Shown one piece after another: positions 1-38,836 of a stretch of 38,836 bases of DNA. The stretch spans positions 1 to 38,836 of the IMG/VR virus record IMGVR_UViG_3300044623_000664; one strand, 5' to 3'. Position 1 is the stretch's first letter. Each line of letters opens with the position of its first letter. The DNA is from a virus. The translations under genes were made by a program, and so were the position numbers. The notes under the pieces are model-generated. The model worked only from the letters and a program-made list of their open reading frames with translations. It was not told the DNA's origin and did no database searches.

Positions 1-247
1 AGCGCAGCGCCGCGCTGCTTGGCCGTGCCCACGGCGATGGCCATCGTGATCTCAGGCGCCCACTTCGCCTTCTCTTCTAGCCAGACATGTTCAGCCACGC
101 GCTTGGGCGCCAGCACAAGGAACCGACTGGCGTGGCCATCGCGCAGCATCTCGCGCATGGCGGTCAGCGTGATAGCTGTCTTGCCCGCGCCGACCGGCGC
201 GAGGATCATCGCCCGGTCATGCTCGTACAGGAAGTCAGCCGCAATGG
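1..247. repeat. Left copy of the terminal overlap
   Basis: This segment aligns without gaps to 38590-38836. Bases 121-247 are identical (127 bases). Bases 1-120 carry seven substitutions, at 10, 24, 27, 57, 93, 105 and 120. It lies wholly inside the helicase reading frame, so it is best read as assembly overlap of a circular or circularly permuted genome and not as a true direct terminal repeat. Confidence 0.9.
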
Positions 248-269
248 ACTGATACGAACGTAGCTGCAT
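1..269 (-). CDS. SNF2/DEAD-like DNA helicase, N-terminal part (gene continues from the other end of the window)
   Basis: This is the 5' end of the helicase gene whose remainder is at 37596-38836. The ATG at 269 follows GGAG by 7 bases. The first residues, MQLRSYQSIAADFLYEHDRA, lead into the Walker A segment APVGAGKTA, in the same frame as the copy at the other end, giving about 420 residues once the genome is circularised. SNF2-type helicases in this phage gene set are thought to remodel or unwind DNA during replication or recombination. The start overlaps the end of the VRR-NUC gene by 35 bases, so the two are probably translated together. The reading frame runs off base 1 only because of the linear cut. 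The family assignment is firm; the role in replication is inferred. Confidence 0.9.
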   Translation of the reverse strand, partial: MQLRSYQSIAADFLYEHDRAMILAPVGAGKTAITLTAMREMLRDGHASRFLVLAPKRVAEHVWLEEKAKWAPEITMAIAVGTAKQRGAA

Positions 270-513
270 CTTCTTTACTCCAGAGTACTGTGTAGTTCTG
301 GCCTAGCGCGGCCATGTCGGCCGCGAAGACCTGCTGCAACGCCGACATGCGCCCGCCTGCGACCTTGAGCTCAACAAACCAGACGCGCCCGCCAGGTAGC
401 ACGACCAAGCGGTCGGCCACGCCTGCGCGGCCTGGCGAGACAAACTTGTACGCCTTGCCGCCGGCCTTCTCGACCAACTTGACCAGGTGGCGTTCAACGT
501 CAGCTTCCTTCAA
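235..513 (-). CDS. VRR-NUC domain nuclease
   Basis: A small PD-(D/E)xK nuclease of the VRR-NUC family, about 92 residues from the start chosen here. The family core is visible: SPGRAGVADRL followed by a short strand and FVELK, which supplies the D...ExK metal-binding residues, then a conserved Q in ALQQVF. Such stand-alone phage VRR-NUC proteins sit beside SNF2-like helicases and DUF2800 proteins and are presumed to cut branched DNA. The start is uncertain: TTG at 513 gives MKEADVERHLV, overlaps the upstream stop by 14 bases and has no clear Shine-Dalgarno sequence. ATG at 591 would add an unconvincing Cys/Thr-rich leader and overlap the upstream gene by about 90 bases. Confidence 0.85.
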   Translation of the reverse strand: MKEADVERHLVKLVEKAGGKAYKFVSPGRAGVADRLVVLPGGRVWFVELKVAGGRMSALQQVFAADMAALGQNYTVLWSKEDAATFVSVHCG

Positions 514-799
514 CTTCGGGCTCTGACGGGTTGAGACGCGCAACGCGGTCGGGCAGCGGGTGGTACAGCAAGATGTGGTCGCCAGAACCATAGGCCGCAA
601 GAGTCCAATGGCTGTTCAACGCAAAGTACTGCTGGATGTAGTCCTCGGTCGAGCCAAAAATTTTTGGAAAACTGCGCTTGTGGGCTTTGATCTTGGTCGA
701 CTTGAGCGGCTTGAGGCCGGCAAAGAGATCGCGCATTGACTGCGCGTGGGCCTCTGTTACAGTGGCTGTCCCTCGCGGGGCGGTCTGGAAAGTGATCAT
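500..799 (-). CDS. Hypothetical protein, 99 aa, first gene of leftward operon
   Basis: I do not recognise this protein. The ATG at 799 has AGGAG five bases upstream, a much better start than the TTG at 850, which lies upstream of the promoter. The sequence has a basic stretch near residues 35-45 (KSTKIKAHKRSFPK) and an aromatic middle segment (EDYIQQYFALNSHWTLAAYG). No signal peptide, membrane segment or Cys motif is evident. It is the first gene after the leftward promoter and overlaps the VRR-NUC gene, so a role in early DNA metabolism or takeover is possible but is only inferred from position. Confidence 0.75.
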   Translation of the reverse strand: MITFQTAPRGTATVTEAHAQSMRDLFAGLKPLKSTKIKAHKRSFPKIFGSTEDYIQQYFALNSHWTLAAYGSGDHILLYHPLPDRVARLNPSEPEVEGS

Positions 800-820
800 G
801 TCTGCTCCTTGTGAGGCACA

Positions 821-850
821 ACTGTAACACAGTAAAAAAGTTCTTGACAA
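821..850 (-). promoter_or_regulatory. Leftward sigma70-like promoter with embedded inverted repeat
   Basis: Read on the minus strand, TTGTCA (850-845) is followed after 18 bases by TACAGT (826-821). The -10 element is part of an inverted repeat, ACTGT-aac-ACAGT (821-833), which could be an operator. It would serve the leftward operon starting at 799. The -35 overlaps the -35 of the rightward promoter. Confidence 0.5.
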
Positions 851-872
851 GTCTTTTTTCGCTTGCTACAGT
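844..872 (+). promoter_or_regulatory. Rightward sigma70-like promoter of the replication operon
   Basis: A perfect -35 TTGACA (844-849), a 17-base spacer and a -10 TACAGT (867-872), followed by an AAGGAG ribosome site at 889-894 and the GTG start at 904. This is a convincing host-type promoter for the replication genes. It is back to back with the leftward promoter, so one regulator could control both. Confidence 0.75.
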
Positions 873-903
873 TCAGTCTCCATCAACCAAGGAGTACAGT
901 AAA

Positions 904-1074
904 GTGAAGATCACCCTAGACGACACAGACATCAAGGAAATTTTGACCTCACACATCAAGAGGCGCTACGGCGCTCAGTTTGAGCTGGAGGAGCTGAGAG
1001 GCTACAGCTACACCACGACAGCGGTGTTTGCCGAGGTTGACGAAGTTGAGGCTGAAGATGACTCAGCACAGTAA
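904..1074 (+). CDS. Small acidic protein, 56 aa, first gene of replication operon
   Basis: The GTG start at 904 has AAGGAG nine bases upstream, just downstream of the promoter at 844-872. A longer reading frame back to 811 would start upstream of that promoter and is rejected. The protein is acidic at both ends (LDDTD near the start, EVDEVEAEDDSAQ at the end) with a short basic patch HIKRRYG in the middle. I do not recognise a family. It overlaps the DUF2800 gene by 17 bases and is therefore translationally linked to it. A small DNA-mimic or accessory protein is possible but unsupported. Confidence 0.75.
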   Translation: MKITLDDTDIKEILTSHIKRRYGAQFELEELRGYSYTTTAVFAEVDEVEAEDDSAQ

Positions 1075-2119
1075 GATCGTCGGCGGTAGCACCGCCAGCC
1101 GGGTCATCAACTGCCCCGGCTCTGTCGCCCTGACGGCCAAGATGCCGCCCCAGGCTGAGAGCAAGTACGCCGCCGAGGGTACGCTGCTGCACGATGTCAT
1201 CGCGGCCATCATCGATGGCAAGACGCCTAAACAGATCACCGAGGAACTGCACAACGACAAGATCATGCCGGCACTGGCGCTGCTGGATCAGGTCGACCCT
1301 GACAAGGACATGGAACTGGCCGTCGAGGTGCGCGTCGACTTTGGCGACTTCATCCCCGGCGTCTTTGGTAGCGTCGATGTGCTGGGCAAGATCGGCAACC
1401 GCGCCGTCATCCTCGACTGGAAGTTCGGCGATGGCGTTATCGTTGAAGCCCAAGAAAACATGCAGTTGATGTTCTACGCTGCGGCAGCGCGTCGGTCCCA
1501 GCCGTGGGCCTTTGAAGGTGTGACCGAGGTCGAGTTGGTCATCATCCAGCCGCCGATGATCAAGCGCTGGGTCACCACTCGCGCCCGGATCAGTCGGTTT
1601 GAAGACCAACTCTTCGACGCGGTGCAACAGGCGGTCAAGCCCGACGCGGCGCTGAAGTCGGGCGAGCACTGCCGCTGGTGCACCGCCAAGCCTGTCTGTC
1701 CTATCCTGACCGGCGCAGTTGACCGCGCCGTCAAGGTGCAGTTCGACGCGCTGGACAAGCAGCAGATCAGCATCTACTTGCAACAGGCTGACCTGCTCGA
1801 CAGTTGGATCGCCGGCCTGCGCGAGTTGGCGCAGCGCGCTCTAGACAATGGCCAGGTGATCCCCGGCTACAAATTGGTCGCCAAGCGCGGCACAAGAAAA
1901 TGGCTGGACGAAGACAAGGCGCGTGCGGCCTTGATCGAGGCCGGCCTGAAAGACCCCGACGTCACCACATTGGTCTCGCCAGCAGTGGCCGAAAAGAAGC
2001 TCAAAAAGCTCCCAGACGGTCTCACTGTCAGCGTGTCGTCGGGTAACACAATGGCACCGGATTCTGACCCCCGGCCTGCCATCCTTCAGCTGGGTCAGCT
2101 TTTGAAAAAGGTACTGTAA
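1058..2119 (+). CDS. DUF2800 family protein, Cas4/RecB-like nuclease
   Basis: 353 residues, with a start at ATG 1058 that overlaps the preceding gene. The N-terminal segment AAEGTLLHDVIAA matches the GTxxH motif of RecB/Cas4-like PD-(D/E)xK nucleases. AVILDWKFGDG supplies the D-x-K catalytic strand, and EAQENMQLMFYAAA resembles the following QxxxY helix motif. A cysteine cluster HCRWCTAKPVCP near residue 215 resembles the iron-sulphur cysteines of this fold. The family is regularly encoded next to phage ssDNA-binding proteins and family A polymerases, as here, and is thought to act as an exonuclease in replication or recombination. The nuclease fold is well supported; the precise activity is inferred. 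Confidence 0.88.
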   Translation: MTQHSKIVGGSTASRVINCPGSVALTAKMPPQAESKYAAEGTLLHDVIAAIIDGKTPKQITEELHNDKIMPALALLDQVDPDKDMELAVEVRVDFGDFIPGVFGSVDVLGKIGNRAVILDWKFGDGVIVEAQENMQLMFYAAAARRSQPWAFEGVTEVELVIIQPPMIKRWVTTRARISRFEDQLFDAVQQAVKPDAALKSGEHCRWCTAKPVCPILTGAVDRAVKVQFDALDKQQISIYLQQADLLDSWIAGLRELAQRALDNGQVIPGYKLVAKRGTRKWLDEDKARAALIEAGLKDPDVTTLVSPAVAEKKLKKLPDGLTVSVSSGNTMAPDSDPRPAILQLGQLLKKVL

Positions 2120-2733
2120 TGTCTAATCTCGTAGCGTTCAAATCAGCCGGCTTGCCGGCAGTTGCATCTCTTGCCCAATCGTTGCGCGCCATTGCGCCGC
2201 GTGAGGCGCCTGGTGTGGCCATCCTCAAGATGGACCGCACCGGTCATTGGGTGTTTGGCAGCGATCAGGATGAGGCCGAGGCCGGCTCGACCTGGGCGGT
2301 CAATCCGTTCGCCTTTGTCCACGGCTGGATTGCGTGGGGCGATGGTGAAGTCCTTGGTGAAATGATGGCGTCGGTGTCTGAGCCGTTGCCAGAGCACGGG
2401 CCGGTGCCTGCTGGCGCCAAGAAGGGCTGGGAGCAGCAGGTTGGCATGAGCTTGAAGTGCCTGACCGGCGAAGACAAGGGTCTGGAGGTGCGTTATAGCT
2501 CCACCAGCGTCGGCGGTAAGCGCGGCGTCCAGACCATCGCGGTGGCCATCGCTGCGCAGGTTGAGGCCGACCCGAGCAAGCCAGTGCCGGTGATCGTGCT
2601 CAACAAGGAGTTCTACCAGCACAAGAGCTACGGCAAGATTTACACGCCGCTGTTCGATGTGCAGTCTTGGATTGGCATGGAAGGCGAAGAAGAGGCTACG
2701 CCTGCCGAGCCGACCCGCCGCCGTCGGGCCTAA
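2119..2733 (+). CDS. Probable ssDNA-binding protein (DUF2815-like position), 204 aa
   Basis: The ATG at 2119 shares bases with the preceding TAA (TAATG). I do not recognise a diagnostic motif. The size, the beta-rich sequence and an acidic stretch near the C-terminus (GMEGEEEATPAEP) followed by TRRRRA suit a phage single-stranded DNA-binding protein. The slot between a DUF2800 nuclease and a family A polymerase is where DUF2815-type ssDNA-binding proteins usually lie. Aromatic residues in VNPFAFVHGWIAWGDGE could stack on bases. The assignment rests mostly on neighbourhood, so it is a reasoned guess. Confidence 0.6.
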   Translation: MSNLVAFKSAGLPAVASLAQSLRAIAPREAPGVAILKMDRTGHWVFGSDQDEAEAGSTWAVNPFAFVHGWIAWGDGEVLGEMMASVSEPLPEHGPVPAGAKKGWEQQVGMSLKCLTGEDKGLEVRYSSTSVGGKRGVQTIAVAIAAQVEADPSKPVPVIVLNKEFYQHKSYGKIYTPLFDVQSWIGMEGEEEATPAEPTRRRRA

Positions 2734-2747
2734 GAGCGTTGGCCCCC

Positions 2748-3449
2748 GTGAAACACGTTATCGGACTGAGCGGGGGCAAAGACTCCACCGCGTTGGCGCT
2801 TCGACTGATGGAAGTCGAGCCGCGAGACTACGAATTGATCTGCAACGCCACAGGCAACGAACTGCCCGAGATGGTCGAGCACTGGGCAAAGCTAGAGCGC
2901 ATGATGGGTCTGCCGATAAAGAAGGTCGGGCACACAACCGACCTGTACGGTTTGATCGAGCAGATGCAGATGCTGCCCAACTTCCGCGCCAGATGGTGTA
3001 CGCGCATCCTCAAGATCGAGCCGACGATTGAGTACTTCGAATCGTTGGCTGAGGGTTCTGTCCTATACGTCGGCCTTCGCGCTGACGAAGAGGCGCGGCG
3101 CGGCATCTACGGGGAGGACATAAAGATACGGTTCCCCATGCGCGAGTGGGGTTGGAACGAGGCCGATGTCTGGAAGTATTTGGGGCAGCGCAACGTCACG
3201 ATTCCCCGGCGCACTGACTGCGCAGTGTGCCCTTATCAGCGTCTTGGCGAGTGGCGCGATCTCTGGCGCGACTACCCGGCCGAGTACGCCAAAGGCGTGG
3301 CTGTCGAGGAGAAGCTAGGCCATACGTTCAGGTCGCCGCAGCGTGACGCTTGGCCTGCTTCTCTAAAAGACTTGGCTGTAGAGTTTGAGAAAGGCCGCAA
3401 GATTCGAGGTGACGGCAACGCCCAGACGTGCAGAGTTTGCTCTCTATGA
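2748..3449 (+). CDS. PAPS reductase / adenine nucleotide alpha-hydrolase-like enzyme
   Basis: 233 residues from GTG 2748 (TTG 2739 is an alternative). The N-terminus has the PP-loop IGLSGGKDSTALAL that binds ATP or PAPS in this superfamily. RARWCTRILKIEP matches the conserved RWCT..LK motif. Further cysteines in DCAVCPYQR and CRVCSL at the C-terminus could hold an iron-sulphur cluster, as in DndC-like and related phage proteins. It lies within the replication operon between the ssDNA-binding candidate and the polymerase and overlaps the latter by ATGA. Possible roles are sulphur chemistry on nucleotides or DNA, or sulphur assimilation. The superfamily is certain, the substrate unknown. Confidence 0.88.
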   Translation: MKHVIGLSGGKDSTALALRLMEVEPRDYELICNATGNELPEMVEHWAKLERMMGLPIKKVGHTTDLYGLIEQMQMLPNFRARWCTRILKIEPTIEYFESLAEGSVLYVGLRADEEARRGIYGEDIKIRFPMREWGWNEADVWKYLGQRNVTIPRRTDCAVCPYQRLGEWRDLWRDYPAEYAKGVAVEEKLGHTFRSPQRDAWPASLKDLAVEFEKGRKIRGDGNAQTCRVCSL

Positions 3450-5314
3450 TTTGGTGTGACTTCGAAACGAAGAGCGCCTGCGACCTAAAAAGCGCAGGCG
3501 TCTACAACTATGCGCAGAGCCTCAGCACAGAGGTTCTGTGCATGGCTTATGCGTACGATGATGGCGAGGTCCAGATGTGGACCGGTGGCCCATTGCCTGA
3601 CTTCACAGGCCACCAGATACGCGCCCACAACGCCGCTTTCGAGCGGCTCATCTTTTGGTACGTCCTCCAGCAGGACTACCCGCTAGAACAGTTCTACTGC
3701 ACGGCCGCGCAGGCCCGCGCCAACTGTGCGCCTGGCAGCCTAGAAGACGCTGGCCGGTTCGCCGGCGCGTCCATGCGCAAAGACCATCGAGGTGGCCATC
3801 TGGTACGGCAGTGCTGCATCCCACCCTACAACACCGCGCTGCTCCCTGAGTTGTTCGACTACTGCGCGCAGGATGTCCGCGCCATGCGCGCCATCAGCAA
3901 GGGCATGCGCGGTCTGTCCGACGATGAACTGCTCGACTACCATGTCAACGAGCGCATCAACGACCGTGGCGTGCTAGTCGATGTTAGGCTAGCACGTTCT
4001 GCCGTGCGCTACGCCAGCGCCGAGTTGATCGAGATACAGGACACTGTCGCCAAGGTGACGCAGGGCGCAGTGACATCTGTCCGCTCGCCGCGCATGCGCC
4101 AGTGGGTGCAAGACCGCGTGTCGCCCGAGCAGCTAAAGCTGATGACGGTCGAGGACAAGATCAGCATCGACAAGACGGTTCGCGCCAACCTGCTGGCCTG
4201 TGACGATCTTGACCCGGATGTCCGCGAGGTCGTCCAGTCCGCTGACGATCTTTGGGCGTCGTCCGTTGCCAAGTTTGCGAGGATGGCGGCGCTGGCTGAT
4301 GAAGAAGACCATCGCGTGCGCGGCGCGTTTGTTTTCAACGGCGGCGCTGCCACTGGGCGCTTGTCCAGCTACGGCCTGCAAGTCCACAACTTCACGCGCA
4401 AGTGTGCCAAGGCGCCGCAGGAGGTGCGCGACTCGATGGTATCAGACGCGCCTATCGTGCCGGCCTTCGGCAAGCGCGTCACCGATGTGCTCAAGAGCAT
4501 GCTCCGGCCTGCGCTGATACCCGCACCCGGCAAGCAATTCGTCGTGGCCGACTGGTCGGGCATTGAGGCGCGGTGCAACCCGTGGCTCTCCGGCAACGGC
4601 GACGAAGTGCTCAATGTGTTCCGCTCCGGTCAGGACATCTACGTTCGCGAGGCGTCGCTGATCTTCAAGACCGAGGATGTCACGCCTGACATGCGCCAGG
4701 TCGGTAAGGTGGCGATCCTAGCCTGCGGCTACGGCGGCAGTGTGGGCGCCTTCGCCGCGATGGGCCGCAACTACGGTGTCCACCTGCCAGAGGCCGCTGC
4801 CAGGCGCACGGTGGACGCTTGGCGCCGCGCCAACCAGTGGGCCGTGCGGTACTGGCAGGCGCTGGAGTCGGCCTACATGCGCGCCATGCGCAACCCGAAT
4901 CAGGAGTTCGTCGCTGGCCGCGTCACTTACCTGTTTGACGGTGTCCATCTATGGTACGCGCTGCCGTCGGGCAGGGTACTATGCTACCCCTATGCCCGCT
5001 TCGAACCGGATGGTGTGTCCTATGCCAAGTGCGCTTGGAAACCCGAGCAAGGCGCGACTGAGTGGCCCCGAGCGCGTCTCTGGAGCGGCCTGGCGGCTGA
5101 GAACGTCTGTCAGGCAGTGGCCAACGATCTGCTGCGGCACTCGCTGCGCCAGGTCGAGGATGTTGTGTTGACTGTCCACGATGAGATCGTCATCGAGACC
5201 GCTTCGCCTGACGTAGCTGCGCTGCGCCAGGTGATGTGTACCCCGCCCGCATGGGCGTCTGGCTTGCCACTAGCGGTCGACATCAAGGTAATGTCGCGTT
5301 ACGGCAAGCCCTAA
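3446..5314 (+). CDS. Family A DNA polymerase with 3'-5' exonuclease
   Basis: 622 residues; the ATG overlaps the preceding TGA (ATGA). An N-terminal DnaQ/Pol I type exonuclease is visible: WCDFETKSA (ExoI D-x-E), HNAAFERL (ExoII) and DYCAQDVRAM (ExoIII). The C-terminal half has motif A VVADWSGIEAR, motif B RQVGKVAILACGYGG with the Arg, Lys and Tyr of the O-helix, and motif C LTVHDEIVIE with the catalytic Asp. All catalytic residues appear intact. No 5' nuclease domain is present, as usual for phage replicative family A enzymes. It is the replicative polymerase of this phage, working with the downstream primase-helicase. Confidence 0.97.
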   Translation: MIWCDFETKSACDLKSAGVYNYAQSLSTEVLCMAYAYDDGEVQMWTGGPLPDFTGHQIRAHNAAFERLIFWYVLQQDYPLEQFYCTAAQARANCAPGSLEDAGRFAGASMRKDHRGGHLVRQCCIPPYNTALLPELFDYCAQDVRAMRAISKGMRGLSDDELLDYHVNERINDRGVLVDVRLARSAVRYASAELIEIQDTVAKVTQGAVTSVRSPRMRQWVQDRVSPEQLKLMTVEDKISIDKTVRANLLACDDLDPDVREVVQSADDLWASSVAKFARMAALADEEDHRVRGAFVFNGGAATGRLSSYGLQVHNFTRKCAKAPQEVRDSMVSDAPIVPAFGKRVTDVLKSMLRPALIPAPGKQFVVADWSGIEARCNPWLSGNGDEVLNVFRSGQDIYVREASLIFKTEDVTPDMRQVGKVAILACGYGGSVGAFAAMGRNYGVHLPEAAARRTVDAWRRANQWAVRYWQALESAYMRAMRNPNQEFVAGRVTYLFDGVHLWYALPSGRVLCYPYARFEPDGVSYAKCAWKPEQGATEWPRARLWSGLAAENVCQAVANDLLRHSLRQVEDVVLTVHDEIVIETASPDVAALRQVMCTPPAWASGLPLAVDIKVMSRYGKP

Positions 5315-5318
5315 AAAA

Positions 5319-5340
5319 AGGGCGCCCTGCAAGGCGCCCT
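5319..5340. terminator. Perfect 8-bp hairpin between polymerase and primase genes
   Basis: AGGGCGCC (5319-5326), loop ctgcaa, GGCGCCCT (5333-5340). The A-run lies on the left, so a U-tract follows the hairpin only when it is read leftward. On the rightward transcript it is followed by AAAAGGAG, the ribosome site of the primase gene. It may therefore act as an antisense terminator or as a processing or translation element instead of a terminator of the operon. Confidence 0.5.
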
Positions 5341-5356
5341 AAAAGGAGTTTTCTAC

Positions 5357-7594
5357 GTGCTGAACTATATCGCATCTTTGGCGGTCGAGGGTGAAACTGC
5401 GCTGGTGGTGAAACAAAAAGACAACACATGGCCGGCATATCTACCGGAAAAATGGCGCGGCGAGGCGTCGTGGTACTGCAATACCGGCAGTTTTATCGTG
5501 TCTAGATTCGTCGACGGTCGAGTGTCGGCATCTGCGTCTAACTGCACGCATTGTCTGGCGATGATGCTGGACGATATCGGCACCAAAAGCAAGACGCCGC
5601 CGCTGCCGCCGACGTGGATCATGGAAACGTCGCCGGGTAACTATCAGTATGGTTATGCGTTCAACGAACAGCCAACGGTCGGCGAGTTTTCAGCCGCCAT
5701 CAAGGCCATCGCTGCCGCTGGCTACACCGATCCAGGCGCTTGCAACCCGGTGCGTAATTTCAGACTGCCAGGCAGCATCAACCAGAAGAACGGGTTTGCC
5801 TCGGTGCTGACTGAGTTCACACAGGGCCGCGAGTATTCATTGGCCGATATCTGCGCCGCGCTGGGCGTCACGCCAGGCGTGGCCGATACCGCCACAATGC
5901 GCCCGGTCGGCCTTGCCGACGATGGCGATGACGACGTGCTGGCGTGGATTGCCGAGCGTGGCGACCTGTTGGAGAACGCCAACGGCGAGGGCTGGTGCGG
6001 CGTCGTTTGCCCGAATGCAGCCGAGCATACCGATGGCAACGCGATGGGCCGCTACAGGCCCGTCTCGCGGGCCTATACGTGCTTCCACGGCCACTGCGTT
6101 GACGAATGGAACTCTGCGCGCTACCTGACATGGGTGGCCGAGCAGGGTGGCCCTGACCACCAGCATGGCCTGCGCGACGAACTGCTAGCTGTTGTGATGG
6201 CTGGCGCGTTGGGCAAGATATCGCCGACGACTGCATTCCCCGATGAGACGGTCGAGATTATCCGCGAGGTCAACCGCAAAGAGATGGGCCGGCTTGAGAA
6301 GGCCGAATGGTATGAGCGCTTCGCCTATATTATGAGCGATGACGCGTACTTCGACATGATGGAGCGCCGCGAGATCATGCGCAAGTCGTTCAACGCGGTG
6401 TTCGCGCATATACCGTGCAAGTCGATTCATGGTGAAGGAAAGACGAAAGTAGCCGCCAGCGTTTGCTACGATGAGAACCGTCAGGCCAAGGGCGCCCGCA
6501 CGCTGCAAGGCGTGACCTATGCCGCCGGCGAGTCGGTGCTGGCCACAATGGATGGCGCTGTCTTTGGCAACCGTTGGCGCGACGCTAGGCCAGCGACGGC
6601 GCAGGGCAATGCGTCGCGGTGGCTTGAGCATGTCGAGCGGCTTATACCCGAACAGTTTGAGCGCGAGCATGTCTTAGATGTGCTGGCGTATAAGCTGCAA
6701 CATGCTGATAAGAAAATCAACCATGCGGTGTTGCATGGTGGGTTGCCGGGGTCAGGCAAAGACACGCTCTACGCGCCGTTTTTGTGGGCTATCGGTCGGT
6801 CGAATGTGTCGATCGTCAAGAACGAAGAATTGTCGTCGTCGTGGGGGTACGCGCTGGAAGCCGAAGTGATGGTGATCAACGAGCTCCGCCAGGCGGAAGC
6901 AAGGGACCGTCGAGCGATGGAAAACGTCCTCAAGCCGATCATTGCAGCGCCGCCGGAATACCTGCCCGTCAACCGCAAGGGTCTTCACCCGTACAACGCT
7001 CTGAACAGAATATGGGTCTTGTGCTTTTCGAACGAGCGCGCCGCTATCTCTATCCCGTCGAACGATAGGCGCTGGTTTTGTGTGTGGTCCGACGCGCCCC
7101 GCATGACTGACGCCGAGGGCGCCGCGATGTGGCAGTGGTATGAATCGGGCGGTTATGCGATCGTCGCCGGGTATCTGGCGTCGCGTGACGTATCGGCGTT
7201 TCTGCCAGGCGCATCGCCGCCAATGACGGAAGCCAAAGCGATCATGGTCGAACGCGGTCGGTCGGCCCACGAAGAATATCTGCAGCTACAGATAGAGGCG
7301 CGCATAGGCGTGTTCAGTATGGGCGTGATCGCCGGCCCGTGGCACGCTATCTGCGACGCGCTGACGCAGCCAGGCCAGCACCGGATTCACCCCAGCGCGT
7401 TGATGCACGCGCTGAATGAGGCGGGCTGGCAGGACGCCGGCAGGATCATGTCGAAGACCAACACAACGAAAAAACAAGTGTTCGTGTCCGCCGACATGGC
7501 CGCGAAATACACGAAGTCGCAATTGCGCGATATGGTCGAGGCGCCGCTTGAGGTCGGTTTGCGGGTAGTAAAAAACCCGCCAGCGGCGGGTTAG
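5357..7594 (+). CDS. Primase-polymerase / SF3-like helicase (DUF5906 type)
   Basis: 745 residues from GTG 5357, with AAGGAG eight bases upstream. The first 170 residues look like an archaeo-eukaryotic primase: LDDIGTK acidic motif, METSPGNYQYGY, and RNFRLPGSINQK. Next comes a Cys/His-rich segment (WCGVVCPN, CFHGHCVDEW) that may bind zinc. The ATPase has Walker A GLPGSGKDTLY, Walker B-like EVMVINELRQ and a sensor-like VLCFSNE, in the order of DUF5906/VapE-type viral helicases. The protein would prime and unwind DNA for the upstream polymerase. The C-terminal 200 residues are less clear. It ends on top of the terminator of the opposing operon. Confidence 0.9.
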   Translation: MLNYIASLAVEGETALVVKQKDNTWPAYLPEKWRGEASWYCNTGSFIVSRFVDGRVSASASNCTHCLAMMLDDIGTKSKTPPLPPTWIMETSPGNYQYGYAFNEQPTVGEFSAAIKAIAAAGYTDPGACNPVRNFRLPGSINQKNGFASVLTEFTQGREYSLADICAALGVTPGVADTATMRPVGLADDGDDDVLAWIAERGDLLENANGEGWCGVVCPNAAEHTDGNAMGRYRPVSRAYTCFHGHCVDEWNSARYLTWVAEQGGPDHQHGLRDELLAVVMAGALGKISPTTAFPDETVEIIREVNRKEMGRLEKAEWYERFAYIMSDDAYFDMMERREIMRKSFNAVFAHIPCKSIHGEGKTKVAASVCYDENRQAKGARTLQGVTYAAGESVLATMDGAVFGNRWRDARPATAQGNASRWLEHVERLIPEQFEREHVLDVLAYKLQHADKKINHAVLHGGLPGSGKDTLYAPFLWAIGRSNVSIVKNEELSSSWGYALEAEVMVINELRQAEARDRRAMENVLKPIIAAPPEYLPVNRKGLHPYNALNRIWVLCFSNERAAISIPSNDRRWFCVWSDAPRMTDAEGAAMWQWYESGGYAIVAGYLASRDVSAFLPGASPPMTEAKAIMVERGRSAHEEYLQLQIEARIGVFSMGVIAGPWHAICDALTQPGQHRIHPSALMHALNEAGWQDAGRIMSKTNTTKKQVFVSADMAAKYTKSQLRDMVEAPLEVGLRVVKNPPAAG
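7570..7592 (-). terminator. Rho-independent terminator of the leftward small-gene operon
   Basis: On the minus strand, AACCCGCC and GGCGGGTT form a stem with a 3-base loop (about 7574-7592), followed by a run of T down to 7570. The stop codon of the last leftward micropeptide falls in the hairpin. The element lies inside the last codons of the opposing primase gene. It has no U-tract in the rightward direction. Confidence 0.85.
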
Positions 7595-7653
7595 AGATCT
7601 AGCAGGGCCGCTAGCAGTAAGGCTAGCAGGCCGACAACGAGGGCCGTCAACAT
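7591..7653 (-). CDS. Membrane micropeptide, 20 aa
   Basis: An ATG at 7653 overlaps the preceding gene's TGA (7649-7647) and the frame closes at TAA inside the terminator hairpin. Nearly every residue after MLT is Leu, Ala, Val or Gly up to a final DL, so it is a single transmembrane helix. Overlap with its neighbour argues that it is translated. The function is unknown; such peptides can modulate host membrane proteins. Confidence 0.55.
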   Translation of the reverse strand: MLTALVVGLLALLLAALLDL

Positions 7654-7841
7654 AGCTCAGAGAATCGCTCGATAACATCAGCGCGCTGCGCGCTTGGTGG
7701 CAGCCATATAGACCGAATCAAGACGTAGGCGCCCGACATGAGGCGCCATTGATGCCATTGGTTCATCCGGCGCCCGTTGAGCACGCATGCACGTTCAACG
7801 ACGCCATACCGGGCGCCGTCGTGATAGAACGATCGGATCAT
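7647..7841 (-). CDS. Hypothetical protein, 64 aa
   Basis: The ATG at 7841 overlaps the TGA of the upstream gene (ATGA), continuing the chain of coupled genes. The sequence is basic and aromatic (NQWHQWRLMSG, YVLIRSIWLPPS) with no Cys pairs or obvious membrane segment. I do not recognise it. It is the penultimate gene before the terminator. Confidence 0.7.
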   Translation of the reverse strand: MIRSFYHDGARYGVVERACVLNGRRMNQWHQWRLMSGAYVLIRSIWLPPSAQRADVIERFSELC

Positions 7842-8059
7842 GCTGCTTCCCTCGCGAAATTCTGCCGACTGATAAACGCCAACTCTTCACCCCATCGGCG
7901 CCAGCAGCGGTCGCACGCGAGACGGTAGGCCGCCTCATATTCGCCCGCGTTGTTAAGGCGCGGGCCTCTGATGTACAGCGGCCAGCTAGCGCCGAGCCAT
8001 CCGCCGGCCAACACGTGCGCCACAATGGCGCTCGCAAGAACGCTAATTCTCTGTTTCAT
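7838..8059 (-). CDS. Small protein with N-terminal membrane segment, 73 aa
   Basis: The ATG at 8059 overlaps the upstream TGA (ATGA), which selects this start over an in-frame ATG 24 bases upstream. Residues 5-27 are hydrophobic after MKQR and could be a signal anchor. The rest is soluble and charged, with two cysteines (LACDRCWRRW) and aromatic residues. The function is not recognised; topology suggests a short anchored protein. Confidence 0.7.
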   Translation of the reverse strand: MKQRISVLASAIVAHVLAGGWLGASWPLYIRGPRLNNAGEYEAAYRLACDRCWRRWGEELAFISRQNFAREAA

Positions 8060-8280
8060 GCTGTCCCCCCAAGGCGCAACCACGGGTCAACCCCCGCAAT
8101 TTTATGCGCGTAGGCCAGCGCGGGCGCCTCATCGGTAAATAGGCGCTGGCCGACGATATTGCCGCTGTCGTCGTCGACCATGCGCGTCATCCATCCGCGC
8201 GCGACGGGGAACACCGTCACCGTCAACCCGTCGTCGGGGTTGATAATGGTCGTTGTGTCGAACAATTGATTTAATGTCAT
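8056..8280 (-). CDS. Hypothetical protein, 74 aa
   Basis: The start MTLNQLF at ATG 8280 overlaps the upstream TGA (ATGA); a longer frame to 8301 is less likely. The sequence alternates beta-prone stretches (GLTVTVFPVARGWMTRMVDD) with an Ala-rich helix (DEAPALAYAHKIAG). No known motif is seen. Position in the coupled cluster supports that it is real. Confidence 0.7.
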   Translation of the reverse strand: MTLNQLFDTTTIINPDDGLTVTVFPVARGWMTRMVDDDSGNIVGQRLFTDEAPALAYAHKIAGVDPWLRLGGTA

Positions 8281-8498
8281 ATCGTGCAGCATCCGCAGCA
8301 CGGAGCGTCTTCACAACGACCGGCGCGGTTCCGATAAAACGTGCGATCACCGAATTGAATCGTGTCCGACACGCCCTGCGGGTCATTGTGCATTTGTTGC
8401 ACAAGCACCGCCTTGCGGCCCGCAGTGAACGTGATCACGTCACCGGGCCGGATGGCGCGGCCAGTGCGTGCGCACGTGCCGGGATAGCGGGCGATCAC
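8277..8498 (-). CDS. Cys-rich small protein, 73 aa
   Basis: The GTG at 8498 overlaps the preceding TGA as GTGA. The N-terminus IARYPGTCARTGRAIRPGDVI resembles the small zinc-finger-like proteins that begin with a basic KARYxGxC motif and a Gly-Asp turn. The C-terminus is Cys-rich (CEDAPCCGCC). Metal binding is plausible but the second ligand pair is irregular. The function is unknown. Confidence 0.65.
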   Translation of the reverse strand: MIARYPGTCARTGRAIRPGDVITFTAGRKAVLVQQMHNDPQGVSDTIQFGDRTFYRNRAGRCEDAPCCGCCTI

Positions 8499-8611
8499 GA
8501 CAGCAACAACCGTTTGAGGGCCGCGACCGTCAGGCCGGTGAGAGCTGACAGCTCTTTGAGCGTCAGCATGGGATGATTGTCGTACATTCGTTTAATGTCT
8601 TCGGTTTTCAT
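8495..8611 (-). CDS. Mini helix-turn-helix protein, 38 aa
   Basis: The ATG at 8611 overlaps the stop of the upstream micropeptide (ATGA). The sequence LTLKELSALTGLTVAALKR has the pattern of a helix-turn-helix: a first helix with Leu/Ala, a Gly turn, and a recognition helix. It is close to the minimum size for such a fold. It may be a DNA-binding regulator of the nearby divergent control region. A longer upstream frame to 8809 is unsupported because it runs through other genes. Confidence 0.6.
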   Translation of the reverse strand: MKTEDIKRMYDNHPMLTLKELSALTGLTVAALKRLLLS

Positions 8612-8682
8612 GCTGATAACCCATAAAAGAGAAAAACGGCGCCAGCGACGCCCAGCGCGAACGCGAACAACGCGTCTCGCAT
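8608..8682 (-). CDS. Membrane micropeptide, 24 aa
   Basis: The ATG at 8682 shares a base with the upstream stop (TGATG) and the frame's own TGA overlaps the next ATG (ATGA). After MRDALF comes a continuous hydrophobic segment rich in Ala, Gly, Val, Phe and Leu, so the product is one transmembrane helix. Precise overlap at both ends strongly suggests it is translated. Confidence 0.6.
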   Translation of the reverse strand: MRDALFAFALGVAGAVFLFYGLSA

Positions 8683-8867
8683 CAAAACCCCTTGACGCTG
8701 TAAACCCGACGGGTGTAGTGCGCCCACTTGCGCAAGTCGCGCTTGCCGCTATCGTGGCTGTAACCACAGCCATCCGCCACCCACTTGCGCCATGACGCAA
8801 TAGTGGCATCTGAAAACCCCATATGGGCTAACGCGGCAGCGGCTTTATCAATTCTTTTGTGGTTCAT
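8682..8867 (-). CDS. Hypothetical basic protein, 61 aa
   Basis: The ATG at 8867 has AGGGG upstream. The middle segment AHMGFSDATIASWRKWVADG reads like a helix-turn-helix (Gly-Phe turn, Ala/Ile/Trp spacing), followed by a basic tail (GKRDLRKWAHYTRRVY). It may bind DNA. It follows a hairpin (8897-8921) and starts the second half of the leftward small-gene cluster. Confidence 0.65.
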   Translation of the reverse strand: MNHKRIDKAAAALAHMGFSDATIASWRKWVADGCGYSHDSGKRDLRKWAHYTRRVYSVKGF

Positions 8868-8896
8868 TGTCGACCCCTAAATCGGACGGATTGTCC

Positions 8897-8921
8897 GGGC
8901 TAGCGCCGCTAGCGCTAGCCC
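8897..8921. other. Perfect 9-bp hairpin in the leftward operon
   Basis: GGGCTAGCG (8897-8905), a 7-base loop, CGCTAGCCC (8913-8921). It lies in the only sizeable gap inside the leftward small-gene operon, just after the 247-residue gene. No U-tract follows on either strand, so an RNA-processing or stability element, or partial attenuation, fits better than a classical terminator. Confidence 0.5.
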
Positions 8922-8927
8922 TGAAAA

Positions 8928-9671
8928 TCACGCAGTAGCGATGCGCACAACGCGGCGCTTGTGTCCCAACGCGTGATCTATGATCACGATATCTTTGGCG
9001 CGCTTCGACGTGCCGCTGCACAACAAACATGCGTTACATGTAGTGCGCTGCCCCATCTCTTTGCTGGCCGGACAGCGCGCTTCAGTCGGCGCCTTGTCTT
9101 CGTTCAACGCAACGCGGAAGGTGCGCCATCCGCGCGCCTTCGCATCCGCATATTCTTGATCGTTGTCGACGCTGGCCATGAGCATGCCTGACCAATCGCT
9201 CGCGTCGATATTGCGCCATTGATGCGAGTAGCCCACCCAATCGGCGCAGTACCGGATCAAGCGATGCCACACAATCACGGGCGCCGCAGCGCCATCACCA
9301 TAGGTGCCGATTCTCAAGTTTTTGCCGGCCAGAGCTAGCGCGATGGTTTCCAATGGCGCTTTGACATAACGCTTGCGTTTGTATGCGTCGTACACGCTGC
9401 GCACCGACCGACCGACGTTGACGTAGCACGGCGCTTCGCCATTGCTTGCAGCGAGCAAAGGGCGATGCTTGCAATCGCCGCACACGCTTCCGTCGTCGCC
9501 TGTCTTGAGCGCTTCGGTCGGCGCGATATCGGCGCGGATAATAAAGGTCTGGACTAGTCCGCCCGTTTTCGCGTTTTCAGAATCCGCGTCAATCCTGTTG
9601 ACGATGACAACAATGGGTTGCCCGTCAATGACGGACGGACCTTCGTATGCGATGTAACCGAGTATGCTCAT
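8928..9671 (-). CDS. Conserved phage protein with Cys clusters, 247 aa
   Basis: The ATG at 9671 overlaps the preceding TGA (ATGA). The layout matches a conserved family of unknown function found in phages and small mobile elements: GPSxxDGxPIVVI near the start, NAKTGGLVQTFIIRADIAP, a CGDC pair with a later CYVNVG, a central RIGTYGDGAAAPVIVW, GWRTFRV, and C-terminal cysteines (CPAS, TTCNACLLCSG). The cysteines suggest zinc or iron-sulphur binding, but no biochemical role is known to me. It is the largest protein of this operon. Confidence 0.8.
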   Translation of the reverse strand: MSILGYIAYEGPSVIDGQPIVVIVNRIDADSENAKTGGLVQTFIIRADIAPTEALKTGDDGSVCGDCKHRPLLAASNGEAPCYVNVGRSVRSVYDAYKRKRYVKAPLETIALALAGKNLRIGTYGDGAAAPVIVWHRLIRYCADWVGYSHQWRNIDASDWSGMLMASVDNDQEYADAKARGWRTFRVALNEDKAPTEARCPASKEMGQRTTCNACLLCSGTSKRAKDIVIIDHALGHKRRVVRIATA

Positions 9672-10012
9672 TCGGACACGCTGGCGTCAAAACCGCCCTT
9701 GAAAAAATCGACGATGGCGTCGTGATCATGCGCGCCGTCAATGCGCAGCTCCCAACGATTGCCGTTGCTGTAGCTGAGACTGTCGGTATTCAGGACTTGA
9801 CACGCTGTCATCGAACCGTCGTGGTAGATGTAGTTGACATGTTCAGCGTCGACGCCTGCAAACAGCTGACACGCTGCGCTGTCATCTTCTGACATCCATG
9901 GCCCTTGTTCGTCTTGCCAATCGTCCCATGAGCCACGGTTGACACGTGTCAGGGTGACGGTCACCGGGTAAACGCGGGTTTCATTGTTGACTATGACTGC
10001 AAGCGTGATCAT
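9668..10012 (-). CDS. Hypothetical protein, 114 aa
   Basis: ATG 10012 has GGAG about eight bases upstream. The protein begins with a beta-rich stretch (ITLAVIVNNETRVYPVTVTLTRV), then a Trp/Asp-rich part (WDDWQDEQGPW), and ends acidic. I do not recognise a family. It is coupled to the 247-residue gene by an ATGA overlap, so the two may work together. Confidence 0.75.
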   Translation of the reverse strand: MITLAVIVNNETRVYPVTVTLTRVNRGSWDDWQDEQGPWMSEDDSAACQLFAGVDAEHVNYIYHDGSMTACQVLNTDSLSYSNGNRWELRIDGAHDHDAIVDFFKGGFDASVSE

Positions 10013-10030
10013 GTTGTTTACTCCACTAGT

Positions 10031-10048
10031 GAGGCGCCTAGGCGCCTC
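10031..10048. other. Perfect 18-bp palindrome in the leftward operon leader
   Basis: GAGGCGCCTAGGCGCCTC is its own reverse complement. It lies between the 25-residue micropeptide and the 114-residue gene on the leftward transcript. It could fold as an RNA hairpin or be the site of a dimeric DNA-binding protein. No U-tract follows. Confidence 0.6.
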
Positions 10049-10058
10049 GGGTTGACGA

Positions 10059-10136
10059 TCAGTCTATGGTCAGGCCGGCGATTGTCAGCGCAGCTGCGCC
10101 GATCAGGATCAGGGACCAAATTACGTCTAATGTCAT
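10059..10136 (-). CDS. Membrane micropeptide, 25 aa, first gene of leftward small-gene operon
   Basis: ATG 10136 is preceded by a purine-rich AGAGAG about six bases upstream. After MTLDV the peptide is a run of Ile, Leu, Ala and Gly with one Trp, then ends TID, so it forms a single transmembrane helix. It lacks the overlap support of the other micropeptides, so confidence is lower. Confidence 0.45.
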   Translation of the reverse strand: MTLDVIWSLILIGAAALTIAGLTID

Positions 10137-10250
10137 GGTGTCTCTCTGGGTTGCGTCGCTGCGGGATCGCTGCGACATGTTGGTAGTGTAACGTGCTTTG
10201 CAGCGTGTAGCGTATGCCCCTACTGTTAACAGGGTCAGCGCCCTGATAGC
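10137..10250. other. Gene-free upstream region of the leftward small-gene operon
   Basis: No reading frame is convincing here. The sequence contains a direct repeat TCGCTGCG (spaced by GGA) near 10157-10175 and a 10-bp palindrome CTGTTAACAG near 10224-10233. A promoter for the operon starting at 10136 is expected, but I find only a weak TACACT (minus, 10190-10185) without a good -35. Confidence 0.5.
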
Positions 10251-10651
10251 GCGGTAGTCGCGGCGGTAGTCATGCGGTAGTCAGCGCGGTAGTCATGAGG
10301 CGTGCGGGGCGTGTAGTCATATAGTCATGCTGTTGTTCTATATCGGTAGATGTCTTGCTACATAGTGTGTTACACGTATTGTTATAGGGGTTGCCGGATA
10401 GTCATGACTACCGTGGCTATCCGACTACCGCGCGCCCCGCGCGACGATAGCGAGGCGCATCGGACCCGGATAGTCATGACTACCGCGACTATTGGGCTAC
10501 TTCAGCAATTCAAACCCATGACTACCGCGACTATCACCGGGCATGCGTGCGCGCGGGGTCCAATCTGCTATGGCTACGGCATGACTACCGCCGCGCAGCG
10601 CTTCGCGCAGCGCTTCGCGCAGCGCTTCGCGCGCCATGACTACATGACTAC
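10251..10651. repeat. Oppositely oriented iteron-like arrays around an AT-rich core (candidate replication origin)
   Basis: The left side carries GCGGTAGTCATG-type copies (10251, 10263, 10274, 10286, and partial copies at 10313 and 10321). The right side carries the complement CATGACTACCGC (10475, 10517 and 10580 exact; 10403 with one change; partial copies at 10635 and 10643). Three right copies extend to the 18-mer CATGACTACCGYGRCTAT (10403, 10475, 10517). Between the arrays, about 10328-10387 is AT-rich in an otherwise GC-rich region. TAGTCATGACTA palindromes occur where the two orientations meet (10399, 10471). The layout resembles iterons flanking an unwinding region; an operator array is the alternative. 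Confidence 0.75.
10593..10628. repeat. Three tandem 12-bp GC-rich repeats
   Basis: GCGCAGCGCTTC is repeated three times without interruption, with a partial fourth copy. Each unit contains a near-palindromic AGCGCT core. It lies inside the right iteron array between the copies at 10580 and 10635. Confidence 0.85.
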
Positions 10652-10690
10652 TGGCCGCAGCCGCTGGCGCCATGTTGCAGTGCAGCATAT

Positions 10691-10780
10691 TTGCCTAGGC
10701 AATGGTTGCTTAGGCAATGGTTGTCTAGTCAATGGTTGCCTGGGCAATGGTTGTCTAGTCAATGATTGCTTAGGCAAGGG
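10691..10780. repeat. Six tandem 15-bp repeats with palindromic cores upstream of terS
   Basis: Units start at 10691, 10706, 10721, 10736, 10751 and 10766. The consensus is TTGCCTAGGCAATGG. The first 12 bases of unit 1 (TTGCCTAGGCAA) form a perfect palindrome; the others keep the dyad with one or two changes (for example TTGTCTAGTCAA). Six dimer-type sites 110-200 bp before the packaging genes suggest either a terminase (pac) recognition site or a repressor/activator array. Confidence 0.85.
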
Positions 10781-10877
10781 GGGAGTAGGGCCCGCCGCCG
10801 GCCGGTCACGCTGGCGAAGGGTCCGCGAACAAAATTTTTTCCTACGCCATGCCGTAACACCCTTCGTAGCAACAATC

Positions 10878-10889
10878 AAGGTATACTCC
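10878..10889 (+). promoter_or_regulatory. Candidate -10 element of the late operon (TATACT)
   Basis: TATACT (10882-10887) ends seven bases before the terS ATG, so transcription would begin at or one base before the start codon. No Shine-Dalgarno sequence is present, which fits a leaderless message. No recognisable -35 lies upstream, so an activator or phage factor might be needed. Weak evidence on its own. Confidence 0.35.
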
Positions 10890-10894
10890 CGCGC

Positions 10895-11305
10895 ATGAAA
10901 TCCCTACCGCTAGAAATTAGGGAGATCAGGGCGACTGAGGCGCGACTGCAACAGATTTACGAAGCAGCGCGCTTGGGCCTAAAAGGCGACAGTTTGGCTC
11001 TGGCCTCCGGCATGCTGCCAGTTGAATACAGGCGGCTGTGTCAGCTAGACCCCATCGCCGAGATGGCGGCGCAAAAAGGCAAAGCCGACGCTGAGATGGC
11101 GCATGCAGGCAAACTGTCCGAGGCGTCGATGAACGGCGACGCCAAGGCCAGCCTGGCGATCCTTCAGCATGTCCACGGTTGGACTGCCAAGCAAGAGATC
11201 AGCGTTGATGTCTATCAGAAGATCAGCGTCATCACCGCGCTTGAAGAAGCCCGTGCTCGTCTAACCTACGTCGAAGATGCAACTCCCAATCTACACATCC
11301 GCTGA
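10895..11305 (+). CDS. terS: Terminase small subunit
   Basis: 136 residues. It sits directly before and overlaps the large-subunit gene by 29 bases, the usual arrangement. The N-terminal part (RLQQIYEAARLGLKGDSLAL, then EYRRLCQLDPIAEM) is helical and HTH-like, as in TerS DNA-binding domains. The middle is helical (DAEMAHAGKLSEAS) and AKASLAILQHVHGW matches a motif often seen near the end of TerS proteins. It would recognise the packaging start site and recruit TerL. The start lacks a ribosome site. Identity rests on position and fold pattern. Confidence 0.8.
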   Translation: MKSLPLEIREIRATEARLQQIYEAARLGLKGDSLALASGMLPVEYRRLCQLDPIAEMAAQKGKADAEMAHAGKLSEASMNGDAKASLAILQHVHGWTAKQEISVDVYQKISVITALEEARARLTYVEDATPNLHIR

Positions 11306-12800
11306 AGAGCAGCGCCTGATGGTCGAGTTGTGGTCACCCGCGCTAGCGGATGACCCCGAAGCGTTTGTACGTTTTGTGTTTCCTTGGGGGCAGAAGAACA
11401 CCCCGCTGGCGCAATTCAAAGGCCCGCGCAAATGGCAACGCGAGGTGCTCAACGACATCAAGACGCACATTCAGCGGAACAAGGGGAAGGTTCAGATGGA
11501 CACCCTACGGGAAGCGGTCTCCTCCGGTCGGGGTATTGGCAAGAGCGCCCTAGTATCTTGGCTGGTGCTGTGGATGCTCACCACGCGCATCGGCGGGAGC
11601 GTAGTGGTCAGCGCCAACTCTGAGAACCAACTGCGGTCGGTGACCTGGGCAGAACTGACCAAGTGGGCGGCGATGGCGATGCACTCGCACTGGTGGGAAG
11701 TGAGCGCCACCAAGCTGGTGCCGGCGAAGTGGATCACTGAACTGGTCGAGCGTGACCTGAAGAAAGGCACGCGCTACTGGGCCGCAGAGGGCAAGCTGTG
11801 GTCAGCCGAGAACCCTGACAGCTACGCGGGCGTCCACAACCAGGACGGGATGATGCTGATCTTCGATGAGAGCAGCGGCATACCAAACCCGATCTGGGAA
11901 GTGGGGGCGGGGTTCTTCACAGAGAACACGCCCGACAGGTACTGGTTTGCCTTCAGCAACCCGCGTCGAAACGAGGGGTACTTCTTTGAGTGCTTCAACG
12001 CCAAACGGGCGTTCTGGAACGCCCGGAGCGTAGACGCTAGGACGGTCGAGGATACGGACAAGGCGGTGTACGACCAGATCATCGCGGAGTATGGCGCGGA
12101 CTCATCCCAGGCCAAGGTGGAGGTGTACGGTGAGTTCCCCAGCGCAGGCGAGGATCAGTTCATCAGCCCAACGGTGGTAGATGAGGCGATGAAGCGGCCA
12201 CGGTACAAGGACAGTTCGGCGCCAGTGGTCATAGGGATCGACCCGGCACGGGGCGGCGCTGACTCGACGGTCATACTGGTGCGCCAAGGCCGGGACATCG
12301 TGAGCATCAAGCGGTACTCGGGCGAGGACACTATGACCATCGTCGGTCGGGTGATCGACGCCATCGAAGAGTTCAAGCCGGTGCTGACGGTGATTGACGA
12401 AGGTGGGCTGGGGTACGGTATACTTGACAGACTGAACGAACAACGGTATAAGGTACGCGGAGTGAACTTTGGCTGGAAGGCCAAGAACTCGGTGATGTGG
12501 GGCAACAAGCGGGCTGAGATGTGGGGCACGATGAAGGACTGGCTGCGAAGTGCATCCATACCCGAGGATCGGCAACTCAAGGCAGACCTGGTGGGGCCAA
12601 CCAAGAAGCCTAACTCTAGCGGTACAATCTTCTTAGAAGGCAAGAAGGAAATGCGCTCAAGAGGTCTTGCCAGTCCTGATGCTGCTGACGCGCTGGCGGT
12701 GACGTTCGCGTTCCCGGTGGCGCATCGGGAGTACACGGACAAAACTCCGCGCAGAACCTACGCGCCGCAAGGCGTCCTAACTAGCTGGATGGGATCATAG
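11277..12800 (+). CDS. terL: Terminase large subunit
   Basis: 507 residues, the packaging ATPase and nuclease. Walker A is SSGRGIGKSALVSW and Walker B with the catalytic Glu is GMMLIFDESSGIP. The C-terminal RNase H-like nuclease shows its acidic residues in IGIDPARGGADST, VLTVIDEGG and SPDAADALAV. All key motifs are present and the length is normal. It ends TAG at 12798-12800, sharing a base with the portal GTG. It pumps DNA into the prohead through the portal and cuts concatemers, partnered by TerS. Confidence 0.97.
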   Translation: MQLPIYTSAEEQRLMVELWSPALADDPEAFVRFVFPWGQKNTPLAQFKGPRKWQREVLNDIKTHIQRNKGKVQMDTLREAVSSGRGIGKSALVSWLVLWMLTTRIGGSVVVSANSENQLRSVTWAELTKWAAMAMHSHWWEVSATKLVPAKWITELVERDLKKGTRYWAAEGKLWSAENPDSYAGVHNQDGMMLIFDESSGIPNPIWEVGAGFFTENTPDRYWFAFSNPRRNEGYFFECFNAKRAFWNARSVDARTVEDTDKAVYDQIIAEYGADSSQAKVEVYGEFPSAGEDQFISPTVVDEAMKRPRYKDSSAPVVIGIDPARGGADSTVILVRQGRDIVSIKRYSGEDTMTIVGRVIDAIEEFKPVLTVIDEGGLGYGILDRLNEQRYKVRGVNFGWKAKNSVMWGNKRAEMWGTMKDWLRSASIPEDRQLKADLVGPTKKPNSSGTIFLEGKKEMRSRGLASPDAADALAVTFAFPVAHREYTDKTPRRTYAPQGVLTSWMGS

Positions 12801-14962
12801 TGCAGTCTGACATCAAAGCGGCTAAGTCAGTCGCCGGCGGCAACGCCGACGATCTGAACACCATGCGTAGCCGCTTTACGATGGCTGTGTCGGCCTACAG
12901 CGAGTCCCGCGAGGATGAGCTAGACGACCTGCGCTTTGCCGCAGGCAGTCCCGACAACCAGTGGCAGTGGCCGGCAGATGTGCTGGCGACGCGAGGCAGC
13001 GTCCAAGGGCAGACGATCAACGCCAGGCCATGCCTGACGATCAACAAGCTGCCCCAGCACGTCAAACAGGTCACCAACGACCAGCGGCAGAACCGGCCCA
13101 GCGGCAAAGTCATCCCGGTGGACGACAAGGCCGACGTTGAGGTCGCTGAGATATTTGACGGCATCGTGCGGCACATCGAGTACATCTCGGACGCTGACGT
13201 AGCCTACGACACCGCCTGCGAGAACCAGGTGACCTACGGCGAGGGCTACATCCGGCTCCTGACCGAGTACTGCAACGACGACAGCTTTGAGCAGGACATC
13301 CGGATCGCTCGGGTGCGCAACTCGTTCAGCGTGTACATGGACCCGACGATCCAAGACCCTTGCGGGTCGGATGCGGAGTGGTGCTTCATCACCGAAGACC
13401 TGACGGCTGACGAGTACGAGCGCCAGTTCCCCGACGCATCGCCGATATCGACCATGATGCAACGCGGCGTGGGCGACCAGAGCCTGAGCCCGTGGATCAG
13501 CGAGAAGACGGTACGCATTGCGGAGTACTTCTACACCGAGCACACGCCTGTAACGCTGCACCTGTACCACGGCAACGTGTCGGCAACGGAGAACTCGCCG
13601 GAAGACCGCCAGATGCGCATGATGGGCATGAAACCCATCAAGACGCGCATCGTGGATCAGAAGAAGATCAAGCGGTGCAAGACAAACGGGTTTGAATTCA
13701 TCGAAGAACACGAGTGGGCGGGCAAATCCATACCCGTTATCCGCGTTGTGGGCAACGAATTTGAGGTTGACGGTCGCCTGTACGTCTCTGGGCTGATCCG
13801 CAACGCCAAAGACGCCCAGCGCATGTACAACTATTGGGTCAGCCAAGAGGCTGAGATGCTCGCACTGGCGCCAAAAGCCCCGTTTATCGGGTACGGCGGT
13901 CAGTTTGAGGGCTATGAGAACCAGTGGAAGACCGCAAACACGACAAACTGGCCGTATTTGGAGGTCAACCCTGACGTTACAGACGGCGCAGGTGGCGTAC
14001 TGCCCCTACCGGCACGGTCACAGCCTCCAATGGCCTCCAGCGGGCTTTTACAGGCCAAGGCAGGCGCTTCTGATGACATCAAGAGCACTACCGGCCAATA
14101 TGACTCTAGTTTGGGCGCCACAAGCAACGAACGCTCTGGCCGAGCGATCTTGGCGCGTGAAAAACAGGGCGACACAGGCACCTACCACTACGTCGACAAT
14201 CTGGCGCGGGCGATTCGGTACACCACTCGGCAGATTGTGGACCTGATTCCGAAAATCTACGACACCCAGCGCATTGCCCGCATCATCGGCATCGATGGGG
14301 AGACGGATTCGGCGATGATTGACCCGAACCAACCTCAGCCGGTGCGCAAGATCGTCGACCAGGCGGGGATTGTGATCAAGAAGATTTACAACCTCGGCGT
14401 TGGCCAGTACGATGTGTGCGTGACGACTGGTCCGAGCTACATGACCAAGCGCCAAGAGTCGCTGGACGCCATGAGCCAGTTGTTGCAGGGCAACCCGCAA
14501 CTGTGGGGCGTGGCGGGTGACCTGTTCATCAAGAACATGGACTGGCCGGGTGCTCAGGAGATGAGCAAGCGGTTTGCCAAGACCATCGACCCGAAACTGC
14601 TGGCCGATGATGACGATCCGGCACTCCAGGCCGCGCAGCAGCAGATGCAGGCGATGGGCCAGGAGATGGAGCAGATGCACCAGATGCTCCAGAACGTGTC
14701 GAAGTCGATGGAAGCGCAGGACTTGCAGGTCAAGCAGTTCGACAGCCAGGTCAAGGCTTACGATGCTGAGACCAAGCGTATCAGCGCCACGATGGCCGGC
14801 ATGACGCCTGACCAGATTCAGGAAATAGTCTTAGGCACGGTCCACGGCATGATCACCAGCGGTGACCTTATAGGCGAGATGCCTGGCCGGGATGTGGACA
14901 TGATGCCGCAAGAGCCTATGCAAGAGATGCCGCAAGAGCCTATGCAGGAGATGCCGCAGTGA
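12800..14962 (+). CDS. Portal protein, P22 type
   Basis: 720 residues from GTG 12800, matching the P22-like portal family in length (P22 portal is about 725) and order after TerL. Segments such as DDLRFAAGSPDNQWQW, NKLPQHVKQVTNDQRQNRP and VTYGEGYIRLLTEY are typical of this family. A helical C-terminal region rich in Gln and Met (about residues 610-660) would form the barrel helix. The extreme C-terminus ends in a short Met-Pro-Gln repeat. It forms the dodecameric channel for DNA entry and exit and binds the gp4-like protein. Confidence 0.93.
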   Translation: MQSDIKAAKSVAGGNADDLNTMRSRFTMAVSAYSESREDELDDLRFAAGSPDNQWQWPADVLATRGSVQGQTINARPCLTINKLPQHVKQVTNDQRQNRPSGKVIPVDDKADVEVAEIFDGIVRHIEYISDADVAYDTACENQVTYGEGYIRLLTEYCNDDSFEQDIRIARVRNSFSVYMDPTIQDPCGSDAEWCFITEDLTADEYERQFPDASPISTMMQRGVGDQSLSPWISEKTVRIAEYFYTEHTPVTLHLYHGNVSATENSPEDRQMRMMGMKPIKTRIVDQKKIKRCKTNGFEFIEEHEWAGKSIPVIRVVGNEFEVDGRLYVSGLIRNAKDAQRMYNYWVSQEAEMLALAPKAPFIGYGGQFEGYENQWKTANTTNWPYLEVNPDVTDGAGGVLPLPARSQPPMASSGLLQAKAGASDDIKSTTGQYDSSLGATSNERSGRAILAREKQGDTGTYHYVDNLARAIRYTTRQIVDLIPKIYDTQRIARIIGIDGETDSAMIDPNQPQPVRKIVDQAGIVIKKIYNLGVGQYDVCVTTGPSYMTKRQESLDAMSQLLQGNPQLWGVAGDLFIKNMDWPGAQEMSKRFAKTIDPKLLADDDDPALQAAQQQMQAMGQEMEQMHQMLQNVSKSMEAQDLQVKQFDSQVKAYDAETKRISATMAGMTPDQIQEIVLGTVHGMITSGDLIGEMPGRDVDMMPQEPMQEMPQEPMQEMPQ
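14903..14959 (+). repeat. 24-bp tandem repeats at the portal C-terminus
   Basis: Two 24-base units (14903 and 14927) plus a 9-base partial unit encode MPQEPMQE repeats just before the stop. This is probably slippage-generated length variation in a flexible tail. Confidence 0.85.
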
Positions 14963-15321
14963 AAGCCGCAGATTTCATGGGCCTGCTCTTCTTGGGCCGG
15001 GATGTGGCGCACAGCGTCCACCTCAACACGCGCAGCTTCAGCAAGCACACGGCGCTGAACACGTTCTACGACAGCATCATCGACCTTGCGGACGCCTTTG
15101 CTGAGGCGTACCAGGGCCGGTACGGGCTGATCGGCGGGATCACTTTGCAATCATCCAAGAAAACGACTAATATTGTCGAGTTCTTGCAGGCGCAGTTGGA
15201 TGAAATCGAGTCTGTGCGGTATGACGTATGCGACAAGACTGACTCAGCGTTGCAGCAGTTGATCGACAACATTGTCGAATTATATTTAACCACATTATAT
15301 AAATTAAAATTCTTGGCATGA
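14959..15321 (+). CDS. DUF5856 family protein, 120 aa
   Basis: GTG 14959 overlaps the portal stop (GTGA). The start MKAADFMGLLFLGRDVAHSV and FYDSIIDLADAFAEAYQGR fit a family of phage proteins placed after the portal, predicted to be all-helical (four-helix, ferritin-like). Its role is unknown. The last 12 codons or so (about 15280-15315) are strikingly AT-rich compared with the rest of the gene and adjoin the HNH gene, which suggests that the C-terminus was altered when the endonuclease arrived. Confidence 0.8.
   Translation: MKAADFMGLLFLGRDVAHSVHLNTRSFSKHTALNTFYDSIIDLADAFAEAYQGRYGLIGGITLQSSKKTTNIVEFLQAQLDEIESVRYDVCDKTDSALQQLIDNIVELYLTTLYKLKFLA
15272..15301 (+). promoter_or_regulatory. Possible promoter for the HNH gene
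   Basis: TTGTCG (15272-15277), an 18-base spacer and TATATA (15296-15301) lie in an AT-rich patch just upstream of the HNH start. The match is moderate and AT-richness alone could explain it. Confidence 0.3.
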
Positions 15322-15917
15322 AACGCGCAGAAGCAAAAGCCCTGGGGTTAAAGTTTTACCGCACGGAAAAACCGTGCAAGCACGGGCATTTGGCTGATCG
15401 GTACACAAAAAGCGCTCAATGCACTGAATGTCTTGCTATTCAATCGATTGCGTGGAGGCTTGAAAACCCCGAAAAACATTCGGCATCTATGCGCAAGTGG
15501 ATAGAAAACAACCGCGAACTTCACGCCACTCGCGTTAAAAGATGGCAGACGGCCAACAAAGACAAAGTGCGTGCTGATGCAAAAGCATGGACAACGGCAA
15601 ACCCCGATAAAGTTAAAGCTAAATCTCTTCGTCACATCAAAAAGCATCCTGAAGCGTACACTGCGCGGGGCGTTCTAAGCGTTGCTAGGCGAGCCAAACG
15701 CGTGCCAAAATGGCTTACGTCAGATGACAGATGGCTGATGCGCGAGGCTTATTTTTTGTCCAAACTGAGGACAAAAATGTTTGGTTTTGTTTGGGAAGTT
15801 GACCATATAATTCCTCTACGAGGCGCGCTTGTCTCAGGGCTCCACGTACCAACAAACTTACAGGTCATCCCCAAAAGGGATAACCGGCTTAAGCACAACA
15901 GCTTTCAGCTAGTGTAG
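15318..15917 (+). CDS. Free-standing HNH homing endonuclease, 199 aa
   Basis: The start overlaps the preceding stop (ATGA). The N-terminus has CKHGH followed by QCTECLA, a C/H metal-binding pair common in phage HNH proteins. The central part is a run of repeated basic segments (NPEKH, NRELH, NKDKV, NPDKV), each about 12-13 residues apart. The nuclease motif is EVDHIIPLRG, then GLHVPTNLQVIP and NRLKH, the classical D-H...N...N/H pattern. The gene is visibly more AT-rich than its neighbours, in line with recent horizontal entry. It probably spreads by cutting genomes that lack it and has no structural role. Confidence 0.92.
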   Translation: MKRAEAKALGLKFYRTEKPCKHGHLADRYTKSAQCTECLAIQSIAWRLENPEKHSASMRKWIENNRELHATRVKRWQTANKDKVRADAKAWTTANPDKVKAKSLRHIKKHPEAYTARGVLSVARRAKRVPKWLTSDDRWLMREAYFLSKLRTKMFGFVWEVDHIIPLRGALVSGLHVPTNLQVIPKRDNRLKHNSFQLV

Positions 15918-15929
15918 AAGGAGAACGAT

Positions 15930-16235
15930 TTGGAAATGCTCAACCCGTGCATCGGCACGCAACTCGGTCCTAAGACGGTCGCCTACACCGGCACTGCTGG
16001 CTCCACAGGCACCTGGCCTGCTGGGCCTCAAGGCGTGGTGGTGACGGTCACCTCGGCGGCGTATGTGCTGGTGGGCGAGGGCGTGACTGCCTCGGCTACC
16101 GATGGGACGTATGTGCCTGCGAACGTGGCCATTCCGTTCAAGATTCCGACTGGCACTGGCGCTCCGTGGCGTGTCAGTGCGATCCAAGTCGCTGCTGCTG
16201 GTGACCTCTACACGAAGCCGGTGAACAAGCAATGA
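15930..16235 (+). CDS. Hypothetical virion-associated protein, 101 aa
   Basis: TTG 15930 lies six bases after AAGGAG, better placed than the ATG at 15936. The protein is small, neutral and beta-prone with many Gly, Thr and Val residues (TGTAGSTGTWPAGPQGVVVTVT) and no charged helices, which suggests a virion surface or decoration component. I do not recognise the family. It overlaps the next gene by ATGA. Confidence 0.7.
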   Translation: MEMLNPCIGTQLGPKTVAYTGTAGSTGTWPAGPQGVVVTVTSAAYVLVGEGVTASATDGTYVPANVAIPFKIPTGTGAPWRVSAIQVAAAGDLYTKPVNKQ

Positions 16236-17902
16236 GCTTCCTTGGCGCCCAGAACAGCATCGCCTTGGGCGTCCAGGGGTTGATCCATATTGACACCGGC
16301 GGGGGCGCCGGTGGCAGTGCGGACTACCTGCTAGCCAAATCCCTGCGCTTCCGGTCTAGTGCAAGTGCGTATTTGAACAGGACGTTGACAACTCCTACTT
16401 CTGGAACTACTTGGACATGGAGTGCGTGGGTCAAACTTGGATTAATTGGATCGTCGCAATACACATTGTTTTGCGGTGACCCTTCTACTGCAAATTACAC
16501 CATAATAGATATCGGCGCTGTTAGCGCAAACACGCTAGATTTTGTAAACAAGCAATCTACAATTAACGCTAGGCTTACCACAACCCAAGTATTTCGTGAC
16601 CCCGCCGCTTGGTATCACATAGTTGCAGTTTGGAATACAACTAGCGCAACGGCAACATTAGCTGGAACTCCTACGGATCGGCTGCAGTTGTGGGTTAACG
16701 GCGTTCAAATTAGTTCGTTTAGCGGCAGTACAGTTCCAACGCAAAATACCGCATCAATAGCCAATTCTGCTGTTGCCCATGAGCTTGGTGCTTATGTAGG
16801 TGCAGGCGGTGGGTATGGTGGCGGCTTCGACGGCGAAATGGCCGAGGTCAACTTCGTAGACGGTCAAGCCCTAGCCCCCACAGCCTTCGGCGCATCCAGC
16901 ACATACAACCAGTGGCTCCCCATCAAGTACGCCGGGACATACGGGACCAATGGCTTCTATTTGCCGTTCACCAACACCACCAGCACATCTACCCTCGTAG
17001 CAGACTCCAGCGGCAACGGTAACAACTGGACACCCAACAACATCAGCCTCACTGCCGGGTCCACATACGACTCACTGACTGATGTGCCGACACTGACCTC
17101 GGCTACGGTGGCGAATTATGCTGTGCTGAATCCGTTGCAAAACGGTGCGGGTACGCTGTCTGGCGCTAATTTGAATTTGCTTGGCCCTAGTGTTGCATGG
17201 GGAACACGCCTTGGAACAATTGCTGTTACTTCTGGCAAATGGTATTTTGAAGTAACTCCTAAAAGCGGGTCGGTGTCATCAGGCATTCATTTTGGCCTAA
17301 CACAAAATACCGCCCCAACAGGGTTTTTAGGGCAAAATGCAAATGGCTACAGCTACTATGGCTATGACGGGCAAAAATATAACAATAACGCTGGCGTTGC
17401 TTATGGTGCGACGGTTGCTGACAATGATGTAGTTGGTATTGCTTTTGATGCAACTGCTGGGTCAGTTACGTTTTACAAAAACAACGTAAGCCAAGGCGTT
17501 GCGTTTTCTAGTTTGGCAGCGGGGACATGGTTCCTTGGCGTGTCTTGTTACAACATCGCAACTGCGTCTATCAACTTCGGCCAGCAACCCTTCGTCTACA
17601 CCGCCCCCAGCGGTTTTCTCCCACTCAACACTTTCAACATCGCTGCAGGCACAGTCACCACCAGCGGCACGTTCACCGGCAACCTTAGCACTGACGGGCC
17701 TTTTGTGTTCTTAAACGGCACGCCCACGGCGATGACCATCAACGGCAACGCGGTGACCTTTGGAACCCATGCCGACAAGCTGGCAAACGGTTTCAAGGTG
17801 CGCAGCAGTTCAGTGCTTTACAACCTCATCGGCAGCAATACCTACGTTGCCACGACTGTCGGGGCTGTGTTCAAATACGAAGACGCTCAATCTAACCCGT
17901 AA
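16232..17902 (+). CDS. LamG plus SPRY domain protein, probable virion adhesin
   Basis: 556 residues. Residues about 36-215 form a LamG/concanavalin-like domain (WTWSAWVKLG, AWYHIVAVWN, then FDGEMAEVNFVDGQ, a phage LamG hallmark). Residues about 330-460 form a SPRY-like domain (GKWYFEVTP, IHFGL, DVVGIAFDA, VTFYKNN). A small beta domain follows. Both folds often bind glycans or proteins, so a role in host or surface attachment is likely. The position between portal and scaffold genes is odd for an adhesin. The coding DNA of the two domains is more AT-rich than the linkers, which suggests domain exchange. Confidence 0.82.
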   Translation: MSFLGAQNSIALGVQGLIHIDTGGGAGGSADYLLAKSLRFRSSASAYLNRTLTTPTSGTTWTWSAWVKLGLIGSSQYTLFCGDPSTANYTIIDIGAVSANTLDFVNKQSTINARLTTTQVFRDPAAWYHIVAVWNTTSATATLAGTPTDRLQLWVNGVQISSFSGSTVPTQNTASIANSAVAHELGAYVGAGGGYGGGFDGEMAEVNFVDGQALAPTAFGASSTYNQWLPIKYAGTYGTNGFYLPFTNTTSTSTLVADSSGNGNNWTPNNISLTAGSTYDSLTDVPTLTSATVANYAVLNPLQNGAGTLSGANLNLLGPSVAWGTRLGTIAVTSGKWYFEVTPKSGSVSSGIHFGLTQNTAPTGFLGQNANGYSYYGYDGQKYNNNAGVAYGATVADNDVVGIAFDATAGSVTFYKNNVSQGVAFSSLAAGTWFLGVSCYNIATASINFGQQPFVYTAPSGFLPLNTFNIAAGTVTTSGTFTGNLSTDGPFVFLNGTPTAMTINGNAVTFGTHADKLANGFKVRSSSVLYNLIGSNTYVATTVGAVFKYEDAQSNP

Positions 17903-17910
17903 CACCCGTA

Positions 17911-17927
17911 CTGGTGCGGCTCACCAG
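17911..17927 (+). other. Small hairpin before the scaffold gene
   Basis: CTGGTG (17911-17916), loop cggct, CACCAG (17922-17927), about 20 bases before the scaffold ATG and just before its GAAGGA ribosome site. No U-tract is present, so it may affect RNA stability or translation. Confidence 0.45.
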
Positions 17928-17947
17928 GGAATCGAAGGATTCACACA

Positions 17948-18676
17948 ATGTCTGAAGAAGTACTAGCGGAAGTACCCGCGCCGGAACAGGAAGCCACGGC
18001 GGCACCTGAACCCGTAGAAGCACAGCCGGTAAAGGCGTTCACTCAAGAAGAGTTGGACGCTGCGATAGGAAAGAGGCTCGCACGCGAGCAACGAAAGTGG
18101 GAACGAGAGCGTGTTGTCCCCGTTGTCGTCGCTGCTGACCCCAGACCAGAGCAGTTTGACTCGACTGAATCCTACGCCGATGCATTGGCGATGAAGAAGG
18201 CCGAGCAACTACTCTACGAACGGGATGTGCAGCGCCAGCAGACAGAAGTTCTCGGTGCTTATCACGACAGGGAAGAAGAGGCACGGAACAAGTACGATGA
18301 CTTTGAACAGGTCGCGTACAATCCAAGCCTCAAGATCACGACCGTGATGGCACAGACGATCCAATCGTCGGATATTGGCCCTGATGTAGCCTACTACCTC
18401 GGTGCCAATCCGAAAGAAGCAGATCGTATTTCCCGCTTGGCGCCTTATGTGCAAGCCAAAGAGATCGGACGTATCGAGGCCAAACTGGCTTCGGAACCAA
18501 TGGTCAAAAAGACTTCTAGTGCTCCCCCACCTTTTACGCCTGTCACGGCCAGCAGCAAGGGCGCATCGACCTACGATACAACTGATCCACGCTCCATCAA
18601 GTCGATGAGCACTTCAGAATGGATCGCAGCCGACCGCGCTCGACAGATAAAAAAGATGGAAGCTCGCCTCCGCTAA
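17948..18676 (+). CDS. Scaffold protein
   Basis: 242 residues directly upstream of the coat gene, where scaffolds lie. The N-terminus is acidic and rich in Glu, Pro and Ala. It is followed by a charged helical region (EELDAAIGKRLAREQRKWERE) and long helices (EQLLYERDVQRQQTEVLGAY). The C-terminus is basic (DRARQIKKMEARLR), as in P22 scaffold, where a basic helix-turn-helix contacts the coat. It would direct prohead assembly and then leave. Confidence 0.88.
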   Translation: MSEEVLAEVPAPEQEATAAPEPVEAQPVKAFTQEELDAAIGKRLAREQRKWERERVVPVVVAADPRPEQFDSTESYADALAMKKAEQLLYERDVQRQQTEVLGAYHDREEEARNKYDDFEQVAYNPSLKITTVMAQTIQSSDIGPDVAYYLGANPKEADRISRLAPYVQAKEIGRIEAKLASEPMVKKTSSAPPPFTPVTASSKGASTYDTTDPRSIKSMSTSEWIAADRARQIKKMEARLR

Positions 18677-18693
18677 TTTTTTAAGGATTCAAA

Positions 18694-19902
18694 GTGGCTA
18701 ACAGCATTCTTACCATTGACATGATCACCAGGAAGGCTCTCGAAATTCTCGAGAACAACCTGGTGCTCACCCGCAACGTCAACCGCCAATACGACGATTC
18801 GTTCGCCGTTGAAGGTGCAAAGATCGGCTCCACCCTGCGCATTCGTTTGCCCGACCGCGCTCTGGTGACCGATGGCGCCGCCCTGCAAGTTCAGGACGAC
18901 AACGAGCAGTACACCACGCTGACGGTCGCAAGCCAGAAGCACATCGGTGTCAACTTCACATCTGCTGAACTGACCATGCAGTTGGACGACTTCGCGGAAC
19001 GGGTTCTCAAACCCCGTATCTCGCAGTTGGCCTCCAGCATCGATGCCGATGTCGCCAACTCCTACAAGTCGATTTTCTCGACTGTTGGCACGCCTGGCAC
19101 CACGCCGTCCACCTCGTTGGTCCTGCTGCAAGGCAACCAGAAGCTGAACGAGTACGCTTCGCCGATGAACGACCGCTACGCGACGGTGAACCCCGCCGCC
19201 AATGCGAACTTGGTCGAGGGCATGAAGGGCTTCTTCAACCCAACGTCTACTATCAGCCGGCAGTTCACCGCAGGCATGATGGGCACTGGCGTTCTGGGCT
19301 ACGACGAAGTCAACATGTCGCAGTCGATTGGGAACCACACCACTGGGTCACGCGCCGGCACCACCTTGGTCAATGCAACGTCCTTTACCCAAGGTCAGGC
19401 CACCATCACTCTGGACGGCTTTACCAGCGACACTACCGTTACTGTTGGTGATGTGTTCACGATTGCTGGTGTGTACAGCGTCAACCCGCAGACCCGCCAA
19501 TCGACCGGCAGTTTGCAGCAGTTTGTGGTGACCGTTGCCCAGACCGCATCCGGCGCTGACATGGCAAACATGGCAATTTCGCCGCCCATGTACACCTCCA
19601 GCAACGCGCTGGCAACCATCGATGCGTTCCCTGCGAACAACGCAGCGGTCACTTTCGTCGGCGCAGCCTCCACGGGCTACCCGCAGAATCTGATCTACCA
19701 GAAGAATGCGATCACCTTCGCAACAGCTGACCTCTTGCTGCCGCAGGGTGTGGACATGGCTTCGCGCCAGGTCCATAACGGCATCTCGATGCGTATTGTT
19801 CGTCAGTACGACATCAACAATGACCGTATGCCTTGTCGTATTGACGTTCTGTACGGCTTCAGCGTCATCCGTCCGCAAATGGCCGTGCGCCTCTGGGGCT
19901 AA
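18694..19902 (+). CDS. Major capsid (coat) protein, P22 type
   Basis: 402 residues from GTG 18694 with AAGGA six bases upstream. The start ANSILTIDMITRKALEILEN and VLKPRISQLASSIDADVANS are characteristic of the P22 coat family (HK97 fold). P22's own protein is slightly longer at 430 residues. The segment around residues 225-300 is rich in Thr/Val and probably forms the inserted I-domain-like part. It builds the icosahedral head with the scaffold. Confidence 0.95.
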   Translation: MANSILTIDMITRKALEILENNLVLTRNVNRQYDDSFAVEGAKIGSTLRIRLPDRALVTDGAALQVQDDNEQYTTLTVASQKHIGVNFTSAELTMQLDDFAERVLKPRISQLASSIDADVANSYKSIFSTVGTPGTTPSTSLVLLQGNQKLNEYASPMNDRYATVNPAANANLVEGMKGFFNPTSTISRQFTAGMMGTGVLGYDEVNMSQSIGNHTTGSRAGTTLVNATSFTQGQATITLDGFTSDTTVTVGDVFTIAGVYSVNPQTRQSTGSLQQFVVTVAQTASGADMANMAISPPMYTSSNALATIDAFPANNAAVTFVGAASTGYPQNLIYQKNAITFATADLLLPQGVDMASRQVHNGISMRIVRQYDINNDRMPCRIDVLYGFSVIRPQMAVRLWG

Positions 19903-19955
19903 CTTGAGATGGGGCTTTGGCCCTGTTTCAACCATCTTCTTAAAAGGAAATTATC

Positions 19956-20381
19956 ATGGCTCTCCCTAATGGTTCTGGCGGTTACCAACTCGGTGACGGC
20001 AACACTGGCGAAATTCTGTTTGTTGCGCAACCCACGCCAACTTCAATTGCTGCCGGCGACGCTACGTTGACTGCGGCTCAGTTGGCGACTAGGATTCTTC
20101 TTGGCTCGCCAGGCTCCAGCGCAGCAGCGTACACGCTGCCGACTGCTGCTCTGATGGACGCTGCGTTTCCCAGCATGCCTAACAACTCGTCTTTTGACGT
20201 CACCGTGATCAACGTTAATGGCTCAAGCTCCGGCGTCATCACGATGACCGCCGGTACGGGTTGGACAATTGGCACTTCTGGGTCGCAAGGCCTTATGACT
20301 GTGGCTGCTACCGCAGGCACCTCAATAAGCTTCCGCGCTCGCAAAACGGGCGATGCTACTTGGGCGTTGTACCGCCTCTAA
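19956..20381 (+). CDS. Probable capsid decoration or head protein, 141 aa
   Basis: It follows the coat gene with a good AAAGGA ribosome site. The sequence is Ala/Gly/Thr/Ser-rich and beta-prone (VTVINVNGSSSGVITMTAGTGWTI, then TSISFRARKTGDATWALYRL). This style of C-terminal beta domain is common in head fibre or decoration proteins. It sits before a terminator-like hairpin, so it is probably expressed at the same high level as the coat. Function is inferred from position and composition. Confidence 0.65.
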   Translation: MALPNGSGGYQLGDGNTGEILFVAQPTPTSIAAGDATLTAAQLATRILLGSPGSSAAAYTLPTAALMDAAFPSMPNNSSFDVTVINVNGSSSGVITMTAGTGWTIGTSGSQGLMTVAATAGTSISFRARKTGDATWALYRL

Positions 20382-20392
20382 TTGAGGCACTC

Positions 20393-20429
20393 CCCTCCTG
20401 TGCTCACAAGGCGCAGGAGGGCCAAATTT
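20393..20429 (+). terminator. Terminator-like hairpin after the capsid genes
   Basis: CCCTCCTGTGC (20393-20403) and GCGCAGGAGGG (20411-20421) form an 11-bp stem with one wobble pair and a 7-base loop, followed by CCAAATTTT. It is likely a partial terminator that lowers transcription after the abundant capsid genes. Confidence 0.7.
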
Positions 20430-20441
20430 TAGGGGCGATCT

Positions 20442-20597
20442 GTGGTAATCTATCTGAAGCACCCTGTACACGGCACCAAGGTTGCTATGGCAGAACTTGA
20501 GGCCGAGCAAGATGAGAAGAACGGCTGGGTAAGGTATACTCCGGGCGAGCAGGCACCAGTGAATGAACTGAGGCGCCGTCGCAAGGAGTCTGAATGA
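20442..20597 (+). CDS. Small conserved phage protein, 51 aa
   Basis: GTG 20442 begins IYLKHPVHGTKVAMAELEAE, a pattern I associate with small podovirus proteins encoded before the gp4-like gene, followed by KNGWVRYTPGE and a basic end (RRRRKESE). The stop overlaps the next ATG (ATGA). ATG 20486 would give a 36-residue version without the conserved front. The upstream ribosome site is weak (AGGGG). Function unknown; a head-completion accessory role is possible. Confidence 0.7.
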   Translation: MVIYLKHPVHGTKVAMAELEAEQDEKNGWVRYTPGEQAPVNELRRRRKESE

Positions 20598-21307
20598 CCA
20601 CCACTGCCGGGGACCAGATCAACGGGGCGCTGCGCCTGATCGGCCAACTTGCCGAGGGTGAGACGCCTTCCGCTGCTACGTCCCAGGACGCGCTCACCGC
20701 CATGAATCAGATGATTGATTCGTGGAGCACTGAGCGTCTGGCGGTGTTCAGCACCCAAGATCAGGTGTTCATGTGGCCCCCCGGCGCTATTAGTCGCACG
20801 CTTGGCCCGACCGGCGACTTTGTTGGCAACCGGCCAATCTTGCTAGACGATTCGACGTACTTTCGCGACCCCGCGAACAACATTTCGTTTGGCATCAAGA
20901 TTCTCAACCAGCAGCAGTACAACGGTATTGCGGTAAAGACCGTGACCAGCACCTACCCACAGGTGATCTGGATCAACATGGAATACCCCAACATCGACAT
21001 GTACATCTACCCGGTGCCTACCAAGGTGCTGGAGTGGCACTTTGTCTCGGTGTCTGAGTTGACCCAGCCGGCCACGCTGGCGACGGTGTTGTCCTTCCCG
21101 CCAGGCTACCTGCGGGCGTTCCGGTACTGTCTGGCTTGTGAGATCGCTGCTGAGTTTGGTGTCGAGCCGTCGCCGCAGGTCTCTCGGATCGCCATGACAT
21201 CCAAGCGCAACCTGAAGCGCATCAACAACCCGGATGACATCATGTCGCTGCCGTACAGCATCGTAGCTTCTAGACAAAGATATAATATTTTTGCAGGCAA
21301 CTATTGA
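20594..21307 (+). CDS. P22 gp4-like tail accessory / head completion protein
   Basis: 237 residues. TTAGDQINGALRLIGQLAEGE and NQMIDSWSTERLAVFS at the N-terminus, and LRAFRYCLACEIAAEFG near the C-terminus, match the gp4 family that binds below the portal and stabilises packaged DNA. Its order before a gp10-like gene is as in P22. The two genes are separated here by an antisense HNH gene. The last codons (about 21270-21300) are more AT-rich than the rest, close to that insertion. Confidence 0.9.
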   Translation: MTTTAGDQINGALRLIGQLAEGETPSAATSQDALTAMNQMIDSWSTERLAVFSTQDQVFMWPPGAISRTLGPTGDFVGNRPILLDDSTYFRDPANNISFGIKILNQQQYNGIAVKTVTSTYPQVIWINMEYPNIDMYIYPVPTKVLEWHFVSVSELTQPATLATVLSFPPGYLRAFRYCLACEIAAEFGVEPSPQVSRIAMTSKRNLKRINNPDDIMSLPYSIVASRQRYNIFAGNY

Positions 21308-21789
21308 TGGCGGCTAAATGGGTGCAACTCTTGCTTGGCTTTAAGGTACACATCGTGCGCGGCTTCGGGCGTCGTAAACAAACCCAGTCGAATCGGTTTG
21401 TAGTCAACTTTGATCTCAGCAAGCCATTTGCTGTTTTCTTTGCGGACGCCCGGAAAGCCGCTTTTGTTGTCTACCCGTTTACGGTTTTGCGCGTTCTGAG
21501 CGTTTGTGGCTTCTCTCAGGTTACAAAGTCTGTTGTCGGCGCGGACTCCGTTGACATGGTCAAGTTGGCGAGCAGGCCATTCGCCGTGGACGTACAGCCA
21601 AGCCAATCGATGCGCGGTGTACAGCGTGTCATCCAACCGGATACCGGCGTACCCGTTTTGCATGCTGCATCCGGCTTTATCGCCAGGACGACATCGGCGC
21701 CGCATCATGTTCCATGTAAAAATGCCGGTGTCGCGGTCATACTTGACCAAATCTTGCAGGCGGGCTTGCGTAAGTTGTGTGGTAGTCAT
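21301..21789 (-). CDS. HNH endonuclease with AP2-like domain, antisense insertion
   Basis: 162 residues from ATG 21789 (MTTTQLTQARLQDLV). The N-terminal part YDRDTGIFTWNMMRR, YAGIRLDDTLYTAHRLAWL and QLDHVNGVRADNRLCNLRE forms the HNH nuclease typical of phage homing endonucleases. The C-terminal GFPGVRKENSKWLAEIKVD with GLFTTPEAAHDVY is an AP2-like DNA-binding domain. It is encoded against the late operon between the gp4-like and gp10-like genes and overlaps the former's stop by 7 bases. A near-ideal promoter drives it. This is a mobile, probably selfish gene. Confidence 0.94.
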   Translation of the reverse strand: MTTTQLTQARLQDLVKYDRDTGIFTWNMMRRRCRPGDKAGCSMQNGYAGIRLDDTLYTAHRLAWLYVHGEWPARQLDHVNGVRADNRLCNLREATNAQNAQNRKRVDNKSGFPGVRKENSKWLAEIKVDYKPIRLGLFTTPEAAHDVYLKAKQELHPFSRHQ

Positions 21790-21796
21790 GCCTCGT

Positions 21797-21825
21797 ATTA
21801 TATTAAACAAGCTGGGCGGTGTCAA
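21797..21825 (-). promoter_or_regulatory. Consensus sigma70 promoter of the antisense HNH gene
   Basis: On the minus strand, TTGACA (21825-21820), exactly 17 bases, TATAAT (21802-21797): a perfect match in both hexamers and spacing. The -10 ends seven bases before the HNH ATG, so the message would be leaderless or nearly so. The -35 touches the start region of the gp10-like gene. Confidence 0.9.
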
Positions 21826-21827
21826 GC

Positions 21828-23570
21828 GTGAAGACCCCCATTTTGGGTAGCTCGTACGTTGCCCGCAGCATCAACGCTGCGGACAACAGGCTCGTCAACC
21901 TGTTTCCCGAAGCCATCCCTGATGGCGGCAAGGAAGCTGGGTTCCTGAACCGCGCCCCAGGATTGCAGTTCCTCCAGACGGTCGGCACCGGGCCTATCCG
22001 GGGCTTGTGGGCGCACCAGACCAACGGGTCGGACTTCTACGTTGTCTCGGGGTCGCAAGTCTTCAGGCTTGCCGCTACAAATGGCACGCCAGAACTGATC
22101 GGCACGGTGTCGGGCACCGGCCCAGTGTCCATCGCGGACAACGGTGCCGTCATATTCTTTGCCTGTAACGGCCCAAGCTACACCTACTTTGAGCCAACGG
22201 GTGCGTTCGACCAGATCACAGATGTCAACTTCCCCGGCGCTGTCACTGTCGCGTACATCGACAATCTGTTCGTCTTCAACGAGCCGAACAGTCAGCGCAT
22301 CTGGAGCGTTGACACCATACTCCTTGACCCACCAAACCCACCAGAGTACATCTACCCGCTGGTCTTCAGTTCAACTGACTTCTCCAGCGCCGATGGCTCG
22401 CCTGACGGTGTGGTGGCGATCAATGTAGACCACCGGCAGATGTGGGTGTTTGGTACTGACTCGGTCGAAGTCTGGTACAACGCCGGCCTAGCAAACTTCC
22501 CGTTGACGCCTGTCCAAGGCGCGTTCAACGAGATCGGTTGCGTTGCTGCGTTCTCAATCGCCAAGCTCGACAACGCGCTGTTCTGGCTGGGCACTGACGC
22601 TCGCGGGCAGGGCATCGTCTACAAGAACAACGGCTACAGCGGCGTCAGGGTCTCAACCCACGCCATCGAGTACGCCATTGCCCAGTACGGCAACATCTCG
22701 GACGCGGTAGCCTACACCTACCAGCAAGAGGGCCACGCCTTCTACGTCCTGAACTTCCCGTCAGCCAGCAAGACCTGGGTCTACGATGTGTCGGTGCAAG
22801 CCTGGCACGAACGCGCCAGCGGCGATGAGAACCAGTACCGGCACAGGTCGAACTGCCAGTGCAACTTCGGCGGCACGATCATCGTTGGCGACTTTGAGAA
22901 CGGCAACATCTACTCGTTTGATCTGGATGTCTACGCTGACAACGGTCAAGTACAAAAATGGCTGCGGTCATGGCGGGCGCTGCCGACCGGCCAGAACAAT
23001 CTGAAGCGCACGGCGCATCACTCGCTGCAACTCGACGCCGAGACTGGCGTGGGGCTGAACGGTGTTGACCCATCAGCACCGTTGGCAAACCTGCTGGCTG
23101 AGAGCTACTTCACGCCGCTTTTGTTGGCTGAAAGTTACGATACGCCAATTTTGGTAACGGAAACAGGCGATGCCATAGACACTGAGTCTAGCGTTGAGTT
23201 GCTTGCCACGCTGCTTGGCGCGACGGACGATATGCTGACCGAGTCTAGTGAGGATATTCTTGCCACGCTGCTTGGTGCAACAGACGACTTGTTGACCGAG
23301 TCGGGCGAGGACATCTTGGTATCGGTAGCAACTACCCAAGGCGCCAACCCCCAAGCTATGCTGCGCTGGTCGGACGATGGTGGCCACACTTGGTCAAACG
23401 AGCACTGGCGCTCAATGGGCGCCATTGGCCAGTACGGGTACCGCACCATCTGGCGCCGCCTTGGTATGACTGAGAAGCTCCGCGACCGGGTCTATGAGGT
23501 GTCGGGCACTGACCCGGTAAAGATCGCCATCATGGGCGCTGAGTTGTTCATCACCCCGACCAATGCTTAA
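21828..23570 (+). CDS. P22 gp10-like tail accessory / DNA stabilisation protein
   Basis: 580 residues from GTG 21828 (KTPILGSSYVARSINAADNR, the family's typical start); GTG 21819 is an alternative. LVNLFPEAIPDGGKEAGFLN and RAPGLQFLQ follow, and WVFGTDSVEVWYNAG and DENQYRHRSNCQC are further family-like blocks. In P22, gp10 binds gp4 and the tail needle. Near residues 420-500 there is an acidic repeat-rich insertion absent from the usual pattern. The C-terminus WRRLGMTEKLRDRVYEVSGT resumes the family pattern. No clear ribosome site precedes it, perhaps because the HNH insertion removed it. Confidence 0.9.
   Translation: MKTPILGSSYVARSINAADNRLVNLFPEAIPDGGKEAGFLNRAPGLQFLQTVGTGPIRGLWAHQTNGSDFYVVSGSQVFRLAATNGTPELIGTVSGTGPVSIADNGAVIFFACNGPSYTYFEPTGAFDQITDVNFPGAVTVAYIDNLFVFNEPNSQRIWSVDTILLDPPNPPEYIYPLVFSSTDFSSADGSPDGVVAINVDHRQMWVFGTDSVEVWYNAGLANFPLTPVQGAFNEIGCVAAFSIAKLDNALFWLGTDARGQGIVYKNNGYSGVRVSTHAIEYAIAQYGNISDAVAYTYQQEGHAFYVLNFPSASKTWVYDVSVQAWHERASGDENQYRHRSNCQCNFGGTIIVGDFENGNIYSFDLDVYADNGQVQKWLRSWRALPTGQNNLKRTAHHSLQLDAETGVGLNGVDPSAPLANLLAESYFTPLLLAESYDTPILVTETGDAIDTESSVELLATLLGATDDMLTESSEDILATLLGATDDLLTESGEDILVSVATTQGANPQAMLRWSDDGGHTWSNEHWRSMGAIGQYGYRTIWRRLGMTEKLRDRVYEVSGTDPVKIAIMGAELFITPTNA
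23181..23337 (+). repeat. 57-bp tandem repeats in the gp10-like gene
   Basis: Units start at 23181, 23238 and 23295 (the third decays). They encode TESSVELLATLLGATDDML and TESSEDILATLLGATDDLL, then a diverged TESGEDIL copy. A shorter repeat LLAESYxTPxL precedes them (about 23090-23155). Confidence 0.9.
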
Positions 23571-24540
23571 TCTTACCCAAGTCCCTGCGCCGCGCGTGCC
23601 TCTCGTTGACGGCAGAACGGGCCTAGTGTCGACGGAGTGGTTTCGGTTCTTCAATGGGCTGTACTCGATTGTCGGGGAAAACCAGAACACCATTCAGCCG
23701 GCCAATGGCGGCACGGGCGTGTCGGCCATACCAACTGATGGTCAACTGCTCATTGGCAACGCTGTCGGGTACACGCTCAACACATTGACGCCAGGCGCCG
23801 GCATCGGGGTGACCAATGCCGCTGGCAGCATCACCCTTGCCAACACGGGTGTCTTGTCTTGGTCTGGCGGCATCACCGGCTTGACGCCGGCCACGCCAAC
23901 CACCGGCAACGTCACGCTCTCTGGTCTGCTCAACGTCGCAAGCGGCGGCACAGGACAGAGCACCTACACCAACGGTCAACTACTGATCGGCAACACCACC
24001 GGCAACACGCTTGGCAAAGCGACTCTGACGGCGGGCAGCGGGATTGCAATCACCAACGGCGCTGCTTCGGTTACCATTGCCTCGGACAAGGCCTACGGTT
24101 CGTTTTACGATACCACGACCCAATCTGGTGTAGCCCTTACAGCCACACCAATTACGTTCAACTCGACAGATTTATCGTATAACATAGCTATCGGGACGCC
24201 AACGTCTAGAATTGTTGTAACTCGCGCAGGTATTTACAACTTACAATTTAGCGCGCAAATATCAAACCCTATTGCTTCAATTGACGATGTGACCATATGG
24301 ATTCGGCAGAATGGCGTTAATATAGCCGACTCTGCTGGTATTGTTGGAACTCCAGAAAAACACGGCGCAATCAATGGGCATACCGTTATTGGGTGGAATT
24401 ATATTCTGCAAGCCGCTGCCAATGATTATTTTGAGTTGTATTGGATTACCGATAATGGTACAACTCAGCTTTTGACCTATCCGGCATCCGCATCGCACCC
24501 GCGAGCCCCGTCGATGATTTTGACCGTACAACAGGTATAA
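23563..24540 (+). CDS. Tail fibre-like protein with C1q/TNF-like tip
   Basis: 325 residues, start overlapping the previous stop. The N-terminus LVDGRTGLVSTEWFRFFNGL is common in fibre proteins attached to gp10-type tails. Two repeats follow at about residues 49-95 and 128-173, each GGTGxxxxxxGQLLIGN then TLTxGxGIxxTN, a known fibre motif. Residues about 178-325 resemble a C1q/TNF-like jelly roll (FYDTTTQSGVALTATPITF, IVVTRAGIYNLQFSAQIS). That last domain is encoded by AT-rich DNA unlike the GC-rich front, suggesting receptor-tip exchange. Confidence 0.78.
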   Translation: MLNLTQVPAPRVPLVDGRTGLVSTEWFRFFNGLYSIVGENQNTIQPANGGTGVSAIPTDGQLLIGNAVGYTLNTLTPGAGIGVTNAAGSITLANTGVLSWSGGITGLTPATPTTGNVTLSGLLNVASGGTGQSTYTNGQLLIGNTTGNTLGKATLTAGSGIAITNGAASVTIASDKAYGSFYDTTTQSGVALTATPITFNSTDLSYNIAIGTPTSRIVVTRAGIYNLQFSAQISNPIASIDDVTIWIRQNGVNIADSAGIVGTPEKHGAINGHTVIGWNYILQAAANDYFELYWITDNGTTQLLTYPASASHPRAPSMILTVQQV

Positions 24541-24541
24541 C

Positions 24542-27157
24542 ATGAGCGCAACCCTCACGCCCAGCCCGATCATGCAGTTCTTCACCGCTGGCGGCGTTCC
24601 GTTGGTTGGTGGAAAGCTCTACACCTACGCGGCGGGCACCGCTACGCTGCTGGCAACCTATACCGATGCGACAGGCACCCAGTTCAACTCCAACCCGGTC
24701 ATCCTTGATAGCCGGGGTGAAGCGGCAGTGTGGCTGGGCGCAGATGCGTACAAGTTCAAGCTGACCGACTCTACCGACGTAGAGATTTGGACCGCCGATA
24801 GCATCGAGGGCTTGGTCGGCGGCGCCGATCTTGCCGCCAGCACCGGCTCATCGTTGGTCGGCTACATAGCCGCCGGCAGCGGCGCAGTAGCAACTACCGT
24901 CCAAGCCAAACTGCGCGAGAGCGTCAGCGTGCAAGATTTTGGGGCCGACCCGACTGGTGCGATGGACGCCACCACCGCCATCAATGCGGCGCTCGCTGCG
25001 TCGAAGTGCGTCAACTTCGGCGATGCTGGTGACACCTACACCATCAACGGGACGCTGACAGTCCAGACCGGCAGCACGCTGATCTTCAACGGCGCCACGG
25101 TCACGCAGACCGCCAACCAAACGCCGATGTTCGATGTGCGCAGCACCACCGGCGTGACCATCTCAGGCGGCAACTTTGTTGGCAAGGCCGAGTCGCCGTT
25201 CACCAACACGGCGGGCTCACTCGCCATCTGCGTGCGCGGCGCGTCCGCTATCAACCTATCTGTCCGCAACAACACGTTCATTGGGTTCTGCTACTCGCCG
25301 TTGATGGTGGCGCTTGCGGGCACGAACATTGAGTTCATCGACAACTTTATCACCGGGCCTGGCGTTGCGGTGCTGGGCGCGCCTACAGCGGGAAACCGCA
25401 ACTGCACCGGCGTCACGATCCTTGGCAACGGCGTCACCATTCGCGGCAACACGATCCAAGACACAGCGCAGGGAATCATTGTTGGCCAGGAGTCTACGGA
25501 CGTTGTAATCGATGGCAACATCATCAAGAACACGCTTGTTGAGCACGGCATGTATTGCGATACCGGCATCCAGCGCCTGACCATCAGCAACAACGTCATC
25601 CACGACACCTGCGGCATCGGCATGAAGGTGCAGTGGTACAACGATCCTGTGCTGACGCAGTTGCCCACCGACATGACAATCATTGGCAACGTCATTGAGA
25701 ACACCGGCACGGCAGCGCCCTTCATCAGCGGCGATGGCATCTTGGTGTACAACTCGGCACCGGCAACCGTAGGCACGCTTTCCGGCATCACCAACGCAGC
25801 CATTGCGGTGTTCACCACCGTAGCGGCGCACGGCCTTAGCTCCGGCGATGTCATCAGCATCAGCGGTGTGTCGGGCATGATCTCGGTTGATAGCAGGACC
25901 ATCTCGGGCATCACGAACGCCAACCCCGGCGTCTTCACCACCACCGCATCGCATGGCTTCCAGGTCGGCAACACGGTTGTGATCTCCGGCGTTGTCGGGA
26001 CAACGGGCGTCAACGGCACCTTCGTCATCAACACCACGCCGGCGCTGAACACCTTCTCCATCTCGCTGGCCGGCGTCCCGGTGGACACCACTGCGTCAGG
26101 CGCATGGGTCAGCGGCGGCACGGCGGTGGTCAACTACGCGGTTGCCAACACGGTCAACGACACCTTCGTTGTCGCCACCACGCCGCTCGTAACAACCTTC
26201 ACGGTCACCACTTACCAAGACGTTCAACTCAACACCTCGACTTGGACTGCCTACACCAGCGGCGGCACGGTCACCAAGGCGATGTACGGCAATAACGTCA
26301 CCATCACCGGCAACTCCATCCGCAACATTGACCAAGACGGCATCAGCCTGCGCTACGTCAAGAATGTAGTGGTCGCCGACAACGTGATCGACACCTGCGG
26401 GCGCAACGGCTTGTACGGGTTGTACGTTGCCAACGTAGACTTCCTGAACAACAACGTTTCCAACGTCCAGTACAACGGCGTTGCGGTGTTTGCGCCGCTG
26501 AAGTCTTGCCGGGTCAGGAACAACACGTTGACCAGCCCAGGGCTGGCCGGCGTACCAACCAGTGGCGGCAACTCGGGCATCTTGCTCGATAGCAACGGCG
26601 GCGTTGACTGCTCGTACAACACCGTCATTGGCGAGGCCACATCAACCAAGATGCTGTACGGCATCCAATTGGCCTCGGGTGACAAGCGCCAGTTTGTGAT
26701 GGACCGCAATATCATTTTGCGGGCATCAAGCGCAGGCATCGCGCTTTGGAACGACACGCCAAACATCTACGCGTTGCGGTCGTTACTCAACAACGATAGC
26801 GGGTCTGCCGTTAGCGCAAATAGCTACGCCGGCATCACCACAGCCATCCCAGGCAGAGGCACTTCGCAACGCGAGTTCTTTGGTTCTGCCGCCCCGGTGA
26901 CAGGCTCTTGGCTGCAAGGCGACAAGCTCTTGGTTGAATTCCCTGTTGCTGGCGCTCCGATGGGCTGGACTTGCGTATCAAGCGGGACGCCAGGCACTTG
27001 GTATCCGTTCGGCGGGATGCAGACGGCCAACGCCTACACGGTGACGGGCGCTGGGATACCTGACCGAGCACTAAACACCGCTGATGCAGTGGGCGCCGTT
27101 GCCACTGTACTTGGCACTTTGATTACCGACCTCAAAGCCTCTGGCGTTTTACAATAA
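24542..27157 (+). CDS. Tailspike with beta-helix (pectate-lyase-like) domain
   Basis: 871 residues. The N-terminal head-binding part has MQFFTAGGVPLVGGKLYTYA and ATYTDATGTQFNSNPVILD, which recur in podovirus tailspikes. VSVQDFGADPTGAMDATTAI opens a right-handed beta-helix of the pectate-lyase-3 type, with many short N-rich turns (VTISGGNF, VVIDGNIIKN, LTISNNVIHD). Residues about 413-583 contain two copies of a module (GITNANPGVFTTTASHGFQV, SGVVGTTGVNGTFVI) that databases call the E1 FCCH-like repeat, inserted into the helix. The beta-helix probably binds or cleaves host surface polysaccharide. Confidence 0.88.
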   Translation: MSATLTPSPIMQFFTAGGVPLVGGKLYTYAAGTATLLATYTDATGTQFNSNPVILDSRGEAAVWLGADAYKFKLTDSTDVEIWTADSIEGLVGGADLAASTGSSLVGYIAAGSGAVATTVQAKLRESVSVQDFGADPTGAMDATTAINAALAASKCVNFGDAGDTYTINGTLTVQTGSTLIFNGATVTQTANQTPMFDVRSTTGVTISGGNFVGKAESPFTNTAGSLAICVRGASAINLSVRNNTFIGFCYSPLMVALAGTNIEFIDNFITGPGVAVLGAPTAGNRNCTGVTILGNGVTIRGNTIQDTAQGIIVGQESTDVVIDGNIIKNTLVEHGMYCDTGIQRLTISNNVIHDTCGIGMKVQWYNDPVLTQLPTDMTIIGNVIENTGTAAPFISGDGILVYNSAPATVGTLSGITNAAIAVFTTVAAHGLSSGDVISISGVSGMISVDSRTISGITNANPGVFTTTASHGFQVGNTVVISGVVGTTGVNGTFVINTTPALNTFSISLAGVPVDTTASGAWVSGGTAVVNYAVANTVNDTFVVATTPLVTTFTVTTYQDVQLNTSTWTAYTSGGTVTKAMYGNNVTITGNSIRNIDQDGISLRYVKNVVVADNVIDTCGRNGLYGLYVANVDFLNNNVSNVQYNGVAVFAPLKSCRVRNNTLTSPGLAGVPTSGGNSGILLDSNGGVDCSYNTVIGEATSTKMLYGIQLASGDKRQFVMDRNIILRASSAGIALWNDTPNIYALRSLLNNDSGSAVSANSYAGITTAIPGRGTSQREFFGSAAPVTGSWLQGDKLLVEFPVAGAPMGWTCVSSGTPGTWYPFGGMQTANAYTVTGAGIPDRALNTADAVGAVATVLGTLITDLKASGVLQ

Positions 27158-27168
27158 GGAGCCTCATC

Positions 27169-28062
27169 ATGGGCACGAAAATCTCTGACCTCCCCGTTGC
27201 ATCAGCAGTAGCTGGCGCGAACCTGCTGCCTATCGTCCAGAGTGGGGTCACGAACAAGGCGACCGTCACGCAGCTATTCACTAGCCCCGCGCTGGTGACG
27301 CCTGACCTAGGGACGCCAACGACTCTTGTCGGTACGAACATCACCGGCACGGCGACTGCGTTCAACATCAACGGGACGGTCGGGGCTACGACAGCCGCTG
27401 CTGGATCGTTTACCCAGGTAACAGCAAGCAGCAAGATTCTGGTGGGCGTTACAAGCAGCGCAGGGGTTCAAGGGCTACAGGTGTATGGGTCGGCATCTAC
27501 CGGCGCACAGAACATCGTGCAGCGGGGTTATTCCAACGACTCTACTGGCGCCAATCTTCTGTTGGTCAAAACTCGCGGCACCACTGCAACTTCTTTTGAC
27601 TTGGTAGCAAATGACGACACGCTTGGGCAGGTGTTGTTCTACGGGTCCAACGGAACCACCGCTATCGGCACTGCTCTGGTGTACGGCAAGATTGGCCCAT
27701 CAGCCACTTGGGGCGCTACCTCATCGACAAGCCTGCCGACGTTGATTGGGTTCAGCACAACAAACGCAGGCTCTACTAGCGCATCCACGCGGATGATCAT
27801 TGACCCTGATGGCGCGGTCAACGTCTACGCCAACGTCCGGGTCAACCAGCTCTCGGCAATTCCTGCTGGTGGATCGCAAACGCAAGCGCTGAACTTCTCC
27901 AGCACCGCCAACTTCGGTATCTTCTACGGGTCTGGTGCGCCTACGGTGTCCGCTGCTCAAGGCTCGCTCTACCTGCGCTCGGACGGTAGCAGCACCAGCA
28001 CCCGGATGTACGTCAACACCAACGGCTCAACCACCTGGACAGCGGTTACCACTGCTGCATAA
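27169..28062 (+). CDS. Tail fibre-like protein, 297 aa
   Basis: The ATG follows AAGGAG six to seven bases upstream. The N-terminus GTKISDLPVASAVAGANLLP is a frequent start of phage fibre or appendage proteins. The middle is Thr/Ser/Gly-rich beta sequence. The C-terminus GSLYLRSDGSSTSTRMYVNT and GSTTWTAV is a recurrent phage fibre tip motif. It probably forms a second receptor-binding fibre or a spike partner. Confidence 0.75.
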   Translation: MGTKISDLPVASAVAGANLLPIVQSGVTNKATVTQLFTSPALVTPDLGTPTTLVGTNITGTATAFNINGTVGATTAAAGSFTQVTASSKILVGVTSSAGVQGLQVYGSASTGAQNIVQRGYSNDSTGANLLLVKTRGTTATSFDLVANDDTLGQVLFYGSNGTTAIGTALVYGKIGPSATWGATSSTSLPTLIGFSTTNAGSTSASTRMIIDPDGAVNVYANVRVNQLSAIPAGGSQTQALNFSSTANFGIFYGSGAPTVSAAQGSLYLRSDGSSTSTRMYVNTNGSTTWTAVTTAA

Positions 28063-28065
28063 GCC

Positions 28066-28128
28066 ATGAAGACCCCCGCCTGGCAGCCTACCCGCAAGGC
28101 ATTGGCGCTGAAGAAGTGGAAGTGCTGA
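28066..28128 (+). CDS. Possible 20-aa basic micropeptide
   Basis: ATG 28066 to TGA 28128, one base before the cupin-like start. The peptide is basic (MKTPAWQPTRKALALKKWKC). The opening TPAWQ resembles the start of some longer small phage proteins, so it may be a remnant. No ribosome site is obvious. Confidence 0.3.
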   Translation: MKTPAWQPTRKALALKKWKC

Positions 28129-28129
28129 C

Positions 28130-28642
28130 ATGAAGGTGACCTACGGTCCAGAGTTCTTTGCCCTTGCGAAGAACACTCCGTCGAAAGTCAAATTTCGGCA
28201 GAACATCTTGACCGTACAAGAGGGGATGCAGAAAATGATCGCTGACGGCGATATGCCGGATCGATTGCCTGACTGCACCCTGACGCACACTTTCTCGCCC
28301 ATGCATGAAGAGTACGGGTGCCGGACCTACGCCAGACAAATGTTCATCCCGCAGGGGACGCTGATCATTGGAAAGATCCACCGGCACCAGCACCTGAATT
28401 TCATCATACAGGGCAAAGTGTCGGTCAGCACCGAGTTTGGCAAGAAGTACTTTGAAGCGCCCTGCACCTTTGTCTCTGAAGAAGGGCTGAAGCGAGCGGT
28501 GTACGCGGAAGAAGACACGATCTGGGTGACGGTTCATATGACCAAGCACTCAGAGCTAGACGCGATAGAATCAGAACTCATCTCGCCAACGTACGACGAG
28601 ATGGGCCTTCTGGGCGACATAACGGAAAAGGTGGCAGCATGA
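28130..28642 (+). CDS. Cupin-like protein, 170 aa
   Basis: The segment GTLIIGKIHRHQHLNFIIQG is a cupin core motif (G...HxH...E/Q...G), followed by VSVSTEFGKKYFEAPCTFVS and YAEEDTIWVTVHMT for the second motif. Metal binding by the two histidines is plausible. Proteins of this kind occur among structural genes of several phages without a known role. A sugar- or fibre-related function is possible given the fibre gene upstream. Its stop overlaps the next ATG. Confidence 0.75.
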   Translation: MKVTYGPEFFALAKNTPSKVKFRQNILTVQEGMQKMIADGDMPDRLPDCTLTHTFSPMHEEYGCRTYARQMFIPQGTLIIGKIHRHQHLNFIIQGKVSVSTEFGKKYFEAPCTFVSEEGLKRAVYAEEDTIWVTVHMTKHSELDAIESELISPTYDEMGLLGDITEKVAA

Positions 28643-29418
28643 CTTTCGGCATCACTGCTGGACAAGCATTCATGGGCGGCAGCGCCCTCTTGGGCGGTCT
28701 GATCTCAAGCAGCGGTGCTCAGAGCGCCGCAGGCACTCAGGCCGCTGCTGCTGATCGTTCTGCTGCTCTCCAGAAGGAGATGTTTGACGAGCAAAAGCGT
28801 CTCTCAGAACCGTATCGCCAGGCCGGCCTGACTGGCCAGAATCGGTTGATGGAACTGCTGGGGCTAGGCGGCAACACTGGTGCAGCGGGGTACGGTCAGT
28901 ACGCCCGTGACTTTGGTATGCAGGACTTCCAACAAGACCCCGGCTATCAGTTTAGGCTAGGCGAGGGTCTCAAGGCGATGAGCCGCCAGGCCGGCGCTAG
29001 GGGTGGACTGATCTCCGGCCAGACCATGAAGGGCCTAGAGGACTACCGGCAAGCATCAGCATCGCAAGAGTACGGCAACGCCTTCAACCGCTACCAGACC
29101 AACCGCGCCAACCAGCTTCAGCCGCTTGGCAGTTTGATGTCGTCTGGTCAGGCAGCAGCAACGGGGCAAGCCGCTCAAGCAGGCCAGTACGGCACCAACG
29201 TGGGCAACCTGATGGGCCAGGCAGGGCAAGCTATGGCTGCGGGGCAGATGGGTTCAGCCAACACAATGGGCAACGCGCTGGCTTCGATGGGCAGCATGTA
29301 CCAGCAGCAGCAACAGCAGAACCAGAACCAGGCCAACTTCAACCGGATGTTTCCGTCTAGTGTTTCTAATTTCAACGTTCCTCTGCCAGGCGCAACTAAC
29401 TTCATGGGGCCGGTGTAA
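28639..29418 (+). CDS. DNA ejection protein / internal virion protein, 259 aa
   Basis: The ATG overlaps the previous stop (ATGA). The N-terminus has a glycine-rich hydrophobic segment (FMGGSALLGGLISSSG) that could insert in a membrane. It is followed by Ala/Gln-rich helices, with QDPGYQFRLGEGLKAMSRQA and ARGGLISGQTMKGLEDY typical of the phage DNA-transfer protein family near gp7/gp20/gp16-like genes. The C-terminus is rich in Gln and Met. It is probably the first of three proteins ejected into the host cell with the DNA. Confidence 0.8.
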   Translation: MTFGITAGQAFMGGSALLGGLISSSGAQSAAGTQAAAADRSAALQKEMFDEQKRLSEPYRQAGLTGQNRLMELLGLGGNTGAAGYGQYARDFGMQDFQQDPGYQFRLGEGLKAMSRQAGARGGLISGQTMKGLEDYRQASASQEYGNAFNRYQTNRANQLQPLGSLMSSGQAAATGQAAQAGQYGTNVGNLMGQAGQAMAAGQMGSANTMGNALASMGSMYQQQQQQNQNQANFNRMFPSSVSNFNVPLPGATNFMGPV

Positions 29419-29420
29419 TC

Positions 29421-30860
29421 ATGGCTGATCTGAATTCTCTAATTGCCCAAGGCGCCCAGTTTCGCATTCCACCTCCGGTAGACCCGATGGGGAACATGCC
29501 GCAACTGATGCAGATGCGCGCTTCGCAGAACCAGAACGCGCTGGCGCAGTACCAACTTTCATCTGCTAAACGCGAAGACGCATCTACGAACGCGCTCAAC
29601 ACGGCGTATCAGAACGCCTATGACCCTGCCACGGGCAAGATAGACTCTGCTCGATTGCTTCAAAGTTTAGCGTCAAGCGGCGCAGGCTCAAAAATACCCG
29701 GCGTTCAAAAATCACTGACGGACGCTGAAATTGCACAGTTGCAACGATTAAAATTGCAAGGTGAAGTAAATCTTCAGCCCATCACCAAATCTGCGGCTGA
29801 AATTAAATTGCTTGACGACAGGTTGAAACAATCTCGTGGTTTTTTAGACACTCTTGATGCTACGGCGCCCGATGCGGGCGCCCGGTACTTGGCTTGGCAT
29901 GAGGCTAACCACGCCGATCCTATCATTGGGCCGGCGCTTACTGCGCGAGGTGCTAACGCTAATCAATCAAGGGCGGCTATTGAACAAGCTATCGCCAAAG
30001 GCCCGCAAGCACTTACAGACCTAATCAACCAGTCCAAGTTAGGCGCGGAAAAGTTCATGGAGATGAATAAGGCTACGGTTACATCCCAGAATCTTGGCGG
30101 TGAATTGCGGATGATGTCTACGCCTGGCCTTGGCGGCGCCGCTACTGAGGTACCTGGGTCCAGAGTCGCTACAACATTGACGCCGGGGCAAATTGCCGCC
30201 AACAAAATTTCCGAACAGCAGTTGAAAGTGTCGCAAGGGCAACTTACGCTGGCTCAAACAGGTCAAAACCTTACCGATGCCCGTGAGCAACGAAAAATTG
30301 CCATCATGGAGGAAAATCAACGGCGCGAAAATGACCCCGCGTTCCAACGACAAAAGGCCGAAGCTACGGCTACGGGTCAAGCCATCGCTAAGGACCAAGC
30401 GTTGGCCCAGCAATTGTTGCCAAAAGTGCTTGACACTGCCCAGCAAACGCTTAGTCAAATTGACAGTTTGATTGGAAAACGAGACCGCGAAGGCAATTTG
30501 CTTAAAGGCCAAGCGCCGCACCCCGGATTTTCTAGCGCGGTGGGTGCTACTTTGTTGCCTGGTTTGCGGTTTGTTTCAGGGTCTGACGCGGCTAACTTTC
30601 AAACGCGGTTTGATCAAATCAAAGGCGGCGCGTTCTTGCAAGCGTTTGAGACGCTTAAGGGTGGCGGTTCTATTACCAACCTTGAGGGTGAAAAAGGAAC
30701 TGACGCCCTCAACCGTATGAGTCTGGCGCAAAGCGAAAAAGAGTTTGTAAGCGCCGCACGCGAGTTCCAAGGCATAATTCGCAAAGGGGTAGAGCGCGCC
30801 AAAGTGCGCGTCGGCGGCAGCGTAACGCCTATCGATGCTCTTCTTGAGAAATACAAGTAA
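29421..30860 (+). CDS. DNA ejection protein (P22 gp20-like position), 479 aa
   Basis: A long, mostly helical and Gln-rich protein (NQNALAQYQLSSAKREDAST, LAQTGQNLTDAREQRKIAIM), typical of internal ejection proteins. Residues about 375-450 form a more ordered domain (SDAANFQTRFDQIKGGAFLQ, EKGTDALNRMS) seen in related phage proteins. It is the second of three ejection-type genes. From about 29640 on, its DNA is somewhat more AT-rich than the flanking genes. Confidence 0.75.
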   Translation: MADLNSLIAQGAQFRIPPPVDPMGNMPQLMQMRASQNQNALAQYQLSSAKREDASTNALNTAYQNAYDPATGKIDSARLLQSLASSGAGSKIPGVQKSLTDAEIAQLQRLKLQGEVNLQPITKSAAEIKLLDDRLKQSRGFLDTLDATAPDAGARYLAWHEANHADPIIGPALTARGANANQSRAAIEQAIAKGPQALTDLINQSKLGAEKFMEMNKATVTSQNLGGELRMMSTPGLGGAATEVPGSRVATTLTPGQIAANKISEQQLKVSQGQLTLAQTGQNLTDAREQRKIAIMEENQRRENDPAFQRQKAEATATGQAIAKDQALAQQLLPKVLDTAQQTLSQIDSLIGKRDREGNLLKGQAPHPGFSSAVGATLLPGLRFVSGSDAANFQTRFDQIKGGAFLQAFETLKGGGSITNLEGEKGTDALNRMSLAQSEKEFVSAAREFQGIIRKGVERAKVRVGGSVTPIDALLEKYK

Positions 30861-30862
30861 TC

Positions 30863-32977
30863 ATGGCCACCCTTGAGCAACTCAGCGCAGCGTTGGTCAA
30901 AGCCGATGCTGCCGGCAACTCTGCCGATGCCAAGGCTTTTGCCGATGCCATTCGACAGATGCGTGGCCCCGCAATGAGCGAAATTCCAACTGACGCCGCA
31001 CTGCAAGCTCCGGCAAAAGAGCCTGGCATCTACGAGCAGTACGTGCGGCCTTTCCTTGAGCCTGCGATTACGACAGCGGGCGCTGTCGGTGGCGGCTTGC
31101 TAGGTGCTACCGCAGGTACGTTTGGCGCCGGTCCAGTCGGCACCGCAGCCGGCGGTGTTGCTGGCGCCAGTCTCGGCTACGGCCTTGGCAAAGAGGGTAT
31201 GCAGCTACTCGACGTAGCAATGGGCGCCAGACAACCCCGTCAAGGCGCAGCGCAAGTAGTTGAGCCAGTGCAGAACTTGCTAGAAGGCGCTGCTTTCGAA
31301 GCTGGCGGGCGAGCACTTGGGCCTGCGATTGGCGCAGTAGCAGGCAAGATTGCCGACATTCGACGACTACCAACGCAGAAAGCGGCTGAGATTGCCCGTA
31401 ACGCGCTTGGCCCTGATCTGCCTGAAGCACTCAACCTGCTCAAGGCAAGCCAAAGTGGTGGCAGCGCGGCGCAAGCAACTGCGGATATCAATAGCCCCAC
31501 CTGGCAGGCGTTGTTGGCCCGCGCAGCCAAACGCGATCCTCGGTTCACAGAAGCGTTGGCTGCATCGCAAGGTGAAGTGTCGTTGAACGCGCTTGCGCGA
31601 TTGGCCGGCGGCAGCACAGCGGCTGAAGTTAGAGGCACCACCACAGCGGCAAAGAACGCGCTCAATGCGATAACAACGCCGCAACGCGAATTGGCGCTCA
31701 ATCGGGCAAACCTTGGCAAGGCCGTGGCCGAGTATGAAGCGCAAGCAGGCAAATTGAGCGCAGACGCAGCGGCCAAAGTGCAAGAAGTGCGGCGCCTGAT
31801 TGATTTGGGCGACCACGCGGCTGCGGCGGCGCGGTTAAAAACGCTCGAAATGGGTTTGCCCCCAAGTTCCCGCCTTGCGCCAGCTAAATCCCAAGCAGGT
31901 TTTTCAGATGAGTTTGCGGCAAAATTTACTTACCCTGGTAAGTTGGCGCAGATGTCAGATGAATGGGCTACGGGCGCAGCTAACGCATCATTGGACTTGG
32001 GCCAAGGTGCTCGGTTTGCGCAGGGCGCGGCAGACGCGCTACGGTCGGTTGGCATCAAACCGCTCAAAGGCGATGAAGTCATTCGCAGCATCCAAGGGGT
32101 TGCCAACAATCCTGAGTTTGCAGGCAACGATCTGATAACCGGTGCAATTGGCAACTTGACCAAGGACATTGCGCAATGGACACGCGGCGGCGGTGTGATC
32201 GACGCCAAAGCGTTGGACGCCATCCGCAAGAACTCCGTCAACGCCGCGATCCAGCAACTTCGCCCAGGCGTAGACGCCACCACACAACGCAATCTTGCTG
32301 CCAGTGTGATGTCGGAAATTCGCCCTGCGCTAATCGACGCTATCGAAGCGGCAGGCGGCACCGGATACCGTCAGTACTTGGCCGACTACACCAAAGGGAT
32401 GCAGCGGATTGCCGAGAAGAAGTTGACTGGCGTGGCCCAAGACCTGTGGAAGACAAACAAAGATGAGTTTGTTCGACTGGTTCAGAACGAGTCGCCAGAG
32501 GCAGTAGAAAAAATTCTTGGCCCCGGTCGGTACAACGTCGCCAGCGAACTAGCAGACAGCACGATGTCTGTGCTGCGGGAACAAGCGGCTAAACACCTCA
32601 AAGAACTGAAGATAAAAGGGCAGGCCGAAGCGGGGCAAGACGCGCTCAAGCAACTGTTGCTTGACAGCATATCTAAGATACGCTTGCCGTCGTATGTGAG
32701 CGCCGTGGTCGCAAGCACGAACAAAGCCTTGAACATCCTAGAAAACAAGATTGGCGCTAAGACAATGGCGGCGCTGACGCAAGCGTCACAGACCGCAGGG
32801 GGCGCCGTCAAGCTGTTGGAAACTTTGCCCGCCAATGAACGCAACAGGGTGCTGAAGTTGATCTCGACGCCTTCTCAATGGACTGCTGCTGAACGTGCGG
32901 TAGCGGGTACGGCAACTGTCGGCGGCGTCAACTCTCTGGCGCCTGACCGCTTCAACGAAAACGCATTGGCTCAATGA
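30863..32977 (+). CDS. DNA ejection protein (P22 gp16-like position), 704 aa
   Basis: The third and largest ejection protein. Residues about 70-112 form a glycine-zipper-like hydrophobic stretch (ITTAGAVGGGLLGATAGTFG, then GPVGTAAGGVAGASLGYGLG) suited to crossing the host membrane. The remainder is helical with repeated Ala-rich segments. In P22, gp16 helps DNA cross the cytoplasmic membrane, and this protein fits that by position, size and the glycine zipper. It overlaps the next gene by ATGA. Confidence 0.78.
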   Translation: MATLEQLSAALVKADAAGNSADAKAFADAIRQMRGPAMSEIPTDAALQAPAKEPGIYEQYVRPFLEPAITTAGAVGGGLLGATAGTFGAGPVGTAAGGVAGASLGYGLGKEGMQLLDVAMGARQPRQGAAQVVEPVQNLLEGAAFEAGGRALGPAIGAVAGKIADIRRLPTQKAAEIARNALGPDLPEALNLLKASQSGGSAAQATADINSPTWQALLARAAKRDPRFTEALAASQGEVSLNALARLAGGSTAAEVRGTTTAAKNALNAITTPQRELALNRANLGKAVAEYEAQAGKLSADAAAKVQEVRRLIDLGDHAAAAARLKTLEMGLPPSSRLAPAKSQAGFSDEFAAKFTYPGKLAQMSDEWATGAANASLDLGQGARFAQGAADALRSVGIKPLKGDEVIRSIQGVANNPEFAGNDLITGAIGNLTKDIAQWTRGGGVIDAKALDAIRKNSVNAAIQQLRPGVDATTQRNLAASVMSEIRPALIDAIEAAGGTGYRQYLADYTKGMQRIAEKKLTGVAQDLWKTNKDEFVRLVQNESPEAVEKILGPGRYNVASELADSTMSVLREQAAKHLKELKIKGQAEAGQDALKQLLLDSISKIRLPSYVSAVVASTNKALNILENKIGAKTMAALTQASQTAGGAVKLLETLPANERNRVLKLISTPSQWTAAERAVAGTATVGGVNSLAPDRFNENALAQ

Positions 32978-33237
32978 TGCCCCAACTGCCCGCCGACAAA
33001 GCCAACCACGCCGTCTACGGTGCGCTGATCTTCCTAGCCGCCCTAGCCATCCTACGCCAACCTGACGCTGCCTATGGCCTCGTGGTGCTGGCCGCAGTGG
33101 GCAAGGAGGTGCTCGACTGGCTCTCCAACCAGCGAGCCATCAGGGCCGGCCTAACACCCACGCACGGTGTAGAATTCCTTGATGCCCTAGCAACCTGCTC
33201 CGGTGGGGTGGTGCCACTGCTCGCAAGGATGATCTGA
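32974..33237 (+). CDS. Small membrane protein, 87 aa
   Basis: Two hydrophobic segments (AVYGALIFLAALAIL and AYGLVVLAAVGKEVL), then VEFLDALATCSGGVVPLLA. The front ADKANHAVYG with GKEVLDW and a late D resembles YfiM/DUF2279-like small membrane proteins of phages and bacteria. It could assist lysis or DNA entry, but another gene (35946-36323) is the better holin. Its ATG is doubled (ATGATG). Confidence 0.65.
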   Translation: MMPQLPADKANHAVYGALIFLAALAILRQPDAAYGLVVLAAVGKEVLDWLSNQRAIRAGLTPTHGVEFLDALATCSGGVVPLLARMI

Positions 33238-33473
33238 TGGATTCCCAGTCGCTTATCAACACCGGCCTTGGTGCCGTCTGTACCGTTACCGGGTGGTTCG
33301 CCAGAGAACTCTGGACGGCGGTCAAGGAGTTGAAAGCCGACCTAGCCAAACTGCGCGAAGACCTGCCGCGCACCTACGTTGCTCGGGATGACTACCGGGC
33401 CGACATGCGCGAGATCAAAGACATGCTCGGCAAAATATTTGATCGGCTTGACGGCAAGGCTGACAAGGCCTAA
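33237..33473 (+). CDS. Small coiled-coil protein with N-terminal hydrophobic segment, 78 aa
   Basis: The last gene of the late operon, overlapping the previous stop (TGATG). An amphipathic or membrane-touching segment (LINTGLGAVCTVTGWFA) is followed by heptad-like helices (LWTAVKELKADLAKLREDLP, IKDMLGKIFDRLDGK). Similar proteins occur at the end of phage structural operons, sometimes called holin-like. The stop overlaps the stop of the convergent leftward operon. Confidence 0.7.
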   Translation: MDSQSLINTGLGAVCTVTGWFARELWTAVKELKADLAKLREDLPRTYVARDDYRADMREIKDMLGKIFDRLDGKADKA

Positions 33474-33682
33474 GCCAACCGCAACCCCCGCTCAGACAAC
33501 AACGCTTCAAGGCTTGCTAGCCGCACGCGCCCCATGTTGGGCCACTGCAAAACGTCTTTGCGCGTGAATTGCAAAAGGCGCTGCAAATTGCCATCTCCGG
33601 TGGCTTCTAAGTTGCACATGATGGTGTTGACAGAAATTACACCCAAGGGCGCGAGGAAAGTTATTAGGTCTAGTTTGCTCAT
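33470..33682 (-). CDS. RNA polymerase alpha C-terminal-domain-like protein, 70 aa
   Basis: Residues 17-70 align nearly without gaps to the alpha-CTD helix-hairpin-helix fold of bacterial RpoA: LLQFTRKDVLQWPNMG and LASLEALLSERGLRLA mirror the alpha-CTD pattern (L..T...LL..PN.G...L.EI...L...GL.L). The Pro-Asn-x-Gly turn is kept (48-51). Positions equivalent to E. coli R265, K298 and S299, which contact DNA, appear replaced (N19, V53, R54). It may mimic or interfere with host RNA polymerase. It is the last gene of the leftward operon and overlaps the preceding gene by ATGA. Confidence 0.75.
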   Translation of the reverse strand: MSKLDLITFLAPLGVISVNTIMCNLEATGDGNLQRLLQFTRKDVLQWPNMGRVRLASLEALLSERGLRLA

Positions 33683-33900
33683 AGCAGCGCCGAGATACCC
33701 ACAGTCACCATCTCGCTCTTGAGCTTGCTAGGGTTGGTCTTCGCCATCACCCGCAACGCTACCGCCGCAAACGTCTCAATGCCGGCCCAGGCATCTTCTA
33801 GGTGCGGATCATTGAGCGCCAGAATGTGCGCTCTGATCGTCAAGACGTCAGCCATGTAGGCGTCCCTGATGGCGTCTATCGCTGCTTTAGTTGGTCGCAT
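33679..33900 (-). CDS. Hypothetical helical protein, 73 aa
   Basis: ATG 33900 gives MRPTKAAIDAIRDAYMADVL; GTG 33921 is an alternative. The product is predicted helical throughout with Ala-rich helices (HLEDAWAGIETFAAVALRVM) and no known motif. It overlaps the winged-helix-like gene by 25 bases and the alpha-CTD-like gene by ATGA, so the three are expressed together. Confidence 0.65.
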   Translation of the reverse strand: MRPTKAAIDAIRDAYMADVLTIRAHILALNDPHLEDAWAGIETFAAVALRVMAKTNPSKLKSEMVTVGISALL

Positions 33901-34286
33901 GGAAAGTCCGCTAGTTGCCACACGCTGTTAGGCGCGTGAATTTTGAAAGGTTTGGCGATCCGCTTTGGCGCCAGTTCTGACGCAGCCTGGCGGGCAGCGA
34001 TCCTTGCTGTTTTGCGGTCCCGACAGGCCTTGTGTTGCAACTTGCGCTTCGTCCAGCGCCCAGCGTCTAGCTCTGCCGCTCGCTCAGGCGATGCCCATCG
34101 CGCAGTGACGCCGCTGCCGGCCACGCCCAGCAGGCGAGCCTTGCGGGCAAAGCACAGTATCTTGCGGGCCTTGTCGAGCGTGATCGCCATGCGCAGATGC
34201 ATGTCAACTGTGCTGACGCCGTTGGGGTACTCGCGCACTAGGTTGGCGGCAAGGTGCATCAGCAACTCGGTGTCAGGATGCATCAT
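33876..34286 (-). CDS. Winged-helix-like DNA-binding protein, 136 aa
   Basis: Residues about 8-65 have a winged-HTH pattern: MHLAANLVREYPNGVSTVDM, then LDKARKILCFARKARLL and a wing-like VAGSGVTARW. Residues 75-110 are strongly basic (RWTKRKLQHKACRDRKTARI), suiting DNA contact. The C-terminus is PFKIHAPNSVWQLA. It probably regulates transcription or binds DNA late in the leftward operon. No exact family is recognised. Confidence 0.65.
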   Translation of the reverse strand: MMHPDTELLMHLAANLVREYPNGVSTVDMHLRMAITLDKARKILCFARKARLLGVAGSGVTARWASPERAAELDAGRWTKRKLQHKACRDRKTARIAARQAASELAPKRIAKPFKIHAPNSVWQLADFPCDQLKQR

Positions 34287-34434
34287 CTCGTACTCTCAAG
34301 GTTCCGCCTTCGTGCATCGCCAGTAGCAACTGCGCAATGACAATCTCTTGGCGTTTGATTTCGTACTTGAGGCTTTCGTTCTCCGCTAGGGCATCACCCA
34401 GCAGGAGGTCTAGGTTTCTTTCGGTCTCAGTCAT
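34273..34434 (-). CDS. Small coiled-coil protein, 53 aa
   Basis: ATG 34434 has AAAGGA about six bases upstream and overlaps the previous gene's end. The sequence is a leucine-rich helix with heptad spacing (NLDLLLGDALAENESLKYEI, IVIAQLLLAM), so a short dimerising coiled coil is likely. Its end overlaps the winged-helix-like gene by 14 bases, suggesting that they may act together. Confidence 0.6.
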   Translation of the reverse strand: MTETERNLDLLLGDALAENESLKYEIKRQEIVIAQLLLAMHEGGTLRVRDDAS

Positions 34435-34666
34435 TTTTTTCCTTTAGCTTTGCTTCTGCTGCTCTAATAAACTCCACAACCTCACTCTTGAACGCAATCA
34501 CGAATCTTGTGAGTTTATTTACATCAGCTTTCGTCAACCCCTGCCATTGGGGCTTCGTGTACAACGGCAAAGCTCGTTGGCCTTGCTGGATTTCGGTTGG
34601 GTTATCGGTTACATACACAGATTTACCGTCTTCTGTATAAACCATCCATGCTACGGGTTCAACCAC
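34427..34666 (-). CDS. Hypothetical protein, 79 aa
   Basis: GTG 34666 gives VEPVAWMVYTEDGKSVYVTD, and ALPLYTKPQW follows. This VAWM...PLYTxPQ pattern recurs in small phage proteins of unknown function. The C-terminal half is helical and charged. It overlaps both neighbours. The start is uncertain, since no strong ribosome site is present. Confidence 0.65.
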   Translation of the reverse strand: MVEPVAWMVYTEDGKSVYVTDNPTEIQQGQRALPLYTKPQWQGLTKADVNKLTRFVIAFKSEVVEFIRAAEAKLKEKND

Positions 34667-35015
34667 CGGGTTCAATCCAAAACAACTCCCCAATCTGCTC
34701 TGCCGTGTACTCTGCAAAGTCGTTACTGGCCCACTTAACCAGCGTTTTGCCAGATGTGGATGTAGCCTCTACAGTGCAAAGCTCGTCGGTTTCAATGCAT
34801 CTCAAGATGTCGCCTCGGTGCAAAGCCAACTCCCTTGAACAGGCGTAGCAGAGCTTGGCTCGCTTGCACGTTTCCCCGCAGCCCCCCACCTGCGCTAGGT
34901 CAACACGCCCAGCCCGCCAAGCCGCCCACTCCCCGCAGGTCCGGCTCTTGTGCAAGTACGAACTTGTTTCCCAATAGTCATCACACCATGCCTCAAACGC
35001 AGCACGCTCGGTCAT
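34659..35015 (-). CDS. Hypothetical Cys-containing protein, 118 aa
   Basis: TERAAFEAWCDDYW and EWAAWRAGRVDLAQ form a module common at the start of small phage proteins. A cysteine cluster (GGCGETCKRAKLCYACSREL) may bind zinc. The later part is beta-rich with TVEATSTSGKTLVKWASND. The ATG overlaps the TGA that ends the amber-interrupted upstream frame. Function unknown. Confidence 0.7.
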   Translation of the reverse strand: MTERAAFEAWCDDYWETSSYLHKSRTCGEWAAWRAGRVDLAQVGGCGETCKRAKLCYACSRELALHRGDILRCIETDELCTVEATSTSGKTLVKWASNDFAEYTAEQIGELFWIEPGG

Positions 35016-35287
35016 GGCTCAATCCCAAAGTTTTTAATCACCCAATCTTTTGACTCTTGCATCCACTCTCTCTCAATACCAAAGTTTTCCTTAATATCAT
35101 TCACCAACTAAACTGCCCAGGTTGGCTCTGCATACTGCGCTGCTTCATTTTCAACCATCTTGATACATTCACTGACAATGAGGTCGGCAAACTCTCTCAT
35201 TTGTTCAAATGTGTATCCGTGTAAATCACCACGTTCAGGGTCATAGCCTAACCATTCTTGGGCTGGGAGTTTTATTCGTTCGTTCAT
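35012..35287 (-). pseudogene. Amber-interrupted small phage gene, about 91 codons
   Basis: ATG 35287 (GGAG eight bases upstream) opens a frame that meets TAG at 35110-35108 after 59 residues. The same frame then stays open for 31 more codons (LVNDIKENFGIEREWMQESK and on) to a TGA at 35014-35012 that overlaps the next ATG. The gene at 35462-35722 has a related layout (MNERI start, F.DLIV.EC middle, IKEHFGVE end), which shows that the part after the amber codon belongs to the family. A CAG to TAG change is the simplest cause. Readthrough is possible. Confidence 0.7.
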
Positions 35288-35297
35288 TATCTAACTC

Positions 35298-35465
35298 CTA
35301 CTTCCAAACCTGCACGGACCAATAGAGTGGCCAGAACAGTGATAAAACGAATGCTCCAACAGCATTATCTCCGGCAAAGGTAGAACCTACCTGCTGATGG
35401 GCATGCCCGTAAGTAATTATGACTGCTGTAGTGTATGCGGTGAATAATGATATAACTAATTTCAT
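35298..35465 (-). CDS. Small two-helix membrane protein, 55 aa
   Basis: The ATG at 35465 overlaps the upstream TGA (ATGA), with GGAG seven bases before. Two hydrophobic segments, KLVISLFTAYTTAVIITYG and AVGAFVLSLFWPLYWSV, flank a short polar loop with His and Gln residues. Small membrane proteins like this often sit near phage lysis genes. Function unknown. Confidence 0.65.
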   Translation of the reverse strand: MKLVISLFTAYTTAVIITYGHAHQQVGSTFAGDNAVGAFVLSLFWPLYWSVQVWK

Positions 35466-35722
35466 TCTTCAACTCCAAAATGTTCTTTGATCTTAGTTGC
35501 CGCTGCAACACAAGCCATGTCCCAAGTGTGCCCTTGGGTTTGTCTGCTAATACCTTCTTCTATTGGGCATTCGATTGCTACCGCAATTTTGGCGCACTCC
35601 CGGACAATCAAATCAGAGAACCGCTGCACGTTGGCGTAGTCGGCAGTGCATTCCTCCCGGCCTCGGTGGTCTACCGTAACGTCGAACAGCCCTTCCATAA
35701 AGGTTCGGATTCGCTCGTTCAT
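35462..35722 (-). CDS. Hypothetical protein, 86 aa (paralogue of the interrupted gene)
   Basis: Begins MNERIRTFMEGLF, contains RFSDLIVRECAKIA and ends TKIKEHFGVEE, a layout typical of a small phage protein family of unknown function. The start overlaps the upstream stop (ATGA). It provides the intact comparison for the neighbouring amber-interrupted gene. Confidence 0.75.
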   Translation of the reverse strand: MNERIRTFMEGLFDVTVDHRGREECTADYANVQRFSDLIVRECAKIAVAIECPIEEGISRQTQGHTWDMACVAAATKIKEHFGVEE

Positions 35723-35949
35723 GGTTCAACCCTCTGCTTAATGCCCAACATCTCTCGATGCAGGTTCTCCAACATCACCCGGTAGGGTGACTGGGGCAGG
35801 CAGTCCGTTGCCAGCTTGCATCGGTCTGCAAATGCATCAGTGCGTACAGCTTCGCGTACAACGGTCCGCACTTTCGCAAGCATGTCGTCAGGGTGAGCAC
35901 TGGTCGGCCAACGCCACCCCATAATTTCGGCAATGCGTTCATCGGTCAC
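35719..35949 (-). CDS. Hypothetical protein, 76 aa
   Basis: GTG 35949 overlaps the holin stop (GTGA). The protein is helical and charged (DDMLAKVRTVVREAVRTDAF), with an N-terminal TDERIAEIMGWRWP. It is probably cytoplasmic. No family is recognised. The ends overlap both neighbours. Confidence 0.7.
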   Translation of the reverse strand: MTDERIAEIMGWRWPTSAHPDDMLAKVRTVVREAVRTDAFADRCKLATDCLPQSPYRVMLENLHREMLGIKQRVEP

Positions 35950-36323
35950 GACGCAATTCCCTTAGTTTTCTCAAAAGTTCTGAGGCCACCGAGCCCGAGC
36001 ATCCCCAACATCAACTGCCAGAGGTTATCGTCGATGCCAGGCAGCGTCGGCAACGGATGGTCAAGCACAATGCCGGTCCACTGGACCAGCGGCCTGGCGA
36101 TGTACTGACACGCCAAGGCCGACGCGCAGACCCAGCCAATCGCTGGGCGCCAGCCGCTGGTAAACGCGCTCGGGCTCGATGCCTCGGCGCGGTTGACGTC
36201 CAGTTGGCCCTGGACGATCGCCACCTGAGCAGCAAGCTGCGCTGCCTCTGCTGCTGACTTGTCGGGCCAGATGCGGGTGATGACGGTTTGCGCCAGTTCG
36301 ACGCCTGCGGTCAGTGGGTCCAT
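35946..36323 (-). CDS. Holin, 3-TM type
   Basis: 125 residues from ATG 36323 (MDPLTAGVELAQTVITRIWP). It matches the phage holin family with an N-terminal charged helix, then SGWRPAIGWVCASALACQYI and a C-terminal LMLGMLGLGGLRTFEKTKG, which are its hallmark segments. Two to three membrane helices are expected. It forms the membrane lesion that releases the endolysin. It is encoded right after the endolysin, overlapping by 13 bases, in the leftward operon and not with the late structural genes. Confidence 0.9.
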   Translation of the reverse strand: MDPLTAGVELAQTVITRIWPDKSAAEAAQLAAQVAIVQGQLDVNRAEASSPSAFTSGWRPAIGWVCASALACQYIARPLVQWTGIVLDHPLPTLPGIDDNLWQLMLGMLGLGGLRTFEKTKGIAS

Positions 36324-36733
36324 TCGCCTGTCTCCATCTGTAGTGCCATGCGATGCGCTCGTGCTGGCGTCTGCCGTGCCCAAGTGCTCTCCACCATCTG
36401 CGCAGCGGCCTCAAAGTACTGGCCGTCCTCAACCGCCGATAGCATCCGCTTGAACTTGAGCAGCCCACCGATGCCCATCTGAAACGCCATGCCAATGAGC
36501 ACGGCCTGGCGCGGCTCGGACAGTCTGGGCATCCACGGCAGCGCCAGCAATACCTCGCGGGTCTTGGCTTTGATGTCGTTGTCCAACAAGTAGTTGATCT
36601 CATCGTTGGACAGCCCGCCGCCCTTGCGCGAGTCGATCAAGCGCCCGACGCCGATGGTCCAGTATCCAAGCGAGTCTTGGTAGGCGCAGGACTCGGCGCC
36701 CTCTTCGCGTAGCAATTGGGTCTTCAGATCCAT
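36311..36733 (-). CDS. Endolysin, T4-lysozyme-like (GH24)
   Basis: 140 residues from ATG 36733. LREEGAESCAYQDSLGYWTI and GVGR contain the GH24 catalytic triad at E11, D20 and T26, the same numbering as T4 lysozyme. QAVLIGMAFQMGIGGLLKFK and AAAQMVESTWARQTPARAHR are the usual later motifs. No signal peptide or signal-anchor is present, so it depends on the holin to reach peptidoglycan. A longer upstream frame is rejected because it reads through other genes. Confidence 0.95.
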   Translation of the reverse strand: MDLKTQLLREEGAESCAYQDSLGYWTIGVGRLIDSRKGGGLSNDEINYLLDNDIKAKTREVLLALPWMPRLSEPRQAVLIGMAFQMGIGGLLKFKRMLSAVEDGQYFEAAAQMVESTWARQTPARAHRMALQMETGEWTH

Positions 36734-36912
36734 AGCGTCACCCCGTAAGCCAGCGCCAGTACCCAGACACTGAAGGCAACGGCTCGGTTGAACCACGACC
36801 ATCGGTTTCTGTAGTGGGTGATGGCGTAACCGTCGCCGCCGAAGGCTTCTTCGAGCGACCTGGGAAAACGACGGGTTGTTCCGTTGTGCTGAACCGGTGG
36901 TTGTTGTAACAC
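36724..36912 (-). CDS. Small membrane protein before endolysin, 62 aa
   Basis: GTG 36912 with AAGGAG seven bases upstream; the stop overlaps the endolysin ATG. RSLEEAFGGDGYAITHYRNR resembles the cytoplasmic part of small phage membrane proteins, followed by one C-terminal hydrophobic helix (AVAFSVWVLALAYGVTLWI). It might modulate lysis. The whole gene lies within the C-terminal half of the zinc-ribbon frame, in another reading frame. Confidence 0.65.
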   Translation of the reverse strand: MLQQPPVQHNGTTRRFPRSLEEAFGGDGYAITHYRNRWSWFNRAVAFSVWVLALAYGVTLWI

Positions 36913-36995
36913 TGGTATCTCCTTCGGGTTGAATTGTCGGGCGCGGCCCGAGTTGAAAGCACGCTGGTTGGCGCACTACACAGCGGGCAGCGCAT
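36738..36995 (-). CDS. NrdR-like zinc ribbon protein, 85 aa
   Basis: MRCPLCSAPTSVLSTRA, then TRRRYQCYNNHRFSTTE, matches the NrdR N-terminal zinc ribbon pattern (CPxC...TR...RRRxxC...RFxTxE), with His in place of the fourth Cys. Small phage proteins of this type are thought to bind DNA or RNA. ATG 36995 is preferred over GTG 37019. The tail from residue 45 is low in structure (Ser/Thr/Pro-rich) and overlaps the 62-residue membrane gene. Either the tail or the overlapping gene could be less important. Confidence 0.7.
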   Translation of the reverse strand: MRCPLCSAPTSVLSTRAAPDNSTRRRYQCYNNHRFSTTEQPVVFPGRSKKPSAATVTPSPTTETDGRGSTEPLPSVSGYWRWLTG

Positions 36996-37107
36996 AGAGA
37001 GGCACCGCAGTGCATCCACGGTCCACCCAATACTGCATCTCCTCCCAGCGCCTAGTGAGCAGGATGCAGACCTCGCCCTCGCTGACCATCCATCCGATGT
37101 GCGTCAT
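36976..37107 (-). CDS. Hypothetical protein, 43 aa
   Basis: ATG 37107 overlaps the preceding TGA (ATGA). EEMQYWVDRGCTAVPLYALP ends with the PLYAxP motif common in small phage proteins. There is no membrane segment. The end overlaps the zinc-ribbon start by 20 bases. Confidence 0.55.
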   Translation of the reverse strand: MTHIGWMVSEGEVCILLTRRWEEMQYWVDRGCTAVPLYALPAV

Positions 37108-37211
37108 ACCAGCCACGCAATCAGCGAAAACATCGCCACAAGCGCGGCAGACCACCACAGGCTGTTCCTAAACATCGCTCGGTAATACTTGAGATCGTCA
37201 TCCTCAGTCAT
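37104..37211 (-). CDS. Single-helix membrane peptide, 35 aa
   Basis: ATG 37211 has AGGAG six bases upstream and ATGA overlaps at both ends. A charged front (TEDDDLKYYRAMFRN) precedes one membrane helix (SLWWSAALVAMFSLIAWLV). Good signals support translation. It might act in lysis timing or on a host membrane protein. Confidence 0.7.
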   Translation of the reverse strand: MTEDDDLKYYRAMFRNSLWWSAALVAMFSLIAWLV

Positions 37212-37411
37212 GTCTTGCTCCTCTCTGGCCAACTGTCTGGCCGTGGATACCACTTGACGTTGTGTTGTGACAAGTCAATCTTGTTGCCGTACCAAGTGAC
37301 CTGACTGATGCTGTCCGTGTCTAGGCAGGCCCATGACCAGTGCTCACCGTCCCACCAGCGCACCTTGTGCTCGCCGGTCGGCCACCAGCCTATGCTTGGC
37401 GGCTTCCTCAT
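37208..37411 (-). CDS. Hypothetical Trp-rich protein, 67 aa
   Basis: RKPPSIGWWPTGEHKVRWWD and VKWYPRPDSWPERSK show many Trp residues and a beta-strand pattern. I do not recognise the family. ATGA overlaps with both neighbours support the gene. Confidence 0.7.
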   Translation of the reverse strand: MRKPPSIGWWPTGEHKVRWWDGEHWSWACLDTDSISQVTWYGNKIDLSQHNVKWYPRPDSWPERSKT

Positions 37412-37599
37412 GCCGCCATCGCTCCGCGCAGGATCAGGATGCGCTCGCGCTCAAGGCGCAAGACGCAGTACCGCTGGTGCAGGCGCAGCAGGATGGTGAT
37501 GCGGTTGGCCCCGGCCTGCTCCTCTTGCAACAACTTCAGCACTTCCTCTTCAGACAGTTTCGTCAGCACCTCGTGCATGCTTCTCCAAGTCAGCTTCAT
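37408..37599 (-). CDS. Small helical protein beside the helicase, 63 aa
   Basis: The ATG overlaps the helicase stop (ATGA). EEEVLKLLQEEQAGANRITI and LLRLHQRYCVLRLERERIL fit a small all-helical phage protein with a basic arginine face, repeatedly found next to SNF2-like helicases. A helicase accessory role is inferred. Confidence 0.7.
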   Translation of the reverse strand: MKLTWRSMHEVLTKLSEEEVLKLLQEEQAGANRITILLRLHQRYCVLRLERERILILRGAMAA

Positions 37600-38836
37600 T
37601 TCAACTCCTCTATGGCTATGTCAGAAATCGTTCGCTTGTCGCGCAGTGCGCGCCAAATCTTCTCATCGACCGTCTTGTCGGTGATCATCAGGTAGACCCA
37701 GACCGGATGCGCCTGGCCGCTGCGGTGCAGCCGGCCTATGGTCTGCTCGTACAACTCCAGCGACCAGGGCAGCGACAGGAACACCACCTTGCAGCCGCCG
37801 TACTGTAGGTTCAGCCCGTGGCCTGCGCTCTTGGGGTGAACCAGTAGTAGTTCGACCAGACCCGCGTTCCACCGCTCGATGACGTTGTCATCGTCCAGCG
37901 TCTGCGCGCGCGGGTAGCGCCGCTTCAGTTCAGCCAGTTCAGCCTTGAAGTTGTACGCGATCAGCGTGTTGGCGCGTTGATTCTCGGCCAGCAGATCGTC
38001 CAGCGCGTCGAACTTGTGAGGTGACATCCACTGCGGCGCGCCATCGGCGTAGACGAACCCTGAGGCCATCTGCTGGAGCTTGCCCGTCACCACGCCAGCG
38101 TTGACCGCGATGGCGCGGGCGTCGGGGAATTCCAGCACCATGTCCTTCTTCATTTGCTTGTACTTGGCCAAGTCCATCGAGCAGCGCACCTCGACCACGT
38201 TCAGGTCTGGCAGCGTGTAGGATTCAAGCAAGAACGTGGCCGGTTTGATGCGCTCCATCACCTGCGCCAACGATCCAGCGCGTGGCGCCCACTGATTGAA
38301 TTCCTTGTTGACCAGCATGAAGTACTGCTGCTGGAAGGCGCCCTTGGTGCGGCCCAGCAGCGCCGTGTCGATGATCTTGCATTGGCCGAAGACATCCTCC
38401 AGACCGTTGCTGGTGAAGCTGCCGGTCAGGCCCCAGCGGATGTTGACCCCGCGCAAGAACTTCTCCAGCAGCTTGAACCGTTGGCCGCTTGGGTTCTTCA
38501 GCCTGGTCAACTCATCGAACACCACGCCGTCGAACCCGCCCGTGGGCAAGTTCTCGTAGTTGGTCACCACCACCTGCACGTCGGCCCGCAGCGCAGCGGC
38601 GCGCTGCTTGGCTGTACCCACGGCGATGGCCATCGTGATCTCAGGTGCCCACTTCGCCTTCTCTTCTAGCCAGACATGTTCGGCCACGCGCTTAGGCGCC
38701 AGCACAAGAAACCGACTGGCGTGGCCATCGCGCAGCATCTCGCGCATGGCGGTCAGCGTGATAGCTGTCTTGCCCGCGCCGACCGGCGCGAGGATCATCG
38801 CCCGGTCATGCTCGTACAGGAAGTCAGCCGCAATGG
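37596..38836 (-). CDS. SNF2/DEAD-like DNA helicase, main part (5' end wraps to bases 1-269)
   Basis: The motifs are complete: Walker A APVGAGKTAITL, motif II VVFDELTRLKNPS, motif III LTGSFTSNGLEDV, motif V HPKSAGHGLNLQYGG and motif VI YEQTIGRLHRSGQAHP with its arginine finger. This order marks SNF2-type superfamily 2. The first 20 residues are found only in the copy at 209-269 because the contig stops at 38836. The full protein has about 420 residues. It likely acts with VRR-NUC on replication or recombination intermediates. Confidence 0.95.
   Translation of the reverse strand, partial: IAADFLYEHDRAMILAPVGAGKTAITLTAMREMLRDGHASRFLVLAPKRVAEHVWLEEKAKWAPEITMAIAVGTAKQRAAALRADVQVVVTNYENLPTGGFDGVVFDELTRLKNPSGQRFKLLEKFLRGVNIRWGLTGSFTSNGLEDVFGQCKIIDTALLGRTKGAFQQQYFMLVNKEFNQWAPRAGSLAQVMERIKPATFLLESYTLPDLNVVEVRCSMDLAKYKQMKKDMVLEFPDARAIAVNAGVVTGKLQQMASGFVYADGAPQWMSPHKFDALDDLLAENQRANTLIAYNFKAELAELKRRYPRAQTLDDDNVIERWNAGLVELLLVHPKSAGHGLNLQYGGCKVVFLSLPWSLELYEQTIGRLHRSGQAHPVWVYLMITDKTVDEKIWRALRDKRTISDIAIEELK
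38590..38836. repeat. Right copy of the terminal overlap
   Basis: Aligned base for base to 1-247, with seven differences confined to the first 120 bases. Joining the copies restores one continuous helicase reading frame, so the genome is complete and circularly permuted or circularised. Confidence 0.9.

Follow-up and report, generated by a model that had tools for sequence, protein, structure and literature searches.

Tandem operators of the host MarR type upstream of the terminase genes of a freshwater phage, a possible decoy for host repressors

Comparative analysis of a stretch of viral DNA (IMG/VR virus record IMGVR_UViG_3300044623_000664, positions 1 to 38,836; henceforth the window, 38,836 nucleotides), from a phage described as freshwater, points to a bacterial regulatory element in multiple copies just upstream of the terminase genes. 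Judged by its occurrence in bacterial genomes, the unit of a six-fold tandem repeat at this place is very probably the operator of a host MarR-family repressor. On balance, we favor the view that the array is a multimerised host-operator decoy, which would titrate host repressors during infection.

The window has a phage P22-like gene order, with DNA polymerase, a primase-type protein, terL, portal and major head protein recognizable by PHROGs. The gene for the terminase large subunit, terL (11277 to 12800, plus strand), matches phrog_2 (E 3.6e-43), and that for the small subunit, terS (10895 to 11305, plus strand; 136 aa), is assigned by its position directly upstream of terL. The product of terS had no match in Pfam or PHROG searches, and a fold search with TerS returned no significant match, the best being a phage protein (phBC6A51) and the PaP3 small terminase, both non-significant. 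We took the ATG at 10895 as the start of terS, instead of a longer TTG-initiated frame from 10766. About 880 bp of intergenic DNA separate this ATG from the leftward small genes (start at 10012). Read from left to right, they comprise converging iteron-like repeats, an array of CGCGCAGCGCTT, a single ATGTTGCAGTGCAGCAT palindrome, the six 15-mers, then a G-run block and finally the start of terS. Seven of the small leftward proteins were tested, and none matched MarR or another regulator.

The array of six MarR-type operators (10691 to 10777, full repeats 10691 to 10780; no strand assigned) is built of 12-bp cores at 15-bp spacing, with units starting at 10691, 10706, 10721, 10736, 10751 and 10766 and cores, in order, TTGCCTAGGCAA, TTGCTTAGGCAA, TTGTCTAGTCAA, TTGCCTGGGCAA, TTGTCTAGTCAA and TTGCTTAGGCAA. 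The original prediction, made from this DNA alone, had described six abutting, regularly spaced 15-bp units, and this description holds: in 300 dinucleotide shuffles of 10001 to 10900 the longest comparable run was two units. Finer details assigned to the units at that time fared less uniformly. The linker TGG is found in four of them, but unit 5 has TGA and unit 6 GGG, the latter being the beginning of the conserved G-run. Likewise, the palindromic dyad ascribed to every unit is perfect in unit 1, but units 2 to 6 each lack one of the six pairs. The symmetric placing of changes had been read as a sign of selection, but in TTGTCTAGTCAA the two changes, although at partner positions (4 and 9), place T opposite T and break the dyad; these changes are not compensatory. 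The same asymmetric unit, TTGTCTAGTCAATGA, is found letter for letter ahead of a Comamonas granuli marR gene.

Several lines of evidence connect these units to MarR operators. They have the palindrome TTGCC-N2-GGCAA or its family equivalent, and the same sequence and spacing are seen at bacterial marR promoters. Unit 4 is identical over 13 bp to site I of E. coli marO, TTGCCTGGGCAAT, although marO comprises a pair of sites 35 bp apart at the marRAB promoter, and the six phage units are spaced at 15 bp where no promoter was found. When 84,980 genomes were searched with a two-unit pattern, three matches came up, two of them directly before MarR-family genes of Comamonadaceae and the third, in Bradyrhizobium, with no clear marR neighbour. 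When up to two mismatches were allowed, the doublet was recovered in 34 of 301 genomes of the family (reversed controls, 0), in a DNA-first search that used a phage-derived pattern; in all 30 of the loci examined a MarR ORF had the doublet at its 5' end, and the five ORFs tested that neighbour such loci encode outer-membrane efflux, HlyD or ABC transporter proteins.

Because this retrieval relied on the phage-derived pattern, we also searched protein-first, starting from the MarR orthologue, which is present in 93 of 201 genomes of the family. At 27 of the 30 best loci (Burkholderiaceae) a TTG-N6-CAA doublet with exactly 15-bp spacing lies beside the start codon, against a shuffled expectation of about 0.05 such doublets per set, and the consensus of these host doublets, TTGCCTAGGCAA, is phage unit 1. 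A first matrix and a first substitution test, both partly circular in that their host sites had been retrieved with the phage-derived pattern, were discarded in favor of the protein-first test. With the matrix from the upstream regions of MarR orthologues, the six phage units score 17.5 to 20.4 (host median 17.2), corresponding to the 54th to 100th percentile of host cores; no other site in the window scores above 12.4. Unit variants in the phage family stay within the changes tolerated by the hosts, and random sets were as good in 2 of 5000 trials of this inner-position substitution test, which counts related units as independent. The operator match, from which the host assignment derives entirely, suggests a host of the Comamonadaceae/Burkholderiaceae type.

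Among the closest known counterparts of the array are the double operators of Burkholderiaceae marR (EmrR-like) genes (e.g. loci L098 and L099), which share its core, its 15-bp spacing and overlapping TGN linkers. However, the hosts normally have two units at the marR start, with three or more in a single one of 301 chromosomes (a triple beside its own marR), whereas phages of the TerS family carry 2.7 to 11.7 copies away from any marR. This comparison of repeat number among related phages, proposed in the original prediction, also shows that copy number is labile and that several close relatives are devoid of a MarR array; five of six of those retain a site for a second regulator, PhaR.

Such a site flanks the array in the window as well. 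Within the palindrome ATGTTGCAGTGCAGCAT (10672 to 10688; no strand assigned) lies TGCAGTGCAGCA, an exact fit to the PhaR consensus TGCRNYGCASMA derived from footprints, and identical to a listed phaZ3 site (PMC6201568). The pattern ATGYTGCANTGCARCAT occurs in 31 of 61 Burkholderiaceae genomes (reversed controls, 0), and many of these host sites adjoin phasin genes, at whose promoters the operator is found. Known PhaR operators adjoin phasin or depolymerase genes, while the phage site adjoins the late operon. In viral contigs, 18 of 80 PhaR-pattern loci among the matches listed are from the TerS family, and another two from the TerL family.

To the left of both operators, the iteron-like repeats (10250 to 10651; no strand assigned), in which an AT-rich core has GTAGTCATG to its left and CATGACTAC to its right, form a candidate origin. 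Their palindrome was rejected as a host operator: GTAGTCATGACTAC, with one mismatch, was found in 2 of 61 host genomes against about 10 for the reversed control, and this lack of enrichment makes it a negative control for the host-operator searches. The iteron word varies even among phages with near-identical TerS (TGACTAC, TGACCCAC), and more distant phages have TTGCCTAC, TTGTCCAC or TGACAAT, a turnover that suggests a fast-changing initiator specificity. Read as phage-specific replication iterons, which an initiator would bind, the six 15-mers fail on their presence at host marR promoters; the separate GTAGTCATGACTAC repeats fit replication iterons better. Between iterons and operators, at 10592 to 10632, are 3.4 copies of the 12-bp CGCGCAGCGCTT.

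On the other side, the array runs into the G-run block (10778 to 10840, plus strand; GGGGGGAGTAGGGCC...GGTCACG...CGAACAAAATTTTTT). Relatives of TerS are frequent in viral contigs (301), and a block of the form GGGGGG..AGGGCC..GGTCACG..CAATTTTTT, of near-constant length, lies upstream of terS at 66 of 81 loci (51 distinct sequences), where it is kept while the flanking repeats differ; a search for conserved RNA structure in it found none. Among 59 distinct relatives with the block, 46 have a site of one of four types within 90 bp upstream of the G-run (MarR 13, PhaR 25, TetR-like 17, Fur 4), compared with 0 of 59 for reversed motifs and 19 of 1254 windows drawn at random from these loci, a count that describes this set and is no independent test, as the four motifs were picked after these sequences had been viewed. 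The TetR-like class comprises arrays of the TetR-operator-like palindrome GTTAGTTAGTGCTTACTAAC at about 23 to 25 bp spacing upstream of terS (L027, L057, L059, L072 and others). Its motif AGTKAGTRCYYACTAAC was absent from 151 Burkholderiaceae and could not be tied to a host regulator, with one-mismatch matches in 18 of 185 genomes of the class and 13 of 200 of the order that were no clearer than reversed controls and had no regulator nearby. Four phages (L066, L071, L076, L079) have a near-consensus Fur box, AATGATAATCATTCTCAT, 25 bp ahead of the G-run, assigned from the established Fur consensus. In yet others (L028, L032, L033, L044, L045, L048, L053) the place upstream of terS is taken not by operator arrays but by long microsatellites rich in GC, for example (CCTG)n and (GACCGGCT)n. 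In the relatives L069 to L079 a small ORF between the G-run block and terS encodes a PqqA-family peptide (Pfam PF08042, E 6e-11).

MarR-type arrays are also present in four or five contigs that are unrelated by TerS, TerL and portal, at 1631 in L328, 490 in L336, 10677 in L337, 7010 in L333 (a weaker case) and 3100 to 3300 in L095, and such arrays are therefore not tied to terS or the G-run. The units of L328, which according to PHROGs encodes a TerS and a TerL of its own, score 21.5, 16.0 and 21.5. L095, which is 110 kb long and was recovered in the two-unit scan, has several MarR-type palindromes at irregular spacing; six of its ORFs had no PHROG match, and its phage nature rests on IMG/VR. 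No MarR-like ORF was found at any of these five loci. Other matches to a triple pattern (L326, L327, L329, L330, L332, L338 to L340 and L342), with poor or mixed scores, were set aside as chance or coding repeats; the match in L335 scores 11.8 to 14.8.

Sequence evidence of this kind supports the operator identity, the host match, the multimerisation and the recurrence in other phages, and from it we infer occupancy of the sites, effective titration and a benefit to the phage. The array is very probably a multimerised operator of a host MarR-family, EmrR-like drug-efflux repressor at native 15-bp spacing, with one PhaR operator beside it. As phage DNA replicates in the infected cell, the six sites would become available in many copies, which would bind the host repressor and titrate MarR from chromosomal promoters; the host regulon would then be derepressed without any phage protein, including efflux and, via PhaR, polyhydroxybutyrate-granule genes. 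We consider this the most likely function because no promoter was found at the array, which offers several host-quality sites away from one, because the copy number is expanded relative to the hosts, and because similar arrays are found elsewhere in other contexts. Against it stand the fixed position of the operators close to the G-run, which a pure decoy would not need, and the absence of the MarR array from several close relatives. Furthermore, Fur is abundant, so that the single Fur box of sister phages would titrate it poorly, and autoregulated repressors would partly offset titration.

That fixed position is the main argument for two other functions. In the first, which we regard as unlikely but the strongest of the competitors, host MarR (or PhaR, Fur and TetR-type regulators in sister phages) bound beside the G-run would control a phage promoter or transcription through the origin, allowing the phage to read host physiology. 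The recurrence of four operator-like types at this place and the ligand-sensing character of the repressors concerned are consistent with such a gate. However, unrelated phages have such arrays without a G-run, and the promoter scan of the region found no promoter overlapping the array. The candidate -10 box of terS, TATACT (10882 to 10887, plus strand), read by eye near the start codon, lies 105 bp downstream of the array end and had no sigma-70 match in the scan. Of the earlier proposal that a cooperative operator gates the late operon, the operator itself is upheld, as MarR-type and with native 15-bp double-operator spacing, but the gating is unproven.

The second function, which we consider rather improbable, is that of a roadblock or insulator, in which DNA coated by repressor would separate the candidate origin from the packaging/late region and stop forks, transcription or a packaging motor. 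Contiguous 15-bp operators could cover about 90 bp with protein without a gap, and they are fixed in position between iterons and G-run, but many relatives have a single operator or GC-rich microsatellites at that place, and the unrelated arrays sit in other contexts. Still less probable is a functionless array, a chance acquisition from the host that slippage enlarged in an intergenic region tolerant of repeats: labile copy number and the quite different repeats of some relatives, such as the microsatellites described above, would accord with this, but the units retain host-like operator quality, sites of the types bound by several host repressors are found repeatedly at that place, and MarR-type arrays recur in unrelated phage contigs.

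The remaining proposal, that the repeats are a pac site recognised by TerS, is prompted by their place directly upstream of terS and terL but is very improbable, as they are not conserved together with TerS: in phages with 97-100% identical TerS (L011, L012, L016, L018, L020, L024) they are replaced by unrelated ones (12-bp CGGTCGGCC-type, CCG, GCCGTCTGG), the TerS-family alignment is 66-93% identical over all repeat types, a conserved block adjoins the repeats and the unit appears to be a MarR operator. The ends of four near-complete contigs, which are weak evidence, fall at four different places, with the array at none. The G-run block is probably a better candidate than the repeats for a pac, cos or origin element, because it persists where the repeats turn over. 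The operator reading would correct a natural but wrong interpretation of repeats beside terS.

Clustered binding sites are thought to lower the free amount of a DNA-binding protein at E. coli datA (DnaA), at iteron loci of plasmids and phages such as incA, and on multicopy marO plasmids. Phages are also known to use host repressors, as with LexA in CTXphi or coliphage 186 and Fur at stx1. A decoy array as proposed here would differ from these systems in target and layout: the former concern replication initiators or laboratory constructs, whereas the phage array would aim at host metabolic repressors; the latter likewise pair a host-encoded repressor with a phage-borne operator, but have few sites at phage promoters, in contrast to an array at which no promoter was found. 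A literature search with narrow terms, mostly of open-access papers, found no phage-borne host-operator array.

Studies of how phages take over their hosts usually look to proteins; if the decoy reading is true, an array of operators like this one would be a protein-free way of changing host expression, invisible to gene annotation and scaling with phage copy number. More tentatively, environmental phages might generally reprogram their hosts without proteins by means of host-matched operator decoys (MarR-type, PhaR, Fur, TetR-like) that evolved repeatedly in unrelated phages. The grammar of such operators could offer a clue to the hosts of uncultivated phages, instead of CRISPR spacers. The array in the window suggests that a phage may sequester the gene switches of its host or put them to its own use.
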